This document shows positions 1-64,000 of a DNA stretch of 64,000 nt, piece by piece. The number at the start of each line of letters is the position of its first letter. Within the stretch, counting starts at the first letter, position 1. A model generated the notes under the pieces. That model made no database searches. It had not been told where the DNA came from and saw nothing but the letters and a program-made list of their open reading frames with translations. Origin of the DNA: Eubacterium sp. (lineage in GTDB: Bacteria; Bacillota; Clostridia; Lachnospirales; Lachnospiraceae). The stretch spans positions 27,727-91,726 of the forward strand of contig JAFYHN010000098.1 in the NCBI GenBank assembly GCA_017539165.1, given 5' to 3'. Made by a program: the position numbers and the translations under genes.

Positions 1-188
1 ATACAAGCCAAAACAATGATATCAACAAATGCTCCAACTAAAAGAATAATCCATCCCGCAAGATGAATCTTCTCAATCTGTTCCTCCGTTGGAAACATTT
101 CCAATGATCCGATAATAATCATGTAAAGACCACAAAAAGAAACGAGTGTAGCCAGTACAAACAATGACCATAAGACTATCTTATTCAT
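1..188 (-). CDS. Partial small membrane protein, cut by the window edge
   Basis: An open frame begins with ATG at 188 and runs off the window with no stop (62 codons visible, starting MNKIVLWSL). Two hydrophobic stretches, about residues 4-27 and 46-62, flank a short polar loop with the sequence FPTEEQIEKIH, so this is an integral membrane protein with at least two helices. A GGGGTC-like ribosome site precedes the ATG, and a promoter lies upstream at 215-243. I do not recognise the family. The frame is too short for the automatic track because it is truncated. Confidence 0.7.
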   Translation of the reverse strand, partial: MNKIVLWSLFVLATLVSFCGLYMIIIGSLEMFPTEEQIEKIHLAGWIILLVGAFVDIIVLAC

Positions 189-214
189 TTTAGACCCCGT
201 TTATAAGAAAAAAA

Positions 215-243
215 ATATAAATACTTTTAAGTTACCTGCTCAA
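215..243 (-). promoter_or_regulatory. Sigma-A-type promoter for the partial membrane protein
   Basis: On the minus strand TTGAGC (238-243) is followed after 17 bp by TTATAT (215-220), about 27 bp upstream of the ATG at 188. Position and spacing fit a housekeeping promoter. The -10 is imperfect. Confidence 0.45.
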
Positions 244-341
244 GCATAACACTTTCATAGTTAAACCGCAACAACCGATAATAATTGACAGTTTGCGCAT
301 TATATAAATGTCCAATATTCTTTCTATTATTATATAAAATA

Positions 342-376
342 TTAGAGGCCGGAGATCAAATAACTCCTGCCTCTAA
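342..376 (-). terminator. Rho-independent terminator of the 403-1059 gene
   Basis: TTAGAGGC and GGAG (342-354) pair with CTCC and GCCTCTAA (364-376) across a one-base mismatch. On the minus strand the stem is followed by TATTTTAT. It sits just past the stop of the secreted-protein gene. Confidence 0.6.
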
Positions 377-402
377 AAATTTCTTCATTATTCTATTTTT
401 TC

Positions 403-1059
403 TTACTGTTCTTTTGTTTCATTATCTACACATTTATGTTCTTCGACAGTTAAAATATTATACTTATTGTCATATGTCACAGCACTATATGAATTATCAT
501 CCCCTCTATATTCATAACAATATTCACCTGTTTTCTTCCAGGTAGACTCTATATCATTATAACCAATATACTTTTCAAAATCCTCGTCAAAACATTTACA
601 TATATAAAATTTTGTATTTGGATTTATATATTCGTCGGTTATCATAATTCCGTAACAAAAATAGTTTTCCTCGTCAACATCTAAACACTCCCCAACTTCA
701 TTTGCTAACTTTTCAAGGTCAAATACCATGAAATGACAATCAAAATAGCTTTTTCCATACGAACTTATATATTTATCATCATCAGGATACATTTCCTTAA
801 AATTATCAGGATTATATATCCTACACTTTTTAAGCATTTCAATCATTTCTTCATCGTCTATTGTTTCATCATCACCATCATATTCTATAGTATCATCAAT
901 CTCATCTTGTAGATAGAGAAAATCATCTGTTTCCTGATTAGAATATGGAGTATTAGTCTCTCTATCAAAATTAGTCATTGCATTTGACGGTATTGCCATC
1001 ATAAAAGAAACTAAAATAGATAATCCTAGTCCCATTCCAACACATTTCAAATTTCTCAT
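403..1059 (-). CDS. Secreted acidic protein of unknown function
   Basis: The best start is ATG at 1059, six bases after AAGGAG. A longer reading from GTG at 1077 would place that ribosome site inside the gene. The 218-residue product begins with a signal peptide: basic MRNLK, a hydrophobic core, and a likely cut after SNA near residue 27. A stretch around residues 40-65 is very rich in Asp and Glu. The C-terminal part carries YICKC and a final Cys (HKCVD), so disulphides are possible outside the cell. I do not recognise a family. The adjacent region 1209-1560 holds a decayed copy of its C-terminal half, so this is one member of a duplicated gene family. Confidence 0.75.
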   Translation of the reverse strand: MRNLKCVGMGLGLSILVSFMMAIPSNAMTNFDRETNTPYSNQETDDFLYLQDEIDDTIEYDGDDETIDDEEMIEMLKKCRIYNPDNFKEMYPDDDKYISSYGKSYFDCHFMVFDLEKLANEVGECLDVDEENYFCYGIMITDEYINPNTKFYICKCFDEDFEKYIGYNDIESTWKKTGEYCYEYRGDDNSYSAVTYDNKYNILTVEEHKCVDNETKEQ

Positions 1060-1208
1060 AATATAATTCTCCTTCACTAAAGCATTTTTACTAGGTTTTA
1101 ACGCCTAAGTTATTTGATACGTACAATATATCAACCCATAAAAACAAATTGTCTACAAAAAAGATAATTTTTATAATCGTTTTATTATCCAAATAGTATC
1201 ATCATCAA

Positions 1209-1560
1209 TTATATTGCTCCCCAAAAGCTAAAGTTATGCAATATTTGAGCATTCAAACGATATATAGCTTGTAATATTCTTTTTTCTCTATCATAAGAAA
1301 CTATAATGTGTTCTCCATCTCTATATACTTCAAAATTACAATCTATACATTCCGCAGGTTCCATATAGTTTAAATATACATCATAATCCTTCTCGCTGCA
1401 TTTACAAATATAAGTTTTAACAGATGAATCTATTTCACTCATAGCAACAATGCCATAATCAAATATATTATAATCTTCATCTGCATAAATCCCACAAGAT
1501 TATACTGATTTAGAACTCTTAAATCCCCTACATAAAAATGGTAATCATTTATCATTTTTC
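1209..1560 (-). pseudogene. Decayed paralogue of the 403-1059 secreted protein
   Basis: A 77-codon frame (1209-1442) contains SSVKTYICKC and IIVSYDREKRILQ, which line up with NTKFYICKC and SAVTYDNKYNILT in the neighbour. Reading back through its ATG in frame gives DEDYNIFDYGIVA, matching DEENYFCYGIMI of the neighbour, up to an in-frame TAA near 1500. Continuing in another frame gives DYHFYVGDLRVLNQ, matching DCHFMVFDLEKLAN. The homology therefore crosses a stop and a frameshift and has no start or signal peptide. I infer a degraded duplicate; the N-terminal half seems lost. Confidence 0.65.
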
Positions 1561-1616
1561 AGCCTCTTCTTTAATGTAATCATCAAGATTGTTTACATTG
1601 TGAAGTCTAAAGACAA

Positions 1617-2237
1617 CTATCTAAACCACCTAAAAAACCAATGATAATGTTTATGATTAGTTTCTTCTTCAGTTTCTTTCGGTACTAATTTTACGTTTAT
1701 TGCTTCTATAAATTGATATTTATCTCCACAGGAAGCGTAACCATCTTTTACCCAATCTGTCCATCCTTCATTCTTCGCATAAACCCTATACACTATATCA
1801 TAATGCTCACCGATTTCACCTGTAAGATCAAATGACACCTGTGACAACGGATCTGGTTTATCTATAACACCACACATATCACTCATAATCCCGCAAGGCG
1901 AATCAATAGAATGACGAGACAGTTTACCATCATACAATTTACCTTCAACACCAATGATTAATGCATGAACTCCTCCTTCATACGGAGAATCCATTATGCC
2001 TACCTTAAATGCTTTTAAATATCCTCCCTGATCAATCATACCAACTGATCCATCTTGATTCACATCAGTCCAACCAAGACCGGGAATATATCCCTGTATA
2101 TATACTTTAGGTTCTTTAACTTGTTTCTTATGGCATGCCTCAACGCCCGGCATTTCAGCAGCAAACACCCCCAAAAACACAACAAATGTAAATATAAATG
2201 ATATTATTCTTTTATTCTTTTTACTCAACAGCTTCAT
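1617..2237 (-). CDS. Secreted ChW-repeat protein (copy 4 of 4)
   Basis: The start is ATG at 2237, preceded by GGAGG; the longer frame to 2336 has no such signal and runs through a hairpin. The 206-residue product has a signal peptide (basic LLSKKNKR, hydrophobic core, cut near VEA). Two copies of the clostridial hydrophobic-Trp (ChW) repeat are visible. One is around YIQGYIPGLGWTDV with KAFKVGI. The other is around VYRVYAKNEGWTDWVKDG with IEAINVKLV. A linker holds CGIMSDMCG. ChW repeats are known in secreted clostridial proteins and are thought to act at the cell surface or in binding. It is the last gene of a four-gene tandem array. The C-terminus is short and His/Trp rich. Confidence 0.8.
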   Translation of the reverse strand: MKLLSKKNKRIISFIFTFVVFLGVFAAEMPGVEACHKKQVKEPKVYIQGYIPGLGWTDVNQDGSVGMIDQGGYLKAFKVGIMDSPYEGGVHALIIGVEGKLYDGKLSRHSIDSPCGIMSDMCGVIDKPDPLSQVSFDLTGEIGEHYDIVYRVYAKNEGWTDWVKDGYASCGDKYQFIEAINVKLVPKETEEETNHKHYHWFFRWFR

Positions 2238-2267
2238 AAATACCTCCAGTATAAATAATTTTAAATT

Positions 2268-2295
2268 CCCCTTGTCAGAATTTACTGACAAGGGG
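2268..2295 (-). terminator. Strong hairpin between the third and fourth ChW genes
   Basis: CCCCTTGTCAG (2268-2278) pairs perfectly with CTGACAAGGGG (2285-2295) around a six-base loop. On the minus strand it is followed by AATTTAAAATTATTT, which lacks a clean T run. It could end the upstream transcript partially, set the dose of the last gene, or stabilise an mRNA end. The core CTTGTC/GACAAG also occurs in the terminator at 4676-4708. Confidence 0.5.
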
Positions 2296-2355
2296 GAGTA
2301 ATTGATGATTTTATAGTAATCAATAAGTTCCCACATTTATCCTCTTCAAAAAGAC

Positions 2356-3045
2356 TTATCTTTCTTTTATTGCTTCTTTCAGTGCTAAACCTTCAAATTT
2401 TCCCGGATATTCTTCTAAAGCACCTGTATATATAGTACCTATTTTTTTAAGATCTTTAAACTGAACTATATTCAAAAACTGATTTTTTGTAACACCAAGA
2501 CTTACCAGATGAGCTTCGATAGCTTCAATCTTTCCGCTTTTACCACGAGCTTCAGCACCATTCTTAACCCACTCAGTCCAGCCTTCACCTGTAACAAAAA
2601 CTCTATAAACAACGTCATATCTCAGGGCAATATCGCCACCAAGATCCATTGATATAGCATAAACAGGCTGACATAATCCTGTGGTTCCACAGCACTCAGA
2701 CATAGTACCACACTTAGCAGTCTGATAATATCTTTTACCATTATTACTATCAACTTTTACCATAACATTTCCGCCAATAGTTGTATTCTTAATTCCAACC
2801 TTTACAGCCTCGAGTCTCCACTGATGATCGATTGTACCGGCAAATCCCTCACATACTTCTGCTGTCCAACCAAGTTTCTCAACATGTGGTTGAATGTAAA
2901 GTTGTGGATAACTCGCTTTAACAGCAGCAACTTCAGCTGCATCTACGGATGAAATATCTGTAGTCACAAATCCAAACAGAATTGCAGCTGCAAATGCAAT
3001 AGCTAATATACTTTTAATTGTTTTTGATTTTTTCAATACCTTCAT
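2356..3045 (-). CDS. Secreted ChW-repeat protein (copy 3 of 4)
   Basis: The start is ATG at 3045 (MKVLKKSK) with GGAGG ten bases upstream, not the codon at 3057. The 229-residue product has a signal peptide ending near VDAAE. ChW repeat 1 spans YIQPHVEKLGWTAEV to RLEAVKVGI, and repeat 2 spans VVYRVFVTGEGWTEWVKNG to IEAIEAHLV. Between them lies CGTMSECCGT, the same double-Cys motif as in the sister genes. Unlike the others it has an extra tail of about 50 residues after repeat 2 (GVTKNQFLNIVQF onward) that I cannot assign. It is secreted and probably acts at the cell surface. Confidence 0.8.
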   Translation of the reverse strand: MKVLKKSKTIKSILAIAFAAAILFGFVTTDISSVDAAEVAAVKASYPQLYIQPHVEKLGWTAEVCEGFAGTIDHQWRLEAVKVGIKNTTIGGNVMVKVDSNNGKRYYQTAKCGTMSECCGTTGLCQPVYAISMDLGGDIALRYDVVYRVFVTGEGWTEWVKNGAEARGKSGKIEAIEAHLVSLGVTKNQFLNIVQFKDLKKIGTIYTGALEEYPGKFEGLALKEAIKER

Positions 3046-3105
3046 AAACGCCTCCATAAATATAAGAAAACTATAAAATCATCAAATCATTAATATAGTA
3101 AAAAT

Positions 3106-3684
3106 TTAATACCTATCACTTGATACACCCTGCAAAACAAGTTTTGCTTCTACAGCTTCAATCTGCTGCCAATTCTTTCCATGAGCCAGTCCTCCATTTT
3201 TAAACCATGAAGACCAACCTTCATTTGTAGTATAAACTCTGTATTCTACACTATATAACGATGCAATATCGCCCCAAAGTAATAAGTTCATGGACATAAT
3301 CGGTTGTGACTGACCTACAGTTCCACAATAATCCGTCATATTTCCACATTTAGCACTTTGTGAATACTGTTCTGTATTTCCATTTACATATACGTTGATT
3401 CCACCACTAAACCTCGAATTATATACTCCCGCTTTCAAGGCTTCTAATCTCAGTCCACGCCCAGTCGTACCAGCGACTTCGGATGTTACACTCATCCAAC
3501 CTTCAGATTGCATATTAGCCTGAAGCTTAATTATTGGCTCATTTGTCACTTTAGGGAATGGCTTAGCTGATACAGTAGAGGGCATTTTCGGCACTTCAAA
3601 TGTCAGCATCACAAATAGAGTCAATAATGCAAAGAATACATATACCACTTTCTTATGTTTTTTTGATATGTTTATCCCTCTCAT
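3106..3684 (-). CDS. Secreted ChW-repeat protein (copy 2 of 4)
   Basis: ATG at 3684 follows GGAGG with a six-base gap. The 192-residue product is the most compact of the array. It has a signal peptide with basic N-region ISKKHKK and a core around VVYVFFALLTLFVML, then repeat 1 (LQANMQSEGWMSV, AGTTGRGLRLEALKAGV), the motif CGNMTDYCGT, and repeat 2 (VEYRVYTTNEGWSSWFKNG, IEAVEAKLV). The AGTTG..LRLEA pattern is the classic ChW signature. The tandem neighbours and shared ribosome sites suggest co-expression from the promoter at 4605-4673. Confidence 0.82.
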   Translation of the reverse strand: MRGINISKKHKKVVYVFFALLTLFVMLTFEVPKMPSTVSAKPFPKVTNEPIIKLQANMQSEGWMSVTSEVAGTTGRGLRLEALKAGVYNSRFSGGINVYVNGNTEQYSQSAKCGNMTDYCGTVGQSQPIMSMNLLLWGDIASLYSVEYRVYTTNEGWSSWFKNGGLAHGKNWQQIEAVEAKLVLQGVSSDRY

Positions 3685-3740
3685 AAGAACCTCCCAAAAT
3701 ATACTTATTGATTTAATCTTTCATTTAATCGCAAAATAAA

Positions 3741-4475
3741 TTATTTGGTTGGTGAAACGATAAAACTATTCGTATCTGGTTCTCGTCCATCTTGTTGAAT
3801 TATTGGAGGATAAGGTTCCGGAACCGGGATAGGATCAATAATAAGCGGATAATGAGGTGCTCTTTTATTACGTACAAGTCTAACCTCTAAAGCCTCAATT
3901 CGTTGATATTTACTACCTTTAGCAAATTCAAAATTTTTAACCCAAGGTTTCCAGCCTTCATCCTGCACATGTACTCTATATTCAATATCATAATAGTTTT
4001 TTATTTCCCCTTTAAGCTCTAATGATATTGCTGCAATTGGTTGTGATTTTCCTACAGTACCACATTGTTTTGACATTTCTCCACATTTAACAATTATATA
4101 ATCCTTATATACACCACCTGTAGATGTATAACCTATAACAGTAGCCCTTAATTCACCTTCGTAAGATCCTTCTCGAGGTATATATATATCAGGATCATTA
4201 TTAGGCATTATCCCAATCTTAAATGCTTCCAGTCTTAATGATTTCCCTGTAGTTCCAATAAGACCTTCAGTTGTCTCATCCATCCAGCCAATGTTTTGAA
4301 CATGACCTTGCAGATGAACTATCGGATCAGGATATGGATAATAAGGTGGAACAGTTGCATGGACAGTTGATATACCATTCGGCTTATAAACTGCCAGCAT
4401 CATGAATAGAATAATCAAGGCAAGTAATAAAGAAATGATTTTGGTCTTTTTACACATTTTTTTCATTACCTTCAT
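3741..4475 (-). CDS. Secreted ChW-repeat protein (copy 1 of 4, first in the array)
   Basis: The start is ATG at 4475 (MKVMKKMCKK), six bases after GGAGGTGCC. The 244-residue product has a signal peptide with core IISLLLALIILFMMLA, then repeat 1 (LQGHVQNIGWMDE, GTTGKSLRLEAFKIGI), a longer insert, CGEMSKQCGT, and repeat 2 (IEYRVHVQDEGWKPWVKN, IEALEVRLV). The tail is proline rich (PIPVPEPYPP), which could cross or contact the wall. It lies 130 bp downstream of a promoter preceded by 20-bp-spaced direct repeats, so it is probably the regulated first gene of the array. Confidence 0.82.
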   Translation of the reverse strand: MKVMKKMCKKTKIISLLLALIILFMMLAVYKPNGISTVHATVPPYYPYPDPIVHLQGHVQNIGWMDETTEGLIGTTGKSLRLEAFKIGIMPNNDPDIYIPREGSYEGELRATVIGYTSTGGVYKDYIIVKCGEMSKQCGTVGKSQPIAAISLELKGEIKNYYDIEYRVHVQDEGWKPWVKNFEFAKGSKYQRIEALEVRLVRNKRAPHYPLIIDPIPVPEPYPPIIQQDGREPDTNSFIVSPTK

Positions 4476-4604
4476 AGGCACCTCCGTAAGTATAAAAATT
4501 TTATAAAAAAATCAGTTTATTGACATTTTTCGTTCTATAAACAAAAAAAATCAGGAAAACTGATTTCCCAAATACTTTTATAACCTTCGTTATGCCCCAC
4601 TCGT

Positions 4605-4673
4605 ATTTTATAATTTCTACATAAATCACTCAATAATGAGTTAGTGAACGACACATTTATTGAGTGAACGACA
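4605..4673 (-). promoter_or_regulatory. Promoter with a tandem direct-repeat operator upstream of the ChW array
   Basis: Reading the minus strand, TGTCGTTCAC occurs at 4664-4673 and again at 4644-4653, exactly 20 bp apart. Ten bp further on is TTGAGT (4628-4633), then 17 bp, then TAAAAT (4605-4610). The same arrangement recurs at 15393-15462. Direct repeats of about 9 bp spaced two helical turns apart, just upstream of a weak -35, are the usual architecture for LytTR-family regulators. Assignment to that family is inference. Confidence 0.6.
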
Positions 4674-4675
4674 TA

Positions 4676-4708
4676 ATAAAAACCTCTTGTCAGTTTCCCG
4701 ACAAGAGG
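4676..4708 (-). terminator. Rho-independent terminator of the ATPase gene
   Basis: CCTCTTGTC (4683-4691) pairs with GACAAGAGG (4700-4708). On the minus strand the stem is followed by TTTTTATTA. It lies between the ATPase stop at 4830 and the ChW-array promoter, insulating the two. The 66-codon frame through it (4535-4735) is not a credible gene. Confidence 0.75.
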
Positions 4709-4829
4709 CACGTTCATTTTATAGTTTATATCCAATTAATAAATCAGTTTCCATCGCCAAAAAAACATAATCCATCGACTTCAATCATACTTGAATATGA
4801 ATTCAGCTAAGGAAATATTCATCTAAATA

Positions 4830-5891
4830 TCACATTTTATATTCCTTTATATAATCACCAAAATATGGAAGCGCAAATCCAATATATCCCTGCTTATTCT
4901 TCAGGATTCCTTTACGAATCAGTCTATCGCGATAGACTGGATAGTTGTTCGGTTTATCCATACGACTCACAACTTCTTCTTTCTTATACTCTGCCTTGTC
5001 TATAAGAATACATGCTAACTTTCTGTCTCCGTCAGACATTTCCTCCCATATTTTTTCATAAGAATATGCAAACAATTCAGTTTTTAGTTTTTCTTTCAAC
5101 TCTTCAATCTTTATATTCTTATTTTTAAATGAAATCACTCCCAACTCCTGAAAAGCATAAGCGTATCCCCCAGTCATATCAGCCAATTTTCTTGCTTCTG
5201 AAGTTTCTATCCCCAGATACCTACGATATATGTCAATCATCTTGATATAGTTAAGAGAAGTCGTCATAACAGTAGTTGCTCGACGGAAAAATGTAAGATT
5301 CGGAACATTATATAACTGTTCTATATTCTCATATAATCCTGTACAAACAAGAAAGATTGGATATCCCGCTCGAAGCCATGTTCCAAATTCAGATACAAAT
5401 TCAATTACTTCACTTTTCTTAGAAATCTCATCTACACCAATTAGAATTTTTTTATGTGACGCTTCAACCTTTTTTAATAATTTCTCAATCTCCAACCCTT
5501 GATCAAAATAATTATCGTCTTTGGAAGATTTTATTCCAACTTCTCCACCTAAGCCTAGAAGCTTAGCAGAAATATTTACACTTTTTTCTTTTCTTTCCGA
5601 ACCCTTTATTCCTGAAAAATCTTCAACCAATCGAGCTAAAAGCTGCTGAAGCATATCTCTTGCAGGCGAAATACGATACACGTACCACTCATCTTTGTTA
5701 AGTAATGTAATCTCTTCTTCTACTTTTGCCAAAAGAACTGTTTTTCCAGAACCTCTTACTCCTGTAATTTTATAAACAGATTCTGTTGGACGTTCATAGC
5801 CAAAGTTTTCAACTATCTCAATAGTCTGCTCAGTTGGGATATAACTATTATCCGGTATTTTACTATATGTTGTAACAAATGGATTTTGCAT
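4830..5891 (-). CDS. P-loop ATPase of the AAA/ORC-like type
   Basis: The 353-residue protein has Walker A GVRGSGKT at residues 44-51 and a Walker B-like ILIGVDE at about 149-155. A helical C-terminal half ends in what looks like a winged helix (KEEVVSRMDKP to the end). This is the layout of the widespread bacterial ATP-binding proteins related to archaeal ORC/Cdc6-like and STAND ATPases, many of which have no known role. No membrane segment or nuclease domain is attached. The start ATG at 5891 follows AAAAAGGAATAAAAA. Its whole upstream leader is built from four 29-bp tandem repeats. A terminator follows at 4676-4708, so it is probably a single-gene unit. Confidence 0.75.
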   Translation of the reverse strand: MQNPFVTTYSKIPDNSYIPTEQTIEIVENFGYERPTESVYKITGVRGSGKTVLLAKVEEEITLLNKDEWYVYRISPARDMLQQLLARLVEDFSGIKGSERKEKSVNISAKLLGLGGEVGIKSSKDDNYFDQGLEIEKLLKKVEASHKKILIGVDEISKKSEVIEFVSEFGTWLRAGYPIFLVCTGLYENIEQLYNVPNLTFFRRATTVMTTSLNYIKMIDIYRRYLGIETSEARKLADMTGGYAYAFQELGVISFKNKNIKIEELKEKLKTELFAYSYEKIWEEMSDGDRKLACILIDKAEYKKEEVVSRMDKPNNYPVYRDRLIRKGILKNKQGYIGFALPYFGDYIKEYKM

Positions 5892-5892
5892 T

Positions 5893-6002
5893 TTTTATTC
5901 CTTTTTATTCTTTTATATTTGTTTTATTCCTTTTTATTCTTTTATATTTGTTTTATTCCTTTTTATTCTTTTATACATATTTTATTCCTTTTTATTCTTT
6001 TG
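5893..6002. repeat. Four tandem 29-bp repeats in the leader of the ATPase gene
   Basis: Copies of TTTTATTCC followed by TTTTTATTC begin at 5893, 5922, 5951 and 5980, a strict 29-bp period with one or two differences in the last copy. On the minus strand each unit contains an AAAAAGGAAT ribosome-site-like core and an AT-rich block (AATATAAAAG) that could act as a -10. The array abuts the ATPase start codon. Confidence 0.85.
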
Positions 6003-6007
6003 TCAAG

Positions 6008-6044
6008 AAAAAACGAGCATCACTTAAAAGTGATACCCGTTTTT
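6008..6044 (-). terminator. Rho-independent terminator of the 6047-6376 gene
   Basis: AAAAACG and ATCACTT (6009-6025) pair with AAGTGAT and CGTTTTT (6028-6044). The minus-strand RNA ends in a run of T. Confidence 0.65.
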
Positions 6045-6046
6045 AA

Positions 6047-6376
6047 TCATCTTATATTTTCATTCCTGCCATTGTTGTAAAGGAACTTAGCTATTCTTAC
6101 AACAGCCTTAAATGTTTCTACGCCCTTTTGAATCCTATTCTTTATTCTGATAAAAATGTTATCTTTCTTCTTAACACTCTTGTCATTTTCAACGTAGTTA
6201 TACTGTTCCTGTTCTTTTCTTCCAGATACTCCGGAAGCAACAACTTTATGCATACCATCGGAATTACGATATATCTTAAATCCCGATTTTTTAAGTTCAT
6301 CACATCTAGAGATGTATTCACTTATTTCGAACTGATATAATCTATCAAGTTCTTGAGCTAAACTATCTAAATTCAT
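6047..6376 (-). CDS. Small hypothetical protein
   Basis: The 109-residue frame starts MNLDSLAQELDRLYQ and is predicted mostly helical and strongly basic in its last third (RIKNRIQKGVETFK). No signal peptide, membrane segment or recognised motif is seen. The ribosome site (AAGTGAG) is weak. A terminator directly follows the stop, which supports transcription. It lies between the GerW gene and the tandem repeats of the ATPase leader. I do not recognise it. Confidence 0.5.
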   Translation of the reverse strand: MNLDSLAQELDRLYQFEISEYISRCDELKKSGFKIYRNSDGMHKVVASGVSGRKEQEQYNYVENDKSVKKKDNIFIRIKNRIQKGVETFKAVVRIAKFLYNNGRNENIR

Positions 6377-6485
6377 TCTTATTTTCTCACTTATAATAAA
6401 ATATTTCCCCTACCTAAACCATAAAGATACTTTTTATCACATATCGAGAATATACTATTGAGAAAAATCCAAGTGGCATCAAAGA

Positions 6486-6902
6486 TTAAAACTCCTGATC
6501 TGATAAATTATCAGCTATCTCTCCGATTTCTTCCATCTCTGACTCAGTAACGCCATCTTTCTTAATGATATGCTTAAGTTTTTCAGCAACATCAGGGATC
6601 ATTTCCAGAACCTTGCCAAGAGAACCCTTATCTTCATTAACATTTATAATCTGTGAGTATCCATCTTTAATGACGATTATGGCTGTAGGTGACAACTTTC
6701 CACCCATACCGCCTCCTGCTGTTTCACTTCTCTTGCCTCCGTAAGCTCCGGCACCAACACCGAAGTTCACATCGCAAAGTGGTATGATTGTAGCATCTCC
6801 AACCTGAATCGGTTCTCCAACTACCGACTTTGAAGTGAGAAATGCATCCATTCCCTTAAAAAGGGCATTTACTGTACTGTTGAAATCGTTACCATTTGCC
6901 AT
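6486..6902 (-). CDS. ytfJ: GerW/YtfJ-family sporulation protein
   Basis: The best start is ATG at 6902 (MANGNDFN), eight bases after GGAGG; the upstream ATG at 6908 and TTG at 6917 are too close to it. The 138-residue product has the family core: GEPIQVGDATIIPL, then a glycine-rich stretch with GVGAGAYGG and AGGGMGGKLSPTA, then IIVIKDGYSQIINV. In Bacillus this small soluble protein is needed for spore germination. The gene immediately upstream encodes a DUF2953 protein, matching the Bacillus ytfI-ytfJ pair. It suggests a sporulating ancestor; the window has no other clear sporulation gene. Confidence 0.85.
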   Translation of the reverse strand: MANGNDFNSTVNALFKGMDAFLTSKSVVGEPIQVGDATIIPLCDVNFGVGAGAYGGKRSETAGGGMGGKLSPTAIIVIKDGYSQIINVNEDKGSLGKVLEMIPDVAEKLKHIIKKDGVTESEMEEIGEIADNLSDQEF

Positions 6903-6946
6903 CGTCATGTCCTCCAATATATTATACTAATTAATGTAATAAATCT

Positions 6947-7987
6947 TTAAATCTTTTCTGCCAGCTTCTTTGTTTTCCAGAAGTCACGGCTTATAAGAAT
7001 CCTAAGTGCCGGTAATAAAAATCTGAATAGGTATATACGGCCTCTAAAATCAAGGTCAGCCTCAATAACTTTATTATAGAAATCCGGTTCAATCTCGAGC
7101 CACCTTCCATAGAGTCCATAAAACATTGACATCTTACCAAGTATATTTCCCGTATCAGCAGCACTTCCTAATCCAAGTTTCAGATATCCTCTGCTCTTTT
7201 TGGGCTTTATCGTAAGAAGAAGTCTCTTAATCACTTTAAATGCTCTCGCTATTGTTCTCTGAACATAGTCTCTATCGAGGAACTGTTCAACATGATCTAT
7301 CTTCTTGACGACACTTTCATACTTCTCATCAAGTTTATCCATGCCATCTTCGACTTTATCCAGAACTTCCTCTGTTTTGTCAGATAGCTTATTCATCATC
7401 TGACCAAAGCTTTTCTTCGTTCGCTTCTTATTTTCCGGACTATGTTTATTATCTTTTTTTGATTTGCGATTCTTTATCTTATCCAGGATCGATGTCTTGG
7501 ATTCGGTGTCTATCTCTGAAGCAAAATCCGGTTCCTCCAGATTCAAATCATTAATTTCATTTTCATCAACTGAAGCGTTCTCCGTTATATCGTCATCCTC
7601 AACAGCGTTTTCTTCAACGCTCTCCGAAGTTACACTCTCCGAAACATCCTCTTCCTCTTCATCCGGGAATTTTCCATCCATGATATCACCTTCTAAGATA
7701 TCATCAGCTTCACCTTGTTTCGGTATATTCTCCTTCTTCGGAAAGATCTTGAAGAACAGGAGTTTAGCTCCGTAGCTCAGACCGTTCACTTTATCAAAAT
7801 GTCCCTTTGCCGTTAAGATCAGATACGAGACCTTAACGTCTGCAGTTGTTTCATTATCATTATGAACTGCTTTTATCCTGTAACATATGGGTACAAATAG
7901 GATCAGCAATAATATCAGGAGAACAAGTCCTATTATCACAAGAAGAATTATACCCAGTATCTTAAGGACAGCAAGTAATATACCCAT
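6947..7987 (-). CDS. ytfI: DUF2953 (YtfI-like) membrane-anchored protein
   Basis: The 346-residue protein starts at ATG 7987 after AGGGG. One long membrane helix lies at about residues 5-33, followed by a DUF2953 N-terminal strand region (VPICYRIKAVHNDNETTADVKVSYL). Then comes a long acidic and later lysine-rich linker, about residues 95-240, that includes KKDNKHSPENKKRTKK. The conserved C-terminal part (RGYLKLGLGSAADTGNILGKM, ADLDFRGRIYLFRFL) closes it. It is adjacent to and in the same direction as ytfJ, as in other Firmicutes. The function is unknown; a link to sporulation is by context only. The linker is much longer than in Bacillus. Confidence 0.8.
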   Translation of the reverse strand: MGILLAVLKILGIILLVIIGLVLLILLLILFVPICYRIKAVHNDNETTADVKVSYLILTAKGHFDKVNGLSYGAKLLFFKIFPKKENIPKQGEADDILEGDIMDGKFPDEEEEDVSESVTSESVEENAVEDDDITENASVDENEINDLNLEEPDFASEIDTESKTSILDKIKNRKSKKDNKHSPENKKRTKKSFGQMMNKLSDKTEEVLDKVEDGMDKLDEKYESVVKKIDHVEQFLDRDYVQRTIARAFKVIKRLLLTIKPKKSRGYLKLGLGSAADTGNILGKMSMFYGLYGRWLEIEPDFYNKVIEADLDFRGRIYLFRFLLPALRILISRDFWKTKKLAEKI

Positions 7988-8011
7988 AGACTATCCCCTA
8001 AACATTAATAG

Positions 8012-8332
8012 CTATATCGAAAAGAACTCCTTTATATCAGGTTTTCCGAGTTCTCTGTAAACATCATCCAGAATATCACACACCACCTGTTTTGCAGATT
8101 CCCTGCTCTTTGCAACACCTATCACATTAAACGTTCTTCTCTTCTTTCTGTAGAAAGGCTGAAGAAGCTCGTTGTAATTATATATCTCCATGATTCCAGC
8201 ATCATACATAGGTTCCGTGATAACAAAAAGCCCTTTTACCGGTCTCTTAAGTGCAACTTTAAGAACAAGTCTTTTAAATGCCTTTTCACCGATATCAGCT
8301 GAGTATACATTTTTATTAACACGAATTCTCAT
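8012..8332 (-). CDS. Small conserved-looking hypothetical protein
   Basis: The start is ATG at 8332, seven bases after AGGGG. The 106-residue soluble protein starts MRIRVNKNVYSADIGEKAF, is rich in basic residues, and alternates predicted strands and helices. There is no signal or membrane segment. It is packed between the DUF2953 gene (25 bp away) and the 470-residue helical protein (21 bp away), so the three probably share a transcript. I do not recognise a family. Confidence 0.6.
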   Translation of the reverse strand: MRIRVNKNVYSADIGEKAFKRLVLKVALKRPVKGLFVITEPMYDAGIMEIYNYNELLQPFYRKKRRTFNVIGVAKSRESAKQVVCDILDDVYRELGKPDIKEFFSI

Positions 8333-8352
8333 ATACAATCCCCTAACAGGTT

Positions 8353-9765
8353 TTAATTTCCAGCTATAACATCACTTATGATATCTCTGCAGGCTGTAAG
8401 CTCAGCCTTATCACTGCAGCTTGAAAGCGCATACTCAAAGTATTCCTTGATCTCCTGCTGAGAATTAAAGAATACCGGCATCAGAGAAAGTATCTTCGCC
8501 ATAACACTTCTCTTAAGCTGTTTTGACATATCCTTAAATGCCTCTTCAAGTTCAGCAACAAGAGTCTCTCTCTCTTCCATAATGTATATATCATCTGCTT
8601 CTTCAACAACAACTTTTATTCCACTACTTTCAATATCCATAAAAAGCGAAGTAGATGTAAGTCTGTCTGCCTTAAGAAGCATGTCAAATGCATTCTTAAT
8701 ATCTGCGTTATCAAACATTTCATAATAAAGAGAATACAGATCTTCCAGATTGCTGTCCAGGAATGAGAGATCATCGTACGCTGATTCCTGAGCACCTTCA
8801 AGGCTTACAAAAAGCTCATCAAACTCAGATGAAGCCTCATATATATCATCAGCTGATACAAGCTCGCTTATGATCTTAGAAGATATCTCATACTTATCCT
8901 TAAGATAAGTCTTATCTGCTATAGAATCTGTATAGAGAACTATGAGCGCATCATTTAGAATCTCGGTAAGCATCAGATAATCTGTCACTGCTGACTGAAT
9001 GATAGCCGTAGCTTCTGTTATAAGATCACTAAGTTTCTCATATTCCTCTCTCGTGATATTCTTGTAATCCGCATTCTTAAGAGTTGTATATATCTCATAT
9101 AACTTCGGATACTGAGTTTCGAATCCTTCAGGCTTATTCATAAGAGCTGCATCTCTGATAGTCTGAATAAAATCATCCACAGACTTTTTCTCACCGCCCT
9201 TATAGATAGCGATTGAATTCGTAATGATATCAAAGAATCTTCCCTTAGTCATTCTGACCGGAAGCTGAGCTATAAACTCCTGAATTCTAGTATTAACAAG
9301 CATCTTGTCATTCTCAGAGAACACGAATTCATACATACTCTCAGCAAGTTCAGGGACATTTATATTCTCATCTACTGTTCCGAGAACCGATGGTTCAACA
9401 CGATTCAGAATATATTCATATATCTCAAGTGCATCAGTATATGCAGTCAGAACTTTCATACCTGCTGTAACTTTATCTCTGACATCAGCAACCTCAGCTG
9501 CTGTCTCAGCATCCACTTCACACTTATCTATATAAATACATCTGAGAGCAGCATTAATCGTATCGATGTAGCCCTCTATCTCTTCTCTTCTGTCCAGATC
9601 TATCTCTTCTGACATTTCATACATTGTGAAGAGGTTCATAGACATTTTTATAGTTGCATAATTCTCAAATGAAGCCGCAAGCAGAGACTGGAAACTTTTA
9701 AGCGCTTCCTCTCTGTTTCTGTCGGCGTTTATATCTGTTAATAATATCTTTCCTTGTTTTTTCAT
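8353..9765 (-). CDS. Large all-helical protein of unknown function
   Basis: The start is ATG at 9765 (MKKQGKILLTDINADRNREEA) after AGGTGG; a GTG three codons earlier overlaps that site. The 470-residue product is acidic and almost entirely helical, with no membrane segments, no signal peptide and no nucleotide-binding motif. Its size and composition suggest a helical-repeat scaffold. It sits between the derlin-like membrane protein and the small protein at 8012-8332, with gaps of about 20 bp on each side, so an operon is likely. I do not recognise it. Confidence 0.65.
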   Translation of the reverse strand: MKKQGKILLTDINADRNREEALKSFQSLLAASFENYATIKMSMNLFTMYEMSEEIDLDRREEIEGYIDTINAALRCIYIDKCEVDAETAAEVADVRDKVTAGMKVLTAYTDALEIYEYILNRVEPSVLGTVDENINVPELAESMYEFVFSENDKMLVNTRIQEFIAQLPVRMTKGRFFDIITNSIAIYKGGEKKSVDDFIQTIRDAALMNKPEGFETQYPKLYEIYTTLKNADYKNITREEYEKLSDLITEATAIIQSAVTDYLMLTEILNDALIVLYTDSIADKTYLKDKYEISSKIISELVSADDIYEASSEFDELFVSLEGAQESAYDDLSFLDSNLEDLYSLYYEMFDNADIKNAFDMLLKADRLTSTSLFMDIESSGIKVVVEEADDIYIMEERETLVAELEEAFKDMSKQLKRSVMAKILSLMPVFFNSQQEIKEYFEYALSSCSDKAELTACRDIISDVIAGN

Positions 9766-9786
9766 TTTATCCACCTGTGCGATTAA

Positions 9787-10746
9787 TTACTGAACATGTT
9801 GATGCGTATATAAGTGTTCGGAACAATATTCATAGTTTCCATTACACTTAGAGCAGAATCTGAATTCAAGTTCCGGAGAATCAAGTTCAGTTCTTCCGCA
9901 AACAGCACACTTATGTATTGATATACCCTTTGGATTACCTGTTCCTGGAGATGATGTATTCCCCATAAACTTTATAGTTCCATCAGGATTATATTCATTT
10001 GGTCTCTTACGACGCATCTGTTTAGATTTGACAAACTTCTGTTTTCTCCGCCTATCTGAAAATGAAGGAGTATATCTTCTTTTTACAGTGAAGAAGTACA
10101 GGAAATAGTTCGCAACCGAACAGAAAACAATTATTTTCGTAAAGAATCCACCGGTAATAAAATAGTAAAGCAGGATTGCAAGATCTGCATATGCAAGATA
10201 CTTCATCTTAAGTGGGATCACAAAATACAGATATACAGTATTTTCTCCTCCAACAACTGTAAATGCGAGAAAGATACTCATAAGAAGAAGTCTTGTAATC
10301 ATAAGACCTGCGCTGATAGAATCATTCATATCCATAAGATGAAGTGCCGAATTCGGACTCCATACATAGTAATAATATGAACCAATAAGTACACATATAT
10401 TGGTGAATAATGCACCGCCAATTATATACAGATTGTAGATGAATCTGCCCCAGAACATTTCCAGTGAACGTCCCAGAAAATAATAAAAGAACAGATTAAT
10501 GGGGAGTAAAACAACAGACCATCCGGAGCTAATCTCATATGGAATCGTAAATATCCATGTAAATAGTCTCCAGTACTGATGCTTCAGAACGATAAAACTC
10601 GGAATCAGAACAAGCTGTCCATACAGTCCGGGAGCAGTATATCTGATAATGTAACCCAAAACAATACACGCAATTGTAACCACATATAAGTACGGAATTG
10701 CAAACCTTCCCAAATGTTTTTCCAGCTTATAAAGTATTTTCATCAT
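9787..10746 (-). CDS. Rhomboid/derlin-fold membrane protein with a C-terminal zinc ribbon
   Basis: The 319-residue protein has about six hydrophobic segments between residues 15 and 225. A rhomboid-like landmark, HQYWRLFTWIFTIPYE, follows the first helix, and a derlin-like FWGRFIYNLYIIGG lies later. I see no GxSG catalytic serine motif, so it is more like an inactive derlin or DER1-type member than a protease. The soluble tail is basic and then carries CAVCGRT and FCSKCNGNYEYCSEHLYTHQH, a likely metal-binding ribbon or finger. It is the first gene of the minus-strand run ending near 6486 and is divergent from the activase gene. Confidence 0.7.
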   Translation of the reverse strand: MMKILYKLEKHLGRFAIPYLYVVTIACIVLGYIIRYTAPGLYGQLVLIPSFIVLKHQYWRLFTWIFTIPYEISSGWSVVLLPINLFFYYFLGRSLEMFWGRFIYNLYIIGGALFTNICVLIGSYYYYVWSPNSALHLMDMNDSISAGLMITRLLLMSIFLAFTVVGGENTVYLYFVIPLKMKYLAYADLAILLYYFITGGFFTKIIVFCSVANYFLYFFTVKRRYTPSFSDRRRKQKFVKSKQMRRKRPNEYNPDGTIKFMGNTSSPGTGNPKGISIHKCAVCGRTELDSPELEFRFCSKCNGNYEYCSEHLYTHQHVQ

Positions 10747-10859
10747 TTTTCCTCTTATATCAAGTCATTCTTTTAAACATACAAAGTAAATTATACGACA
10801 CAAGTATACAAAACACAAGAACAGAATCCCTGTATTAAGCATTATTAAAAAATTAAAAA

Positions 10860-10888
10860 TTGAAATAAATCTACTACTGCTATATAAT
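10860..10888 (+). promoter_or_regulatory. Sigma-A promoter of the activase gene
   Basis: TTGAAA (10860-10865), 17 bp, TATAAT (10883-10888). It lies 37 bp upstream of the TTG start at 10925, with AGGAG in between. Confidence 0.75.
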
Positions 10889-10924
10889 ATTTTTTCGAAG
10901 AAAAATCAGAAGGAGTGTCGTAAG

Positions 10925-13900
10925 TTGAAACATTTAGGAATTGATATCGGATCAACAACCGTTAAGATAGCGGTTATAGACGAGAAAAACAACATACTAT
11001 ACAGTGAATATAAAAGACATTTTGCTAAGATTAAAGAAACACTCAAAGAACTGTTAGAAAATGCGATTCAGTCTATCGGAGATACTGAAGTTGCCGCTGA
11101 CATCACAGGTTCAGGCGGACTTGCACTTTCAAATGTAATAGGAATACCATTCGAGCAGGAGGTTGTTTGTGTATCTACTGCTCTTAAGACATTTGCACCC
11201 AAAACCCAGGTAGCCATCGAGCTCGGTGGTGAAGATGCAAAGATCATATATTTTTCAAAGAACGGCATTGAACAGCGTATGAACTCTGTTTGTGCAGGTG
11301 GAACAGGATCATTTATCGATCAGATGGCTGCACTGCTTATGACAGATGCGTCCGGACTTAATGAACTCGCAAAGGATTATGATACAATCCATCCTATCGC
11401 TGCGCGATGCGGTGTATTTGCCAAAACAGATATTCAGCCTCTCATAAATGAAGGAGCTACAAAGCCAAATCTTTCTGCTTCTATCTTCCAGGCTGTCGTT
11501 AATCAGACTATATCCGGTCTTGCATGTGGAAAACCAATCCGTGGTTATGTTGCATTCCTCGGTGGGCCTCTCCACTTCCTGGATCAGCTCCGCGCAAGAT
11601 TCGTAGACACTCTTAATCTCGATGACGAACATGCGATAATACCGGACAATTCTCATCTTTTTGCAGCTAGTGGTGCTGCACTTCACGCAGATGATTCAAA
11701 TACTATTATGATGTCTGAGCTTGCTTCAAAGCTCACTCCTGAGCTTAAGATTGAGGTGGAAGTCAACCGCCTCGATCCTCTGTTCAAGAACGATTCAGAG
11801 TACAATGAGTTCACAACTCGTATGTCAAAATATAAAGTAAAAAGAGGAAACCTCGCCGATTACAAGGGAAATGTATTCCTTGGTATCGACGCCGGTTCAA
11901 CTACAACAAAACTCGCTCTTATCGGTGAAGAAGGCGAACTTCTGTATGATTTCTACAGCAATAATAACGGTAGTCCTGTAAATACAACTATAAAAGCCCT
12001 GAAGGAGATATATTCTCTTCTCCCAACAACGGCACATATCGCAGGAAGCTGCTCTACCGGATACGGAGAAGCTCTTCTAAAGTCTGCCTTTAATCTTGAT
12101 TACGGCGAAGTTGAAACAATAGCACACTATACAGCCGCAGCATTCTTTGATCCTAAGGTTGACACTATCCTCGATATCGGTAGTCAGGATATGAAATGTA
12201 TCAAGATCAGAGAAGGTGTCGTAGATAATGTAATGCTCAACGAATCATGTTCTTCCGGATGTGGTTCATTTATAGAGACATTTGCAAACTCACTTGATTA
12301 CAAGGTTCAGGACTTTGCTAAGATTGCGCTCTATGCAAAGAGCCCTATAGATCTTGGTTCAAGATGTACAGTATTTATGAATTCTAAGGTTAAGCAGGCG
12401 CAGAAGGAAGGAGCTACTGTCGAAGATATCTCAGCAGGTCTTGCATATTCGGTTATCAAGAACGCCCTGCTCAAGGTTATCAAACTTACAGACCCTAAGC
12501 AGCTCGGTTCTCAGATTGTTGTTCAGGGTGGAACATTCTACAATGATGCTGTTCTGAGGGCATTTGAGATCGTATCAGGCGCAAAGGCGATCCGTCCTGA
12601 TATCGCTGGTATAATGGGCGCCTTCGGTGCTGCTCTTATTGCAAGAGACAATTACACAGAAGGCTTTAAGTCTACCACTCTCCCTAGCAAAGATGTGGAG
12701 GAACTCACTTACGAAACACAGATGGCACGTTGCGGAAAATGTACCAACAACTGCCTTCTAACAATAAATAAATTCACGGGAAATAGAAGATTCATTACAG
12801 GTAACAGATGCGAACAGGGACTTGGTCTTAAGAAGAACGCTGAGAATCTTCCAAATCTGTACGAGTACAAGTTTAATCGTGTATTTGGATACGAACCGCT
12901 TTCTCCTGAAGAAGCTACTCGTGGTGAGATTGGCGTACCTAGAGTTCTTAACATGTACGAGAACTATCCATTCTGGTATACATTTCTTACAGAACTTAAG
13001 TACAGAGTTATCCTGTCACCAAAGTCAGACAAAAATATATATCAGCTTGGTATCGAATCAATTCCAAGTGATACGGAATGTTACCCTGCTAAGATAAGCC
13101 ACGGTCACGTTATGTGGCTTGTTAAGAACGGACTTAAAACAATCTTCTATCCATGTATACCATATGAGATGAATGAGACTCCGGACGCTAATAACCACTA
13201 TAACTGTCCGATAGTAACTTCATATTCCGAAAACATAAAGAATAACATGGAAGAACTTGAAACAGAACATATCACTTACATTCGTCCTTTCCTTGCACTT
13301 GATAACAAACTTGCACTAAAGGATCGTATGTTCAGAGAGTTTACAAAGTATACTGATGTAACTCGTGAAGAAATCAGCCGTGCTATCGATAAAGCCTTTG
13401 AAGAAGCTGAAAAGGTAAAACAGGACGTTCGCAAGAAAGGTGAGGAAACACTCAAGTATCTTGAAGAGAACGGAAAAGTCGGAATCGTTCTTGCAGGTCG
13501 ACCATATCACGTTGATCCAGAGATCAATCACGGAATTCCTGAGCTTATCAACTCATACGGAGTTGCAGTTCTCTCTGAGGATTCCATTTCCCATCTTGGC
13601 GACGTCGACAGACCACTTATCGTATCAGACCAGTGGATGTACCATTCAAGACTTTACAAAGCTGCTAACTACGTCAAGACCAAAACAAACCTCGAACTCG
13701 TACAGCTGTTCTCATTCGGCTGTGGCCTTGATGCCGTTACAACAGACTGCGTTAAGGATATACTTTCAAATTCAAATAAGATATATACCGTATTAAAGAT
13801 AGATGAAGTATCTAACCTCGGAGCTGCACGCATTCGTATACGTTCTCTTCTTTCAGCGATGAAAGTAAGAGAGAAAAAACAGTTTAAACCAATAGATTGT

Positions 13901-15148
13901 TCAACAGCTCTCAACAGAGTTGAATTCACTAAGGATATGCGTGAAGATTACACAGTACTCTGTCCTCAGATGTCACCAATACATTTCAAGATGCTTCAGG
14001 CAGCCATGAGACATTTCCACGTTAACTTCGTAATGCTTCCTGATGCACAGAAGTCCACCATCGATGAAGGACTTAGATTCGTTAATAACGATGCCTGCTA
14101 CCCTTCTATCATCGTTGTTGGACAGCTTATGGAGGCTATAGAGTCAGGACAGTATGATGTAAATAAACTCGCTGTCGCCATAACTCAGACCGGCGGAGGA
14201 TGCCGTGCGACAAACTATATCGGATTCATAAGAAGAGCCCTTGCCAAATCTGGATACGCACAGATTCCTGTATTATCAATAAGTGCTCAGGGACTTGAAA
14301 AGAATTCCGGATTCAAGATCAATATGAAGGGACTTAAATGTGCTCTTCATGCTGTTATGTATGGAGATCTCTTCATGAGAGTTGTATATAGAACCAGACC
14401 TTATGAGAAGAAACCTGATTCAGTTAATAAACTTCATAAAAAATGGGAAAAGATATGTATAAGAGATATCGAAAGAGGTTCTCATAACTTTGGCAAGATC
14501 TGCCGTGATATCGTAAGAGACTTCGATAATATCCCACTGGATGAGACTATTAAAAAGCCTAAGGTTGGTATAGTCGGCGAGATACTGGTTAAGTTCCTTC
14601 CATCAGCCAACAACCACCTTGTTGACCTTCTTGAGCAGGAAGGTGCTGAAGCAGTTATGCCTGACCTTCTGGACTTCCTGTCATACAGCGCTTATAACTC
14701 AAACTACAAATACGAATTCCTTGGAAAGTCCAAGAAATCCGCTAAAATAAGCAATATACTGATCAACTTGCTTGAACAGATGCGTAGACCTATGGTCAAA
14801 GCTCTTCAGAAAAGTAAACGATTCGATCCGCCTACACCTATTGCTACTATCGCAAGCTATGCAAGGCCGATCGTTTCCATAGGAAATGAAACAGGTGAAG
14901 GCTGGTTCCTTACCGGAGAGATGGTTGAACTTATCAAGCACGGCGCTCCAAATATCGTATGTTGTCAGCCATTTGCTTGCCTGCCTAACCACATCATCGG
15001 AAAAGGCGTTATAAAGAAACTGAGAAACGTTTATCCGGATGCAAACATCACCCCTATCGACTTCGACCCGGGAGCATCCGAAGTTAATCAGATCAACCGT
15101 ATCAAACTGATGCTTGCGTCAGCAAAAGACAACCTTGAAGCATCATAA
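10925..15148 (+). CDS. Fused 2-hydroxyacyl-CoA dehydratase activase-like protein
   Basis: This 1407-residue protein starts with TTG after AGGAG. It carries two actin/ASKHA-fold BadF/BcrA/HgdC domains. The first has [10 protein letters not shown] near residue 5, ELGGEDAK near 100 and CAGGTGSF near 127. The second has [10 protein letters not shown] near 320, DIGSQDMK and SSGCGSF near 440. The Cys of each CxGG/SGCG segment is where activases bind a bridging [4Fe-4S] cluster. Next comes a DUF2229 region (residues about 660-880, containing [10 protein letters not shown]), then a dehydratase-like C-terminal half. Activases use ATP to inject an electron into 2-hydroxyacyl-CoA dehydratases. No dehydratase gene is adjacent, so the substrate of this fused form is unknown. 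It is alone on the plus strand and ended by a palindromic terminator. Confidence 0.85.
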
Positions 15149-15165
15149 TAATTATATCAATCATA

Positions 15166-15206
15166 AAAATATGACACTTGAAATCAGATTTCAAGTGTCA
15201 TATTTT
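15166..15206. terminator. Perfect 20-bp palindromic bidirectional terminator
   Basis: The arm 15166-15185 is the exact reverse complement of 15187-15206 around a single A. The RNA of either strand ends in TATTTT. It separates the convergent activase gene and the 44-residue membrane protein gene. Near-identical copies stand at 15468-15508 and 60422-60460. Confidence 0.85.
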
Positions 15207-15222
15207 CATTTCAAAACAACTA

Positions 15223-15357
15223 TTATTCTTTTATATCTTCGCTATCATTAGTATTCTCGTCATCGTTTTGGTCTTCTTTTTTACTATATAGATTTTTAGT
15301 AGTCAAAAGAGCTCCCACTAAAGCTAAACCTATACAAATCCATAATGTTCTGTCCAT
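15223..15357 (-). CDS. 44-residue single-pass membrane protein
   Basis: This gene is too short for most callers. ATG at 15357 follows GGAGG by ten bases and the stop TAA is at 15223-15225. The product reads MDRTLWICIGLALVGALLTT, then KNLYSKKEDQ and a very acidic tail (NDDENTNDSEDIKE). It has one N-terminal hydrophobic helix, then a basic patch, then an acidic cytoplasmic or external tail. A promoter (-10 at 15393-15398) with the same tandem operator as the ChW array lies upstream, and terminators bracket it, so it looks like a real, independently regulated small gene. I do not recognise a family. Confidence 0.7.
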   Translation of the reverse strand: MDRTLWICIGLALVGALLTTKNLYSKKEDQNDDENTNDSEDIKE

Positions 15358-15392
15358 TTGTATGTAACCTCCAGATTATATATGATAATCAC

Positions 15393-15462
15393 ATTATATA
15401 AGTCTGTTATGTCATCATACAAGTGCTATCTAGTGAACGACATATTTTTTTGATGAACGACA
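15393..15462 (-). promoter_or_regulatory. Promoter with a tandem direct-repeat operator upstream of the small membrane protein
   Basis: On the minus strand TGTCGTTCAT (15453-15462) and TGTCGTTCAC (15433-15442) are exactly 20 bp apart. After 10 bp comes TTGTAT (15417-15422), then 18 bp, then TATAAT (15393-15398). The geometry and sequence match the ChW-array promoter at 4605-4673, which suggests one regulator for both. A LytTR-type protein is my inference from the repeat spacing. Confidence 0.65.
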
Positions 15463-15467
15463 TATGC

Positions 15468-15508
15468 AAAATATGACAGTTGAAATCTGATTTCAACTGT
15501 CATATTTT
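15468..15508 (-). terminator. Palindromic terminator of the clostripain gene
   Basis: The arm 15468-15487 is the exact reverse complement of 15489-15508 around a single T. It differs from the copy at 15166-15206 only at one stem pair and the loop base. It lies just past the protease stop codon. Confidence 0.85.
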
Positions 15509-15515
15509 GTGTGGA

Positions 15516-18062
15516 TTACTGTTCTACAGCCGGAGTCCAGTATTCTGAATTGTAAATATCAGTAAGAAGATATGTAACCTTATTCTTTGCTCCAACATCC
15601 TCATACGAAAGTACAGCATCCTTACTATAGTTCCAAGACTCACCTATCATATAGCTATCATTGTAGTTGCCATCATTATCGTAGAAATCACATATAAAGT
15701 CTATCTTCGTACCTTCAGCGATTTCTGTCATTGCCTTAGCAACAGGCATATCTGATTCATCCTTTGCTCCCTCACCGGAAACACCAGATTCATCATCTAT
15801 AGATTCTGTTCCAAATTCGGCTATATCATCTTTATAATCATATCTTGCGCCGGCAATATATCCATCAGGATGTTCCTTATCAAATATAATTATAAGATTG
15901 CATCTTACACCATCTACAAGCGCCGGAACACGTCCCTGAACAATCGTCTCATTAGTTCCCTCAGTTGTAGTAGTATCCTCGTAATAAAATGCAACTGGCT
16001 GACCATTTATCGCAAACCATTTATTATCTGTATCACCGATCAGCTTGCCGTCCTCAGTAAAGTAATAGAAGTTATCAAGACCCATATCCAGATATCCATC
16101 ACCATCTTCAACAAACATATTTACCTGAAGATTCTGTATCAGCTCCCACTGTTCCTTCGGAATATCCATCAGATGCTGTCCATCAACCTCCTGCCAGACA
16201 AGCTGTGAAGGATCAAACTGATTACCCGCAACATACTGAGCTGCCTGATCAACATCAAATGCTTCTTCATCATCCATGAACTCAGTAGCATCTCTGTCAA
16301 TACCCTCTATACTTCTTCCACCGCTGAGAAATGCATTCAGAAGAGTTCCTATTGCATCACCACCTGAGGTCGTTCCACCACCGGCACTTGAACCGAAAAG
16401 CGAACCAAGTGCAGATCCCTGGCCACCGGCAGATATCTGACCTGTAGTCTCAAGTCCGGCAAATGCCTTAATACATGTATTGTACTCACTATCAACACCG
16501 ATAGCCGAGTTGATAGCTGCAGCCGAATCAACCTTAGAAGCCTTCTTGTATGGGAAGTAAATAGAAACTCCGTATGCATTTGTCATACTATTTGAAGTTC
16601 TGTTGTACTTAACCGCTGAAAGAATTGCATCTGATAATTCTTTAGACTCAGCATTTCCAATTGTATTAGCAAAATTAACAAGGTCAATCTGATCAATCTT
16701 AGATGAAACGGCAAATTCTCTCGAACCCGCTCTTGCATCAGAAACCTGTTTGAAGTCAGAACCCTTGATAAGATTAGTTGCTGAAGATGAAAATGCACTC
16801 ATCTTTTCAGGAACTGTCTCAGAAAACTCGCTAAGATCTATAACCGAAAGTGTAGTCTTCTGTCCACCACAGACTCTGTTACATTCATCAACAAAGCCGT
16901 CTACTATATTCTTTCCGATCTCAAGAGTAGGCATAGATGTGTTCTGTCCAAGCGCATTAACCCACTTAGTATAGTACCATCCGATACCAGGTTCAGTTTC
17001 CTCTGACGCGATAAGATAGTCAGCATATTTGCTGGCCATTATAGCAGTTTCATAAGTAGCCATAAGACATGCATCAAATCCGATAAAGTCAAATGTCTGA
17101 CCAGTCGCTCTGAGAGCCTGATCTATCTGAGCAAGATTCATAGAACCTGCTGATTTATGTTTTTCATCATATCCATAACCACTGAGCGATCCGCCGCCGT
17201 GATCCCAGAATATGAGATTCTGTCTGTTTGCAGGATAATTCTGTACACAGAAGTTGATAAAATCGACAAGTGTATTTGGATCAGTCATAACTCTGTCCCC
17301 ATCATCGGAAACAAGCTGTTCCATCTTACCTGTCTGAATCTTATATATCTGATTTACTCTATTACTGATTCCATTTGTTTTCCAGCCGTTACAACCGCCA
17401 GTATAAACAATGATATTAACATTATCAGGAATATTAGCCTGAGCCATCTCACCGATATCATTCGTAGCCATACCTGATCTAGACTCAAGATCCGTGCCAC
17501 AGTCGTAGATCATGATAGTAACTGTATCCTGACCATTACCAAGAATCTGTGTTCTCTTCTCTCTTGCCTGTGAAGATACCTCGGTATTAAGCTTGGATGT
17601 ATTATTCAGACCATTCTGCCATCCTACACTTGTAGAAGCACCTGAAAATCCACCAAAGAGACTTGATATATCTCCAAAGTTCTGAGCACCTGTAGAACCA
17701 GTTGAGGTCGATGTACCTGTAGAAGAACTGTTACCACCTACGTTAATCGAACCACCGGTTGAATTACTACCTGATGTAGAGTTCGTTCCCTGACCAGCTC
17801 CGGTATTTGAGTTACCAACATTTCCCGTGCCGGTATTACCGCCACCTCCACCAAATATCATAAATAAGATAATGATGATAATAACAAGAGTTCCTGAACC
17901 ACCGCCTATCTTGGCAGCTCTGCTTCCTGATGATGCAGCTTTTCTACCTGCATATCCATCCTGCCTTCCGACAGGACCACCACCAAGTCCTTCACCACGG
18001 CGATGAACACCTTTACTGTTACCAGTTGAATTTCTTTGTCTGTTAGTACTTCTTGGATCCAT
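15516..18062 (-). CDS. Membrane-anchored clostripain-family (C11) cysteine protease
   Basis: The 848-residue protein starts with ATG at 18062 after AAAAGGGG. The N-terminal 55 residues are polar and basic (RSTNRQRNSTG). One membrane helix lies at about 58-72 (TLVIIIIILFMIF). A Gly/Ser/Thr/Asn-rich linker runs to about residue 130. The C11 domain follows from about 178 (TVTIMIYDCGTDLES), with the expected catalytic His near 288 in WDHGGG and Cys near 332 in FDACLMATYE. The last about 250 residues form an extra domain rich in Asp and aromatic residues that may bind substrate. Family members cleave after basic residues outside the cell. The topology implies an uncleaved anchor with the protease outside. 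Confidence 0.88.
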   Translation of the reverse strand: MDPRSTNRQRNSTGNSKGVHRRGEGLGGGPVGRQDGYAGRKAASSGSRAAKIGGGSGTLVIIIIILFMIFGGGGGNTGTGNVGNSNTGAGQGTNSTSGSNSTGGSINVGGNSSSTGTSTSTGSTGAQNFGDISSLFGGFSGASTSVGWQNGLNNTSKLNTEVSSQAREKRTQILGNGQDTVTIMIYDCGTDLESRSGMATNDIGEMAQANIPDNVNIIVYTGGCNGWKTNGISNRVNQIYKIQTGKMEQLVSDDGDRVMTDPNTLVDFINFCVQNYPANRQNLIFWDHGGGSLSGYGYDEKHKSAGSMNLAQIDQALRATGQTFDFIGFDACLMATYETAIMASKYADYLIASEETEPGIGWYYTKWVNALGQNTSMPTLEIGKNIVDGFVDECNRVCGGQKTTLSVIDLSEFSETVPEKMSAFSSSATNLIKGSDFKQVSDARAGSREFAVSSKIDQIDLVNFANTIGNAESKELSDAILSAVKYNRTSNSMTNAYGVSIYFPYKKASKVDSAAAINSAIGVDSEYNTCIKAFAGLETTGQISAGGQGSALGSLFGSSAGGGTTSGGDAIGTLLNAFLSGGRSIEGIDRDATEFMDDEEAFDVDQAAQYVAGNQFDPSQLVWQEVDGQHLMDIPKEQWELIQNLQVNMFVEDGDGYLDMGLDNFYYFTEDGKLIGDTDNKWFAINGQPVAFYYEDTTTTEGTNETIVQGRVPALVDGVRCNLIIIFDKEHPDGYIAGARYDYKDDIAEFGTESIDDESGVSGEGAKDESDMPVAKAMTEIAEGTKIDFICDFYDNDGNYNDSYMIGESWNYSKDAVLSYEDVGAKNKVTYLLTDIYNSEYWTPAVEQ

Positions 18063-18104
18063 TTTTTATCCCCTTTTACAATAGAATAAGATTCTCAATC
18101 CGCA

Positions 18105-18330
18105 GTTACTATTCGCGCAACCTCAAAACACATTCGGGACGTCCGTGCACGTAAACAGTTTTTATTATACAAGTATATAAAAACTGTTTACGGCACTCTA
18201 CCGTCTGCTTCGCAGACACCTCCCTCATGCATTTTGAGGTTCCTGCTTCGCAGGTAACATGAGATAATAATCCAAAGCGATTCTGCAAGCAGTCGCTTTG
18301 TTTCTTATCTCATGTAACGCGAATAGTAAC
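18105..18330 (-). ncRNA. 226-bp nested-hairpin element: structured leader, ncRNA or MITE-like repeat
   Basis: A perfect 13-bp terminal inverted repeat (18105-18117 with 18318-18330) encloses AACCTCAAAA/TTTTGAGGTT (18119-18128 with 18232-18241), a 15-bp perfect stem (18151-18165 with 18177-18191), two triloop hairpins GTCTGC/GCAGAC (18203-18217) and CCTGC/GCAGG (18242-18254), and a long hairpin (18257-18267 with 18305-18315, inner CAAAGCGA/TCGCTTTG and CTGC/GCAG). On the minus strand an extended -10 lies just outside it, so it would form the start of the clostripain transcript. Almost every base is in a stem. No reading frame fits. I know no named RNA class with this fold. Confidence 0.7.
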
Positions 18331-18342
18331 ACTCTGTTTGAC

Positions 18343-18350
18343 ATTATACC
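18343..18350 (-). promoter_or_regulatory. Extended -10 promoter in front of the structured element
   Basis: The minus strand reads TGGTATAAT, with TATAAT at 18343-18348 and TG one base before it; no good -35 is seen. Transcription would begin near 18336, only a few bases before the terminal inverted repeat at 18330, and run into the protease gene. Confidence 0.45.
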
Positions 18351-18372
18351 ACGCCAAGTATATTCCTAAAAG

Positions 18373-18405
18373 AAAAAAATACCCGGAGGAACATTCCTCC
18401 GGGTA
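18373..18405 (-). terminator. Rho-independent terminator of the butyryl-CoA operon
   Basis: TACCCGGAGGA (18380-18390) pairs with TCCTCCGGGTA (18395-18405) around a four-base loop. The minus-strand RNA then runs into seven T. It follows the etfA stop by 12 bp. Confidence 0.9.
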
Positions 18406-18416
18406 CCAATATGATC

Positions 18417-19478
18417 TTAGTCTTCTTCTAAGCCTTCTTCTTTACGTGCTTTGATTCCTTCAGTAAGAAGTGGTACGATCTTGTTAAGATCTCCAACAAT
18501 ACCGTAGTCAGCAACATCGAAGATTGGAGCTGATTCATCTTTATTGATAGCGATAATGATCTCAGACTCTTCCATACCTGCTGTATGCTGAATAGCACCA
18601 GAGATACCGATAGCGAAGTATACAAGTGGTCTAACTGTCTTACCTGTCTGACCAACCTGAAGCTCCTTAGGAAGCCATCCGTTATCTACTGCAGCACGTG
18701 AACATGCTACTTCACCACCAAGTACATCTGCAAGGTCTTTAAGAAGCTGGAAGTTCTCAGCTGAACCAACACCTCTACCACCTGCAACAAGAATCTTAGC
18801 TTTCTGAATATCAACAGTCTCATTAACTGCCTTGATGATATCAAGGATCTCAACATACTTCTCATCAGGAGTGAATCCAGGATTGAACTTAACAACCTCG
18901 CACTCTCTTCCAACAATCTTAGGAGATCTCTTCATAACACCAGGTCTAACTGTTGCCATCTGTGGTCTGAAGTCAGGACAAGCGATTGTAGCGATTGTAT
19001 TTCCACCAAATGCAGGTCTTGTCATGAGAAGCTGATTGTGCTTCTGCTGATCTTCTTTTCCTGGAATTGGATTGAGAGGGAAATCACCGATCTCAAGTAC
19101 TGTACAGTCAGCTGTAAGTCCTGTATGTACTCTTGCACATACACGAGGTGCAAGATCACGACCGATTGCTGTTGCTCCGATAAGGAACACATCCGGCTTG
19201 AATTCATTAATAACTTCTGACAGAGCATGTGCATATGGCTCTGTTCTGTATTCCTTAAGCTCAGGATCATCGATGAGGATGATTCTATCAGCACCGTGCT
19301 CCTTAAGATGGAATACCTTATTCTCTATCTCTGAACCACAAAGTACAGCAACAACCTCTGTATTAAGGTCTTTTGCTAACTCTATAGCCTTACCCATGAG
19401 CTCGTATGTGATCTCAGTGATATGATTATCTATCTGCTGAGCAAAGACATACACGCCCTTATATTGTTCTAAAGACAT
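18417..19478 (-). CDS. etfA: Electron transfer flavoprotein alpha subunit
   Basis: The 353-residue protein has the EtfA N-terminal domain (VYVFAQQIDNHITEITYEL) and the conserved FAD-binding C-terminal domain with GGRGVG at about residue 232, VGQTGKTVRPLVYFAIGISGAIQH, and AINKDESAPIF. ATG at 19478 follows AGGAGG. With EtfB it forms the heterodimer that, together with Bcd in anaerobes, couples crotonyl-CoA reduction to ferredoxin reduction using NADH (electron bifurcation). It is the last gene of the operon, 29 bp after etfB, and is followed by a strong terminator. Confidence 0.97.
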   Translation of the reverse strand: MSLEQYKGVYVFAQQIDNHITEITYELMGKAIELAKDLNTEVVAVLCGSEIENKVFHLKEHGADRIILIDDPELKEYRTEPYAHALSEVINEFKPDVFLIGATAIGRDLAPRVCARVHTGLTADCTVLEIGDFPLNPIPGKEDQQKHNQLLMTRPAFGGNTIATIACPDFRPQMATVRPGVMKRSPKIVGRECEVVKFNPGFTPDEKYVEILDIIKAVNETVDIQKAKILVAGGRGVGSAENFQLLKDLADVLGGEVACSRAAVDNGWLPKELQVGQTGKTVRPLVYFAIGISGAIQHTAGMEESEIIIAINKDESAPIFDVADYGIVGDLNKIVPLLTEGIKARKEEGLEED

Positions 19479-19507
19479 AATTTAGTCCTCCTATTCTATA
19501 ATATATA

Positions 19508-20293
19508 CTAGATTACAAATTTCTCTGCGAGCTTACCGAGTATGTAGTCAGCAGCTTCATTAGCTGTTTCTGGAGCAACCTTTTCACCGGCACCCTTTGC
19601 AACTTTATCTGAAGCCTTTGCAATCTGTGTAGGAGAACCTTTAAGTCCCATATTGCTATCATCGAGTGTATCAAGTGCATCTCTATCCCACACTGTGATC
19701 TCCTCTTCGAATGCATCGAAGATTCCACCCGGAGTCATATATCTAGGTACATTTAACTCTGAAAGAGCTGTTACAAGACAAGGCATCTTAGCTTTAAGGA
19801 TATGATGTCTGTCATCATACTGTCTCTTAACTATAACTGAATCACCCTCAACCTTAAGCTCTTCAGCATAAGATATAAGAGGAAGACCAAGATGCTCTGA
19901 TATCTGAGGTCCAACCTGAGCAGTATCTCCGTCGATAGCCTGACGACCTGTAATGATAAGATCGTAATCAAGCTTTCTGAGTGCAGCAGCGATTGTCTGA
20001 GATGTAGCCCATGTATCTGCTCCTGCAAGTCTTCTATCTGTAACGAGTACTGCTTTATCAGCACCCATAGCAAGTGCTTCTCTAAGAACATCTTCTGCCT
20101 TAGGAAGTCCCATTGTTACAACAGTAACTGTTGCACCATTTTCGTCCTTGATACGAAGTGCAGCCTCAAGACCAGCCTTGTCATCAGGATTCATAATGGA
20201 TTTCATTGCATTTCTGTCGAGAGTACCATCTGGCTTAAACTTTACTCCACCTTTTGTATCAGGTACCTGTTTTACACAAACAACTATATTCAC
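19508..20293 (-). CDS. etfB: Electron transfer flavoprotein beta subunit
   Basis: The 261-residue protein starts with GTG at 20293, eight bases after GGAGG. The start MNIVVCVKQVPDT, the segment MNPDDKAGLEAALRIKDE, and the EtfB signature region ALRKLDYDLIITGRQAIDGDTAQVGP are all visible. In bifurcating Etf-Bcd complexes the beta subunit carries the flavin that accepts hydride from NADH. It is 13 bp downstream of bcd and directly upstream of etfA, the usual clostridial order. Confidence 0.97.
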   Translation of the reverse strand: MNIVVCVKQVPDTKGGVKFKPDGTLDRNAMKSIMNPDDKAGLEAALRIKDENGATVTVVTMGLPKAEDVLREALAMGADKAVLVTDRRLAGADTWATSQTIAAALRKLDYDLIITGRQAIDGDTAQVGPQISEHLGLPLISYAEELKVEGDSVIVKRQYDDRHHILKAKMPCLVTALSELNVPRYMTPGGIFDAFEEEITVWDRDALDTLDDSNMGLKGSPTQIAKASDKVAKGAGEKVAPETANEAADYILGKLAEKFVI

Positions 20294-20306
20294 GCCTGTA
20301 CCCTCC

Positions 20307-21473
20307 TTATGCTAAAAGATTTCCTGAGATAACCATACGCTGAACTTCGCTGGTTCCCTCATAAATCTCTGTTATTTTTGCATCGCGCATCATACGCTCG
20401 ATTTCGTATTCCTTAATGTATCCGTATCCACCATGGAGCTGAACTGCCTTAGTTGTTACTTCCATAGCAACTTCTGCAGCATAAAGCTTAGCCATAGCAG
20501 CTTCAACACTGTAGGAAACCTTTGCTCCCTCAGCAAACTGCTGCTTCTTCATAGCAGCCTGGTATACGAGAAGCTTTGCAGCCTCTACCTTTGTAGCCAT
20601 GTTTGCAAGTTGGAACTGTGTATTCTGGAAAGCAGATATGCTTCTTCCGAACTGCTTTCTTTCCTTTGTATATGCAACTGTTCTCTCAAGAGCACCCTCA
20701 GCGATTCCGAGAGCCTGAGCAGCGATACCGATACGTCCGCCGTCAAGAGTATGCATTGCTATACCGAATCCCTTACCCTGAGCACCAAGAAGTGCTGACT
20801 TAGGGATACGAGCATCTTCAAATATAAGCTCATAAGTTGAAGAACCGCAGATACCCATCTTATTTTCCTTTGTACCAAATGAAAATCCAGGTGTACCCTT
20901 ATCAACGATAAATGCTGATATCTCCTTCATCTTACGTCCGCGCTTTTCAACGATTCCAGTAACAGCGATAACGATGTAAACATCAGCCACCTTACCATTT
21001 GTGATAAAGCACTTTGATCCGTTAAGAACCCACTCATCACCGTCAAGAACTGCCTTGGTCTGCTGCATCTGAGCATCTGTTCCTGCACCAGGCTCTGTAA
21101 GTGCAAATGCACCAAGCTTCTTACCTGAAGCAAGGTCTGCAACATACTTCTCCTTCTGCTCCTGTGTACCATATGTCATAATAGGGTCGATACAAAGAGA
21201 AGTATGAGCTGAAAGGATAACTGAAGTAGTAGCACAAACTTTAGCCATCTCTTCTACTGCCATGATGTATGTAAGTACATCACAACCCTGTCCACCGAAT
21301 TCCTTCGGTACAGGAATTCCCATGAATCCGGCCTTAGCCATCTTCTCAACTGTTTCACTTGGAAATCTGTGCTGTTCATCAATTTCCATAGCAAGAGGCT
21401 TAACCTCTGTCTCAGCGAACTCTTTGAAAAGCTCCTGAGCCATCTCATGCTTTTTATCAAGTGTGAAATCCAT
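20307..21473 (-). CDS. bcd: Butyryl-CoA dehydrogenase
   Basis: The 388-residue protein is an FAD acyl-CoA dehydrogenase of normal length. It has the N-terminal helical domain ([22 protein letters not shown]), the flavin-contact segment [14 protein letters not shown], and the C-terminal catalytic region [16 protein letters not shown] with the Glu base. It reduces crotonyl-CoA to butyryl-CoA with EtfAB. ATG at 21473 follows GGAGG. It sits between hbd and etfB in the butyrate operon. Confidence 0.96.
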
Positions 21474-21531
21474 GATATTTCCTCCAAAATCAAGGACAAG
21501 GACTAAGCCTTGTCCTATTAATGATTATTAT

Positions 21532-22404
21532 TTACAGTGCGTCAACAGGTGTCTTTGTACGGTCTTCATTGTACTTGTAGAATCCCTTACCGCTCTTGAC
21601 ACCAAGGTTACCGCCACGTACCATCTTACGAAGAAGTGGACATGCACGATACTTGCTGTCACCTGTCTCTGCATAAAGAACATCCATGATTGCAAGACAG
21701 ATATCAAGACCTACGAAATCACCAAGTTCAAGTGGTCCCATAGGGTGATTAGCACCAAGCTTCATAGCTGCATCGATACCAGCTATATCTGAAACACCTT
21801 CCATCTTGATGAAGGCAGCTTCATTGATCATTGGGATGAGAATTCTGTTAACAACGAATCCTGCAGCTTCGTTAACCTGAACAGGTGTCTTACCGATTGC
21901 TGTAGCAAGATCAACGATTGTCTTAACAGTCTCGTCAGGTGTATTAACACCAGCGATAACTTCAACGAGCTTCATTCTGTCAGCAGGGTTGAAGAAATGC
22001 ATTCCGATCATCGGACGTGTAAGACCATTTCCAATCTCAGTGATTGAAAGGCTAGATGTATTTGATGCGAAGATACACTCTGGCTTGCAGATTTTGTCAA
22101 GCTCAGCGAATGTTGTCTTCTTAACTTCCATATTCTCGAATGCAGCTTCTACGATAAGATCACAGTCTGCACAAAGATCTTCTTTGAGACCTGGAGTGAT
22201 ACGAGCAAGAATAGCATCAACCTGCTCCTGTGTCATCTTCTCTTTTGCAACAAGTCTTGCATAACCTTTAGCGATCTTGTCCTTACCGCCTTCAGCCCAC
22301 TCAGCCTTGATGTCGCAAAGAGCAACTTCATATCCTTCGTTCTGAGCAAATGCCTTAGCAATGCCCTGTCCCATTGTTCCTGCGCCGATTACGCCTACTT
22401 TCAT
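21532..22404 (-). CDS. hbd: 3-hydroxybutyryl-CoA dehydrogenase
   Basis: The 290-residue protein begins MKVGVIGAGTMGQGIA, the Rossmann GxGxxG motif for NAD(P). The catalytic-region HFFNPAD near residue 138 and the C-terminal helical domain (NHPMGPLELGDFVGLDI, KSGKGFYKY) are those of the short 3-hydroxyacyl-CoA dehydrogenases. It reduces acetoacetyl-CoA to 3-hydroxybutyryl-CoA. ATG at 22404 follows AAGGAG. It is 12 bp after crt. Confidence 0.96.
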   Translation of the reverse strand: MKVGVIGAGTMGQGIAKAFAQNEGYEVALCDIKAEWAEGGKDKIAKGYARLVAKEKMTQEQVDAILARITPGLKEDLCADCDLIVEAAFENMEVKKTTFAELDKICKPECIFASNTSSLSITEIGNGLTRPMIGMHFFNPADRMKLVEVIAGVNTPDETVKTIVDLATAIGKTPVQVNEAAGFVVNRILIPMINEAAFIKMEGVSDIAGIDAAMKLGANHPMGPLELGDFVGLDICLAIMDVLYAETGDSKYRACPLLRKMVRGGNLGVKSGKGFYKYNEDRTKTPVDAL

Positions 22405-22416
22405 ATTTGTTCTCCT

Positions 22417-23211
22417 TTATTTATTATTGAAAGGTACCACCTTAAGTTTCTTTTCTTTATCCTTTTCAAGGAAGTTAGCCATAGCAGCCTTCTGATCTTC
22501 TGTCTCGAAGCAGTCTCCGAAAAGTTTTTCTTCTATTACTATAGCACCGTCCATATCAGCATCAAGTCCGTCGTTGATTGCCTTCTTGCAGTTACGTACT
22601 GCGATAGGTGCATTTGCAGAAATGATAGATGCAAGCTTCTTAGCCTGATCAAGCAGTTCTTCCTGAGGATATACCGCATTTACAAGACCGATGCGAAGTG
22701 CCTCATCAGCTTTGATATTGCGAGCTGTGTAGATAAGCTGTTTAGCCATACCAACACCAACTATTCTTGCGAGTCTCTGAGTTCCTCCGAATCCAGGTGT
22801 GATTCCAAGACCAACCTCAGGCTGACCGAATATAGCATTATCTGAACATATTCTGATATCACAACTCATTGATATCTCACATCCGCCGCCGAGAGCGAAT
22901 CCGTTAACAGCAGCTATTACAGGAATTGGGAATGTCTCGATGAATCTGAAAACATCATTTCCTTTCTTACCGAATGCTTCGCCTTCTGCCTTAGTAAGTG
23001 TAGACATCTCTCCGATATCTGCGCCTGCGACAAATGACTTCTCTCCGGCACCTGTAAGGATAATAGCACGTGTCTTATCAATGTCTACAGCTTTAAATGT
23101 AGCCTCTAACTCTTCAAGAACCTGAGAATTGAGGGCGTTCAGAGCCTTTGGACGATTGATGGTGATAATACCTACAAATCCATCCTGCTCATAAGTAATG
23201 AATTCTGCCAT
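22417..23211 (-). CDS. crt: 3-hydroxybutyryl-CoA dehydratase (crotonase)
   Basis: The 264-residue enoyl-CoA hydratase/isomerase-family protein has the CoA-binding and oxyanion-hole segments AGADIGEMS and NGFALGGGCEISMSCDIR, with the catalytic Glu in that region and another in GQPEVGLGITPGFGGTQRL. It dehydrates 3-hydroxybutyryl-CoA to crotonyl-CoA. ATG at 23211 follows GGAG. It lies between thl and hbd in the butyrate operon. Confidence 0.95.
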   Translation of the reverse strand: MAEFITYEQDGFVGIITINRPKALNALNSQVLEELEATFKAVDIDKTRAIILTGAGEKSFVAGADIGEMSTLTKAEGEAFGKKGNDVFRFIETFPIPVIAAVNGFALGGGCEISMSCDIRICSDNAIFGQPEVGLGITPGFGGTQRLARIVGVGMAKQLIYTARNIKADEALRIGLVNAVYPQEELLDQAKKLASIISANAPIAVRNCKKAINDGLDADMDGAIVIEEKLFGDCFETEDQKAAMANFLEKDKEKKLKVVPFNNK

Positions 23212-23267
23212 GATTTTTCTCCTGATTATTTATTTGATAAATCTATATATCGAATTAAGAATAACTA

Positions 23268-24464
23268 TTAGTCACGCTCAACGATAGTAGCGCAACCCAT
23301 TCCACCACCGATGCAAAGTGTTGCAAGGCCCTTCTTGAGGTCCATGTCTTCCATCTCATGAAGAAGTGTAACAAGGATACGGCATCCTGATGCTCCAACT
23401 GGATGTCCAAGAGCGATTGCACCACCACGTGGATTAAGCTGCTTCTCTACATCGATTCCAAGATCCTTACCAACTGCTACAGACTGAGCTGCGAAAGCTT
23501 CATTTGCCTCGATAACATCGAAGTCTTCAATCTTGTAACCTGTCTTAGCCATAACTTTCTTTGTAGCTGCTACAGGACCAACACCCATGATCTCAGGTGC
23601 AACACCTGCAAGAGCTCCACCAACAAATGTAGCCATAGGCTTAACACCGAGCTCCTTAGCCTTCTCCTCAGACATAACTACGATTGCTGCTGCACCGTCG
23701 TTAATACCTGAAGCGTTACCAGCTGTTACATATCCATCAGGATTGATAGCTCTCATCTTAGCAAGACCTTCAGCTGTGATTCCGGCACGTGGATTCTCAT
23801 CTGTGTCGAAAAGAACTGTTTCCTTCTTTTTCTTTATCTCTACAGGAACGATTTCTCTCTTGAAAGCGCCTTCAGCCATAGCCTTCTCACATTTCTGCTG
23901 TGAGTTTGCAGCGAACTCATCAAGCTCTTCTCTTGTAAGTCCCCACTGCTCAGCTACATTATCAGCTGTCTTGATCATGTGATAATCGTTGAATGCATCC
24001 CAAAGAGCATCTTTAACCATAGTATCTACAAGAGCACCCTGGCTGTTTGATGGCCATGTCATTCTGTATCCATAACGTCCGTTTGGAAGTGCGAAAGGAG
24101 CCATTGACATGTTCTCCATACCACCTGCAACAACAATGTCAGCATCGCCTGCCTGAATCATCTGAGCAGCCATGTTAACTGCATTAAGACCTGATCCGCA
24201 AACTACGTTGATAGTAACTGCAGGACATTCAACAGGAAGTCCAGCTTTAAGTGCTGCCTGACGAGCAACGTTCTGACCCTGACCAGCCTGGATTACACAA
24301 CCCATGTATACGTGGTCAACCTGATCAGCTGAAACACCGGCACGGTTAAGAGCTTCCTTGATTACGATAGAACCAAGTTCTGCTGCAGGAGTGTTGCTGA
24401 GTGATCCACCCATAGTTCCGATTGCTGTACGACAAGCTCCAGCTAAAACGACTTTCTTTGACAT
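23268..24464 (-). CDS. thl: Acetyl-CoA acetyltransferase (thiolase)
   Basis: The start is ATG at 24464 ([16 protein letters not shown]), nine bases after GGAGG; the frame's five extra upstream codons include the ribosome site. The 398-residue product has the thiolase nucleophile in [12 protein letters not shown] near residue 88, the NEAFA motif and the C-terminal [11 protein letters not shown] and CIGGGMGCA. It condenses two acetyl-CoA to acetoacetyl-CoA, the first step of butyrate formation. It is the first gene of thl-crt-hbd-bcd-etfB-etfA. The terminal butyryl-CoA:acetate CoA-transferase or butyrate kinase is not in this window. Confidence 0.96.
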
Positions 24465-24541
24465 AAATAATTCCTCCATAAAATTTATTTAAATTAATAA
24501 GTTACTCATTATTTGCGCCCAAATTCTGAAAACGCTTCTTA

Positions 24542-24570
24542 ATGATATCATAAATAAAAATCAATGGCAA
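24542..24570 (-). promoter_or_regulatory. Sigma-A promoter of the butyryl-CoA operon
   Basis: On the minus strand TTGCCA (24565-24570), 17 bp, TATCAT (24542-24547), about 78 bp upstream of the thl start. The rest of 24480-24691 is AT-rich with no gene. I looked for a clear Rex palindrome here and did not find a convincing one. Confidence 0.6.
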
Positions 24571-24660
24571 CAAATAAGAATTCGGTTAATCGTTGATTTT
24601 TCTATACTTTTTAATAATGTTTATAGTTATATTACACAAACACTTTTTGCTACTATTTAC

Positions 24661-24684
24661 AAAAATGTAAGGAAAGCGCTTACA
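24661..24684 (-). terminator. Weak terminator after the hydrogenase gene
   Basis: TGTAAG (24666-24671) pairs with CTTACA (24679-24684). The minus-strand RNA then reads five T. A six-base stem is short, so efficiency is doubtful. Confidence 0.45.
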
Positions 24685-24691
24685 ATAATTT

Positions 24692-26128
24692 TTACATATT
24701 CAGCACTGATATCGCATCCATAATCTTTTTTTCGAAAGCCTGCTTTCCGTATTCGTCAACCTTTGCCTTGTTTCTGTCACCATGTGTCAGAACCCCGGCA
24801 CCTCCGATACATCCGCCCTGACAAGCCATTCCTTCTATGAAATTCTCCTTAAGGAATCCCTTACTTTTTAGGATAAGTGCTTTCCTGCACTCTTCAATTC
24901 CGTCACAAGTCATAGCCTTCAGTTCAAAGTCCTCACGTCCCTGTTCCTTAAGAGCTTCAACGACCGCTTCAGAAAGTCCTCCACTTCTAGCAAATATTCT
25001 TCCGAAGTATGACGCATTATCAAGTACATCCTCTTCGAGCTCAGAGATATTTATATCCTTGCTGTCGAACAGTGCCTGGAGTTCTTCAAATGTAAGAACA
25101 CAATCTACATAACTGTTGACTTCTTCTTTCTTCATTTCCATCTTCTTAGCAGTACATGGACCTATGAAGATAACCTTTGCGTTCTCAGTATGTTCCTTTA
25201 TATACTTGGCAAGTGCTCCCATTGGAGACATGTTGTGTGAAACATGAGGAAGAAGTTCAGGATAATTCTTCTCTATAAACGCCACAAACGCCGGACAACA
25301 TGAGCTTGTAAGGAAGCCTTTCTCCACAAGTTCAAGTGACTCAGCCTGAGCTACTATATCAGCACCAAGAGCAACTTCAACTACCGTATGGAAACCAAGC
25401 TGTTTGATACCCGACACAACCTGACCAACCTTTGCATAACTGAACTGGCTGTATACCGCAGGTGCAACTATTGCGAACACCTTCGAATTCTCACCATTAT
25501 TACTCTTCTTGATAATATCTATTGCATTTAATATGTAGGATTTATCAGATATTGCTCCGAAAGGACACTGATATACACAAGCTCCACACGAGATACATTT
25601 GTCAGAATCAATTGCAGCTGCTTTATTCTCATTGATCGAGATAGCATTTATCTTGCAGGCAACCTGACAAGGTCTCTTTCTGTTAGCTATCGCTGAATAA
25701 GGACAGACCTTAGCACACTGTCCGCATTCAACACATTTAGATTTATCTATATGTGCCACGTGATTGTGGTCAAATGATATAGCACCTCTCTTACATGCTT
25801 CCTCACATCTGTGAGCAAGGCATCCACGACATGAATCAGTCACTTCATATCCCGCAGCAGGACATTCGTCACATGCTATATCAATAACTTCGATCACATT
25901 CTTGTTCTCAATCTTGCCTCCCATCGCAAGCTTGACACGTTCACCCAGAATAGCTCTTTCTTTATATACACAGCACCTCATGGTAGGTGTTGTTCCGGGC
26001 ACGATTGTCTGGGGAATGTCCATAATATTTTCCAGGAGGGTTCCTTCCCAAGCCAGTCGAGCAACTTCCCTTAACACCTTGTATTTCAGGTATTGGACTT
26101 TCGTGTCGAATTTTCTCGAATTATCCAT
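24692..26128 (-). CDS. Monomeric [FeFe] hydrogenase of the group-B type
   Basis: The 478-residue protein has an N-terminal CxxC-rich part with IACDECPAAG and CRGCLAHRCEEACK, then ferredoxin-like 4Fe-4S motifs (CVECGQCAKVCP, CISCGACVYQCP). The hydrogenase domain follows, with three H-cluster loops: TSSCCPAF, FIGPCTAKKMEM and GMACQGGCIGGAG, plus the MSPMGA segment. The cysteines that hold the H-cluster are present, so catalysis is plausible. The role is H2 production from reduced ferredoxin, or regulation, as group-B physiology is poorly defined. It lies next to a SpoIIE-type phosphatase and a PAS-bearing hydrogenase, a known clostridial association. Confidence 0.88.
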   Translation of the reverse strand: MDNSRKFDTKVQYLKYKVLREVARLAWEGTLLENIMDIPQTIVPGTTPTMRCCVYKERAILGERVKLAMGGKIENKNVIEVIDIACDECPAAGYEVTDSCRGCLAHRCEEACKRGAISFDHNHVAHIDKSKCVECGQCAKVCPYSAIANRKRPCQVACKINAISINENKAAAIDSDKCISCGACVYQCPFGAISDKSYILNAIDIIKKSNNGENSKVFAIVAPAVYSQFSYAKVGQVVSGIKQLGFHTVVEVALGADIVAQAESLELVEKGFLTSSCCPAFVAFIEKNYPELLPHVSHNMSPMGALAKYIKEHTENAKVIFIGPCTAKKMEMKKEEVNSYVDCVLTFEELQALFDSKDINISELEEDVLDNASYFGRIFARSGGLSEAVVEALKEQGREDFELKAMTCDGIEECRKALILKSKGFLKENFIEGMACQGGCIGGAGVLTHGDRNKAKVDEYGKQAFEKKIMDAISVLNM

Positions 26129-26149
26129 GATAAACTCCTATTTACAACT

Positions 26150-27322
26150 TTAAAAATATGATATTTTGATACGTTTTCCCATTTTGACGAGAGATTCAGA
26201 CAGAACCTGAACCAGATTCATCTTTATATTAAAATTGATTGGCAGATCCGGATTCTGATGGGCAGGATTTACAGCCTTTCCAACATAGAAATTAATGTCT
26301 GTCGCTTCTTCAAACAGTATTCTGCATATCAAAGAAGCACCGTCAGTTCCGTATCCCCATTCCTCAAAGGACTCATTCTTCTCAAGATAATCCTTGGCAT
26401 TCTCCACAACCTTATTCATCGTGATAACGCCCTCCGTTACCAGATCAACTCCATCTATATTGGCAATCGGTGGCATGTTGCTTTTATCAAATGTAAGACT
26501 TGTAACCAGTGGTTTCTTCAGCCATTTAGATACTATCGAAGCAGTTGTTCCTCCACTCACTATATGCTTACCTTCTTTAGAGAAGAACAGATTAAGCATT
26601 CTGTTACAGTCATCTCTGTTAGAAGGCGGTCCGAACAGAATATTCACCGGGATTCTCTTCCTAATCTTGATCACGCAGGCAGTTGCATCATCACCCGGAT
26701 TTCCAGCATACAGCTTATTAACTTCCTCAATAAGCATGGTCGAGAGAGTCTTGGCAGTAAACTCTCCTTTTGACATCATGCACATGTAATCAGATATATC
26801 CTTCATCTCCCATCCGAAGTTATAGCACAGACCTATTCCGGCATGAGGACATCCATCGCTCATAACCACGATAACATCGCCCTCCAGTATGTTGATCGTA
26901 GTCTTATATATCGTCTTACCATCTATATTCATTTTTATCTCAGGATAATCAAGCGGTTTTCCATCTCTGATAAAAAGAACTTTAGGATTATCGTACTGAA
27001 TGATTTCTACAGTCTCACTATTAATGATTCTGATTATAGTAAATGTAGAGTATGCCACTCCTCTAACCGAACACACTGGCAGAGTTGCTGCAATCGTCGC
27101 AACACATTCTTCTATAGGAAGCCCTTCCGCCATCATTGTGGAAATGATCTTCGACGTGAGTGTCGACAAGATACTTGCCTTAACTCCACTTCCCATTCCA
27201 TCGGCCAGAACTATAACCTTCGAATCTTCTGATTGTTCCACTATATCAATATGATCACCACACAGATTTTCCCCATAATGATTGATACTTCGATACCCTA
27301 TATCTGCACATAGATTATTCAT
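26150..27322 (-). CDS. SpoIIE-type PP2C serine/threonine phosphatase
   Basis: The 390-residue protein has the PP2C metal-binding motifs: GDHIDIVE and VLADGMGSGVKA near the N-terminus, VIVMSDGCPHAG in the middle and GNPGDDATACVIKI near residue 230. There is no membrane part. A C-terminal domain of about 155 residues (VNILFGPPSNRDDC onward, including VSGGTTASIVSKWL) does not look like phosphatase and is unassigned. Its start overlaps the end of the upstream sensory hydrogenase gene by 8 bp, suggesting coupled translation. Phosphatases of this type repeatedly neighbour putative sensory [FeFe] hydrogenases, so I infer that redox or H2 sensing sets a phosphorylation state. Confidence 0.85.
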   Translation of the reverse strand: MNNLCADIGYRSINHYGENLCGDHIDIVEQSEDSKVIVLADGMGSGVKASILSTLTSKIISTMMAEGLPIEECVATIAATLPVCSVRGVAYSTFTIIRIINSETVEIIQYDNPKVLFIRDGKPLDYPEIKMNIDGKTIYKTTINILEGDVIVVMSDGCPHAGIGLCYNFGWEMKDISDYMCMMSKGEFTAKTLSTMLIEEVNKLYAGNPGDDATACVIKIRKRIPVNILFGPPSNRDDCNRMLNLFFSKEGKHIVSGGTTASIVSKWLKKPLVTSLTFDKSNMPPIANIDGVDLVTEGVITMNKVVENAKDYLEKNESFEEWGYGTDGASLICRILFEEATDINFYVGKAVNPAHQNPDLPINFNIKMNLVQVLSESLVKMGKRIKISYF

Positions 27323-29015
27323 CTGATATAGACTCCTTCAGTTTTGTTAAAGCTATCTTGGTTTCGGCCGCAGTTTCTCCGAGCAGTGATGCAATCTCCT
27401 GAACGATTCTCATCTGCTTATCTACGACCTTATCGGCAACCTCAACAGTCTGGCGACTGATTTCTTCCTTACGCTTATGCTCTTTTTCTTCCTCAGTGAC
27501 GTCTGACATGATACATATCAAAGTCTTACTGTCAGCATCGCGTACTATAGTCTGTTCAACATATCGGTTATACTCAGCTAGATATGTTCTCTCACCGAAT
27601 ATCTGTCCTGGTCCTTTCTGAACCTTCATAAAGTTGACAGGATCAAGGACTCTGACTATCGGTTCACCGATAATATCTGATGGATTTGGTATATTAAGTA
27701 TTTTACAGGCAACCTTATTGATAAGCTGAACCTCCAGCGAATCATTAAGAGCTATAAGTCCATTCGGAGTATTCTTTACAATCGTGTCAGAAAAGCTTTC
27801 AGCTTTCTCCTTAAGATAAGGAAGACACATTGATATATCAGCCTTTCCCTGGAATATAGCTATAGCTTTCTCTCTACAAGTGTTATATCCGCATGAACCG
27901 CAATTCAGTTCATCACTCTTCTTAGTCTTACCCATCTTTCTCAGAATCTGATTTATCTCATAATCAAGCGGGTATATAGCCTTTTGTTCTATCGGCTCAA
28001 ATATCTTCTTGAGTTCCGTTACTTCAGGCTGATCTATCTCAAAGTCCTTACCACCTGCATAATTCGAAACAGCCATATAATCACTAACCGGATTTCTATG
28101 ATGTTCCTTCATTGAATTCCTGTGCTGTTTATCCATAACAGGACCACCTACACAACTTCCCACACAGGCTGACATTTCAATAAAACATTTATGGACTTTA
28201 CCTTCTGCTATATCTTTTAAAGCATCAATACAATTTTCAACTCCGTCTATAGCCATATAGGTATATCCCGGAGCATTCTGTGCCATAGTCTTCAGAATTC
28301 CGCCTGTTGTAGGGAAGAATCTGGCTCGGCTTTTCTCCTCCGAATCAGTATCTTGATCAAGAGTTATCTCAGCTCTATCAAACCAGTCTGTCAATTCTTC
28401 AAAAGTAAGTGTAGCATCCACAAAATTCTTATAATGTTCTGCTTCATCTTTCTTTGCAACACAAGGACCAATAAACACTATCTTCGCATCCGGATATCTT
28501 CTTTTGATATCCGCAGCATGTGCCTGCATAGGCGAAATAACATCTGCAAGATACGGAAGACAGTTTACATAATATTTCTGTATTAAAAGATTTATTGAAT
28601 GACAGCAGGATGAAATGACAACATCTCTATCTTCTTCTGCCAGAATACGTTCATATTCTGTCTTTACTATAGTAGCTCCAAGTGCTGTTTCTTCAGCATC
28701 TTCAAAACCAATCTTTTTCAGTGCTCTTCTTAATGAATCGATACCCACTCCGGGATAGTTCGCCACAAAAGAAGGTGCGACACTTGCTATAACCGGCGAC
28801 TGTCCCTGAATGAGCACCTCAACCTTTTCAGTCTCATCGACTATCTGCTTGGCGTTTTGAGGACAAACAACAAAACACCTTCCACATAGGATGCATTCAT
28901 CGTTTATAATATGAGCCTGATTACCTGAAAAGCGAATTGATTTTACCGGGCAATTACGAATACATTTGTAACAGTTCTTACAATTTGATTTTTTTAAAGT
29001 TAAACAATCCTGCAT
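27315..29015 (-). CDS. PAS-containing sensory [FeFe]-hydrogenase-like protein (HydS-like)
   Basis: The 566-residue protein has two N-terminal 4Fe-4S motifs (CKNCYKCIRNCP, CILCGRCFVVCP). A hydrogenase domain follows with altered loops: SSCCHSINLLI where catalytic enzymes have TSCCPAW, then FIGPCVAKKDE and MSACVGSCVGGP. Next are a small CGSCGYNTC cluster domain and a PAS domain (NTPNGLIALNDSLEVQLINKVACKI region), ending in a helical segment. This layout matches group-C putative sensory hydrogenases, which lack bulk catalysis and are thought to signal H2 or redox state. It overlaps the downstream phosphatase gene, the likely output partner. Confidence 0.87.
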   Translation of the reverse strand: MQDCLTLKKSNCKNCYKCIRNCPVKSIRFSGNQAHIINDECILCGRCFVVCPQNAKQIVDETEKVEVLIQGQSPVIASVAPSFVANYPGVGIDSLRRALKKIGFEDAEETALGATIVKTEYERILAEEDRDVVISSCCHSINLLIQKYYVNCLPYLADVISPMQAHAADIKRRYPDAKIVFIGPCVAKKDEAEHYKNFVDATLTFEELTDWFDRAEITLDQDTDSEEKSRARFFPTTGGILKTMAQNAPGYTYMAIDGVENCIDALKDIAEGKVHKCFIEMSACVGSCVGGPVMDKQHRNSMKEHHRNPVSDYMAVSNYAGGKDFEIDQPEVTELKKIFEPIEQKAIYPLDYEINQILRKMGKTKKSDELNCGSCGYNTCREKAIAIFQGKADISMCLPYLKEKAESFSDTIVKNTPNGLIALNDSLEVQLINKVACKILNIPNPSDIIGEPIVRVLDPVNFMKVQKGPGQIFGERTYLAEYNRYVEQTIVRDADSKTLICIMSDVTEEEKEHKRKEEISRQTVEVADKVVDKQMRIVQEIASLLGETAAETKIALTKLKESISDE

Positions 29016-29242
29016 TTGATCTCCTTCTCGAAGAAACTCTCCGCATTTTCCGGAGACACAGAGAAGAATTCATTGTCTACGGTTACACAAACACCTTCCT
29101 GACAATGTCCCATACAGAATGTTCCGCCCAGTTCCACAACATCTGATAATTCGTATTTACTGACTAATTCCTGAAATTTTTCAACAACACGTCTAGATCC
29201 CTTTATATGGCAAGAGGAACCGATACAGATTGTTACTTTCAT
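29000..29242 (-). CDS. Thioredoxin-like [2Fe-2S] protein (NuoE/HydC-type small subunit)
   Basis: The start is ATG at 29242 (MKVTICIGSSCH) after AAGGAG; the longer frame to 29263 lacks a signal. The 80-residue product carries the four cluster cysteines in the pattern CIGSSC and GTFCMGHC. It is only the thioredoxin-like ferredoxin domain, without the helical N-terminus of NuoE. It overlaps the start of the sensory hydrogenase by 16 bp, so the two are coupled. I infer that it shuttles electrons to or from that protein. Confidence 0.85.
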   Translation of the reverse strand: MKVTICIGSSCHIKGSRRVVEKFQELVSKYELSDVVELGGTFCMGHCQEGVCVTVDNEFFSVSPENAESFFEKEIKCRIV

Positions 29243-29302
29243 GTGATAAACTCCTTTAAACAATAAAACCCTTGATAAACTCTAACTATTCACTGAAGAT
29301 TA

Positions 29303-30058
29303 TTACTGATAATCTTCAAATATCTTTAAAAGTCTCGTTCTTCTGTCTCGATTTGAATGAACCGACTTAGCCACTGCTATTATCGGGATCCATTTCTCTA
29401 TCTTTTCTCTATTCATATTCATCTTTTCACAGATAGCATTTACATAGCTCTCAGCCATCTCTTCGCTGTAATCCATTATCAATATAAGGTATGTATTAGC
29501 TATGTCAGCAAGCATATTTCCCTTGCATACATATGACCAATCGACTATATATGCTTTATCATCATCTGTGATGAGTATGTTTGACGGATTCAGATCTCCG
29601 TGACAGATACTCTCTCTTCTTGGCATCTCTTCAAGTCTCGCATGCAGATCATATCTGATTGTCGCATCAAGCTTTGCATCGCATATCTTTGAATTAAGCT
29701 TGTCTGTAAGTCTGTTCAGATGCTTACATTTTCTACCCATGATATCTATATGAATATCTACAAATCTATCTATATATTTATCAATCTCATCGGGATTTTC
29801 CTTCATCAGGGATGCAAGTGTCTTACCTTTGATATATCTGGTAACAAGTGACCATTTGCCATCAAGTTCTCTCACTTCCAGAAACTCAGGAACAGGCATT
29901 CCGGTTTCTTCCATACGAACATGGTTTAACGCCTCGTTTAGTATCTCTGATTTGTTATATCCTTCATTAAAAACCTTTATACATATTTCACCATTGCGAT
30001 ATACCGTTTTAGTATTTCGCACAGCAATAACCCTGTCAAAAGTCATTTCTTTCCTCAT
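29303..30058 (-). CDS. Phosphotransferase-fold (APH-like) small-molecule or protein kinase
   Basis: The 251-residue protein has the APH/choline-kinase catalytic loop ICHGDLNPSNILI near residues 150-162 and the metal-binding IVDWSYV near 171-177. It is in a redox-signalling cluster rather than a resistance context. The start is ambiguous: ATG at 30058 or the in-frame ATG at 30046, which has GAGGAAAG before it. Either overlaps the end of rex, so the genes are translationally coupled. A kinase beside a PP2C phosphatase could form an opposing pair; that is inference only. Confidence 0.78.
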   Translation of the reverse strand: MRKEMTFDRVIAVRNTKTVYRNGEICIKVFNEGYNKSEILNEALNHVRMEETGMPVPEFLEVRELDGKWSLVTRYIKGKTLASLMKENPDEIDKYIDRFVDIHIDIMGRKCKHLNRLTDKLNSKICDAKLDATIRYDLHARLEEMPRRESICHGDLNPSNILITDDDKAYIVDWSYVCKGNMLADIANTYLILIMDYSEEMAESYVNAICEKMNMNREKIEKWIPIIAVAKSVHSNRDRRTRLLKIFEDYQ

Positions 30059-30701
30059 TTCTCATCATGCAAGTCTTTAAAAATGATAATGATAATGCAA
30101 GATTCTCATTTTTCACAAGAATACCTTCTGGAATATCCAACGTGACTGCCGAGAGATTCCATATTGCTTTAATATCGCAATCGATCATCTCATCACACAC
30201 AATCTGTGCTTGTGATTGTGGCACAGCTATAATTCCTATCCTTATATCATTTTCCTTGCAATATTCTTTTAGTAACTCAATCGGATATATTCTTTTTCCG
30301 TTTGCAAATCTTTCATTCCATTTTTCCGGATTGTTATCAAATGCCGCCTTTATATCTACTCCATATTCCGAAAATCCCTTATATTCCATGAGTGCTGTAC
30401 CGAGCTTACCGGCTCCAACCATGATTGCGCTGATATTCTTATCAACGCCCAGTGTATCAAGGATGGAAGTCATAAGATTCTCTCTCAGGTAACCAACCTT
30501 TGGTTTTCCCTGACCGCATACAGCATTCATATCTTTTCGGACCATTACCTCTCCCCATTCAAGAGCCCTGGCTATCTGAGTGGATGATATATATTCCACT
30601 TCCTGCCGCTTCAGGAATTCGAGATACGTCGGTAATCTTCCGAGTGTAGCTTTAGATATTACTGATGACAATCTGTTCTCCTCCACTTTATTAAAAGACA
30701 T
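30036..30701 (-). CDS. rex: Redox-sensing transcriptional repressor Rex
   Basis: The 221-residue protein has the Rex winged-helix start (SKATLGRLPTYLEFL, YISSTQIARALEWGEVMVRKDM), the Rossmann NAD(H) site MVGAGKLGTALMEY near residue 95, and the typical late segment IWNLSAVTLDIPEGI. It binds DNA when NADH/NAD+ is low and releases when NADH rises. In clostridia it controls butyrate and hydrogen genes. Here it sits among hydrogenase-family genes and a few kb from the butyryl-CoA operon. Its start directly follows the 30702 stop. Confidence 0.95.
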   Translation of the reverse strand: MSFNKVEENRLSSVISKATLGRLPTYLEFLKRQEVEYISSTQIARALEWGEVMVRKDMNAVCGQGKPKVGYLRENLMTSILDTLGVDKNISAIMVGAGKLGTALMEYKGFSEYGVDIKAAFDNNPEKWNERFANGKRIYPIELLKEYCKENDIRIGIIAVPQSQAQIVCDEMIDCDIKAIWNLSAVTLDIPEGILVKNENLALSLSFLKTCMMRNEERNDF

Positions 30702-31100
30702 TTATATTACTATACTTCTGTCTCCAACACGGTAGAATTCTTCATTTTTGAATTCTATTGCAACTGTATCTCCGGTTCTTTTTCCGTCCTCATCTAAAAC
30801 CGAAAGGAAAACTGCTGTATATCTGTCATTATCATTTCGCTCTACAAATATACATTCAGGAGAAAGCTCATCAAAGAGATCATTTACCTTGATCTGCTTT
30901 GTATTCTCAATATAATTCTTAACAACTTCAGAATTATTCAAGAGGTTGTCAGCCTTTCCAAGGAACATCTCAAGAGCATACTTCTGTGAATCAAGTAGTG
31001 ACTCTCCACCCAGAACGTCATATTCCACAGGAAGTGTGAACGCCTCTCCAAATAAGGTTACATCAGCCTTCTTGATAATTTTGTCAGTCTTTTCAATCAT
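30702..31100 (-). CDS. Hypothetical protein upstream of rex
   Basis: The start is ATG at 31100 (MIEKTDKIIKKADVTLFG), six bases after AAGGAGG; 15 extra codons upstream are unlikely. The 132-residue soluble product appears to be alpha/beta and ends GDRSIVI. No motif is recognised. Its stop is adjacent to the rex start, so the two are almost certainly cotranscribed. It may be the first gene of the redox-signalling transcript. Confidence 0.65.
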   Translation of the reverse strand: MIEKTDKIIKKADVTLFGEAFTLPVEYDVLGGESLLDSQKYALEMFLGKADNLLNNSEVVKNYIENTKQIKVNDLFDELSPECIFVERNDNDRYTAVFLSVLDEDGKRTGDTVAIEFKNEEFYRVGDRSIVI

Positions 31101-31226
31101 ATTTAGCCTCCTTACTAAATCCGATCCATTCTCAACACCGAGCATTGTATTCCAACATAAATGAAAAATGAATTATCAAAATGGTATATCGGTATATCAG
31201 ATATCGATATAACCAGGAACAAAAGA

Positions 31227-31256
31227 AAGCAGCTGGGTAATATTACCCAACTGCTT
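31227..31256 (-). terminator. Rho-independent terminator of the LysR gene
   Basis: AAGCAG and TGGGTAATA (31227-31241) pair with TATTACCCA and CTGCTT (31242-31256) with one internal mismatch. The minus-strand RNA continues TCTTTTG. Confidence 0.65.
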
Positions 31257-31286
31257 GTCATTTTCTGTGATATTTTTAGAAATTAT

Positions 31287-32207
31287 CTATAAAGTTTTTC
31301 TTCTCGATTCGATAAGTTCTGATATAAACTGTTTATCAAGTTTAGTCATTTTATAATCATTTTTGTATATCAGCACATCTTTATATACCTTAGTGTTATC
31401 AACACACGCCTTCTGAACGAGGTCATATCTTTCAAGCATATTATCAGGAAGTGGCGATACCCACATAAATGTTCTGTGATTATTTACCAGAAGATCAAAC
31501 TGACTTCCCCTCTCAAAGACATATATTCTCTTATCAGAGACATCAACCATCTCTTCTTTCATAACTGTGGAAACAGGTAGTGTAGGAACATAAGGATCTG
31601 CATGAGCTATCTCAACATAATCTGCAAGATCATTCAACTGAATACTGTCTTTCTTAGCCAAGTCTGAGTTCTTATTCATTATAAGAACATACTTGAACTC
31701 TGATACAAATTCATGACTGAGTCCCTTCTCTTCAAACATTATCTTAAAGTTCCTGTCAAAGTTTGAAGCATACCTTACAATCCCCAGTTTATAATCGTTC
31801 TCCAGAATATTTCTGATGACCATATCATTATTGGTCTCATTATAAAACACAGATGAAGACTTATCTTCAAGACTGTTGGAAAACTTAGCAAATGCATCCG
31901 CTATATAACTGGCTCTGGGAACAGATATAGAAAACATCTGTTTTGCAGGTTTTCCAGTTTTATAAATCATTTCGATCTCATATATCTGGTGTAATATCTT
32001 TTTAGCATAGTTTATAAATTCTTCGCCTTCAGCTGTAAGGGTCATACCCTTGGAAGATCTGGCAAAGATACTGATTCCAAGATCCGCTTCCAACTCTTTA
32101 ATGGAACGGCTTAGATTGGGCTGAGCGATGAGTAGTTTTTCAGAAGCCTTATTGATAGAACCTTCCTTTGCTACCTCAACAGCATATTTCATATGAAGAA
32201 CATTCAC
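31287..32207 (-). CDS. LysR-family transcriptional regulator
   Basis: The best start is GTG at 32207 (MNVLHMKYAVEVAKEGSINKA), eight bases after AGGGG; the frame could extend to 32225 through the ribosome site. The 306-residue product has a standard LysR winged helix (INKASEKLLIAQPNLSRSIKELEADLG) and a periplasmic-binding-like effector domain. Its start lies just inside or at the end of the mreB-like gene, with the ribosome site overlapping the upstream stop, so it is probably cotranscribed with it. The target genes and effector are unknown. Confidence 0.85.
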   Translation of the reverse strand: MNVLHMKYAVEVAKEGSINKASEKLLIAQPNLSRSIKELEADLGISIFARSSKGMTLTAEGEEFINYAKKILHQIYEIEMIYKTGKPAKQMFSISVPRASYIADAFAKFSNSLEDKSSSVFYNETNNDMVIRNILENDYKLGIVRYASNFDRNFKIMFEEKGLSHEFVSEFKYVLIMNKNSDLAKKDSIQLNDLADYVEIAHADPYVPTLPVSTVMKEEMVDVSDKRIYVFERGSQFDLLVNNHRTFMWVSPLPDNMLERYDLVQKACVDNTKVYKDVLIYKNDYKMTKLDKQFISELIESRRKTL

Positions 32208-32221
32208 GTCTTCATCCCCTT

Positions 32222-33226
32222 TCACTTATTGCTATCTTCTTCTTGAATCGTGATATACTCACCGGCCATTCCGGCTCCGGCAGCAACAACAGAATCAGGC
32301 TCATCTACTATAGCTGTTCTAATACTTGTCTTTTCTGATATAAGTCTGTCCATTCCGTATACAAGGCTTCCGCCTCCTGAGAGGAATATACCTTCTTTAG
32401 AAATATCAGCCACTAGTTCAGGCTGAACTTTCTCAAGAACACCGGTTATACCATCAACGATCTGTCCTGCAATCTCTTCCAGAGCCTCAACTGTCTCGTT
32501 AGCTCCAAGATCAAGTCTTACAGGAAGACCATTTACCATATTTTTACCTTTTATCTCATACGAGGAATCTATCTTACGAGGATAAACTCCTGCAATCTCT
32601 ATCTTAGCATCTTCAGCAGTAAGCTCGCCAAGTTCTATGCTGTATTTTCTTCTAACGTATCTGGCAATAGCTTCGGTGAAATCATCTCCACCTATCTTAA
32701 GAGATACTCCATATGATATATCTCCAGCAGATATAACTGCTATATCTGTTGTACCGCCACCAATATCAACAACCATATGGCCAGATGTTTCCATGATATC
32801 GACACCGCATCCGAGCGCTGCAGCAATAGGAGATTCAAGAAGGAATACTTCCTTCGCTCCAGTTTTAACTATCGCATCTTCTACAGCTCTTCTTTCAACT
32901 TCTGTAATACCCTGAGGAACAGCAACACAAACATTTGGTCTACCCCAGATACGACGCTTACGCATAGCATTTTTTACAAATGCTTTTATCATTCTTTCAG
33001 CTATCGCATATTCCGAGATAACTCCATGCTTTATGGGACGTTCTACAATTATAGCATCTGTTGTTTTTCCCAACATACGTTTTGCCTTGGTTCCTACTGC
33101 AAGAATCCTCTTCTCTTTCCTTTCGTATGCGAGAACAGCTGGCTGATTGATAACGATTCCCTTATCTCTCATGTACACACATATATTTGAAGTTCCGAGA
33201 TCTATGCCTATATCAATACGGTACAT
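32222..33226 (-). CDS. mreB: MreB/Mbl-type bacterial actin
   Basis: The start is ATG at 33226 (MYRIDIGIDLGTSN) after AGGAGG; the seven-codon extension contains that site. The 334-residue protein has the actin phosphate-1 loop DIGIDLGTSN, the phosphate-2 motif VVDIGGGTTDIAVI and the adenosine-site GIFLSGGGSLVYGMD. Such proteins form membrane-bound filaments that guide wall synthesis. It is not next to mreC/mreD, so it is probably an additional Mbl or MreBH-like copy, and the gene letter is tentative. Its upstream neighbours are large coiled-coil and TPR proteins. Confidence 0.88.
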   Translation of the reverse strand: MYRIDIGIDLGTSNICVYMRDKGIVINQPAVLAYERKEKRILAVGTKAKRMLGKTTDAIIVERPIKHGVISEYAIAERMIKAFVKNAMRKRRIWGRPNVCVAVPQGITEVERRAVEDAIVKTGAKEVFLLESPIAAALGCGVDIMETSGHMVVDIGGGTTDIAVISAGDISYGVSLKIGGDDFTEAIARYVRRKYSIELGELTAEDAKIEIAGVYPRKIDSSYEIKGKNMVNGLPVRLDLGANETVEALEEIAGQIVDGITGVLEKVQPELVADISKEGIFLSGGGSLVYGMDRLISEKTSIRTAIVDEPDSVVAAGAGMAGEYITIQEEDSNK

Positions 33227-33265
33227 AGTGCCTCCTAAAAAAATCATTTACGTTATTATAAGCAA

Positions 33266-33294
33266 ATGTGCCAGTGCGCATTGAGCACTGACAC
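33266..33294 (-). terminator. Hairpin between the coiled-coil gene and mreB
   Basis: TGTGCCAGTGC (33266-33276) pairs with GCACTGACACA (33284-33294), with one wobble on the minus strand, around a seven-base loop. The following ATTTGCTTA is a weak T run. It could partially terminate or set relative dose. Confidence 0.45.
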
Positions 33295-33363
33295 ACTTGT
33301 CTTAATATATTACATATTTGCATCTAAATCAAATATATTTTGGCTTTAAAAGCATTTCATTCC

Positions 33364-36300
33364 TTATTCAAAGTCCTGTGGAATGACTCTCATTGCTTCA
33401 GCATCTCTCTTCTGAGCCTTCTCGATAGCATTATCGATAGCTTCCTCGAGACGATCAAGGTTACCCATTTCCATACCATCAAGTATACTTGAGATAGTCT
33501 TCTCAGTTTCATCTGATGCTGAATAACCCCTCTGATTGATATATGCCATACCAAACTTAGTCATATCAGCCTTATCAATCTTAGTCATATCGATCAGGTA
33601 CTCGAACTCTGAAAGAATCTCAGCAGTATTTCCGAACAGGTTAGAGATTGAATCAATCTCACCAGTAAGGATAACTACGAAGTCCTTCTGATCTTTAGCT
33701 GAAAGCTGAACTATCTCAATAAGCTTCTGAGGTGAAACAAGACCGGCATTCTCAATAACGAGACATCCACCCTTTAACTTATCAAGGGCCTCGAAACCAA
33801 CCTTACTGAGTGCCTTTGCCTTAATCTTAGCAATAGTTCTTGAACTACATACACCCATATCATAGAAGCTTCGAGCAAAGTCTTCACCAACACATACTGA
33901 ACCGAAACCATACTGACCAAGGATAACTATATTTCTTGATCTGATAGTCTGTTCCATATTATCTGCGATATCGTTGAAAGTATCTACGATCTCATCAGCA
34001 GATGCCTTGATCTCAAGATATTTCTCAAGATAGTTAGCAGCAAGCGGAAGTCTCATTCCCGGAGCTGTCTTGGTAAGATCGATATCCATCTTATCAACTT
34101 CAGCTACCTTCTTCTCAGCAGCTTTAACAGCAGCTTCAAGTTCCTTAACCTTAGCCTTAGCTTCATCTACCTTAACAGCAGAACCGCGTTTAGCAAAGTC
34201 TTCTTCGGCTTTCTTTCTGGCAGCTTCCATCTTATTCAGGATATCGCCGATGACCTTAGCTTTCTCACCAAGAGTGATCTCAGTCTTGGTAACCTTGGTC
34301 TTAGCTGTTCTCACTGCATCCTCAGCTGTCTTAACAGCCTTCTTAGCCGCTGCAACTTCAGCATCCTTAGCCTTTACTTCGCTATCTATTTCAGCTTTAC
34401 TCTTCTTGAATTCCTCATCGAGTCTCTTGTTCTCAGAATCAATCTCTGCTTTAACCTGAGCTTCAGCCTTAGACTTAGACTCAATCTCAGCAGCCTTTAT
34501 TGCTTTAGCAATATTTGCTGCGATCTCATCAGCAGCCTTCTTCTCAGCTTCAGCAAATGCTGTCTGTCTGGCTCTGGAAGCCTCTTCTCTTCTCTGATCT
34601 ATATCAGCTGACTTAGCCTGTACAGTCTGAACATCAGCCTTCTTGGATTCAACATCTGCCTTAGCATTAGCAACCTTATCCTGAGCAGATTTAACAGCTT
34701 CTTTTGCAGCGTTAACAGCAGCTGTCTTAGTATTAACTTCAGCTTTTGCAGCTTCAACAGCAGACTGAGCTTCTGTAACACCTTTCTGAGCATTAGTTAT
34801 ATTACCATTTGCTGCATCAACCTTAGCTTTAATAGTATCTGCATTAGCTTTTGCATCAGCAAGAGCTTTTTCTGCAGCAGCAACAGCTGACATAGCTGAA
34901 TCATATTCCGCCTGAACTGAGCTTGCAGCATCCTTAGCATTCTCTACTTCTACTTCTGCAAGAAGAACTCTTCCTTCAGCAGAATTTACATTATCTTCAG
35001 CAGCAGCAACAGCTTCTTCTGCCTTTGTAACAGAAAGTTCTGCAGCAGCAACTCCTTCTTCAGCTTTTGTAACTTCAGCCTCTGCTTCAGTAACCTTAGC
35101 CTGAGCAGCCTGAATCTCAGCCTTAAGTTTCTCTTCTTCAGCTGCAAACTTCTTGATTTCTTCCTCTTCAGCCTTGCTATTCTCAGCAGCTCTCTTCTTG
35201 GCCGCCTCATCGCCCTTAGTCTTACTGATAAGTTCTGCTGCAGCCTTAGCCTCAGAAAGAATTTTATCTCTGATAGCATCCAGACCGGCATTTGCCTTCT
35301 CAGCAGCTGCTGCCTTGTCATTTGCAGTCTTCTCTTCAAGAGCTTTAATCTTGGTTTTAGCAAGAGCAAGAGCATCTTCCTTAGCTTTAACGTCGTCCTT
35401 AGCCTTAACTACGCCGTTTTCTGCTTCCTTAACAGCATCCTTCGCAGCATTAACTGTCTTCTCAAACTCTTCCTTATCCTTGATAGCTGCATCCATATCA
35501 GCTTCAAGCTTATCTTCTTCAGCTGTTCTTGGAGCCTCACCAGATGATGTTGTTTCAACAACTGAATTCTTCTCAACCTCAACAACCTGCTTTTTAGCTT
35601 CTTCAACAGCCTTCTTAGCTTCTGCTAATGCATGCTCAGCTTCTTCTTTATACTTCTTACGCTGTTCAGCAGCGGCAGCCTTACGAGCTTCTTCAGCAGC
35701 TTTCTTACGCTGTTCCTCAAGAGCACGTCTCTTCTCAGCTTCTTCAGCAGCCTTCTGTGCAGCTTCTTCTGCCTTCTTAGCAGCGAGTTCTTCTTTCTTC
35801 TTAGCTTCTGCTTCTACCTTAGCAGCAGCTTCTGCCTTAGCATGTTCTGCAGCATCACCCTTAGAAGCATCCTCAGGCACCTTGATTGAAACCTTATCAT
35901 CGCCCTTTTCCTGCTTCTTCTTCGCAGCTTTCTCTCTTGCAGCTGCAAGTCTTCTCTCCTGATCGTCAATGCCGCTGGACATCTTCTTCTTGCGTGCCTT
36001 ACGCTCTTCAAACTGATCTTCGTAAGTAGGTCCACTTGAATCAAGTTCAACTTCATCGCCTTCCTGTTCCTCAGATACATCCTTGAAACCATCCATAGAT
36101 GAAGCCTGAGCCGCAAATGATGAATCCTCATCATCAACGTCATACATACTGTCAGAATCATCACCCTTAGTAGGAACGATGCTATCAAGATCATCTCCCT
36201 TGGAATCAGCTGAATCCCAACCATTCTTATCACCGAATAGACCAAGACCATCCTTACCATCGATATTGGCACCAAGACCGCCTTCAGAACCAGGCATTGC

Positions 36301-36717
36301 TCCAAGTCCACCACCAGAACTCAGGAAATCACTAAGACCACCCTCTGGAAGCGGAATACCACCAAGTCCACCTGCACCTTCTGATTGCATTTCTGAAGTA
36401 AGAACTTGAGTTTCAGAATCGTCTGGAGTTGCTTCTTCAGCAGCACCACTATCACTAGATGCACCTTCAAGAGTATCTAAATCTATACCTAGCTCCTCTG
36501 CCCTCTTACGTCTTTTCTTTTCCTCAATCCTTGCAAGTTCTTCAGGTGTCAGAGTCTTATATGTTTTCTTCTCTGAATCGGCTTTTTTGTCATTCCCCAT
36601 CTTGGAAAATGCCATAGCCTCGCGTTCCCTTTCAAGTTTTTTTTGCTTTTCGGCACGTTCCTTCTCGACCTGTGCACGTACAGCAGCAATTAGCGCTTCT
36701 CTTTGATCAACAGCCAC
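33364..36717 (-). CDS. Giant Ala/Lys/Glu-rich coiled-coil protein with a degenerate AAA+ C-terminus
   Basis: The best start is GTG at 36717 (MAVDQREALIAAVRAQVEKERAEK), nine bases after GGAGGT; the ATG at 36768 lacks a good site. The 1117-residue protein has a charged N-terminus, a Gly-rich acidic stretch at about 100-190, and then roughly 600 residues of heptad-like Ala/Lys/Glu coiled coil. A C-terminal globular domain follows from about 900. There IVILGQYGFGSVCVGEDFARS sits where Walker A would be, but the Lys is replaced by Ser. CLVIENAG sits at the Walker B position without the Asp. VVILTG resembles sensor 1. It is therefore probably a non-hydrolysing AAA+ fold. Neighbours are MreB and a TPR protein, which suggests a structural scaffold. 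Confidence 0.75.
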   Translation of the reverse strand: MAVDQREALIAAVRAQVEKERAEKQKKLEREREAMAFSKMGNDKKADSEKKTYKTLTPEELARIEEKKRRKRAEELGIDLDTLEGASSDSGAAEEATPDDSETQVLTSEMQSEGAGGLGGIPLPEGGLSDFLSSGGGLGAMPGSEGGLGANIDGKDGLGLFGDKNGWDSADSKGDDLDSIVPTKGDDSDSMYDVDDEDSSFAAQASSMDGFKDVSEEQEGDEVELDSSGPTYEDQFEERKARKKKMSSGIDDQERRLAAAREKAAKKKQEKGDDKVSIKVPEDASKGDAAEHAKAEAAAKVEAEAKKKEELAAKKAEEAAQKAAEEAEKRRALEEQRKKAAEEARKAAAAEQRKKYKEEAEHALAEAKKAVEEAKKQVVEVEKNSVVETTSSGEAPRTAEEDKLEADMDAAIKDKEEFEKTVNAAKDAVKEAENGVVKAKDDVKAKEDALALAKTKIKALEEKTANDKAAAAEKANAGLDAIRDKILSEAKAAAELISKTKGDEAAKKRAAENSKAEEEEIKKFAAEEEKLKAEIQAAQAKVTEAEAEVTKAEEGVAAAELSVTKAEEAVAAAEDNVNSAEGRVLLAEVEVENAKDAASSVQAEYDSAMSAVAAAEKALADAKANADTIKAKVDAANGNITNAQKGVTEAQSAVEAAKAEVNTKTAAVNAAKEAVKSAQDKVANAKADVESKKADVQTVQAKSADIDQRREEASRARQTAFAEAEKKAADEIAANIAKAIKAAEIESKSKAEAQVKAEIDSENKRLDEEFKKSKAEIDSEVKAKDAEVAAAKKAVKTAEDAVRTAKTKVTKTEITLGEKAKVIGDILNKMEAARKKAEEDFAKRGSAVKVDEAKAKVKELEAAVKAAEKKVAEVDKMDIDLTKTAPGMRLPLAANYLEKYLEIKASADEIVDTFNDIADNMEQTIRSRNIVILGQYGFGSVCVGEDFARSFYDMGVCSSRTIAKIKAKALSKVGFEALDKLKGGCLVIENAGLVSPQKLIEIVQLSAKDQKDFVVILTGEIDSISNLFGNTAEILSEFEYLIDMTKIDKADMTKFGMAYINQRGYSASDETEKTISSILDGMEMGNLDRLEEAIDNAIEKAQKRDAEAMRVIPQDFE

Positions 36718-36798
36718 TGTGCTACTACCTCCTTCACATTTTTTCATTACATAGTTGGATATAAGCATCTGAACCCCTGAGTTCGTCAGCTTATCTAT

Positions 36799-39012
36799 TT
36801 ATAATTTAATACCGAGTGAAGCCAGAAGTGCTTCTGCTTCACGAAGCTTTGCCTCTTCTTCCTTAAGTCCCTCATCAAGCTTCTCGCTTTCGGTTTTCAT
36901 TACATCCTCAAATCTGTTATGAGTTTCAGTTTCCTGAAGCGACATACCAGGGAAATAATCTGAACTGAATCGCTTTAGATCCATCTCCGGGAAATCATAC
37001 TTCATGTAAGATGGTTCTGGTTCAGATTCTGGTTCACTTACAGATTCAGACTCAGAAACGTTCTCATATGATTGTTCCGATTCATATGTATTCTCTGTTT
37101 CATAAGATGTCTCTGATGCTGTCTCTTGTTCATATGATGCTTCCATTTCTGGCTCATCTTCGATAGTTTCTTCATAAACAGCTGTATTTCTAAACAGCGT
37201 ATTCTCATCAAGATCTGTTTCGAATTCATTCACTTCAGATGAATACCTAGATGCTTCTTCCACGTAATCTTTATCAAGTCCAGTCTCAAAGTCTTCTTCT
37301 ACATCTGGTGTGAAATCATCTTCAGTATTTGTTCCATATTCAGATTCTGTTTCATATGATGACTCAGATTCATAAGATCTCTCATCAAATGAAAGCTCTG
37401 GTTCATCATAATCATATTTCTCCCCTGATACTGAAGATTCTATTATAAGCTCTGGTTCTGACTCTGAATCCTCATCATCAGATTCATACTCTGAAGTTTC
37501 ATATTCAGATTCCGGTTTATATTCTGATTCAGTTTCTGATTCATATTCTGGTTCACTTTCTGACTCATACTCTGGTTCTGACTCAGTTTCATATTCAGAT
37601 ATAGATTCAGTTTCGTATTCAGCTTCTGACTCATATTCTGATTCATACTCAGATTCAGTCTCTGACTCGTACTCTGACTCAGATACTGATTCAGGTTCAG
37701 ACTCATACTCTGGTTCTGGCTCTGATTCGTATTCAGGCTCTGGCTCGAATTCATAAGATGACTCGTAACCAGCTTCAAATCCCGGTTCAGGAGAATATGA
37801 AACCTCTGGTTCCTCATCCTCTTCATTCTGAACAGGCACATCATAGTTAGATGTCCTACGGAACTTCTCAAAATCACTGAATACATTTGAACTATCATAA
37901 GACGATTCAAATTCCGAATCAATATCACTTAATCCGGCTATAGTATCTGATTCCGGAGCAAATCCATCATCGAATTCATATGTAACGAATTCCTGTTTAC
38001 CTGACTTCTTAGCTGCTTCTGGAACACCACCTTCTACAAACTCACTACCATCTACATCAGATAATTCTATATCATCATTTTGATCAGATGAAACATCTGC
38101 ACCATTAGCATCCGAAGATCCATCTGCATCCGTTAAAACAATATCATCTGAATCAGAATCGTTCTCGACTGCATTTTCATCAGTCTCCTCATCTACACTA
38201 TCCTGATCATCACCTGATTTTTTCTTAAACTTACGTTTTATGAAATTCTTGATTCCTTTTTCGATATTCTCAGATGATATCTTCTCTTTTGGATCATCTG
38301 AAACAAGAGAATTAATAACAGTAGTATCTTCAACAGCTTCAGGATTCATTTTAAAGTAATCTTCTTTAAGCTGTTTATCTTCTATCTCTCTGATTTCAGC
38401 CTCTTCAGGATTGTTATCCTGTGCCTCAGCAGTAGCATATATATAATACATTCTGACTGCAAGTTCGATGTCATTTGCAATCTCATCAACAAGTGTTACA
38501 TATCTGCCGTTTTTGAATGTAGCTTTATAATCCGTAATGAGCATCACTATATCATCTTTACCGAGAATCTTCGATAAGAGGATAAGTTCAAATGTCCAAT
38601 CCGAATCAATATTATCTCTATAATACGGATAAAGAATATCATAAAGGTCCTCAGGATTAGCTCCTTTACCCTTCTTCATGATATATCTTATATTCTTGAG
38701 ATCCTGCTCCTCACCAGAGCTGTAATAAACATATTCCTCAAAGTATCTGTCAGCAAGATCAAAATATCCAAGTTTCAGATAATAGTTAATAAGCGAAAAA
38801 ATAATCCTGTTTGCCTCGGGCGCCATACTATGAGCCTTCACATACATCTGCCTTGCTTCAGTAAGACGTCCAACATTCTCGTAAACTTCGCCGCAAACTC
38901 TTAGGAACTGAGGGTTAAATGACTTCTCAAGATCCTGAGAATCGAGTATAGGCTCAGCCAGGTCGTACTCATGTGCCTCCGCAAGCTGCTTTATTTTGTT
39001 TACGCTGGTCAT
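36799..39012 (-). CDS. TPR protein with a long acidic Glu/Ser/Tyr repeat region
   Basis: The start is taken at ATG 39012 (MTSVNKIKQLAEAHEYDLAEP) with AGGA just upstream; the six-codon extension starts with TTG. The 737-residue protein has an N-terminal helical-repeat (TPR-like) domain to about residue 215. A lysine-rich patch (KNFIKRKFKKKSG) follows, then a disordered acidic half. At about residues 430-520 a low-complexity tract repeats ESEPEYE and YESE units. The C-terminus (about 670-737) is again ordered and helical. There are no membrane helices. It sits 81 bp upstream of the coiled-coil pseudo-AAA gene and 35 bp downstream of the YbjQ-like gene. Confidence 0.72.
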   Translation of the reverse strand: MTSVNKIKQLAEAHEYDLAEPILDSQDLEKSFNPQFLRVCGEVYENVGRLTEARQMYVKAHSMAPEANRIIFSLINYYLKLGYFDLADRYFEEYVYYSSGEEQDLKNIRYIMKKGKGANPEDLYDILYPYYRDNIDSDWTFELILLSKILGKDDIVMLITDYKATFKNGRYVTLVDEIANDIELAVRMYYIYATAEAQDNNPEEAEIREIEDKQLKEDYFKMNPEAVEDTTVINSLVSDDPKEKISSENIEKGIKNFIKRKFKKKSGDDQDSVDEETDENAVENDSDSDDIVLTDADGSSDANGADVSSDQNDDIELSDVDGSEFVEGGVPEAAKKSGKQEFVTYEFDDGFAPESDTIAGLSDIDSEFESSYDSSNVFSDFEKFRRTSNYDVPVQNEEDEEPEVSYSPEPGFEAGYESSYEFEPEPEYESEPEPEYESEPESVSESEYESETESEYESEYESEAEYETESISEYETESEPEYESESEPEYESETESEYKPESEYETSEYESDDEDSESEPELIIESSVSGEKYDYDEPELSFDERSYESESSYETESEYGTNTEDDFTPDVEEDFETGLDKDYVEEASRYSSEVNEFETDLDENTLFRNTAVYEETIEDEPEMEASYEQETASETSYETENTYESEQSYENVSESESVSEPESEPEPSYMKYDFPEMDLKRFSSDYFPGMSLQETETHNRFEDVMKTESEKLDEGLKEEEAKLREAEALLASLGIKL

Positions 39013-39047
39013 GCTAAGTCCTGAACTCAAAATAATCTACTCCTTAA

Positions 39048-40151
39048 TTAGTTTCGTATCGATGCTTCCTCAAAAGTTTTCTCAACTTTCTCGACAACTG
39101 TTTCTTTCATATTTCCTCGTGTCTTCTCATATTGAAGTCCCGATTCCATAATCTCGAGAAGCTGTAAACGAACACCCGCATCTATATCTTTTATATACTC
39201 CATAAGGACATCTTTTATCTCAACTACTGTGTCCTTCTCACGCATCTGGTCAACCATTTCTTCATAGTTGAACTCAGTTTCATTCATAATATCTCTCTGC
39301 TTACGTCCGCAAACTGAACATTCTTCATCTCCTGCTTCATTTACGTGACCACAGTTACATGTCCAAACCATTCCGTCTGCGCTGTACTTCTCTACAGCAT
39401 CTATTCCGCGCTGTTCCTTAAGAGCCTCAAGCTTCCTTGTGTTGAGAGTCACATTCTTCGGCACATCATTACATGCACATATCTCATTGGAAGTCGCGTA
39501 CTTATTCAGAATAATCTTTGCATCCTTAAGAAGCTGCAGATCATTTGGTGCAATCTTCGTAAGAACATATTCAGATTCAATAACCGAAAGATTATTATTA
39601 TTTGAAAAGACGAAATCGACGTTCTTAATATCAAGTCTTTCATCATAAAGATTGGTAAACTCAACATCTGTTCTTATCGACTGAATATCTTCATGATTGT
39701 AATTGTAACAAACAATCTTCATTTTGATGATGTTGGAATTACCATCAAGAATGACCTTTACAGGTCTTGGAACAAGTCTTGTATAATAATTCGTGACATA
39801 CAGTTCTTTGTGAACCGTATCCGTAATACTAACATGTCTTGAAACCTTCACTGCAGTTCCTGATGCTATAACACCAAATGAACCTGCTTCTAACGGTGCA
39901 TACGTCATATTCATTCCAACTATCGCATTTGCACCCTTCTTTTTTGCAGCTTTTACAAGCTGATTCTCAGCATCTTCACGACACTTTTCAAGCTTTGCTG
40001 CATCTTTACTGGCCCCGTCCGTAACATCAGATGCCATACCGGAAATGGTATTGGAACTAAGAATCGAATGACCTGAAACAATCCCCATATATTCGGTCAC
40101 GACATAGCCCTCAAATCCGTTCGTAGTTGTAACTAGTATCTTTGCTGCCAT
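39048..40151 (-). CDS. YbjQ/DUF74-domain protein with a zinc ribbon
   Basis: The start is ATG at 40151 (MAAKILVTTTNGFEGY), eight bases after AGGGAGG. The 367-residue protein starts with a YbjQ-type domain (GYVVTEYMGIVSGHSI, LVKAAKKKGANAIVGMNMTYAP, GTAVKV), which forms pentamers in solved homologues. The middle of about 130 residues is unassigned. A CxC/CxxC zinc ribbon (WTCNCGHVNEAGDEECSVCGRKQ) lies at about 275-297, and a helical tail ends it. It is the first gene of the group running down to the LysR gene. Its molecular role is unknown. Confidence 0.78.
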   Translation of the reverse strand: MAAKILVTTTNGFEGYVVTEYMGIVSGHSILSSNTISGMASDVTDGASKDAAKLEKCREDAENQLVKAAKKKGANAIVGMNMTYAPLEAGSFGVIASGTAVKVSRHVSITDTVHKELYVTNYYTRLVPRPVKVILDGNSNIIKMKIVCYNYNHEDIQSIRTDVEFTNLYDERLDIKNVDFVFSNNNNLSVIESEYVLTKIAPNDLQLLKDAKIILNKYATSNEICACNDVPKNVTLNTRKLEALKEQRGIDAVEKYSADGMVWTCNCGHVNEAGDEECSVCGRKQRDIMNETEFNYEEMVDQMREKDTVVEIKDVLMEYIKDIDAGVRLQLLEIMESGLQYEKTRGNMKETVVEKVEKTFEEASIRN

Positions 40152-40207
40152 AATAGTAACCCTCCCTGTATTTAGTACAAGAAACAATTATCCATTTCAC
40201 TCTTATT

Positions 40208-40235
40208 ATTATAGCATTTACTAGTAATAAATCAA
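40208..40235 (-). promoter_or_regulatory. Promoter of the YbjQ-TPR-coiled-coil gene group
   Basis: On the minus strand TTGATT (40230-40235), 16 bp, TATAAT (40208-40213), about 57 bp upstream of the ATG at 40151. Confidence 0.55.
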
Positions 40236-40287
40236 ACAATTTTGTGCAAAAACAACAGAATTTTGTTATAAAATAATACCACTTAAA

Positions 40288-40791
40288 CTAAAATGAAATC
40301 GGGGATCTGTTTTTGTATGTCAGATAATGATATTCAATGCTGAAATACGTCTTTTCTTCGCTCGTTTCAACCAATTCCCAGTTCTCTTTTTCATCGAGAT
40401 TAGGGAACCATGTATCTGCCTGATATTTATAATCCAGTTTTGTGATTATAGCCTCGTCACAATACGGTTCAAGGAGGCTGTATATCTTACCTCCTCCTAC
40501 CACGTACACCGAGTCAGTATCATAATCCTTAAGTATTTCAAACAGTTCTTCAACTGAATGAGCTATAGGCGAATCTTTTGCAGTAAAATCATCTCTGGAC
40601 GAGAGTATAATATTCGTTCTACCAGCAAGAGGAATTCCATTCGGAAATCCCGCAAGAGTTTTCCTTCCAAGGACAATAGTGTTGCCCATCGTATATTTCA
40701 TAAAATTCTTTTGATCTTCCGGTATCTTGACAAGAAGACTGTTTTTATGACCGATTGCCCAGTTCTGATCCACTGCCGCAATAAGTTTCAT
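40288..40791 (-). CDS. folA: Dihydrofolate reductase
   Basis: The 167-residue protein begins MKLIAAVDQNWAIGHKNSLL, the DHFR substrate loop, with the conserved acidic residue in KIPEDQKNF and the NADPH-binding segments TIVLGRKTLAGFP and VYVVGGGKIY. It regenerates tetrahydrofolate. ATG at 40791 follows GGAGG. It is 18 bp downstream of thyA, the classic thyA-folA order, so the dihydrofolate made by ThyA is recycled by its neighbour. Confidence 0.95.
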   Translation of the reverse strand: MKLIAAVDQNWAIGHKNSLLVKIPEDQKNFMKYTMGNTIVLGRKTLAGFPNGIPLAGRTNIILSSRDDFTAKDSPIAHSVEELFEILKDYDTDSVYVVGGGKIYSLLEPYCDEAIITKLDYKYQADTWFPNLDEKENWELVETSEEKTYFSIEYHYLTYKNRSPISF

Positions 40792-40809
40792 GTATCATTC
40801 CTCCAATTA

Positions 40810-41640
40810 CTATACCGCTATCGGTATATTCTTTATCTGCTCTCCGTACTTATAATTCTCGACAATAAAATCATCCGGAGTAAATGAATAAAAATCAGTT
40901 TTTTCAGGATTAAGTGTTACCTTCGGAGCAGGATAAGTCTCTCTCTTTATTAATTCCTCAATGATAGGAACATGTCTGTCGTATATGTGTGCATCTGCTA
41001 TAACATGTACAAGTTCTCCTGGTTCAAAACCAGTAGCTCTGGCAACCATCATAAGAAGTGCCGCATACTGAACTACATTCCAGTTACCTGCAGCAAGTAC
41101 ATCCTGAGAACGCTGATTCAGGATTGCATTTAACTTATTTCCTGTAACATTATAAGTTACAGAATACGCACATGGATAGAGATGCATCTCGCTGAGATCA
41201 TGATGCACATACATATTTGTCATGATTCGTCGGCTATATGGATTCTCCTTCAGATCAAACAGAACCCTGTCCATCTGATCCATATTACCTTCTTTATAAC
41301 GGCTCTTTACACCGATCTGATAGCCGTATGCCTTACCAATAGAACCATCCTCATCAGCCCATTCATCCCATATATGAGAATTCAGTTCATGAATGTTGTT
41401 GGATTTCTTCTGATAGATCCACAGAATCTCATCTACCGCAGATTTTATATAAGTTCTTCTGAGTGAAAACGCCGGAAACTCTTTTGATATATCATACCTG
41501 TTGACAACACCAAACTTTTTGATAGTATATGCAGATGTTCCGTCAGACCACTTAGGTCTAACCTTTTCACCCTTTGTATCTATCCCCTCAGTCAGTATCT
41601 GCTTACACATATTTATGTATATCTCGTCTGCTTTACTCAT
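40810..41640 (-). CDS. thyA: Thymidylate synthase, phage phi3T/Bacillus ThyA-like type
   Basis: The start is taken at ATG 41640 (MSKADEIYINMCKQIL), with GAGGAGG twelve bases upstream; TTG at 41661 is the alternative. The 276-residue protein has the ThyA folate and dUMP elements IGKAYGYQIG, LYPCAYSVTYNV with the nucleophilic Cys, NQRSQDVLAAGNWNV and HIYDRHV. The usual His after the catalytic Cys is Ala here, as in the Bacillus phage phi3T branch where Val stands in that place. It methylates dUMP to dTMP. It heads the thyA-folA pair and is divergent from the XRE regulator. Confidence 0.92.
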   Translation of the reverse strand: MSKADEIYINMCKQILTEGIDTKGEKVRPKWSDGTSAYTIKKFGVVNRYDISKEFPAFSLRRTYIKSAVDEILWIYQKKSNNIHELNSHIWDEWADEDGSIGKAYGYQIGVKSRYKEGNMDQMDRVLFDLKENPYSRRIMTNMYVHHDLSEMHLYPCAYSVTYNVTGNKLNAILNQRSQDVLAAGNWNVVQYAALLMMVARATGFEPGELVHVIADAHIYDRHVPIIEELIKRETYPAPKVTLNPEKTDFYSFTPDDFIVENYKYGEQIKNIPIAV

Positions 41641-41785
41641 ACTATCAGTAGACCTCCTCAATCATTAATTCAGTGCTGTTTTAGCCGCTTTCAGCATCCT
41701 TTTTTCCGAGAATGCATTTTATTATGATATCATACTTTTGGAGTTATTTCCACCTATTAACATTTAAGGAAAGGAGATAAATACC

Positions 41786-42247
41786 ATGACAATAAAAATA
41801 TTCTGGGGTTCTCTGTTAAGAGACATCCGGCTAGATAAGCATCTTACTCAGAATGAAGTAGCCGAGATACTTCATATGACACGACAAGGTTACAGCTATA
41901 TAGAATGCGGAAAGCTGCATCCCACAGCAGAACAGTTAGCTATTCTATCAAATGTCTATGATACTGATCTTTATAGATACGCTTTAAAATGCATGCCCCT
42001 GGATTACGTTGCAGAACAAAGCGAATTTCGAACATATATCAATTCAACAAACCTGGCAAGCGAAAGGAAAAAGATACGTAAAGAGAAAAAAGACAACCCG
42101 AAAAGAAGGCAGCGAAATCTCAGTATCACGGACGACAAATCGAGCACAAACGCCAACAAAAAGAAAGACGACAAACAGAAGGACGACACTCAGGAAGACG
42201 ATACTCAGGAAGGCGATACCCAGAGTCAGGAAGATAATAACGATTAA
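41786..42247 (+). CDS. XRE-family helix-turn-helix regulator with a charged repetitive tail
   Basis: The 153-residue protein starts with ATG at 41786 after AAGGAG. Residues about 6-62 form an HTH_3 domain (LLRDIRLDKHLTQNEVAEIL, GYSYIECGKLHPTAEQLA). The last about 60 residues are highly basic and then acidic, ending in tandem DDTQE units, and are probably disordered. It is divergent from thyA-folA. Targets are unknown; local autoregulation is possible. Confidence 0.85.
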   Translation: MTIKIFWGSLLRDIRLDKHLTQNEVAEILHMTRQGYSYIECGKLHPTAEQLAILSNVYDTDLYRYALKCMPLDYVAEQSEFRTYINSTNLASERKKIRKEKKDNPKRRQRNLSITDDKSSTNANKKKDDKQKDDTQEDDTQEGDTQSQEDNND

Positions 42248-42254
42248 GCAAAAT

Positions 42255-42280
42255 GGGACAGGAGTAATATCTCCTGTCCC
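42255..42280. terminator. Bidirectional terminator between convergent genes
   Basis: GGGACAGGAG (42255-42264) pairs perfectly with CTCCTGTCCC (42271-42280). The minus-strand RNA reads ATTTTG after it. It separates the XRE gene from the REC-HPt gene. Confidence 0.7.
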
Positions 42281-42294
42281 AGTCAAGTCATATA

Positions 42295-43455
42295 TCATAT
42301 AAAAAATGATTTAAGTATATCAACTACTGTATTAACTTTATCTTTTTCAAAAGCTTTTACAGCTCTGTCAATCTTGAGTCTTATCTCGCTGTCAAGGTCA
42401 TAATCCCCTAGCTGTACAAGCATTTTCTTGGCATCATCCTTCTTGTTTTCTTCCAGAAGCTTCATGATGTCATGTACACGATCATTTATGTCTTTTTCTG
42501 CGAGTTTTATACCATTTGTTTTTGCAGTAAGAACTTCTGTCAGGCCGAGCTGAATATCATTCTTTCCAACCCATGCAGCCAGACCGCCTATAACAGTCTC
42601 CCATTCAGTAACAAGAGCCTGCCAGTTGCTCTCAGCAACATCAAGACTGTCATCCTTAGCCATATTTACATGATCATCAAAACAGTCAGATAAATATATA
42701 GCACCTATCTTCCTTGCTGTATCACGCATAGCCCTGGCTTTTTCCATATATTTAGCGGCATTTCCTGAATAAAGATCATCAAGCATATCTGAACTTGATG
42801 TCTCATAAGAATCACAGAAATCGCTTACGCAGCCTTTGTAATCATCTACATTTCCTTTGAAATTCTTAAGTCCTTCAATATAACGCACATCACAAGTCTT
42901 CAGAAGATTAGCATTTGCTGCATTCTGACGAATGTAGTCTATCAATTCCTCATCTTCAGGAATCATTCTTGTAGGAACTGAATCAAGTATGATGTTATGA
43001 ATGATTGTTTTATCAATAGGTTTTCTTACTATACCATCAAAGCCGGCATTCTCAAAAAATATGTCAGGCTCATCCACCTTCTCATCAAGAAGAATGAAAA
43101 CCTTAGCATCATTACATTTACTCACAGGGCTGTTACGCATATTCCTGAGAGTCTGAATGCCATCCATTCTCGGCATGTTACGTCCGATGAATATAAGATC
43201 AAACTTATCGCTGGTAATCTGTTCAAGACACTCAATACCGCTTCCCACAGACAATACAAAACATCCTGTCTGGTCAACGATACGTTCCAGTTCGATTCTT
43301 TCAGAGGGATCCGCATCAGCAATAAGAACGTAAAACTTGTCGTTACGAGTATAAAGTTCAAGATCTCTTTCAATCTCTTCTTCCTTCTCGTAGAACCCAG
43401 TCAATTCAATATCTCCCCTGTTTCGAACTTTTTCGATTCTATCCATCAGTGACAT
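42295..43455 (-). CDS. Degenerate receiver-HPt protein (pseudo-phosphorelay)
   Basis: The 386-residue protein starts at ATG 43455 after AGGGGG. A receiver domain spans about residues 41-165 (FYVLIADADPSER, then KFDLIFIGRNMPRMDG, then GIVRKPID). The acidic pair and the Lys are kept, but the phosphoacceptor Asp before xxMP is Gly. An HPt-like domain spans about 185-290 (YIEGLKNFKGNVDDYKG, then KARAMRDTARKIGAIYLSD), where the phospho-His of the usual HALKSTARMIGA pattern is Arg. The last about 100 residues are helical. With both sites lost it cannot relay phosphate by the normal route and probably works as a binding partner or sensor scaffold. It lies 20 bp downstream of tyrS. Confidence 0.8.
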   Translation of the reverse strand: MSLMDRIEKVRNRGDIELTGFYEKEEEIERDLELYTRNDKFYVLIADADPSERIELERIVDQTGCFVLSVGSGIECLEQITSDKFDLIFIGRNMPRMDGIQTLRNMRNSPVSKCNDAKVFILLDEKVDEPDIFFENAGFDGIVRKPIDKTIIHNIILDSVPTRMIPEDEELIDYIRQNAANANLLKTCDVRYIEGLKNFKGNVDDYKGCVSDFCDSYETSSSDMLDDLYSGNAAKYMEKARAMRDTARKIGAIYLSDCFDDHVNMAKDDSLDVAESNWQALVTEWETVIGGLAAWVGKNDIQLGLTEVLTAKTNGIKLAEKDINDRVHDIMKLLEENKKDDAKKMLVQLGDYDLDSEIRLKIDRAVKAFEKDKVNTVVDILKSFFI

Positions 43456-43475
43456 ATCGCATCCCCCTTTAGAAG

Positions 43476-44714
43476 TTATATATTTTTGTTGAGAACAATC
43501 TTGCGGAAGTTCTTCTTACCCCTTCTGATAACAAACTCTTCTTCAAAAGCTTTTTTATCATATGTAGCATGTATATCGTTCATCTTCTCACCATTGACAG
43601 CAACCCCATTTTGTTCAATGGCACGACGACCTTCGCCACGTGACGGAACAAGTCCCGCTTTAACCAGGATAGATATCGCATCTATCTTTCCATCTGTAAA
43701 ATCATCATCTGTAAGAGCAGTTTCAGGCATATTCTCTGTTCCGCCCCCACCGAATATAGACTTAGCAGCTGTTTCAGCCTTCTTAGCTTCTTCTTCACCA
43801 TGTACAAGTTCAGTAAGCTGATATGCAAGGATCTCTTTAGCCTTGTTCAGTTCAGCTCCTTCCCAGCTTTCCATGGCATGTATCTCATCAAGAGGAAGGA
43901 ATGTAAGCATCTTGATACAGTTGATAACATCAGCATCATCAACATTTCTCCAGTACTGGTAGAATTCGTATGGTGATGTCTTCTCAGGATCAAGCCATAC
44001 AGCTCCTTTTCCTGTTTTACCCATCTTCTTTCCTTCCGAATTCAGAAGCAGTGTTATTGTCATAGCCTGCGCATCTTCTTTACCGAGCTTTCTTCTGATA
44101 AGCTCTCTTCCGCCGAGCATGTTAGACCACTGATCATCTCCACCAAACTCAAGATTACATCCATAATCCTCATAAAGTTTAAGGAAATCATAGCTCTGCA
44201 TAAGCATGTAGTTAAACTCAAGAAATGTAAGTCCCTCTTCACTTGCAAGACGCTGCTTATAACACTCAGCGCGAAGCATATTATTAACCTTGAACATTGA
44301 TCCGATATCACGGATGAATTCAATATAGTTAAGGTCTCTAAGCCAGTCTGCGTTATTTACCATCATAGCCTTTCCTTCACCGAATTCAATGAAGCGGCTC
44401 ATCTGCTTTTTAAAACACTCACAGTTGTGATCGATCATCTCTGTTGTCATCATCTGGCGAAGATCAGTTCTGCCTGAAGGATCGCCGATCATTCCGGTAC
44501 CGCCACCAACAAGAGCGATAGGTCTGTTTCCAGCCATCTGAAGTCTCTTCATAAGACAAAGCGCCATAAAATGACCTACGTGTAATGAATCTGCAGTTGG
44601 ATCAAATCCTATATAAAAAGTAGCCTTACCATTATTGATAAGATCTCTTACTCCCTCTTCGTCAGTAACCTGAGCAATAAGCCCACGTTCAATCAGTTCC
44701 TCATAAATCTGCAT
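43476..44714 (-). CDS. tyrS: Tyrosyl-tRNA synthetase
   Basis: The 412-residue class I synthetase has the HIGH-type motif HVGH (in [15 protein letters not shown]), the Tyr-binding and GDPSGR segments, the KMSKS-type KMGKT ([13 protein letters not shown]), and a C-terminal S4 RNA-binding domain ([18 protein letters not shown]). It charges tRNA-Tyr. The upstream gap to the next gene is 83 bp, too short for a T-box leader, and none is seen. GGAG precedes the ATG at 44714. Confidence 0.96.
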
Positions 44715-44797
44715 TTTTTATTTCTCCATTTGTTTTATCTAATTTTTCACACGAGTATTATAACATCCTTTACGAACGTTGTCATTAGAATATTAGT

Positions 44798-46390
44798 TTA
44801 GCTCGCATCATCTTCACTTTTCCCGTAACCTTGTATCTTATATCTCAGATATCCGATTCCAGCAGCAAGTACAACATAGAAAAATGGTGTTGTAATTGGC
44901 TGATTCAGATTAACAAGACTCTGAGTAAAGTATCCTACTCCACTCGCCAGACAAGCTATAGCTACAGCATCTCCCTTCATTCGCTTTCCGATGTAGGCAA
45001 ATGATGTTGATACAAATCCAACATGAGCAAGCATACCAAACAATCCGGTTGTAACAAGATACTGAAGCAGTTCACAATGAAGGTTATCGTACTTTCTTCC
45101 AGTAACATCGATCATCTCATCATAATATCTCTCGATCATATACCTTCCAATGGTTTCATTTCCATAACCGAAAAGCTTCTGCATCGGAGTAGCACCCTTA
45201 AAAAGGGCGACACCCTTTCTCCAGATATATCCACGATAAGTTCCCCATTTGTCATTAAACACAAAGAAGGAACTCTTCGATCTTACGCCAAGAACGACCA
45301 CTGCGATCATTGATATGATCATCAAAATAGTAAATACAACCAGAAATCTATTGCATTGTACTTTTTTATATAGTTCTATGTTAACAGTTCTAAAAAATAT
45401 TGCTGCCACGAGAACTGCTATTATTGCAACCCAGAGAACCGCCATCATCTTCGGGTTGATCAGAATCTCTGCTATACCATTTATGTGTTTCCTGCTTCCA
45501 CTGTACTTCTTACTCAGAAGCGCCATCATTTCAAGACCCGAAAACAGAAATGCGATAGAAAAGATATATTCAGTGAATTTTTTCTCTATGATCGCAATAT
45601 AAAAGAGCAGCACAAATGCAACTCCCAGCCCCAAATAAACATTATCACTCTTAGAAGCTATCATACCTATTCCAGATTCAACTATCGCAACAGCGGCTAT
45701 TATACGAAGCAGAAGTTTTTCACTGAATATGAATATAGCTAAGAAAATTGGAAGAGCCAGGCATATATATGAACCAAATGTATTTATATTTCCTGAAACA
45801 GAAATAAACATTCCCTTCTGTCTACTCACAATATCCTTCGTTAGTTCAAAGGGATCATGTCCAAAATGCTGCAGAAAAGCAAGTACCATCGAATAACTGT
45901 ATACTAAAAACAACGCGCCATATACATATACACTGATATGCGTCTGCTGACTCAATACTATGAACGTAAGAACTAATACGATAACAAACGAAAGACCGAA
46001 GTATCTTCCAGTCTCTCCGGTCCATGAGCCTGTTTTATCAGGCGACATAAGAAATGCGAATACATTCGCCAGAAGGAAGATACCAGCCCAAACTTCCGGA
46101 AGGAAAAAGAGCTTAGTATCTTTAAAGATGATCGGTTCTTTCTTGCCAAAATAATTGATCATTACTATCTCAATAATAATTGAAACGATAGCAAGAATCA
46201 GGTACATCATACTTCCCGTTACAAATGTTTCTGCACGCGTTCCCGTTATATCAAAATACTTTTTGTGCATATAGAAAGTATAAACTGTCACTATAAAGAG
46301 CAGATATAGCGTATTCACAATATCTATAGGACGATTCTTTCTGTAACGATCAAATGATGAATTAATGTTATAAGTATTATCCGTTGACAT
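44798..46390 (-). CDS. O-antigen ligase/polymerase-family membrane protein
   Basis: The 530-residue protein has about a dozen hydrophobic helices and the large extracytoplasmic loop expected of the Wzy/WaaL family (KSSFFVFNDKWGTYRGYIWRKGVALFKG, then RKYDNLHCELLQYLVTTGLFGML). The conserved Arg and the NxHxxxLxxxxxxG-like pattern in the last loop support the call. Such enzymes join or polymerise lipid-linked glycans. No glycosyltransferase genes adjoin it, so the glycan is unknown. AGAGG precedes the ATG at 46390. Confidence 0.75.
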   Translation of the reverse strand: MSTDNTYNINSSFDRYRKNRPIDIVNTLYLLFIVTVYTFYMHKKYFDITGTRAETFVTGSMMYLILAIVSIIIEIVMINYFGKKEPIIFKDTKLFFLPEVWAGIFLLANVFAFLMSPDKTGSWTGETGRYFGLSFVIVLVLTFIVLSQQTHISVYVYGALFLVYSYSMVLAFLQHFGHDPFELTKDIVSRQKGMFISVSGNINTFGSYICLALPIFLAIFIFSEKLLLRIIAAVAIVESGIGMIASKSDNVYLGLGVAFVLLFYIAIIEKKFTEYIFSIAFLFSGLEMMALLSKKYSGSRKHINGIAEILINPKMMAVLWVAIIAVLVAAIFFRTVNIELYKKVQCNRFLVVFTILMIISMIAVVVLGVRSKSSFFVFNDKWGTYRGYIWRKGVALFKGATPMQKLFGYGNETIGRYMIERYYDEMIDVTGRKYDNLHCELLQYLVTTGLFGMLAHVGFVSTSFAYIGKRMKGDAVAIACLASGVGYFTQSLVNLNQPITTPFFYVVLAAGIGYLRYKIQGYGKSEDDAS

Positions 46391-46428
46391 CTTGTTTCCT
46401 CTGTACGAAATATTTTAGTTTACATAAC

Positions 46429-48921
46429 TTATTTAGATATGATTTTTGCCTTCTTATTTAATCCAGCTTTATAAAGAAGTTTCTTATATTTTTCCGTCTT
46501 CTTCTTTGGAAGTATTACAGACGGCTTTTTTAATGTTCCTTTAAATGAATTAGTTCCAATCTTGGTAAGCACTGTAGATTTAATAGTAATCTTCTTCAGC
46601 TTCTTGCAGTTTCTAAATGCATTAGTTTCAATACTCTTTACATTCTTTCCAATAACTACACTCTTAAGATTCTTGCAATTTTTAAATGACTCTTTTCCTA
46701 TGGCAGTTACTTTGAATTTAACTCCACCAATATTAACTACTGCAGGCACGCTTGCACTCTTACAGTTTTTATTGTACGGTCTCATATATGTAACAGTTCC
46801 GCCGGCAATCTTACCATTTTTTCTTACAACCTTAGTAATCTTATACTTACCACTGGTTTTCTTATCTGCCACATTGAAGTTCTGCTTAATATCAGAATTA
46901 ACAACCTCAGATGACACCTGATATGTAACACCTGAATCCTTGATAGTCTCCGGAAGAACCTTTACAGTTATAATCCGTTCATTCCTAGCCTTATCCACAA
47001 CTCTGATTGTATATGGTTCTTTTGACGATGAAAGTTTCAGCTGTCCATTTACAAGTGTAACAGCAACTCCATTCACATATACAGCTTCAATATTATCATC
47101 AGAAATACTGATAGTTGTTTCCGTGGTAAATTCAGTTTTACCATCAACCGTCTTAATCTGCGGAGCCGTACTGTCTATTATGAATTTGCCGATAGAAGAA
47201 TATCCAACATTCCCGAAATCATCTTCTGCACGGGCATAAATATACACTCCTGCATTCTTAAAGTCAAAAGAATATTGAAGTCCGCTTCCTGATTTCCATT
47301 CCGATTCACGAATCAAAACCAATTCTTCTTCAGGGATAATCTTGTCAGAAATATAATACTTCAAAGAACGAATCGCACCATTATCAACAGCCGTAACAAC
47401 GCAGCTGGTAGAATTCGAATAAACATCCAAAGACGCCATCAGTCCATCATAGTCACCCGAACTCAGTTTAAATATAACTTTAGGCATAGTCATATCAAAC
47501 GTCGCTGCAGGAAGTGAAGTCTCCTTAATAGTAAAATCCGTAGCTGATGGCTTATCAGCCAAACGATACCTGACCTTACCATTCTTAGCCAATGCTATTC
47601 CATAGATACATCCGAGTTTTTTCTCCGAATCAGTCAACTTATATAATGTCGAACTGGTTTTCTTTTCAGGATCATATTGCTGGATACTGTCAGGATTTGA
47701 ATATATGATCTTGCCATCATAAGAAAACATTGATACAGATTTTACAGCCTTGTAAGTTGAATCTGCAGATTTCCAGCGAGCAGAACTAAGATCTATAACC
47801 TTTTCTCCAGGTATCCAATCTCTTCCATTACAGGAATACTTACCTATGGCTTTCTGATCTGGAAGAAGTCCATACCAAGTACCATTTATATAATCAAAAC
47901 CGATATCTATATCGTTCCAGAAATAGTTATCGTATGTTTTGTCACTTGCAATTGTCGGTGATACATTATGCTGAACGACATAATCCGAAGCAGCATGCTT
48001 TCCTTCTTCTGAATTAAACCATGACTCACTTTTTAAGAGATAGAAATGACGCGCTCTTCCCAGTCTGTCAGTAGTCGGATCATCCCAGGTAGCATCCATC
48101 ATATAGAACTTACCGTTAATTTTGACTATATTCCAAGCATGATTACGAGCTTTACTAGTAACTGTATACGATTCAATTCCAAGCCTTTTTGCAAGAGCAT
48201 TTACAGTAAGAGAATATCCCTGACATACAGCTCTTCTCTTAACCAGGACACCATATACATCGTAGATATTATCCAATGACACAGATTCATCATATTCACA
48301 CAAACGATCGACATAATCGTTAATGTAAACAATCTTCTCCATATCTGTCCAGGAAGGATTAACACCTCTTTTAAAATCAGTGATTGCAGCAGCGTATTCC
48401 TTCAACATCGCCGCTCTTTCAGTTTTACTATCAACAGTGTACTGAACTTGTATTCTGTTTATAATCTTAGAATTCTTATCATAGAAATACTTATGACCAC
48501 TACTTATAAAGAAATAGTCCGGATTGTCATTAAGGGTACTTCTATATACTTCATTAAGTAAAGACGAATCATCCTTTGAGATTTTTAAATCAGCAACATT
48601 GAACTCACTCAAGCCTTTATCCCAGGCATCAGTTATTCTTTTTGTCAGAGCTGCCGCATCAAAAGAATACTTCCCTGCACCTTTTATGATGCTCGAAGTT
48701 CCCTGTCTCGACTCTTTCTTCAGAAATCCACCTTCTTGAATTACATATTCCGAATCATCAACAGAAATACAGCCTAGATTTCCGGTATTTTTTCCATCCG
48801 AAACATTCTTACCATCTGCTGCATATGCGGTCACGTTAAATACTAGTACGCAGATAATCCCAATGATCATTATGAAAAACACACGAAAAAAGGCGCAACA
48901 AAACAAAGCCTTATTTTTCAT
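46429..48921 (-). CDS. Secreted transglutaminase-like protein with C-terminal BspA-type leucine-rich repeats
   Basis: The 830-residue protein has a signal peptide (residues 1-34, ending near AYAAD). The transglutaminase-like domain has the triad Cys in RAVCQGYSLTVNALA, His in ARNHAWNIV and Asp in YMMDATWDDP, at about residues 232-285. A long beta-rich middle includes Ig-like segments (SAPQIKTVDGKTEF analogues). At the C-terminus are LRR_5 units (AFRNCKKLKKITI, SFKNCKNLKSVVI) and a very lysine-rich end. It probably acts at the cell surface on protein or peptide crosslinks, or as a protease-like fold. It is paralogous to the next gene. Confidence 0.82.
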   Translation of the reverse strand: MKNKALFCCAFFRVFFIMIIGIICVLVFNVTAYAADGKNVSDGKNTGNLGCISVDDSEYVIQEGGFLKKESRQGTSSIIKGAGKYSFDAAALTKRITDAWDKGLSEFNVADLKISKDDSSLLNEVYRSTLNDNPDYFFISSGHKYFYDKNSKIINRIQVQYTVDSKTERAAMLKEYAAAITDFKRGVNPSWTDMEKIVYINDYVDRLCEYDESVSLDNIYDVYGVLVKRRAVCQGYSLTVNALAKRLGIESYTVTSKARNHAWNIVKINGKFYMMDATWDDPTTDRLGRARHFYLLKSESWFNSEEGKHAASDYVVQHNVSPTIASDKTYDNYFWNDIDIGFDYINGTWYGLLPDQKAIGKYSCNGRDWIPGEKVIDLSSARWKSADSTYKAVKSVSMFSYDGKIIYSNPDSIQQYDPEKKTSSTLYKLTDSEKKLGCIYGIALAKNGKVRYRLADKPSATDFTIKETSLPAATFDMTMPKVIFKLSSGDYDGLMASLDVYSNSTSCVVTAVDNGAIRSLKYYISDKIIPEEELVLIRESEWKSGSGLQYSFDFKNAGVYIYARAEDDFGNVGYSSIGKFIIDSTAPQIKTVDGKTEFTTETTISISDDNIEAVYVNGVAVTLVNGQLKLSSSKEPYTIRVVDKARNERIITVKVLPETIKDSGVTYQVSSEVVNSDIKQNFNVADKKTSGKYKITKVVRKNGKIAGGTVTYMRPYNKNCKSASVPAVVNIGGVKFKVTAIGKESFKNCKNLKSVVIGKNVKSIETNAFRNCKKLKKITIKSTVLTKIGTNSFKGTLKKPSVILPKKKTEKYKKLLYKAGLNKKAKIISK

Positions 48922-48998
48922 AAATCTCTCTCCCTCATAATTTACCTTTGTAGTATTTTTTTACTTTATATAAAATTAATAATTTTTTGTGCCGTCGT

Positions 48999-50957
48999 TT
49001 ACTTTTGATAATTAATCGTCTCTACTGTTTCATTTCCAGCCTTATCTATAACTTTTATTTCATATGGTTCATCAGAAGAAGTAATCGTGACTATTCCATC
49101 ATCTGGTTCACACTCTTGACCATTTACATATACCTTGTCGAAATAATCATCATATACATATATTCTTGCTTCGTCTTCTTTCTCCACATCTTTCCCTATA
49201 AAATATACTATAGGAGCAGTTTTATCAATGACTACTTTTCCCAGGGAAGCAAAGCTCGTATTCCTAGAAGTATCCATTGCACGGCCATATACATAGTATT
49301 CTCCTTCTTCCCCATTCGCTATATCAAAGATAATCTGTTTGCCTTCCTGTGTAGTCCAGGAGGATTCATCAACCAACTTCAGCTCGTCTTCAGAATACTC
49401 TCTCTCAGCCACAAAGTAACTCATACAATGAATGCCAGTATCATCTATTCCGGTCAATTTACACTCAGACTGATTTGTATAAACAACATTTCCCGGAGCG
49501 TTTAGACCATGATTAATAATCCCACCAACGCTTATTATAGCAGTCGGTTTACCATTATCAATATCCCCTTCAGGAATATCAATAGCTTTTATTATTCCAT
49601 CCTCAATATCAAGATTTTTCGTCAGCAGATATTGCAGTCTATTGCCATCTGTCTTATAAAGGCCACAGATATTTCCGAGTTTTTTCTCATCCTCTGAAAG
49701 CTCATATACCTTTTGCGTATTTTTATCCTTCGGATCATATGCGTAAATACTTTCATTATCCGAATAATAAAGGATATTATCATACGAAGTATAACCTCCG
49801 CCAAGATCAGCCAGAAAATATCCTCCATTCTCATCATACCAACGAGCATCATAAAGATCTATCAACACATCATCGACTTTCCAATCCGTTCCATCACATG
49901 TAAGAGAATGTATGGCAATATCTTTGCTGTATAATCCATACCACTTACCATCAATATATTCAAAACCGATTTTTATATCATTAAAAAAGCTATACGAATC
50001 ATACTTCGTATCGTTTGCCTCTTCTGGAAGAACTCCACCCTCGACAATGATATCATCCGCCATATGTGCACCTTCATCAGTGTTAAAGAATGACATACTT
50101 TTGAACATATAATAATGATCTACCCTACCAAGCCTGTCAGGGGTCGGATCATCCCATGTAACATCCATCATATAGTACTTTCCGTTTATTTTAACCATGT
50201 TCCAGCCATGATTCATTTCTTCACTACTCACATAATGGCTTTCCAGTCCCAGTTTGTTCGCAAGAGCATTTACAGCTAGTGCATATCCCTGACACACTGC
50301 TTTTTTTTCAACTAAGACACCATATGTATCGTATCTATGCTCCATGGTCTTAGCAACATCATACTCACAATTACGTACCAAATAATCATGAATATAAACA
50401 AACTTTTCCATATCGGTCCACGTAGGATTCACTCCCTTTTTAAAATATTCGATAGCTTCATTATATTCCTGGATCATTTTCATTCTCGTTGATTTATCTT
50501 CAACAGAATATACAAAATTTAAGGTTACGATTTCATTTGTCTTTAAATAATACTCAACTCTTAAATCGTCTTCTAAAAAGAAATAATCCGGATTGTCATT
50601 TACAAGACTGGCATAAAGTTTAAGCAGGTCATCGCTTTCGTTAAGACGAATATCAAATTCTTCTACATCTACACTATCTTCTCCCGCAAACCATGCAGCT
50701 TTTATCTTCTCACATAATCTCTTAGCATAATATTTTTCTTCTTCATCAACCTCAAACGAATCATCATAGGTATCCGCTTCTTCTAGGAATCCGCCTTCCT
50801 GGACAGCGGGCTCTGGAGCATCTATATCGATTATTTCCTTATCCTCATTATCATCAGCTGCATTTGACGTGGATCTCACGGAAAAAGCCCCTATAATGCC
50901 AAATATCATGACAAAAACAATGTGCATCAAACTTCGAGTAATTCTTTTTTTGTTCAT
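48999..50957 (-). CDS. Secreted transglutaminase-like protein, paralogue without leucine-rich repeats
   Basis: The 652-residue protein is a tandem duplicate of the downstream gene. It has a signal peptide (MNKKRITRSLMHIVFV), an acidic propeptide-like stretch, then the triad Cys in KAVCQGYALAVNALA, His in EMNHGWNMV and Asp in YMMDVTWDDP. The middle region aligns along its length (NDNPDYFF, NPTWTDMEKFVYIHDYL), but it stops after the Ig-like part at TINYQK, where the neighbour continues into LRR_5 repeats. The gap between the two genes is 77 bp, so they may be cotranscribed. Confidence 0.82.
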   Translation of the reverse strand: MNKKRITRSLMHIVFVMIFGIIGAFSVRSTSNAADDNEDKEIIDIDAPEPAVQEGGFLEEADTYDDSFEVDEEEKYYAKRLCEKIKAAWFAGEDSVDVEEFDIRLNESDDLLKLYASLVNDNPDYFFLEDDLRVEYYLKTNEIVTLNFVYSVEDKSTRMKMIQEYNEAIEYFKKGVNPTWTDMEKFVYIHDYLVRNCEYDVAKTMEHRYDTYGVLVEKKAVCQGYALAVNALANKLGLESHYVSSEEMNHGWNMVKINGKYYMMDVTWDDPTPDRLGRVDHYYMFKSMSFFNTDEGAHMADDIIVEGGVLPEEANDTKYDSYSFFNDIKIGFEYIDGKWYGLYSKDIAIHSLTCDGTDWKVDDVLIDLYDARWYDENGGYFLADLGGGYTSYDNILYYSDNESIYAYDPKDKNTQKVYELSEDEKKLGNICGLYKTDGNRLQYLLTKNLDIEDGIIKAIDIPEGDIDNGKPTAIISVGGIINHGLNAPGNVVYTNQSECKLTGIDDTGIHCMSYFVAEREYSEDELKLVDESSWTTQEGKQIIFDIANGEEGEYYVYGRAMDTSRNTSFASLGKVVIDKTAPIVYFIGKDVEKEDEARIYVYDDYFDKVYVNGQECEPDDGIVTITSSDEPYEIKVIDKAGNETVETINYQK

Positions 50958-51043
50958 TTTAAATATTCACCTCTGTTTTATTATTTGGGTGAATTATTTT
51001 TTACTTATTTACCAGCCTTAATTACCTCTTCAAAATTCACAAC

Positions 51044-51082
51044 AAAAAGACGAACCTCGTCAAGCATAGTTCCGTCTTTTTT
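51044..51082 (-). terminator. Rho-independent terminator after the GNAT gene
   Basis: AAAAAGACG (51044-51052) pairs with CGTCTTTTT (51073-51081) with added pairing inside. The minus-strand RNA ends in five T. The rest of 50958-51154 is AT-rich and shows no gene. Confidence 0.6.
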
Positions 51083-51154
51083 CTACCAACATTTTTCATT
51101 CATATTTAATTCCACCTCTAAATACTTTCTAACCTACTTTTATAGCTACTTTTA

Positions 51155-51574
51155 TCATCTTTTAAGATAGATGATCATTCCGGGTCCAAGATTATCCGTT
51201 GGGCGCGCGGTGAACCCGTTTTTTATATAAAATCCCTCTCTGCCTTTTGCACACATGAGCGCAAGCATCATTTCTTCACCTTCAGCAGACAAGGAAGATA
51301 CATAATTCTTTAAATGCTTGATAAGTGCCGATCCTACTCCCCTCCCATGATACTCCGGGAGTACAATCAGATCCTGAATATAACAGATAACAGCCCCGTC
51401 ACCTACAACTCGTCCCATGCCAATGAGTTTATTCTCATCATATGCAGAAATGCAATAAATGCAATTCTCGAGAGCAAGCTCAGCCTGACGCTCAGTCAGT
51501 GTCTTCCATCCAACAGCCTCTCTCAGTTCCAAGTACTCAGCGACAGATAATCTGTCTTCGCTAAATTTAATCAT
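51155..51574 (-). CDS. GNAT-family N-acetyltransferase
   Basis: The 139-residue protein has the acetyl-CoA pocket motif VLPEYHGRGVGSALIKHL (Q/RxxGxG/A type) near residues 72-89 and a C-terminal GFTARPTDNLGPGM segment. The substrate is not predictable. It lies 10 bp downstream of hisF, so it is likely read from the same transcript, but a functional link is not established. Confidence 0.88.
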   Translation of the reverse strand: MIKFSEDRLSVAEYLELREAVGWKTLTERQAELALENCIYCISAYDENKLIGMGRVVGDGAVICYIQDLIVLPEYHGRGVGSALIKHLKNYVSSLSAEGEEMMLALMCAKGREGFYIKNGFTARPTDNLGPGMIIYLKR

Positions 51575-51584
51575 ATTTTTTTAC

Positions 51585-52412
51585 CTATATCCTGACAGGT
51601 ATCCCTTTATCTTTAAGATATTTTTTCAATTCCATAATCTCAAGCTCTTTGAAGTGAAACAGTGATGCCGCAAGTGCAGCCTCAGCTTTTCCTTCCGTCA
51701 AAGCTTCTGCAAAATGTTCACATGTACCTGCTCCCCCCGAAGCAATAACCGGAACATTCACTCTCTCTGCAATAGTCCTGGTCAATTCGATATCATACCC
51801 CGCCTTGGTTCCGTCAGCATCCATACTTGTAAGAAGTATCTCTCCGGCGCCAAGCTCTACAGCGCGCACAGCCCACTCGACTGCATCGATATTCATATCA
51901 ATACGTCCGCCGTTCTTATAAACAGTCCATCCGTCCTTCTCAGTCCATTCGTCATTTATCTTTATACTCTCACTATACGAAAGACTTGGATCAGCTGCTT
52001 TTCCGACACGTCTTCGTCTGGCATCGATCGCAACAACAACGCACTGACTTCCGAACTTTTCAGCAGCCTCGCTTATAAGTTCAGGATTATCGATAGCAGC
52101 AGAATTAACCGCAACCTTATCAGCGCCCTCTCTAAGTATAGCTCTAAAATCCTCTATACTTCTTATACCGCCTCCAACAGTGAACGGAATAAATACTGTC
52201 TCCGCAACTTTTCTCACCATATCGGCTACTATATCTCTTTTATCTGATGATGCAGTTATATCAAGAAATACCAGTTCATCAGCTCCAAGTTTATCATAAG
52301 CTTTTCCGCATTCAACCGGATCACCAGCATCTATAAGATCAACAAAATTCACACCTTTTACAACACGCCCGTTTTTTACATCCAGACATGGAATTATTCT
52401 TTTCGTATACAT
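51585..52412 (-). CDS. hisF: Imidazole glycerol phosphate synthase cyclase subunit
   Basis: The 275-residue TIM-barrel protein has the start [20 protein letters not shown], the catalytic Asp in PCLD, VGGGIRS, and SGGAGT for phosphate binding. It is about 20 residues longer than usual because of an insert after [10 protein letters not shown] (residues about 131-160, with a [12 protein letters not shown] stretch). It makes imidazole glycerol phosphate and AICAR with HisH, which is encoded just upstream. No other his genes are nearby. Confidence 0.94.
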
Positions 52413-52438
52413 CTTAACACCTTTATTCTTCCATAAAT

Positions 52439-53086
52439 CTATCTACATATCTCAATAAAGTTTCTGAGTATCTGAAGTCCTGTATCAGAACTCTTCTCCG
52501 GATGAAACTGTGTTGCCATTATATTTCCATGTTCTACAGCCGCATGAATCTTCACGCCATACTCGGTTGTAGCAGCAACATCTTCCGGGTCCTCCGCTTC
52601 AAGAAAATATGAATGAACGAAGTACACGTACGGTTTTGTACCTGATGCCTTCATCTCATCAGTAACAAGCCCCGATAAGAGGCGGCTCTTAGGATTGATA
52701 TCTATATCGTTCCAACCTATCTGCGGAACCTTATAGATCTGTCCGTCAGTTCCCTCCGATGGTATTCTCTTAATCTTACCCTTCAGAAGACCAAGTCCCT
52801 TAACACCGGGACTCTCTTCGCTCCCCTCAAACATAAGCTGAAGCCCAAGACATATACCAAAAAACGGCTTTCCGGTCTTTACATAATCATTAATAACTTC
52901 CACTAAGTGCCTCTCCTCGAGTTTGCTCATTGCATCTCCAAACGCGCCAACACCTGGAAGGATAACGCCGCTACTATTCATGATAGTTTCCCTATCATCA
53001 GTAATCTGAATATCCTGTTCCAGGTGCTCGAGAGCCTTGGCAACACTCTTGATGTTACCGGCATCATAATCAATAATTGAAATCAT
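52439..53086 (-). CDS. hisH: Imidazole glycerol phosphate synthase glutamine amidotransferase subunit
   Basis: The 215-residue class I amidotransferase has the nucleophile elbow [15 protein letters not shown] near residues 78-92 and the His/Glu partners in TQFHPEKS near 194. Its start [17 protein letters not shown] is typical of HisH. It supplies ammonia to HisF. GAGG precedes the ATG at 53086, and hisF follows after 26 bp. Confidence 0.94.
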
Positions 53087-53143
53087 ATATCTTAACCTCT
53101 CAAAACCTTGCTGACCTTGACAGCAAATATATCTTATAAACTA

Positions 53144-53169
53144 AAACAACCAGTCGAAACTGGTTGTTT
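53144..53169 (-). terminator. Terminator of the DUF6465-like gene
   Basis: AAACAACCAGT (53144-53154) pairs perfectly with ACTGGTTGTTT (53159-53169). The minus-strand loop is TTCG, a stable tetraloop, and the RNA continues TAGTTTA. Confidence 0.75.
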
Positions 53170-53228
53170 AATCCTCATCAAATCACGAGTAAGTATATAT
53201 CAATTCTCCCAAAAAATAAAGCAAATTT

Positions 53229-53447
53229 TTAAAAATCATTTTGAGTATTTATTATCGGAAATGAACCTGATATATCATCATTAAATACATAATAAACTCT
53301 GTCATCCTCAGGCTTGATATAAAGCTGAAGCGACTTAAGATCAGCCGGCTTCTTTCCAGAATCTTTCCAGAGCTTTTTAGCCTCTTCTATTATATCAGTC
53401 TGACTCACCTGTTCCCCATAGAATTCCACATAAACGTTAGACTTCAT
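53229..53447 (-). CDS. Small DUF6465-like protein
   Basis: The 72-residue protein (MKSNVYVEFYGEQVSQTDIIEEAKKLWKD-type start) follows AGGAGG and has its own terminator, so it is a single-gene unit. It resembles small proteins common in Lachnospiraceae annotated as DUF6465, with the core LQLYIKPEDDRVYYVFN. The function is unknown and the family name is from memory. Confidence 0.7.
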   Translation of the reverse strand: MKSNVYVEFYGEQVSQTDIIEEAKKLWKDSGKKPADLKSLQLYIKPEDDRVYYVFNDDISGSFPIINTQNDF

Positions 53448-53551
53448 TTACATACCTCCTAATACATTTTTCGCAATCCCTTATACTAAATAATGTACGT
53501 AACAAAACCAGTTACTATACACTTGTATAATAGACGAACAGGAGAAAAATG

Positions 53552-55066
53552 TCAATCAACGATTATGTCTGAATGGGTGTCTGCCTCGAAATAAAAAACC
53601 ACTCCATCTTCTGTGTTATATACACCAAAATCCTGATCATGAGCTTTCATTATCGCAGCAACTATGGATAGTCCGATTCCAGATCCACCATAGCTTCTTG
53701 TTCTCGCAGCATCGCTCTTATAGAACTTGATAAAGAGTTTATCGATGTCTTTATCTGCTATCTGATCACCTTCATTGAAAACGCAGATACGAGTCACATT
53801 CTCCCGCTTCTCGTACCAGATACGGATCTTACCGCCATCCTTAACGTAATGAATAGCATTTGTCAGATAGTTTGTAACAACCTCTTCTGTCATAAAAGCG
53901 TCAGCCCATATATAAAGAGGCTCTTTCTCTTCAAATTCAACAGTAACATCTTTGTCCTGTAAAAGTATTGCAGAACTTGATATCTCACCATCTATCATCT
54001 CAGTAAGATCGAATCTTTCTATCGATATATCATCTCCAGTTTCCAACTGATTCAGATCTATAAGCCGCATAACCAGGGCGTTCATCTTTGACGCTTCATC
54101 CGATATAACATTACAGTAATAATTCATCGTTTCTGCATCATCAGCAATGCCTGATTTAAGTCCTTCAGCATAGCCCTGAATTATAGCCAGAGGTGTTTTT
54201 AATTCGTGGGAAACATGACTCAGGAATTCAGAACGCATCTCCTCGATATGCTCCCTCTCTCTGATGTCATTTGACAACTCAAGGTTGGCATTTTTAAGTC
54301 CGGAGATGGACTTCTCAAGCTTAGTAGAAAGCTCATTCATACTTTCACCGAGAACACCTATCTCATCCTGCGACTTAACATCTACCTTGGCGCTGAAATC
54401 CATGTTGGACATCTTCTTCGCAACCCTCGACATCTCGATGATCGGACGTGAAAACATATTCGATATAAGAAGTACAATAAGTACTTCTATGACCAGCAGC
54501 ATCAATGAGATACTAGTAAAAAGTTTAGCCGCAAAATTGATATTGTCATGCACAGTTTCCATAGGAGTTCTGAGGACAATGAAAAAACCATTATCTAAAA
54601 TACCCACAAGGTCATAATAATTCATCACTTTGCTCTGAGTAGCACCACTTTGAACACCGGTTTCGTTACGCACGATACGATACTTTATATCCGAATACTT
54701 AAACGTATCTTCATCATAACTGAACAAAACTGACCGAAGGGCGAGTATTGTCTTCTGATTCAACTTTACAGATGAATACACAGTAAACTCATCCGGATTT
54801 ATAACATATATCGCAGCACCAGCCTGATTCTCAACATAGCCATAAAGACTGACTATTTCTTCTTTATCAAGCGCCTTGATATTCTCTTTATCGCCGAAAA
54901 ATTCATTACATGATTCGTAAGTACTCCGAAGCGCATTCATAGTATGTGCCACATAGAACTTCTCAATAAAATGATTACTTATCGACCATGAGATGAGAAT
55001 CGTAATCAATGTAGTCAAAAAAACGAGAATCGCTATTTTGAATCTGATAGAATGTTTGAATCGCAT
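53552..55066 (-). CDS. Membrane sensor histidine kinase
   Basis: The 504-residue protein has a membrane helix at about 9-28, an extracellular sensor of about 140 residues, a second helix at about 180-202 and a HAMP domain (MFSRPIIEMSRVAKKMSNMDF). The HisKA box FLSHVSHELKTPLAIIQGYAEG has the phospho-His. The ATPase domain has an N-box (VTNYLTNAIHYV) and a GGSGIGLSI G-box. It starts ten bases after the response regulator gene ends, so they form a two-component pair. The signal is unknown. Confidence 0.93.
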   Translation of the reverse strand: MRFKHSIRFKIAILVFLTTLITILISWSISNHFIEKFYVAHTMNALRSTYESCNEFFGDKENIKALDKEEIVSLYGYVENQAGAAIYVINPDEFTVYSSVKLNQKTILALRSVLFSYDEDTFKYSDIKYRIVRNETGVQSGATQSKVMNYYDLVGILDNGFFIVLRTPMETVHDNINFAAKLFTSISLMLLVIEVLIVLLISNMFSRPIIEMSRVAKKMSNMDFSAKVDVKSQDEIGVLGESMNELSTKLEKSISGLKNANLELSNDIREREHIEEMRSEFLSHVSHELKTPLAIIQGYAEGLKSGIADDAETMNYYCNVISDEASKMNALVMRLIDLNQLETGDDISIERFDLTEMIDGEISSSAILLQDKDVTVEFEEKEPLYIWADAFMTEEVVTNYLTNAIHYVKDGGKIRIWYEKRENVTRICVFNEGDQIADKDIDKLFIKFYKSDAARTRSYGGSGIGLSIVAAIMKAHDQDFGVYNTEDGVVFYFEADTHSDIIVD

Positions 55067-55075
55067 AACAAGTTA

Positions 55076-55753
55076 TCAATCCTTTACTTCAAACTTATAA
55101 CCAACCGCCCATATGGTAGATATATATTTGCCCTTCTCACCAAGCTTTGCACGAAGTTTCTTAACATGCGTATCAATGGTTCTTGCATCACCATAGTAAT
55201 CATAGTTCCATACACGACTCAGGATATTCTCTCTGGTAAGCGCTCTGCCCTGGTTATTCAGAAAATACTCCAAAAGCTCGAACTCTTTAAAGCTGAGATC
55301 TATCATCTCGCCGTCTACTGTAACTGTATGAGCATTCTTATCGATTATTATTCCACCAGCTTCAAGTATTGAATCCTCATCTCCTGTAGTTCTTCTAAGA
55401 ACGGCTTCAACTCTCGCCACAAGTATCTTAGGATTAAAAGGTTTTGTGATATACTCATCAACACCGAGTTCAAAACCTTTCAGCTCATCCTTTTCTTCGG
55501 ACTTGGCTGTAAGAAGTATGATAGGAACCTTTGACAGTTTTCTGATCTCTTCACAGGTTTCATATCCATCCATCTTAGGCATCATAACATCCATAATAAT
55601 GAGGGATATATCATTATTCGAAACAAATATGTCGTAGGCCTGCTCTCCATCGGCAGCTTCAACAACGAGATATCCACTCTTTACAAGGAAATCTCTTACA
55701 AGTTTTCTCATTCTTTCTTCATCATCTACAACAAGTATTTTAATATCATTCAT
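55076..55753 (-). CDS. OmpR-family response regulator
   Basis: The 225-residue protein has a receiver domain with the phosphoacceptor Asp in LIIMDVMMPKMDG, Thr/Ser in IILLTAKSE and Lys in YITKPFNP. A winged-helix C-terminal domain follows (LSFKEFELLEYFLNNQGRALTREN, TIDTHVKKLRAKLG). GGGAGG precedes the ATG at 55753. It is the first gene of the two-component operon, driven by the promoter at 55802-55830. Confidence 0.95.
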   Translation of the reverse strand: MNDIKILVVDDEERMRKLVRDFLVKSGYLVVEAADGEQAYDIFVSNNDISLIIMDVMMPKMDGYETCEEIRKLSKVPIILLTAKSEEKDELKGFELGVDEYITKPFNPKILVARVEAVLRRTTGDEDSILEAGGIIIDKNAHTVTVDGEMIDLSFKEFELLEYFLNNQGRALTRENILSRVWNYDYYGDARTIDTHVKKLRAKLGEKGKYISTIWAVGYKFEVKD

Positions 55754-55801
55754 AGATTATGCCTCCCGAAACCAAAACAGTTTTTTCTCGTTGTCATGTA
55801 T

Positions 55802-55830
55802 ACTATATATAAAATAATACACTTTTACAA
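55802..55830 (-). promoter_or_regulatory. Promoter of the two-component operon
   Basis: On the minus strand TTGTAA (55825-55830), 17 bp, TATAGT (55802-55807), about 49 bp upstream of the response regulator start. Confidence 0.6.
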
Positions 55831-55905
55831 CAACAAACAGCCATGTTTACAATAACACTTCTTTTTGAAATAACTGTGAACAAGAATGATCAAAATAAAT
55901 TAAAA

Positions 55906-55938
55906 CAAAAAAAATCAGGACAAGTATAAAACCTGTCC
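55906..55938 (-). terminator. Rho-independent terminator of the lipoprotein gene
   Basis: A seven-base stem (55918-55924 with 55932-55938) is followed on the minus strand by A and eight T. Confidence 0.75.
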
Positions 55939-55953
55939 CGACTGTTTGATCAA

Positions 55954-56625
55954 TTATTCTGAATCAGCATCACTTTCAGAAGCTTCATTCTTTGATGCAT
56001 CTGTTTTTGAAGCATCTGTTTCAGATGACTTCTTAGGTGCTTCAGTTGTTGCCTCTGTAGTAGCTTCAGTCATAGTAGATGACTGGAAGTTTCCCTTAAT
56101 CTCGATACCATACTTCTGACACAGATCCTTGAGGCTTTCCTCATAATTCTTAAGGTATGTCTGTGAATCACTGATTGACTGCTGTGCACTTTCAAGCTGA
56201 GCCGTATCAACATCCTGAATAGCTGCTATTACACAAACGATAGCTTCCTTCTGGCTCTCAGCTGACTTAGTATAGAGATCCTTGAGAGTCTCTACTTCTG
56301 GGCTCTGGTATTTAAGTGCATTCAACTTTTCAAGATATGCTTCATAAGACTTAAGAGCATCATTCTCAAGCTGATCACGCCATGTCTCAGAATCAAGATC
56401 CGCACCTTCCTCAAAATACTTATTGTATATTGCTACTGCTGAATCTCTTTCAGATGCAATTCCCGGAAGATCCTTGTTAACCATCTGAACTATCTCTGCC
56501 TTCGTTGTTGCCTCAGAGTTATCAGCGTTTTCTGTTGTTCCATTATCAGAATCTTTCTTGCCGCATCCTACTGCCGCTGCTACAAAACACATGGCCATCA
56601 TAAGGACCATTAATTTCTTTTTCAT
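55954..56625 (-). CDS. Lipoprotein with a helical body and Thr/Ser/Ala-rich tail
   Basis: The start is ATG at 56625 (MKKKLMVLMMAMCFVAAAVGC) after GGAGG; the 12-codon extension has no signal. The lipobox AAVGC puts the lipidated Cys near residue 21. The body, about 55-175, is helical with Glu/Gln-rich repeats of four-helix character. The tail is a low-complexity run of TEATTEA and SKTDAS units. It probably faces the wall side of the membrane. It sits directly after trmD, where rplS often stands in related genomes. Confidence 0.78.
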   Translation of the reverse strand: MKKKLMVLMMAMCFVAAAVGCGKKDSDNGTTENADNSEATTKAEIVQMVNKDLPGIASERDSAVAIYNKYFEEGADLDSETWRDQLENDALKSYEAYLEKLNALKYQSPEVETLKDLYTKSAESQKEAIVCVIAAIQDVDTAQLESAQQSISDSQTYLKNYEESLKDLCQKYGIEIKGNFQSSTMTEATTEATTEAPKKSSETDASKTDASKNEASESDADSE

Positions 56626-56665
56626 ACTAGTTCCTCCATCTATTTCTAGCTTAACGCCCAATATT

Positions 56666-57391
56666 TTAACACATTTTGTCCGAAATGTGAAGTCTATTAT
56701 GAATCACGTACTTTTCATAGAGGTCCGGGCGCCTGTCTTTTGTACGCTTAAGCGACTGTTCCTGACGCCATTTTTCTATCAGTTTATGATTGCCGCTCAA
56801 AAGCACCTCAGGAACCTCTAACCCCTCATAAACAGGGGGTCTGGTATACTGTGGATACTCAAGGAGTCCATTATAAAACGACTCATAAACCGAACTGTCA
56901 TCCGAACCCAGAGCACCAGGAATAAGTCTCGTTATAGCATCCATCATAACTATCGCGGCAAGCTCTCCTCCCGTGAGAACAAAATCGCCAAGTGAAACAT
57001 GAACAGGATTTATAAGATCAATCGCTCTCTCATCTATTCCTTCATAGTGTCCGCATAAAAATATGATATTCTCATTATGAGAAAGCGCCTGTGCCATCGA
57101 CTGGTCAAATGTCCTTCCCTGCGGAGACATATACAGAACTCTTGTTCCGGCTTTACCTATGGATCTCATAATATCCTGATAACAAAGCCAAACCGGTTCA
57201 GCCTGCATAAGCATACCTGAACCGCCGCCATATATATAATCATCAACCTGTCTATGCTTATTCTGAGTATAGTCACGAATATTCACAGCATTCAGGTTTA
57301 TTATTTTTTTCTCCATGGCTCTTCCAGTTATACTGTGACTGAGAGTACTCTCAATCATCTCCGGAAAAAGCGTCATAACATGGTAATTCAT
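56666..57391 (-). CDS. trmD: tRNA (guanine-37-N1)-methyltransferase
   Basis: The 241-residue SPOUT-fold enzyme has the knot and SAM-binding segments IYGGGSGMLMQAEP, LCGHYEGIDERAI and SLGDFVLTGGELAA. Its length is normal. It methylates G37 of tRNAs to prevent frameshifting. It is the last gene of the ylxM-ffh-rpsP-khpA-rimM-trmD operon, and AAGGA precedes ATG 57391. Confidence 0.96.
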   Translation of the reverse strand: MNYHVMTLFPEMIESTLSHSITGRAMEKKIINLNAVNIRDYTQNKHRQVDDYIYGGGSGMLMQAEPVWLCYQDIMRSIGKAGTRVLYMSPQGRTFDQSMAQALSHNENIIFLCGHYEGIDERAIDLINPVHVSLGDFVLTGGELAAIVMMDAITRLIPGALGSDDSSVYESFYNGLLEYPQYTRPPVYEGLEVPEVLLSGNHKLIEKWRQEQSLKRTKDRRPDLYEKYVIHNRLHISDKMC

Positions 57392-57417
57392 ATACTATTC
57401 CTTTATATTTCCGAATG

Positions 57418-57921
57418 TTACATCCCTTTGATCAAGGTGACATACACTGTTTCTTCATCCATATCTACAGACTCAACAAACTGATCAAGAACCGGAATGT
57501 ACTTTGTTGTGCCATCATTACACTTTACATCAAGTATTGTCTGATCAGCTGCATTATCAAAATAGTCATTTACTGTTCCGATTATCTCTCCACCAGAAGA
57601 TACTTTAAAGCCCACAATATCCGCAAGATAGAATTCTCCCTCTTCAAGCGGAAGGGCATGCTCTCTATCTACATAAAGTTCAGTTCCTCTGAGAGCTTCG
57701 ATCGAATCCCTATCATCTATTCCTTCGAATTTTAACACCGGCATATTCTTCTTATACTTACAGCCGGTAACTTTAACAGGTTTCATTTCACCTTTGATGC
57801 TCAGAAAACAGTCTGTGAGCTCCGAATATCTGTCAAGTTCGTCAGAAGTCGGATACACACTGATTTCTCCTTTAACTCCGTGAGGTGAAGTCAGAACTCC
57901 TATTCTCAGATAATCTTCCAA
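57418..57921 (-). CDS. rimM: Ribosome maturation factor RimM
   Basis: The start is TTG at 57921 (product beginning MEDYLRIGVLTSPHGVKGEI), seven bases after AGGAG; the 19-codon extension to 57978 overlaps the upstream stop and has no signal. The 167-residue protein has the N-terminal beta-barrel (ISVYPTSDELDRYSEL) and the PRC-barrel (GEFYLADIVGFKVSSGGEIIG). It assists 30S head assembly. It lies between khpA and trmD. Confidence 0.93.
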   Translation of the reverse strand: MEDYLRIGVLTSPHGVKGEISVYPTSDELDRYSELTDCFLSIKGEMKPVKVTGCKYKKNMPVLKFEGIDDRDSIEALRGTELYVDREHALPLEEGEFYLADIVGFKVSSGGEIIGTVNDYFDNAADQTILDVKCNDGTTKYIPVLDQFVESVDMDEETVYVTLIKGM

Positions 57922-57978
57922 ATCTATTCTCCTTTTAAAATAGGCCAGGGGGACTGTCCCTCTGGCCCGAATAAACAT

Positions 57979-58206
57979 TTACCTGATATCTACAACAACC
58001 TTTTTGTCACCCTTAGAAGCCGCTGCCTTAACAACAGTTCTAATAGCCTTAGCTATGCGGCCACCTTTTCCGATGACTTTACCCATATCCTCCGGTGCTA
58101 CTGCTAGCTCGAGGGTAATAGTAGAATCTTCTACGGTTTCCTTAACTACAACTCCATCAGGGTTATCGACAAGAGATTTTGCAATAAGTTCAACTAATTC
58201 TTTCAC
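57979..58206 (-). CDS. khpA: KH-domain RNA-binding protein KhpA
   Basis: The 75-residue protein starts with GTG at 58206, seven bases after AGGAGG. It is a single type II KH domain with the GxxG loop in VIGKGGRIAKAIR. KhpA pairs with KhpB/Jag and binds many RNAs affecting division and translation. It stands between rpsP and rimM, the conserved Firmicutes order. Confidence 0.94.
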   Translation of the reverse strand: MKELVELIAKSLVDNPDGVVVKETVEDSTITLELAVAPEDMGKVIGKGGRIAKAIRTVVKAAASKGDKKVVVDIR

Positions 58207-58225
58207 CTATCTACCTCCTGATGTC

Positions 58226-58471
58226 TTATTTCTCAATACCTGCCTGCTTAAGAAGCTTTGCAACAGTCTCTGTAGGCTGTGCACCATTATTAAGCCACTT
58301 CTTTGCTGCATCAGCATCTACTTTGAAAAGACTTGGCTCCTGATTTGGATCGTATGATCCGATCTCATCGATAACAGCACCATCTCTTGCTGTTCTAGAA
58401 TCTGCAACTACTACTCTGTAGATAGGATGCTTCTTGTAACCAATTCTTCTTAATCTCATCTTTACTGCCAT
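58226..58471 (-). CDS. rpsP: 30S ribosomal protein S16
   Basis: The 81-residue protein begins [20 protein letters not shown] and contains [22 protein letters not shown], the S16 signature. It is needed for 30S assembly. GAGG precedes the ATG at 58471. It follows ffh in the operon. Confidence 0.97.
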
Positions 58472-58547
58472 TTTAAATATTCCTCCATGAATAAAAATAT
58501 AAATAAAAATAATTAATATATGCTAAGCCCACAGGACTTAATAAACT

Positions 58548-59903
58548 TTAGAATCCGAAAGGCATTCTGAATCCGCCTCTACGACGTTTCTTGCTTCCTT
58601 TGCCACCCATCATGTTAGAGAACTGCTTCATCATCTTACGTGACTGTTCAAACTGTTTCATGAATCTGTTGACATCTGCGATATCCATTCCACAGCCCTT
58701 TGCAATTCTCTGCTTGCGGCTTACATTTATCAGATCAGGATTAGCTCTCTCCTCAGCTGTCATCGATTGGATGATAGCTCTTGGCTTTGTCATAGCGTCC
58801 TCGTCGATCTCAACCTTGCCCATCTTCTGACTCATACCAGGGATCATATTCATGATATCCTTGATATCGCCCATCTTTTCCATCTGTTCCAACTGAGCCA
58901 GGAAGTCATTGAAGTCAAATGTCGCTTTGCGCATCTTCTCTTCCATAGCCGCAGCCTGTTCTTCATCAATGGCCAGCTGAGCTTTCTCGATAAGAGATTC
59001 GACGTCACCCATTCCAAGGATACGGCTTGCCATTCTGTCCGGATAAAATGGTTCGAGATCCGTAAGTTTCTCACCCATACCGGCATACATGATCGGCTTT
59101 CCTGTAACCGCTCTGATTGAAAGTGCGGCACCACCTCTTGTATCACCATCAAGCTTTGTAAGAACAACACCATCGATTCCAATCTCTTCATTAAACGTCT
59201 TAGAGACATTTACGGCATCCTGACCGGTCATGGCGTCAACTGTAAGAAGTGTATAAGTAACATCAAAGTTTTCTTTAACTTCTTTCAACTCAGCCATCAT
59301 GTCCTCATCAATATGAAGACGTCCAGCTGTATCTATAAACACCAGATTAATGCCATTCTTATCAGCATAATCAAGCGCTTCTCTAACTATCTCAACAGGT
59401 TTATGATCAGTACCCATCTCAAAGACAGGAACACCGACTTTTTCTCCGTTTATCTTCAACTGATCTATAGCAGCCGGTCTGTATATATCACAAGCTACAA
59501 GAAGAGGTTTCTTACCTCTGTTCTTGAACTGACCAGCAAGCTTTGCAACAGATGTTGTCTTACCTGCACCCTGAAGACCACACATCAAGATTATCGTCTT
59601 CTCATTACTTGGAAGGAGTTTCATCTCAACTACTTCCTCACCCATCAGGGTTACAAGTTCGTCACGAACTATCTTGATAACCATCTGACCAGGATTAAGA
59701 CCTTTCATGACATTTTCGCCTACGGCCTTCTCGGTTACACTATTCACAAAATTCTTTACGACTTTAAAGTTTACATCAGCTTCAAGAAGAGCTCGTTTAA
59801 CCTCTTTCATAGCCTCTTTAACATCGGCTTCCTCCAGAAGACCTTTGCTCTTAAGCTTCTTGAAGACATTCTGCATCTTATCGCTTAAACTATCAAATGC
59901 CAT
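58548..59903 (-). CDS. ffh: Signal recognition particle protein Ffh
   Basis: The 451-residue GTPase has the NG domain with P-loop GLQGAGKTTSVAKLA near residues 108-122, DTAGRLHIDEDM and TKLDGDTRGG. A methionine-rich M domain from about 325 (IMNMIPGMSQKMGKV, MKQFEQSRKMMKQFSNMMGG) binds 4.5S RNA and signal peptides. It targets membrane and secreted proteins co-translationally with FtsY. AAGGA precedes the ATG. Confidence 0.97.
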   Translation of the reverse strand: MAFDSLSDKMQNVFKKLKSKGLLEEADVKEAMKEVKRALLEADVNFKVVKNFVNSVTEKAVGENVMKGLNPGQMVIKIVRDELVTLMGEEVVEMKLLPSNEKTIILMCGLQGAGKTTSVAKLAGQFKNRGKKPLLVACDIYRPAAIDQLKINGEKVGVPVFEMGTDHKPVEIVREALDYADKNGINLVFIDTAGRLHIDEDMMAELKEVKENFDVTYTLLTVDAMTGQDAVNVSKTFNEEIGIDGVVLTKLDGDTRGGAALSIRAVTGKPIMYAGMGEKLTDLEPFYPDRMASRILGMGDVESLIEKAQLAIDEEQAAAMEEKMRKATFDFNDFLAQLEQMEKMGDIKDIMNMIPGMSQKMGKVEIDEDAMTKPRAIIQSMTAEERANPDLINVSRKQRIAKGCGMDIADVNRFMKQFEQSRKMMKQFSNMMGGKGSKKRRRGGFRMPFGF

Positions 59904-59915
59904 ACTTTATTCCTT

Positions 59916-60296
59916 TTAAAACGAATCAAAAACTTCTTTTGCCTCGCCGGAAATATCATCCAGCTGTTTACTTAACGATCTGCTGATCTTACTATCTATA
60001 TCTGACGTCCTGAGCATATCCTTGAGTGATTCAACAGACTGTGTAAGTTCATCCATCTTATCTCTCGCAACAGTGAACCTGTTCAGCAGTCCCAGGCTCT
60101 CTTCATAACGCTCAAGCTTCTTATTTATTCTTCTGACAAGGTCAAATGCAGCCTGTCTGGACACACCATACTCTTCTGCCAGCTCCGAATATGACATATC
60201 GTCAAATATCGCAGCTGAGAAAACTTCCTTCTGATGATCATTAAGAAGTTCCCCATAGAAATCATATAAAAGTGATTGTCTAAGCCTTGTATCCAT
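59916..60296 (-). CDS. ylxM: YlxM-family SRP-associated helix-turn-helix protein
   Basis: The 126-residue protein has the YlxM core LLYDFYGELLNDHQKEVFSA and a sigma-like HTH (SYSELAEEYGVSRQAAFDLVRR). It is slightly longer than usual at the C-terminus. It normally precedes ffh and helps SRP function. The ATG at 60296 lies 13 bp after AAGGAG, a long spacing. It is the first gene of the operon. Confidence 0.92.
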   Translation of the reverse strand: MDTRLRQSLLYDFYGELLNDHQKEVFSAAIFDDMSYSELAEEYGVSRQAAFDLVRRINKKLERYEESLGLLNRFTVARDKMDELTQSVESLKDMLRTSDIDSKISRSLSKQLDDISGEAKEVFDSF

Positions 60297-60328
60297 ATGA
60301 CAAGTACATCTCCTTTACACCGAGTGCT

Positions 60329-60357
60329 ATATTAACAGAGTCTGAAGAGGATGTCAA
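60329..60357 (-). promoter_or_regulatory. Sigma-A promoter of the ylxM-ffh operon
   Basis: On the minus strand a perfect TTGACA (60352-60357), 17 bp, TAATAT (60329-60334), about 33 bp upstream of the ylxM start. Confidence 0.75.
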
Positions 60358-60421
60358 GTAGAAATACTTTATATTATTCTACATCCTGCCATTCAATCCT
60401 TTTCCTCCACAATTCAAAAAG

Positions 60422-60460
60422 TATGACAGTTGAAATCTGATTTCAACTGTCATATTTTTT
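60422..60460 (-). terminator. Palindromic terminator of the thiamine ABC operon
   Basis: The arm 60422-60437 is the exact reverse complement of 60439-60454 around one T. It shares its whole core with the copies at 15166-15206 and 15468-15508. On the minus strand it overlaps or directly follows the stop of the ATPase gene at 60459. Confidence 0.8.
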
Positions 60461-61214
60461 AGAGCAATTCTTTTATCTGCTTTTTGTAACTCAGAAACTC
60501 TTCGGTGAGTGTGAACTCCTGACTACGAGGTTTCTCTTCTTTAATGACGAGCTCGCTAGTTATTCTGGCAGGGCTGTCTTTCATGATATAAATCCTGTCA
60601 GAAAGAAGGATAGCCTCTTCTATGTCGTGGGTTATAAATAAAGTCGAGAGCTTTATATCATCCATTACTTTCAGATACCAGTCATGTATTGAAGTTCTTG
60701 TAAGTGTATCAAGTGCACTGAATGGTTCATCAAGAAGCGCTACTTCCTTACCGCAGAGGTATGTTCTAAGAAGAGCCGCTCTCTGTCTCATTCCACCTGA
60801 GAGCTGAGTCGGGTACTTCTTTTCTGTTCCCTCAAGGCCAAACTGCGCAAAATGTTGTCCCGCCTCTTCACGAGCCTTTTTCTTTGACACACCTCGAAGG
60901 ATCAACGGAAGTGCAACATTATCGAGCACTGTCTTGTGCGGAAGCAGCATATCTTTCTGAAGCATGTAGCTGAGATTCCCGGTAGCTCCTGTAATATCCG
61001 ACACTGAATCCGTTCCATCTTTATATAATAGAACTTGTCCTTCATCAGGTTTCACAAGACCGGAAAGCACATTGAACAGTGTAGTTTTACCAACTCCGCT
61101 CACGCCAAGTATACATACCAGTTCGCCTTTGTTAAGGGTAACTGATATATCTCCCAGCACCCGCTTTTCTCCGTATGATTTTTTAATATGCTCCGCACGC
61201 AGAATCTCACTCAT
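60459..61214 (-). CDS. thiZ: Thiamine-precursor ABC transporter ATP-binding protein (ThiZ-like)
   Basis: The 251-residue ATPase has Walker A GVSGVGKTT near residues 38-46, the Q-loop YMLQKDMLLPHKT, signature LSGGMRQR near 140, Walker B ALLDEPFSALD and the H-loop FITHDIEEA. It belongs to the NitT/TauT/SsuB type that pairs with THI5-like binding proteins. The TPP riboswitch at the head of the operon points to uptake of a thiamine pyrimidine precursor. It is the last gene before the palindromic terminator. Confidence 0.88.
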   Translation of the reverse strand: MSEILRAEHIKKSYGEKRVLGDISVTLNKGELVCILGVSGVGKTTLFNVLSGLVKPDEGQVLLYKDGTDSVSDITGATGNLSYMLQKDMLLPHKTVLDNVALPLILRGVSKKKAREEAGQHFAQFGLEGTEKKYPTQLSGGMRQRAALLRTYLCGKEVALLDEPFSALDTLTRTSIHDWYLKVMDDIKLSTLFITHDIEEAILLSDRIYIMKDSPARITSELVIKEEKPRSQEFTLTEEFLSYKKQIKELL

Positions 61215-61311
61215 ATTAACCCTAACCGTTCGTACAACGAATTTTACCTATACAATATTGTTATCTGTAATAATCTATGATACTTATTAATATTCTCCAA
61301 CTCCCCAGAAC

Positions 61312-62448
61312 CTATTCAGGAAGATACTCATTTGTAAATCCATAACCAGCAGGAATCTCATCAGAGAGGTTATTGTCCCTAAGCCACTTATAAAATGCAT
61401 CCCATCTAGCCTGATCGATGTATCCCCACTGCTCAACCTCCGCCTTATACTGAGGTGAAAGCCATTCCTGACTTTCCTTTACAAGATTCTTATCAAGCTC
61501 AGGAACCTGCTCACACAGAATCTCAGCAGCCTTATCTGGATCATTTATAGCAAATTCATATCCCTTCTTTGTAGCCTCAAGGAATGCCTTAGCAGTATCC
61601 GGATTCTGCTTTGCCCAGTCAGAATTTGCAATAATAACAGGACTGTAAAAATCAAATTCAGGAGTTATATCTTTGAAATAGATCATATTTGTATCAAGAC
61701 CTGCCTGCTTGCAAGATATACCTGCCCACGCGTAGTATACCCAGATAGCATCTATATCAGCCTGCAGAGCTGCAGGTTCATTTTCCACATACTCAGGAAT
61801 CATGTTAACCTTTGAGAAGTCTCCACCATCAGCCTCAACGATATTCTGCATCATAGCCTTCTCAACCGGAAGATCCCATGTTGCATAGTTCTTACCCTCA
61901 AGCCCCTTTGGACTATCGATTCCATCTTCTTTAAGGGAAATGATTCCCGATGTGTTGTGCTGAATAATTGTAGCAACAGCCTCTACAGGGATCTCATCCT
62001 TTGATGTGTAAACTGGTGCAAGGTAATCCTGGAAATCAATTCCGAACTGAGCCTGTCCAGAAGCAACCATAGTAGTTGCGCCATCCTCTGGTGGCTGAAC
62101 AATATTTACCTTAAGGCCTGCCTGCTCATAGTATCCTTCACTCTGTGCCACATAGAAACCTGTATGATTGGTATTTGGAGTCCAGTCAAGAACCAATGTG
62201 ATCTCTGTTTCTTTGCCTGACACCGCATCAGTTTTAGTTGCTTTATCTTCTGTTGAAACCTCAGCTTCTGATGAAGATGCCACGCTAGAAGTCACCTCAC
62301 TTGAAGCCTCTTCACTTGATGATGTCTCAGTGCTCGTAGCCTCAGCAGGTTTTGCATCAGAAGCACCACATCCTGTCATCGCAAATGCAAATGCACCTGC
62401 AAGTGCGATCGCAACTGTTCTCTTCGCGAACTTATTAATCTTACTCAT
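61312..62448 (-). CDS. thiY: THI5/NMT1-like substrate-binding lipoprotein (ThiY-like)
   Basis: The 378-residue lipoprotein has a lipobox AMTGC with Cys near residue 27, then a Ser/Thr/Glu-rich linker. The NMT1/THI5 domain begins ITLVLDWTPNTNHTGFYVA and continues ASGQAQFGIDFQD and NYATWDLPVEKAM. Homologues bind formylaminopyrimidine or HMP. GAGGAAG precedes the ATG at 62448. It lies between permease and ATPase genes in a TPP-controlled operon. Confidence 0.9.
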   Translation of the reverse strand: MSKINKFAKRTVAIALAGAFAFAMTGCGASDAKPAEATSTETSSSEEASSEVTSSVASSSEAEVSTEDKATKTDAVSGKETEITLVLDWTPNTNHTGFYVAQSEGYYEQAGLKVNIVQPPEDGATTMVASGQAQFGIDFQDYLAPVYTSKDEIPVEAVATIIQHNTSGIISLKEDGIDSPKGLEGKNYATWDLPVEKAMMQNIVEADGGDFSKVNMIPEYVENEPAALQADIDAIWVYYAWAGISCKQAGLDTNMIYFKDITPEFDFYSPVIIANSDWAKQNPDTAKAFLEATKKGYEFAINDPDKAAEILCEQVPELDKNLVKESQEWLSPQYKAEVEQWGYIDQARWDAFYKWLRDNNLSDEIPAGYGFTNEYLPE

Positions 62449-62463
62449 AATTCTTCCTCACTT

Positions 62464-63237
62464 TCATTTATCATCTTCATTCTTCGTCTGTTCCCAAGGC
62501 ATAACTTTCTTTCTGATAGTTTTAACCGCCTGGATCATCAGAAGACTGATAATTGATATAAAAAATATAACTGCAAACATTTTGTCATATGATAATGACT
62601 TCTTAACTCTGGTCATATATACGCCGAGTCCATTGAAACCACCCAGCCATTCTGATATAACTGCACCAATTATGGAATAAGCGATGGCAATCTCGAGTCC
62701 CGCAAATGTTTCACCTAACGCATACGGAACCTTAACATGTATAAATATCTGCCACCTGCTAGCCTTCATAGATTGCATCAATCTTATCATGTCCTTATCG
62801 ACAGATTGAAAGCCTTCTAACAGTCCAACCGCCATAGGGAAGAAGGACACAAGCACAACAAGTATTACCTTTGGTGTGATTCCGTAAGAAAACCATAGAA
62901 TCAGCAGCGGTGCAATCGCAACCGGCGGTATAGTCTGCGTGATTATAAGTATTGGGTAAAGCCCCTTTTTCACCATTGGAAATGCATCCATAAGCGCAGC
63001 GCATATAAATCCTAGTCCAGATCCAATAACCAGTCCCAGTCCGGCCTCGATCAGTGTTACTCTTGCATGACTCATAAGAAGTGGGAAGTCATTCACAAAT
63101 GCCTGCACAACTTCTATAGGCGACGGCAGCATATAATGGGGTACAAGTTCAAAAGTGCATGCCATCTGCCATATCAGGAGAAGCACCAGAATAACAATCA
63201 ACGGAATCAGGACATCCAACCTTTTATCTCTATTCAT
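62464..63237 (-). CDS. thiX: Thiamine-precursor ABC transporter permease (ThiX-like)
   Basis: The 257-residue protein has about six membrane helices and the binding-protein-dependent permease signature (EAA loop around MRLMQSMKASRWQIFIHVKVPYALGETFAGLE). Its start MNRDKRLDVLIPLIVILVLLLI is typical of SsuC/TauC-type permeases. It pairs with the ThiY and ThiZ genes that follow it. Confidence 0.9.
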   Translation of the reverse strand: MNRDKRLDVLIPLIVILVLLLIWQMACTFELVPHYMLPSPIEVVQAFVNDFPLLMSHARVTLIEAGLGLVIGSGLGFICAALMDAFPMVKKGLYPILIITQTIPPVAIAPLLILWFSYGITPKVILVVLVSFFPMAVGLLEGFQSVDKDMIRLMQSMKASRWQIFIHVKVPYALGETFAGLEIAIAYSIIGAVISEWLGGFNGLGVYMTRVKKSLSYDKMFAVIFFISIISLLMIQAVKTIRKKVMPWEQTKNEDDK

Positions 63238-63280
63238 AGTTCTATTCCATTTCTATCCATACAATCAGATATTTCTCGAA

Positions 63281-63604
63281 TTAAGCAATCGACTTGTTAG
63301 GGATATCATTTTTATGATGCTTAGCTGTTTTCCTCTCTATTGTAAGTACATCACCATTTGGCTTATAAGTAATCTTTACATAACTCATAACACTTGGCGC
63401 CCCAGCTTCAGCCGCAATGATCTGACACTGCTTAACAATCTCCATAAGCTGATCATAATCACCTTCGATAGCAGTCTCGCAAGGACCAACATAGTAATTA
63501 AGTCCTGTACTTCGTATATAATCGATAACCTTATCGACTATTCTAATAAGTTCCTCATCATCCTTCGCTTCAGGAAGCACCTGAATAGCTACACTTGCGT
63601 TCAT
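63281..63604 (-). CDS. MTH1187/YqgV-type thiamine-binding protein
   Basis: The 107-residue protein begins MNASVAIQVLPEAKDDEELI and has the core VDKVIDYIRSTGLNYYVGPCETAIEGDYDQLM, typical of the MTH1187 (DUF77) family, whose members bind thiamine and form dimers or tetramers. It is the first gene after the TPP riboswitch, which agrees with a thiamine role. It is probably cytoplasmic. AAGGAG precedes the ATG. Confidence 0.88.
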   Translation of the reverse strand: MNASVAIQVLPEAKDDEELIRIVDKVIDYIRSTGLNYYVGPCETAIEGDYDQLMEIVKQCQIIAAEAGAPSVMSYVKITYKPNGDVLTIERKTAKHHKNDIPNKSIA

Positions 63605-63619
63605 AATAGCTCCTTTCAG

Positions 63620-63655
63620 AAAAAAAGAGGCCTCTTCACTCGGAAGACGACCTCA
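63620..63655 (-). terminator. Riboswitch expression-platform terminator
   Basis: GAGG and CTCTTC (63627-63637) pair with GAAGA and CCTC (63643-63654). The minus-strand RNA then has a run of T. It lies between the TPP aptamer and the first gene, so TPP binding would favour its formation. Confidence 0.75.
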
Positions 63656-63669
63656 AAATCTTTATCTTT

Positions 63670-63798
63670 TATTTTTCCTACGCCGGCATTATCCGGATCA
63701 GGTTCTGGGGTTCTCCCAAAGGATTGACGGCGGTTCTGAATAAATATAATGCCCTATCTCTTATCCGTCTCTCAGCCTAATACCTTAAGCACTCCTAT
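63670..63798 (-). promoter_or_regulatory. TPP (THI-box) riboswitch
   Basis: Reading the minus strand, GGAGTGCTTAAGG is followed by GGCTGAGAGACGG, then a variable arm, then GAACCTGATCCGGATAATGC and CGGCGTAGGAAAA. These are the invariant pyrimidine-sensor CTGAGA and pyrophosphate-sensor segments of the TPP aptamer. A terminator follows at 63620-63655. It should repress the thiamine-binding protein and ThiXYZ genes when thiamine pyrophosphate is plentiful. Confidence 0.95.
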
Positions 63799-63818
63799 TG
63801 TATTTAATTCGGTTCCAT

Positions 63819-63847
63819 ATGATACTATCAAACAAGCGAGTTGTCAA
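63819..63847 (-). promoter_or_regulatory. Sigma-A promoter of the thiamine operon
   Basis: On the minus strand a perfect TTGACA (63842-63847), 17 bp, TATCAT (63819-63824), placing the start of transcription just upstream of the riboswitch. Confidence 0.8.
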
Positions 63848-64000
63848 TCAATATGAATGCTTGAGTTTTCGTCCTTTTGACGGTTGCCCATCAACATTTT
63901 CATTTGGGTATCCACAAATTTCAGAAAAACATAGAAAAATAAGGAATCTTCTCTCTTGCTGTAGTAGAATTAAACTGTCAAATCAAATTCCACACTAAAC
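63848..64000. other. Terminal stretch with no supported gene
   Basis: No gene is supported here. One minus-strand frame ends EICGYPNENVDGQPSKGRKL before a stop near 63855. It has no start or ribosome site in the window and could be the tail of a gene beyond the edge or a remnant. Confidence 0.3.

Follow-up and report, generated by a model that had tools for sequence, protein, structure and literature searches.

A probable agr-like peptide quorum-sensing regulon with LytTR operators and a candidate leaderless micropeptide signal in a Eubacterium genome

Two promoters lying far apart in the window (a 64,000-nucleotide stretch of DNA from Eubacterium sp., family Lachnospiraceae, a bacterium of the gut or rumen) are preceded by the same pair of direct repeats, raising the question of whether they answer to one regulator and, if so, to what signal. 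Both pairs, TGTCGTTCA-N11-TGTCGTTCA, are found on the minus strand with 20 bp from start to start, as claimed in a preliminary description of this DNA: operator 1 at 4645..4673 (first repeat 4665-4673, second 4645-4653) and operator 2 at 15434..15462 (15454-15462 and 15434-15442). By consensus match, the promoter of operator 1 (4605..4633) is made of a -35 TTGAGT (4628-4633) and a -10 TAAAAT (4605-4610) separated by 17 bp, and that of operator 2 (15393..15422) of TTGTAT (15417-15422) and TATAAT (15393-15398) separated by 18 bp; these -10 spacings are the ones originally given. The gap to the -35, previously put at 10 bp, is indeed equal at the two sites but measures 11 bp from the 9-mer; a value of 10 is obtained if the next base, a C at both inner repeats, is included, as was done there. 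The first gene behind operator 1 (3741..4475, minus strand) encodes a ChW-repeat protein (PF07538, 72.4 bits) with an apparent signal sequence; its ATG, at 4475, has a GGAGG on its 5' side. The remaining ChW array genes (1617..3684, minus strand), presumably co-transcribed with it, comprise 3106-3684 and 2356-3057, both above the ChW cut-off, and 1617-2267, which stays under it (17.3 of 22 bits). Behind operator 2, the interval 15223..15357 of the minus strand, also with GGAGG 5' of the ATG, codes for a protein of 44 amino acids that has a single hydrophobic segment and ends in an acidic tail; a Pfam comparison assigned it no family. These downstream genes look like members of the cell-surface or peptide-signalling regulon that had been suspected.

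The 3.2-Mb source genome (G000) contains seven exact copies of the operator, against about 0.0001 expected (~9e-5, computed from the base composition of the window), so that the shared geometry is indeed unlikely to have arisen by chance. Allowing up to two mismatches yields 10 sites and none for the reversed control. With up to three mismatches the figures become 11 and 4; three-mismatch matches were therefore taken as noise, and the one in C57 was discarded. All 10 sites are intergenic and 9 are aimed at the start of a gene on the same strand, the sole exception being C64:38670 (L005); the motif is not scattered over the genome. Taken singly, 9-mers with up to one mismatch show no enrichment in the window, where 16 occur versus 12.3 expected and 15 of 100 shuffles reach 16. 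Seven of the 10 source-genome sites have a TTG at the corresponding -35 position, and the -35 is poor in the other 3. The sites display the arrangement of LytTR promoters, namely, paired direct repeats of about 9 bp, with a 20-bp period, directly upstream of the -35.

LytTR regulators with a site beside their own genes, sought on the strength of the preliminary description, exist outside the window. They are encoded at 39959-40684 in C44 and at 38805-39530 in C64, each gene adjoining an operator and specifying a protein with receiver and LytTR domains (Pfam). Each of the two overlaps a gene downstream of it that encodes an AgrC-like membrane histidine kinase of the GHKL type. The GHKL domain of the kinase and the LytTR domain of the regulator exceed the Pfam cut-offs, and the two proteins score far under the NCBIfam AgrC and AgrA cut-offs. 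The best PDB match of a kinase model, whose mean pLDDT is 69.7, is the cytoplasmic domain of Staphylococcus aureus AgrC. At the level of sequence, the interpretation of the window sites as LytTR operators is supported. In C44, the operator is divergent from the regulator gene and is followed by a 16-codon ORF, MTRSDIFDWFRENGWP, which probably encodes the signal of the system, a short peptide that contains tryptophan.

Neither this probable signal nor the recurrence of the arrangement across Lachnospiraceae is visible from the window alone. In other members of the family, an operator adjoining the pair is followed by a short ORF preceded by a ribosome-binding site. These micro-ORFs would encode hydrophobic, aromatic peptides of 13-36 amino acids, frequently with a core resembling D-[IF]-[FW]-[DE]-W-L (in the source genome, MTRSDIFDWFRENGWP). 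A fixed rule identified a micro-ORF in 18 of 20 kinase/regulator loci versus 4 of 46 other sites with a TTG at +11 (p 1.7e-10); these counts are the rule's own, which missed visible ORFs at L104 and L175 and took the wrong frame at L136. In a second genus, a YDFWEWL-type peptide lies behind a site in at least 11 of the 13 site-bearing genomes. In two of the eight modules in the genus of the source genome there is no plain micro-ORF; these are the second pair of G000 and that of G473, where the frame has no standard start. The micropeptides are conserved in the manner of coding sequence, variation by codon position 1, 2 and 3 amounting to 24, 13 and 52 in 11 cores. Since this count is biased by the motif-based selection of the cores, codons not used for the selection were counted separately, and the third position was again the highest (24, 12 and 38). 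In close pairs, 13 of 75 codons show a change that alters the amino acid and 10 a silent one, an excess that would fit a fast-evolving signal and also a weakly constrained ORF. A simple scan detected no terminator around the G000 micro-ORF.

It is conceivable that the operator and the LytTR/kinase pair are real and that the micropeptide is no exported signal, being instead an effector (membrane-active or toxin-like), an internal regulator of the kinase or an ORF on a regulatory RNA, with the kinase sensing something else. The shortness and the hydrophobic, aromatic character of the peptides would suit such roles. So would the lack of a leader and of a shared exporter: no double-glycine leader was found in the micropeptides, and among 24 module loci no exporter or processing gene common to the modules was found, the kinase and regulator being the only widely common families. 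This explanation seems unlikely to us, nonetheless, in that peptide type tracks kinase clade, and the ORF is far commoner beside kinase/regulator genes than beside other operators, as for a ligand-receptor pair; moreover, the available excerpts of PMC6565748 and PMC13361665 describe leaderless exported peptide signals in streptococci. A comparison of two kinase alignments was set aside as partly circular, the E. ruminantium kinase being present in both.

Among 61 genomes of the genus, a close homologue of the kinase (E<1e-150) is present in seven, and the operator (up to one mismatch) occurs in those seven and in one genome that is 58% complete (Fisher p 1.8e-8 for the co-occurrence). With up to two mismatches, the reversed control gives 11 matches in 10 of the 61 genomes; matches seen only at two mismatches, in G480, G032 and G022, were left out because the control equally yields matches. 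The second genus has sites in 13 of 22 genomes, with none for the reversed control, and operators beside kinase/regulator pairs recur in many species; the genome and locus sets overlap in genomes, so these counts are not independent. Binding by a different regulator, be it one of the other nine LytTR proteins or a non-LytTR activator, with both pairs as mere targets, would be in keeping with the presence of 11 LytTR domains in the source genome and with the Selenomonadales, where operators are found at loci that have no kinase or regulator of this subfamily nearby above 90 bits. Yet the co-occurrence of the operator with this kinase subfamily in the genus and its adjacency to these pairs in many species make that alternative improbable.

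The position of the promoter relative to the repeats is conserved. A scan of named genomes gave 104 low-GC sites, of which 72 have a TTG 11 bp past the second 9-mer (next offset, 17); excluded from this count were 17 of 121 distinct sites with at least 50% GC over 109 bp and sites with too short a downstream sequence. That the repeats are merely a mobile or structural family (REP-like or tandem) landing between genes is very hard to credit: some genomes (L037, L049, L097) do have three copies in tandem at a 20-bp period, the only match in a viral collection is a tandem repeat without a module, and some collection matches in other phyla are plain tandem repeats, but the -35 offset count contradicts this origin: the distance to the promoter is constant although spacers vary without constraint, and different genes lie downstream. 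A plasmid blastn search with the G000 module region as query gave no match.

We conclude that the window sites probably belong to an agr-like peptide quorum-sensing regulon with LytTR operators and a leaderless micropeptide signal. They would be operators for a LytTR response regulator whose genes sit elsewhere in the genome. The micropeptide, devoid of a recognisable leader, would exit the cell through an exporter and be sensed by the membrane half of the kinase; the phosphorylated regulator would then bind both repeats, which lie on one face of the DNA at a distance of two helical turns, immediately upstream of a weak -35, and activate transcription. A positive loop would close at the peptide gene and, in the second genus, at a regulator gene (L136:4544). 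Targets switched on in the source genome would include the ChW, RHS-repeat and DUF4214 proteins, the small membrane protein, the products of an ABC transporter operon and those of a series of genes of biosynthesis type. In related bacteria, further operators precede genes for bacteriocin-like precursors, exporters, biosynthetic functions and secreted proteins, and double-glycine precursors and C39-type exporters were found among the operator targets. The operator is nearly invariant, and regulon members can be read by pattern search.

We lean towards viewing this system as a distinct class of peptide quorum sensing, widespread in rumen and gut Lachnospiraceae, in which a minimum of three genes, for a leaderless aromatic micropeptide of 13-36 amino acids, a kinase resembling AgrC and a LytTR regulator acting at TGTCGTTCA-N11-TGTCGTTCA, would command bacteriocin, RiPP and other biosynthesis genes without AgrB, a double-glycine leader or a dedicated exporter. 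No description of the operator or of the peptide family was found among the open-access papers that literature searches listed; the available excerpts of the rumen literature name AHL, AI-2, agr genes and the streptococcal competence peptide, and no such system (PMC7035670, PMC10838665). If the class is real, whole regulons could be read from genomes by searching for the operator pattern. The system could also serve to activate bacteriocin clusters and other biosynthetic clusters that lie silent in gut bacteria. From the micro-ORFs, defined short peptides could be made synthetically and assayed in isolates that carry them, such as Eubacterium ruminantium FB3002 and Roseburia sp. 1XD42-69. A sharp question is thereby raised, that of the route by which a leaderless peptide would reach the membrane kinase from outside.

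Among known systems, agr (AgrBDCA) resembles the module in its LytTR regulator, its divergent or adjacent signal gene and its direct-repeat operator, and its GHKL membrane kinase AgrC may have a counterpart in the module kinase, going by the model match. It differs in that the module has no AgrB, a kinase and a regulator far under the NCBIfam AgrC and AgrA cut-offs, and a candidate signal ORF of 13-36 amino acids, the AgrD precursor being longer. No AgrB-like family is common to the 24 module loci; 6 of 15 genomes lack the AgrB family PF04647, and its members in G000, G001 and G007 lie on contigs other than the module's. No AgrD-like layout was seen in the 13-36-codon ORFs inspected by eye. 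Membership of agr was rejected because both AgrB and an AgrD-like precursor are missing. With the Rgg/RopB system the module would share a very short leaderless peptide signal whose gene is divergent from the receptor gene. As described in the excerpts available, however, the SIP signal of Streptococcus pyogenes has 8-10 amino acids and is re-imported to a cytosolic Rgg receptor (PMC6565748, PMC13361665), as opposed to 13-36 amino acids and a membrane kinase here; an Rgg receptor is not among the families widely common to the 24 module loci. The LytTR Regulatory Systems HdrRM and BrsRM, in the portion of PMC6193735 available, have repeats whose spacing is mostly 12 bp but can be 11 or 13 and which strongly favour a position 10 bp before the -35, and show positive autoregulation; in them the partner of the LytTR regulator is a membrane inhibitor, whereas in the module a receiver-LytTR protein is paired with a histidine kinase. 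The double-glycine pheromone systems (pln, blp, com) share with the module LytTR proteins, paired repeats and bacteriocin targets, and they are unlike the module in that its micropeptide carries no double-glycine leader. In the part of PMC2714321 available, PlnC and PlnD are LytTR regulators that command bacteriocin genes through pairs of 9-bp repeats that lie upstream of the -35, the repeat being TACGTTAAT with a 12-bp spacer, compared with TGTCGTTCA and 11 bp here. The layout comes near that of published LytTR operators, yet with a spacer of 11 bp where, in these excerpts, 12 is the commoner (PMC6193735, PMC2714321).

Both spaced-repeat sites of the window, operator 1 (4645..4673, minus strand) and operator 2 (15434..15462, minus strand), were present as given in the preliminary description, each consisting of two copies of the 9-mer GTCGTTCAT in direct orientation with 20 bp between repeat starts. 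The 10-bp gap to the -35 hexamer claimed for them is indeed the same at both sites but measures 11 bp if counted from the 9-mer. The exact pair occurs seven times in the 3,201,553 bases of the source genome (G000), against some 9e-5 copies expected from the base composition of the window. With up to two mismatches, 10 copies are found and none of the reversed pattern used as a control; with up to three, 11 and four, respectively. The lone 9-mer is not enriched within the window. The motif is not scattered at random in the genome: all ten sites are intergenic, and nine are directed at the start of a predicted gene. In seven of the ten, a TTG lies 11 bp past the second 9-mer. Some operators in other genomes carry three tandem repeats with the 20-bp period preserved (loci L037 in G007, L049 in G015 and L097 in UBA7076).

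Two of the 11 LytTR matches in G000 adjoin operator sites, on contigs C44 and C64, so that the search for a LytTR regulator with the same site beside its own gene yielded two. Each regulator (receiver plus LytTR domains) is encoded by a gene overlapping that of a kinase with hydrophobic segments inside residues 4-216 and a GHKL domain; the two regulators are 50% identical and their kinases 46%. The best structural match to a model of the Eubacterium ruminantium kinase (mean pLDDT 69.7, pTM 0.44) was to the cytoplasmic domains of Staphylococcus aureus AgrC (E 1.3e-7; TM-score by target 0.50, or 0.73 for the ATPase domain alone). The C44 operator diverges from the regulator and is followed by a 16-codon ORF with GGAGG ahead of it, MTRSDIFDWFRENGWP. 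ORFs occupy the same place in G467 (MIHCDILDWWRKHGWP), G001 (MILCNIFEWLRNRGG), G007 (MIILFNIFEWLRTL), G028 (MVFFDFLDLLSWLFS) and G015 (MHRTGYHSFFDYSIFSFLKSLF). Since the matching frame in G473 lacks a standard start and no clear micro-ORF was found at the second regulator/kinase pair of G000, the micro-ORF is plain in six of eight modules. Upstream of that second regulator, on C64, two operators face each other about 215 bp apart (L024:5427-5699), one without an evident gene; this pair is perhaps a receptor listening to the C44 peptide.

The remaining sites of G000 precede varied genes. Operator 1 lies ahead of the ChW array and operator 2 ahead of the 44-aa protein; elsewhere the sites are followed by an RHS-repeat protein (C22) that exceeds 2,300 aa and has an apparent signal sequence, an ABC transporter operon named from sequence (C31), a DUF4214 protein (C105) and an AAA ATPase (C101). 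The last has a paralogue in the window: the ATPase directly 5' of operator 1 (4830-5891, minus strand) is 33.5% identical over 349 aa to that immediately behind the C101 operator (L029:6540-7574, plus strand). The 44-aa gene is flanked by near-identical perfect inverted repeats, noticed by eye (15170-15202 and 15472-15504; 16-bp arms, one base between), the second starting 10 bp upstream of operator 2; these are possibly two-way terminators. C44 has a second site besides that of the 16-codon ORF (40.9 kb), ahead of metK (named from sequence), the first gene of a same-strand run of about 23 kb (64.5 down to 41.1 kb) that would form one unit. Besides ABC transporters and several radical-SAM proteins, the run encodes an acyl-CoA dehydrogenase and a methyltransferase, together with a class-II-synthetase-like protein right at its cut-off and a sub-threshold carrier-protein match. 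This biosynthesis-type run (L023:7136-13995, L209, L025:691-6482), which sits between the operator-bearing metK and the micropeptide module, is as far as searched an undescribed cluster.

Within the genus, the kinase is found at E<1e-150 in seven of 61 genomes, and the operator, with at most one mismatch, in exactly these seven and in the 58%-complete G004 (Fisher p 1.8e-8, 61 genomes). Two more genomes have a remote kinase (~1e-51) and no operator. Matches at two mismatches only, in three further genomes, are at a level that the reversed control reaches too (11 matches in 10 genomes). An earlier sample covered 61 relatives, 37 from this genus and 24 from other families; six of them, all in the genus, had the operator and none the control.

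A pattern scan located the exact operator in at least 114 stretches of named genomes. Among the matches listed, 80 of 114 titles denote Lachnospiraceae or genera counted there (Eubacterium, Butyrivibrio, Roseburia, Acetatifactor, Lachnoclostridium and three Clostridium sp.) and seven Selenomonadales; the remainder are scattered, several being GC-rich or plain tandem repeats. Again among the matches listed, TTG lies 11 bp past the second 9-mer in 72 of 104 distinct low-GC sites (against 17 sites for the runner-up offset), and a kinase and/or regulator lies within 1.2 kb of the site at 20 loci. When micro-ORFs were called by a fixed rule (a ribosome-binding site, 12-40 codons and an ATG 85-150 nt from the site start), 18 of these 20 loci had one, that of L136 being in the wrong frame, versus 4 of 46 other TTG-bearing sites listed (p 1.7e-10). 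Micro-ORFs missed by the rule were seen by eye at L104 (MMYYWTGLWRIWPFK) and at L175 (MKFLWLDYWFFWPFG, cognate of MKLFWLDYWFFWPFG at L166). A second genus has sites in 13 of 22 genomes and none of the reversed control; with loci fetched for 30 places only, peptides built on the core [DE]YDFWEWL..ILGI, or on a variant of it, follow the operator in at least 11 of the 13, counting L156, which by position is G502. The exact operator also occurs in Selenomonadales MAGs (L092, L103, L126, L129, L148, L153, L077), with TTG at +11 in seven of eight sites, and neither a kinase nor a regulator of the subfamily scores above 90 bits nearby; it marks a related, putative LytTR regulon. A YDLWYWL module shared by a Lachnospiraceae MAG (L150, L223) and a Paludibacteraceae-labelled one (L091) is in the latter probably a binning error.

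Across 24 module loci, the sole widely shared families of ORFs of at least 70 aa are the kinase (23 loci) and the regulator (21); next come ABC ATPases in six and one family in three. AgrB is present in nine of 15 genomes searched and was not found in the other six, G015 and G028 among them; G000 carries it on C79 and C95, contigs with other LytTR genes, and G001 and G007 on contigs other than the module's. Many sites are followed by double-glycine precursors such as MFNTLNVKEMMDVNGG... (6 of 46 by a crude rule among the matches listed, one doubtful, with further ones in loci outside that count). Peptidase-type exporters lie near some, that of L064 passing TIGR01193 with 699 bits and that of L060, at 507.6, falling short of the required 523.85. 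Also near some are an AMP-ligase at L055 (G015), which passes no cut-off, and, at L054, a radical-SAM protein that passes none for a subfamily. Other operators precede apparent secreted proteins. In G007, an operator (L063:9014-9042) is followed by a 28-codon ORF, MKIIDCIYENRNLSKDAIKIGDDIFETI, which is similar to the beginning of the AMP-ligase that follows the G015 operator and is apparently a decayed copy of it.

In 11 distinct micropeptide cores, non-majority bases number 24, 13 and 52 at codon positions 1, 2 and 3 (24, 12 and 38 when only codons not used for selection are counted). Five close pairs show 6, 6 and 15 changes at these positions (p 0.014), with the residue altered in 13 codons and unaltered in 10. 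These figures suggest that the reading frame matters and that the peptide evolves fast. In a tree of 20 kinases, the receptors cluster by peptide type: those for YDFWEWL form one group, those for WPFG and WLWKLFG another, and those for NIFEWL/DIFDWF fall in with the remainder of the genus. Of the branches, three long ones are unsure.

We conclude with high confidence that the operator belongs to a LytTR peptide-signalling regulon, as the preliminary description had surmised, in which the regulator would bind it. No description of the operator or of the peptide family was found in the open-access literature searched. In its layout the operator is close to published examples. In LytTR Regulatory Systems, repeats lie 12 bp apart in most cases and 11 or 13 bp apart in others, and show a strong preference for a position 10 bp ahead of the -35 (PMC6193735); the PlnC/PlnD repeat, TACGTTAAT, with a spacer of 12 bp (PMC2714321), has CGTT.AT in common with the present 9-mer, one base along. 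This layout and the match of the kinase model to AgrC point to an agr-like loop that would have a leaderless micropeptide as its signal: the peptide, which is quite likely an exported signal, would be matured and sensed by the kinase, leading to activation. Leaderless peptide signals are known in streptococci, where the receptor is the cytosolic Rgg (PMC6565748, PMC13361665), unlike the membrane kinase here.
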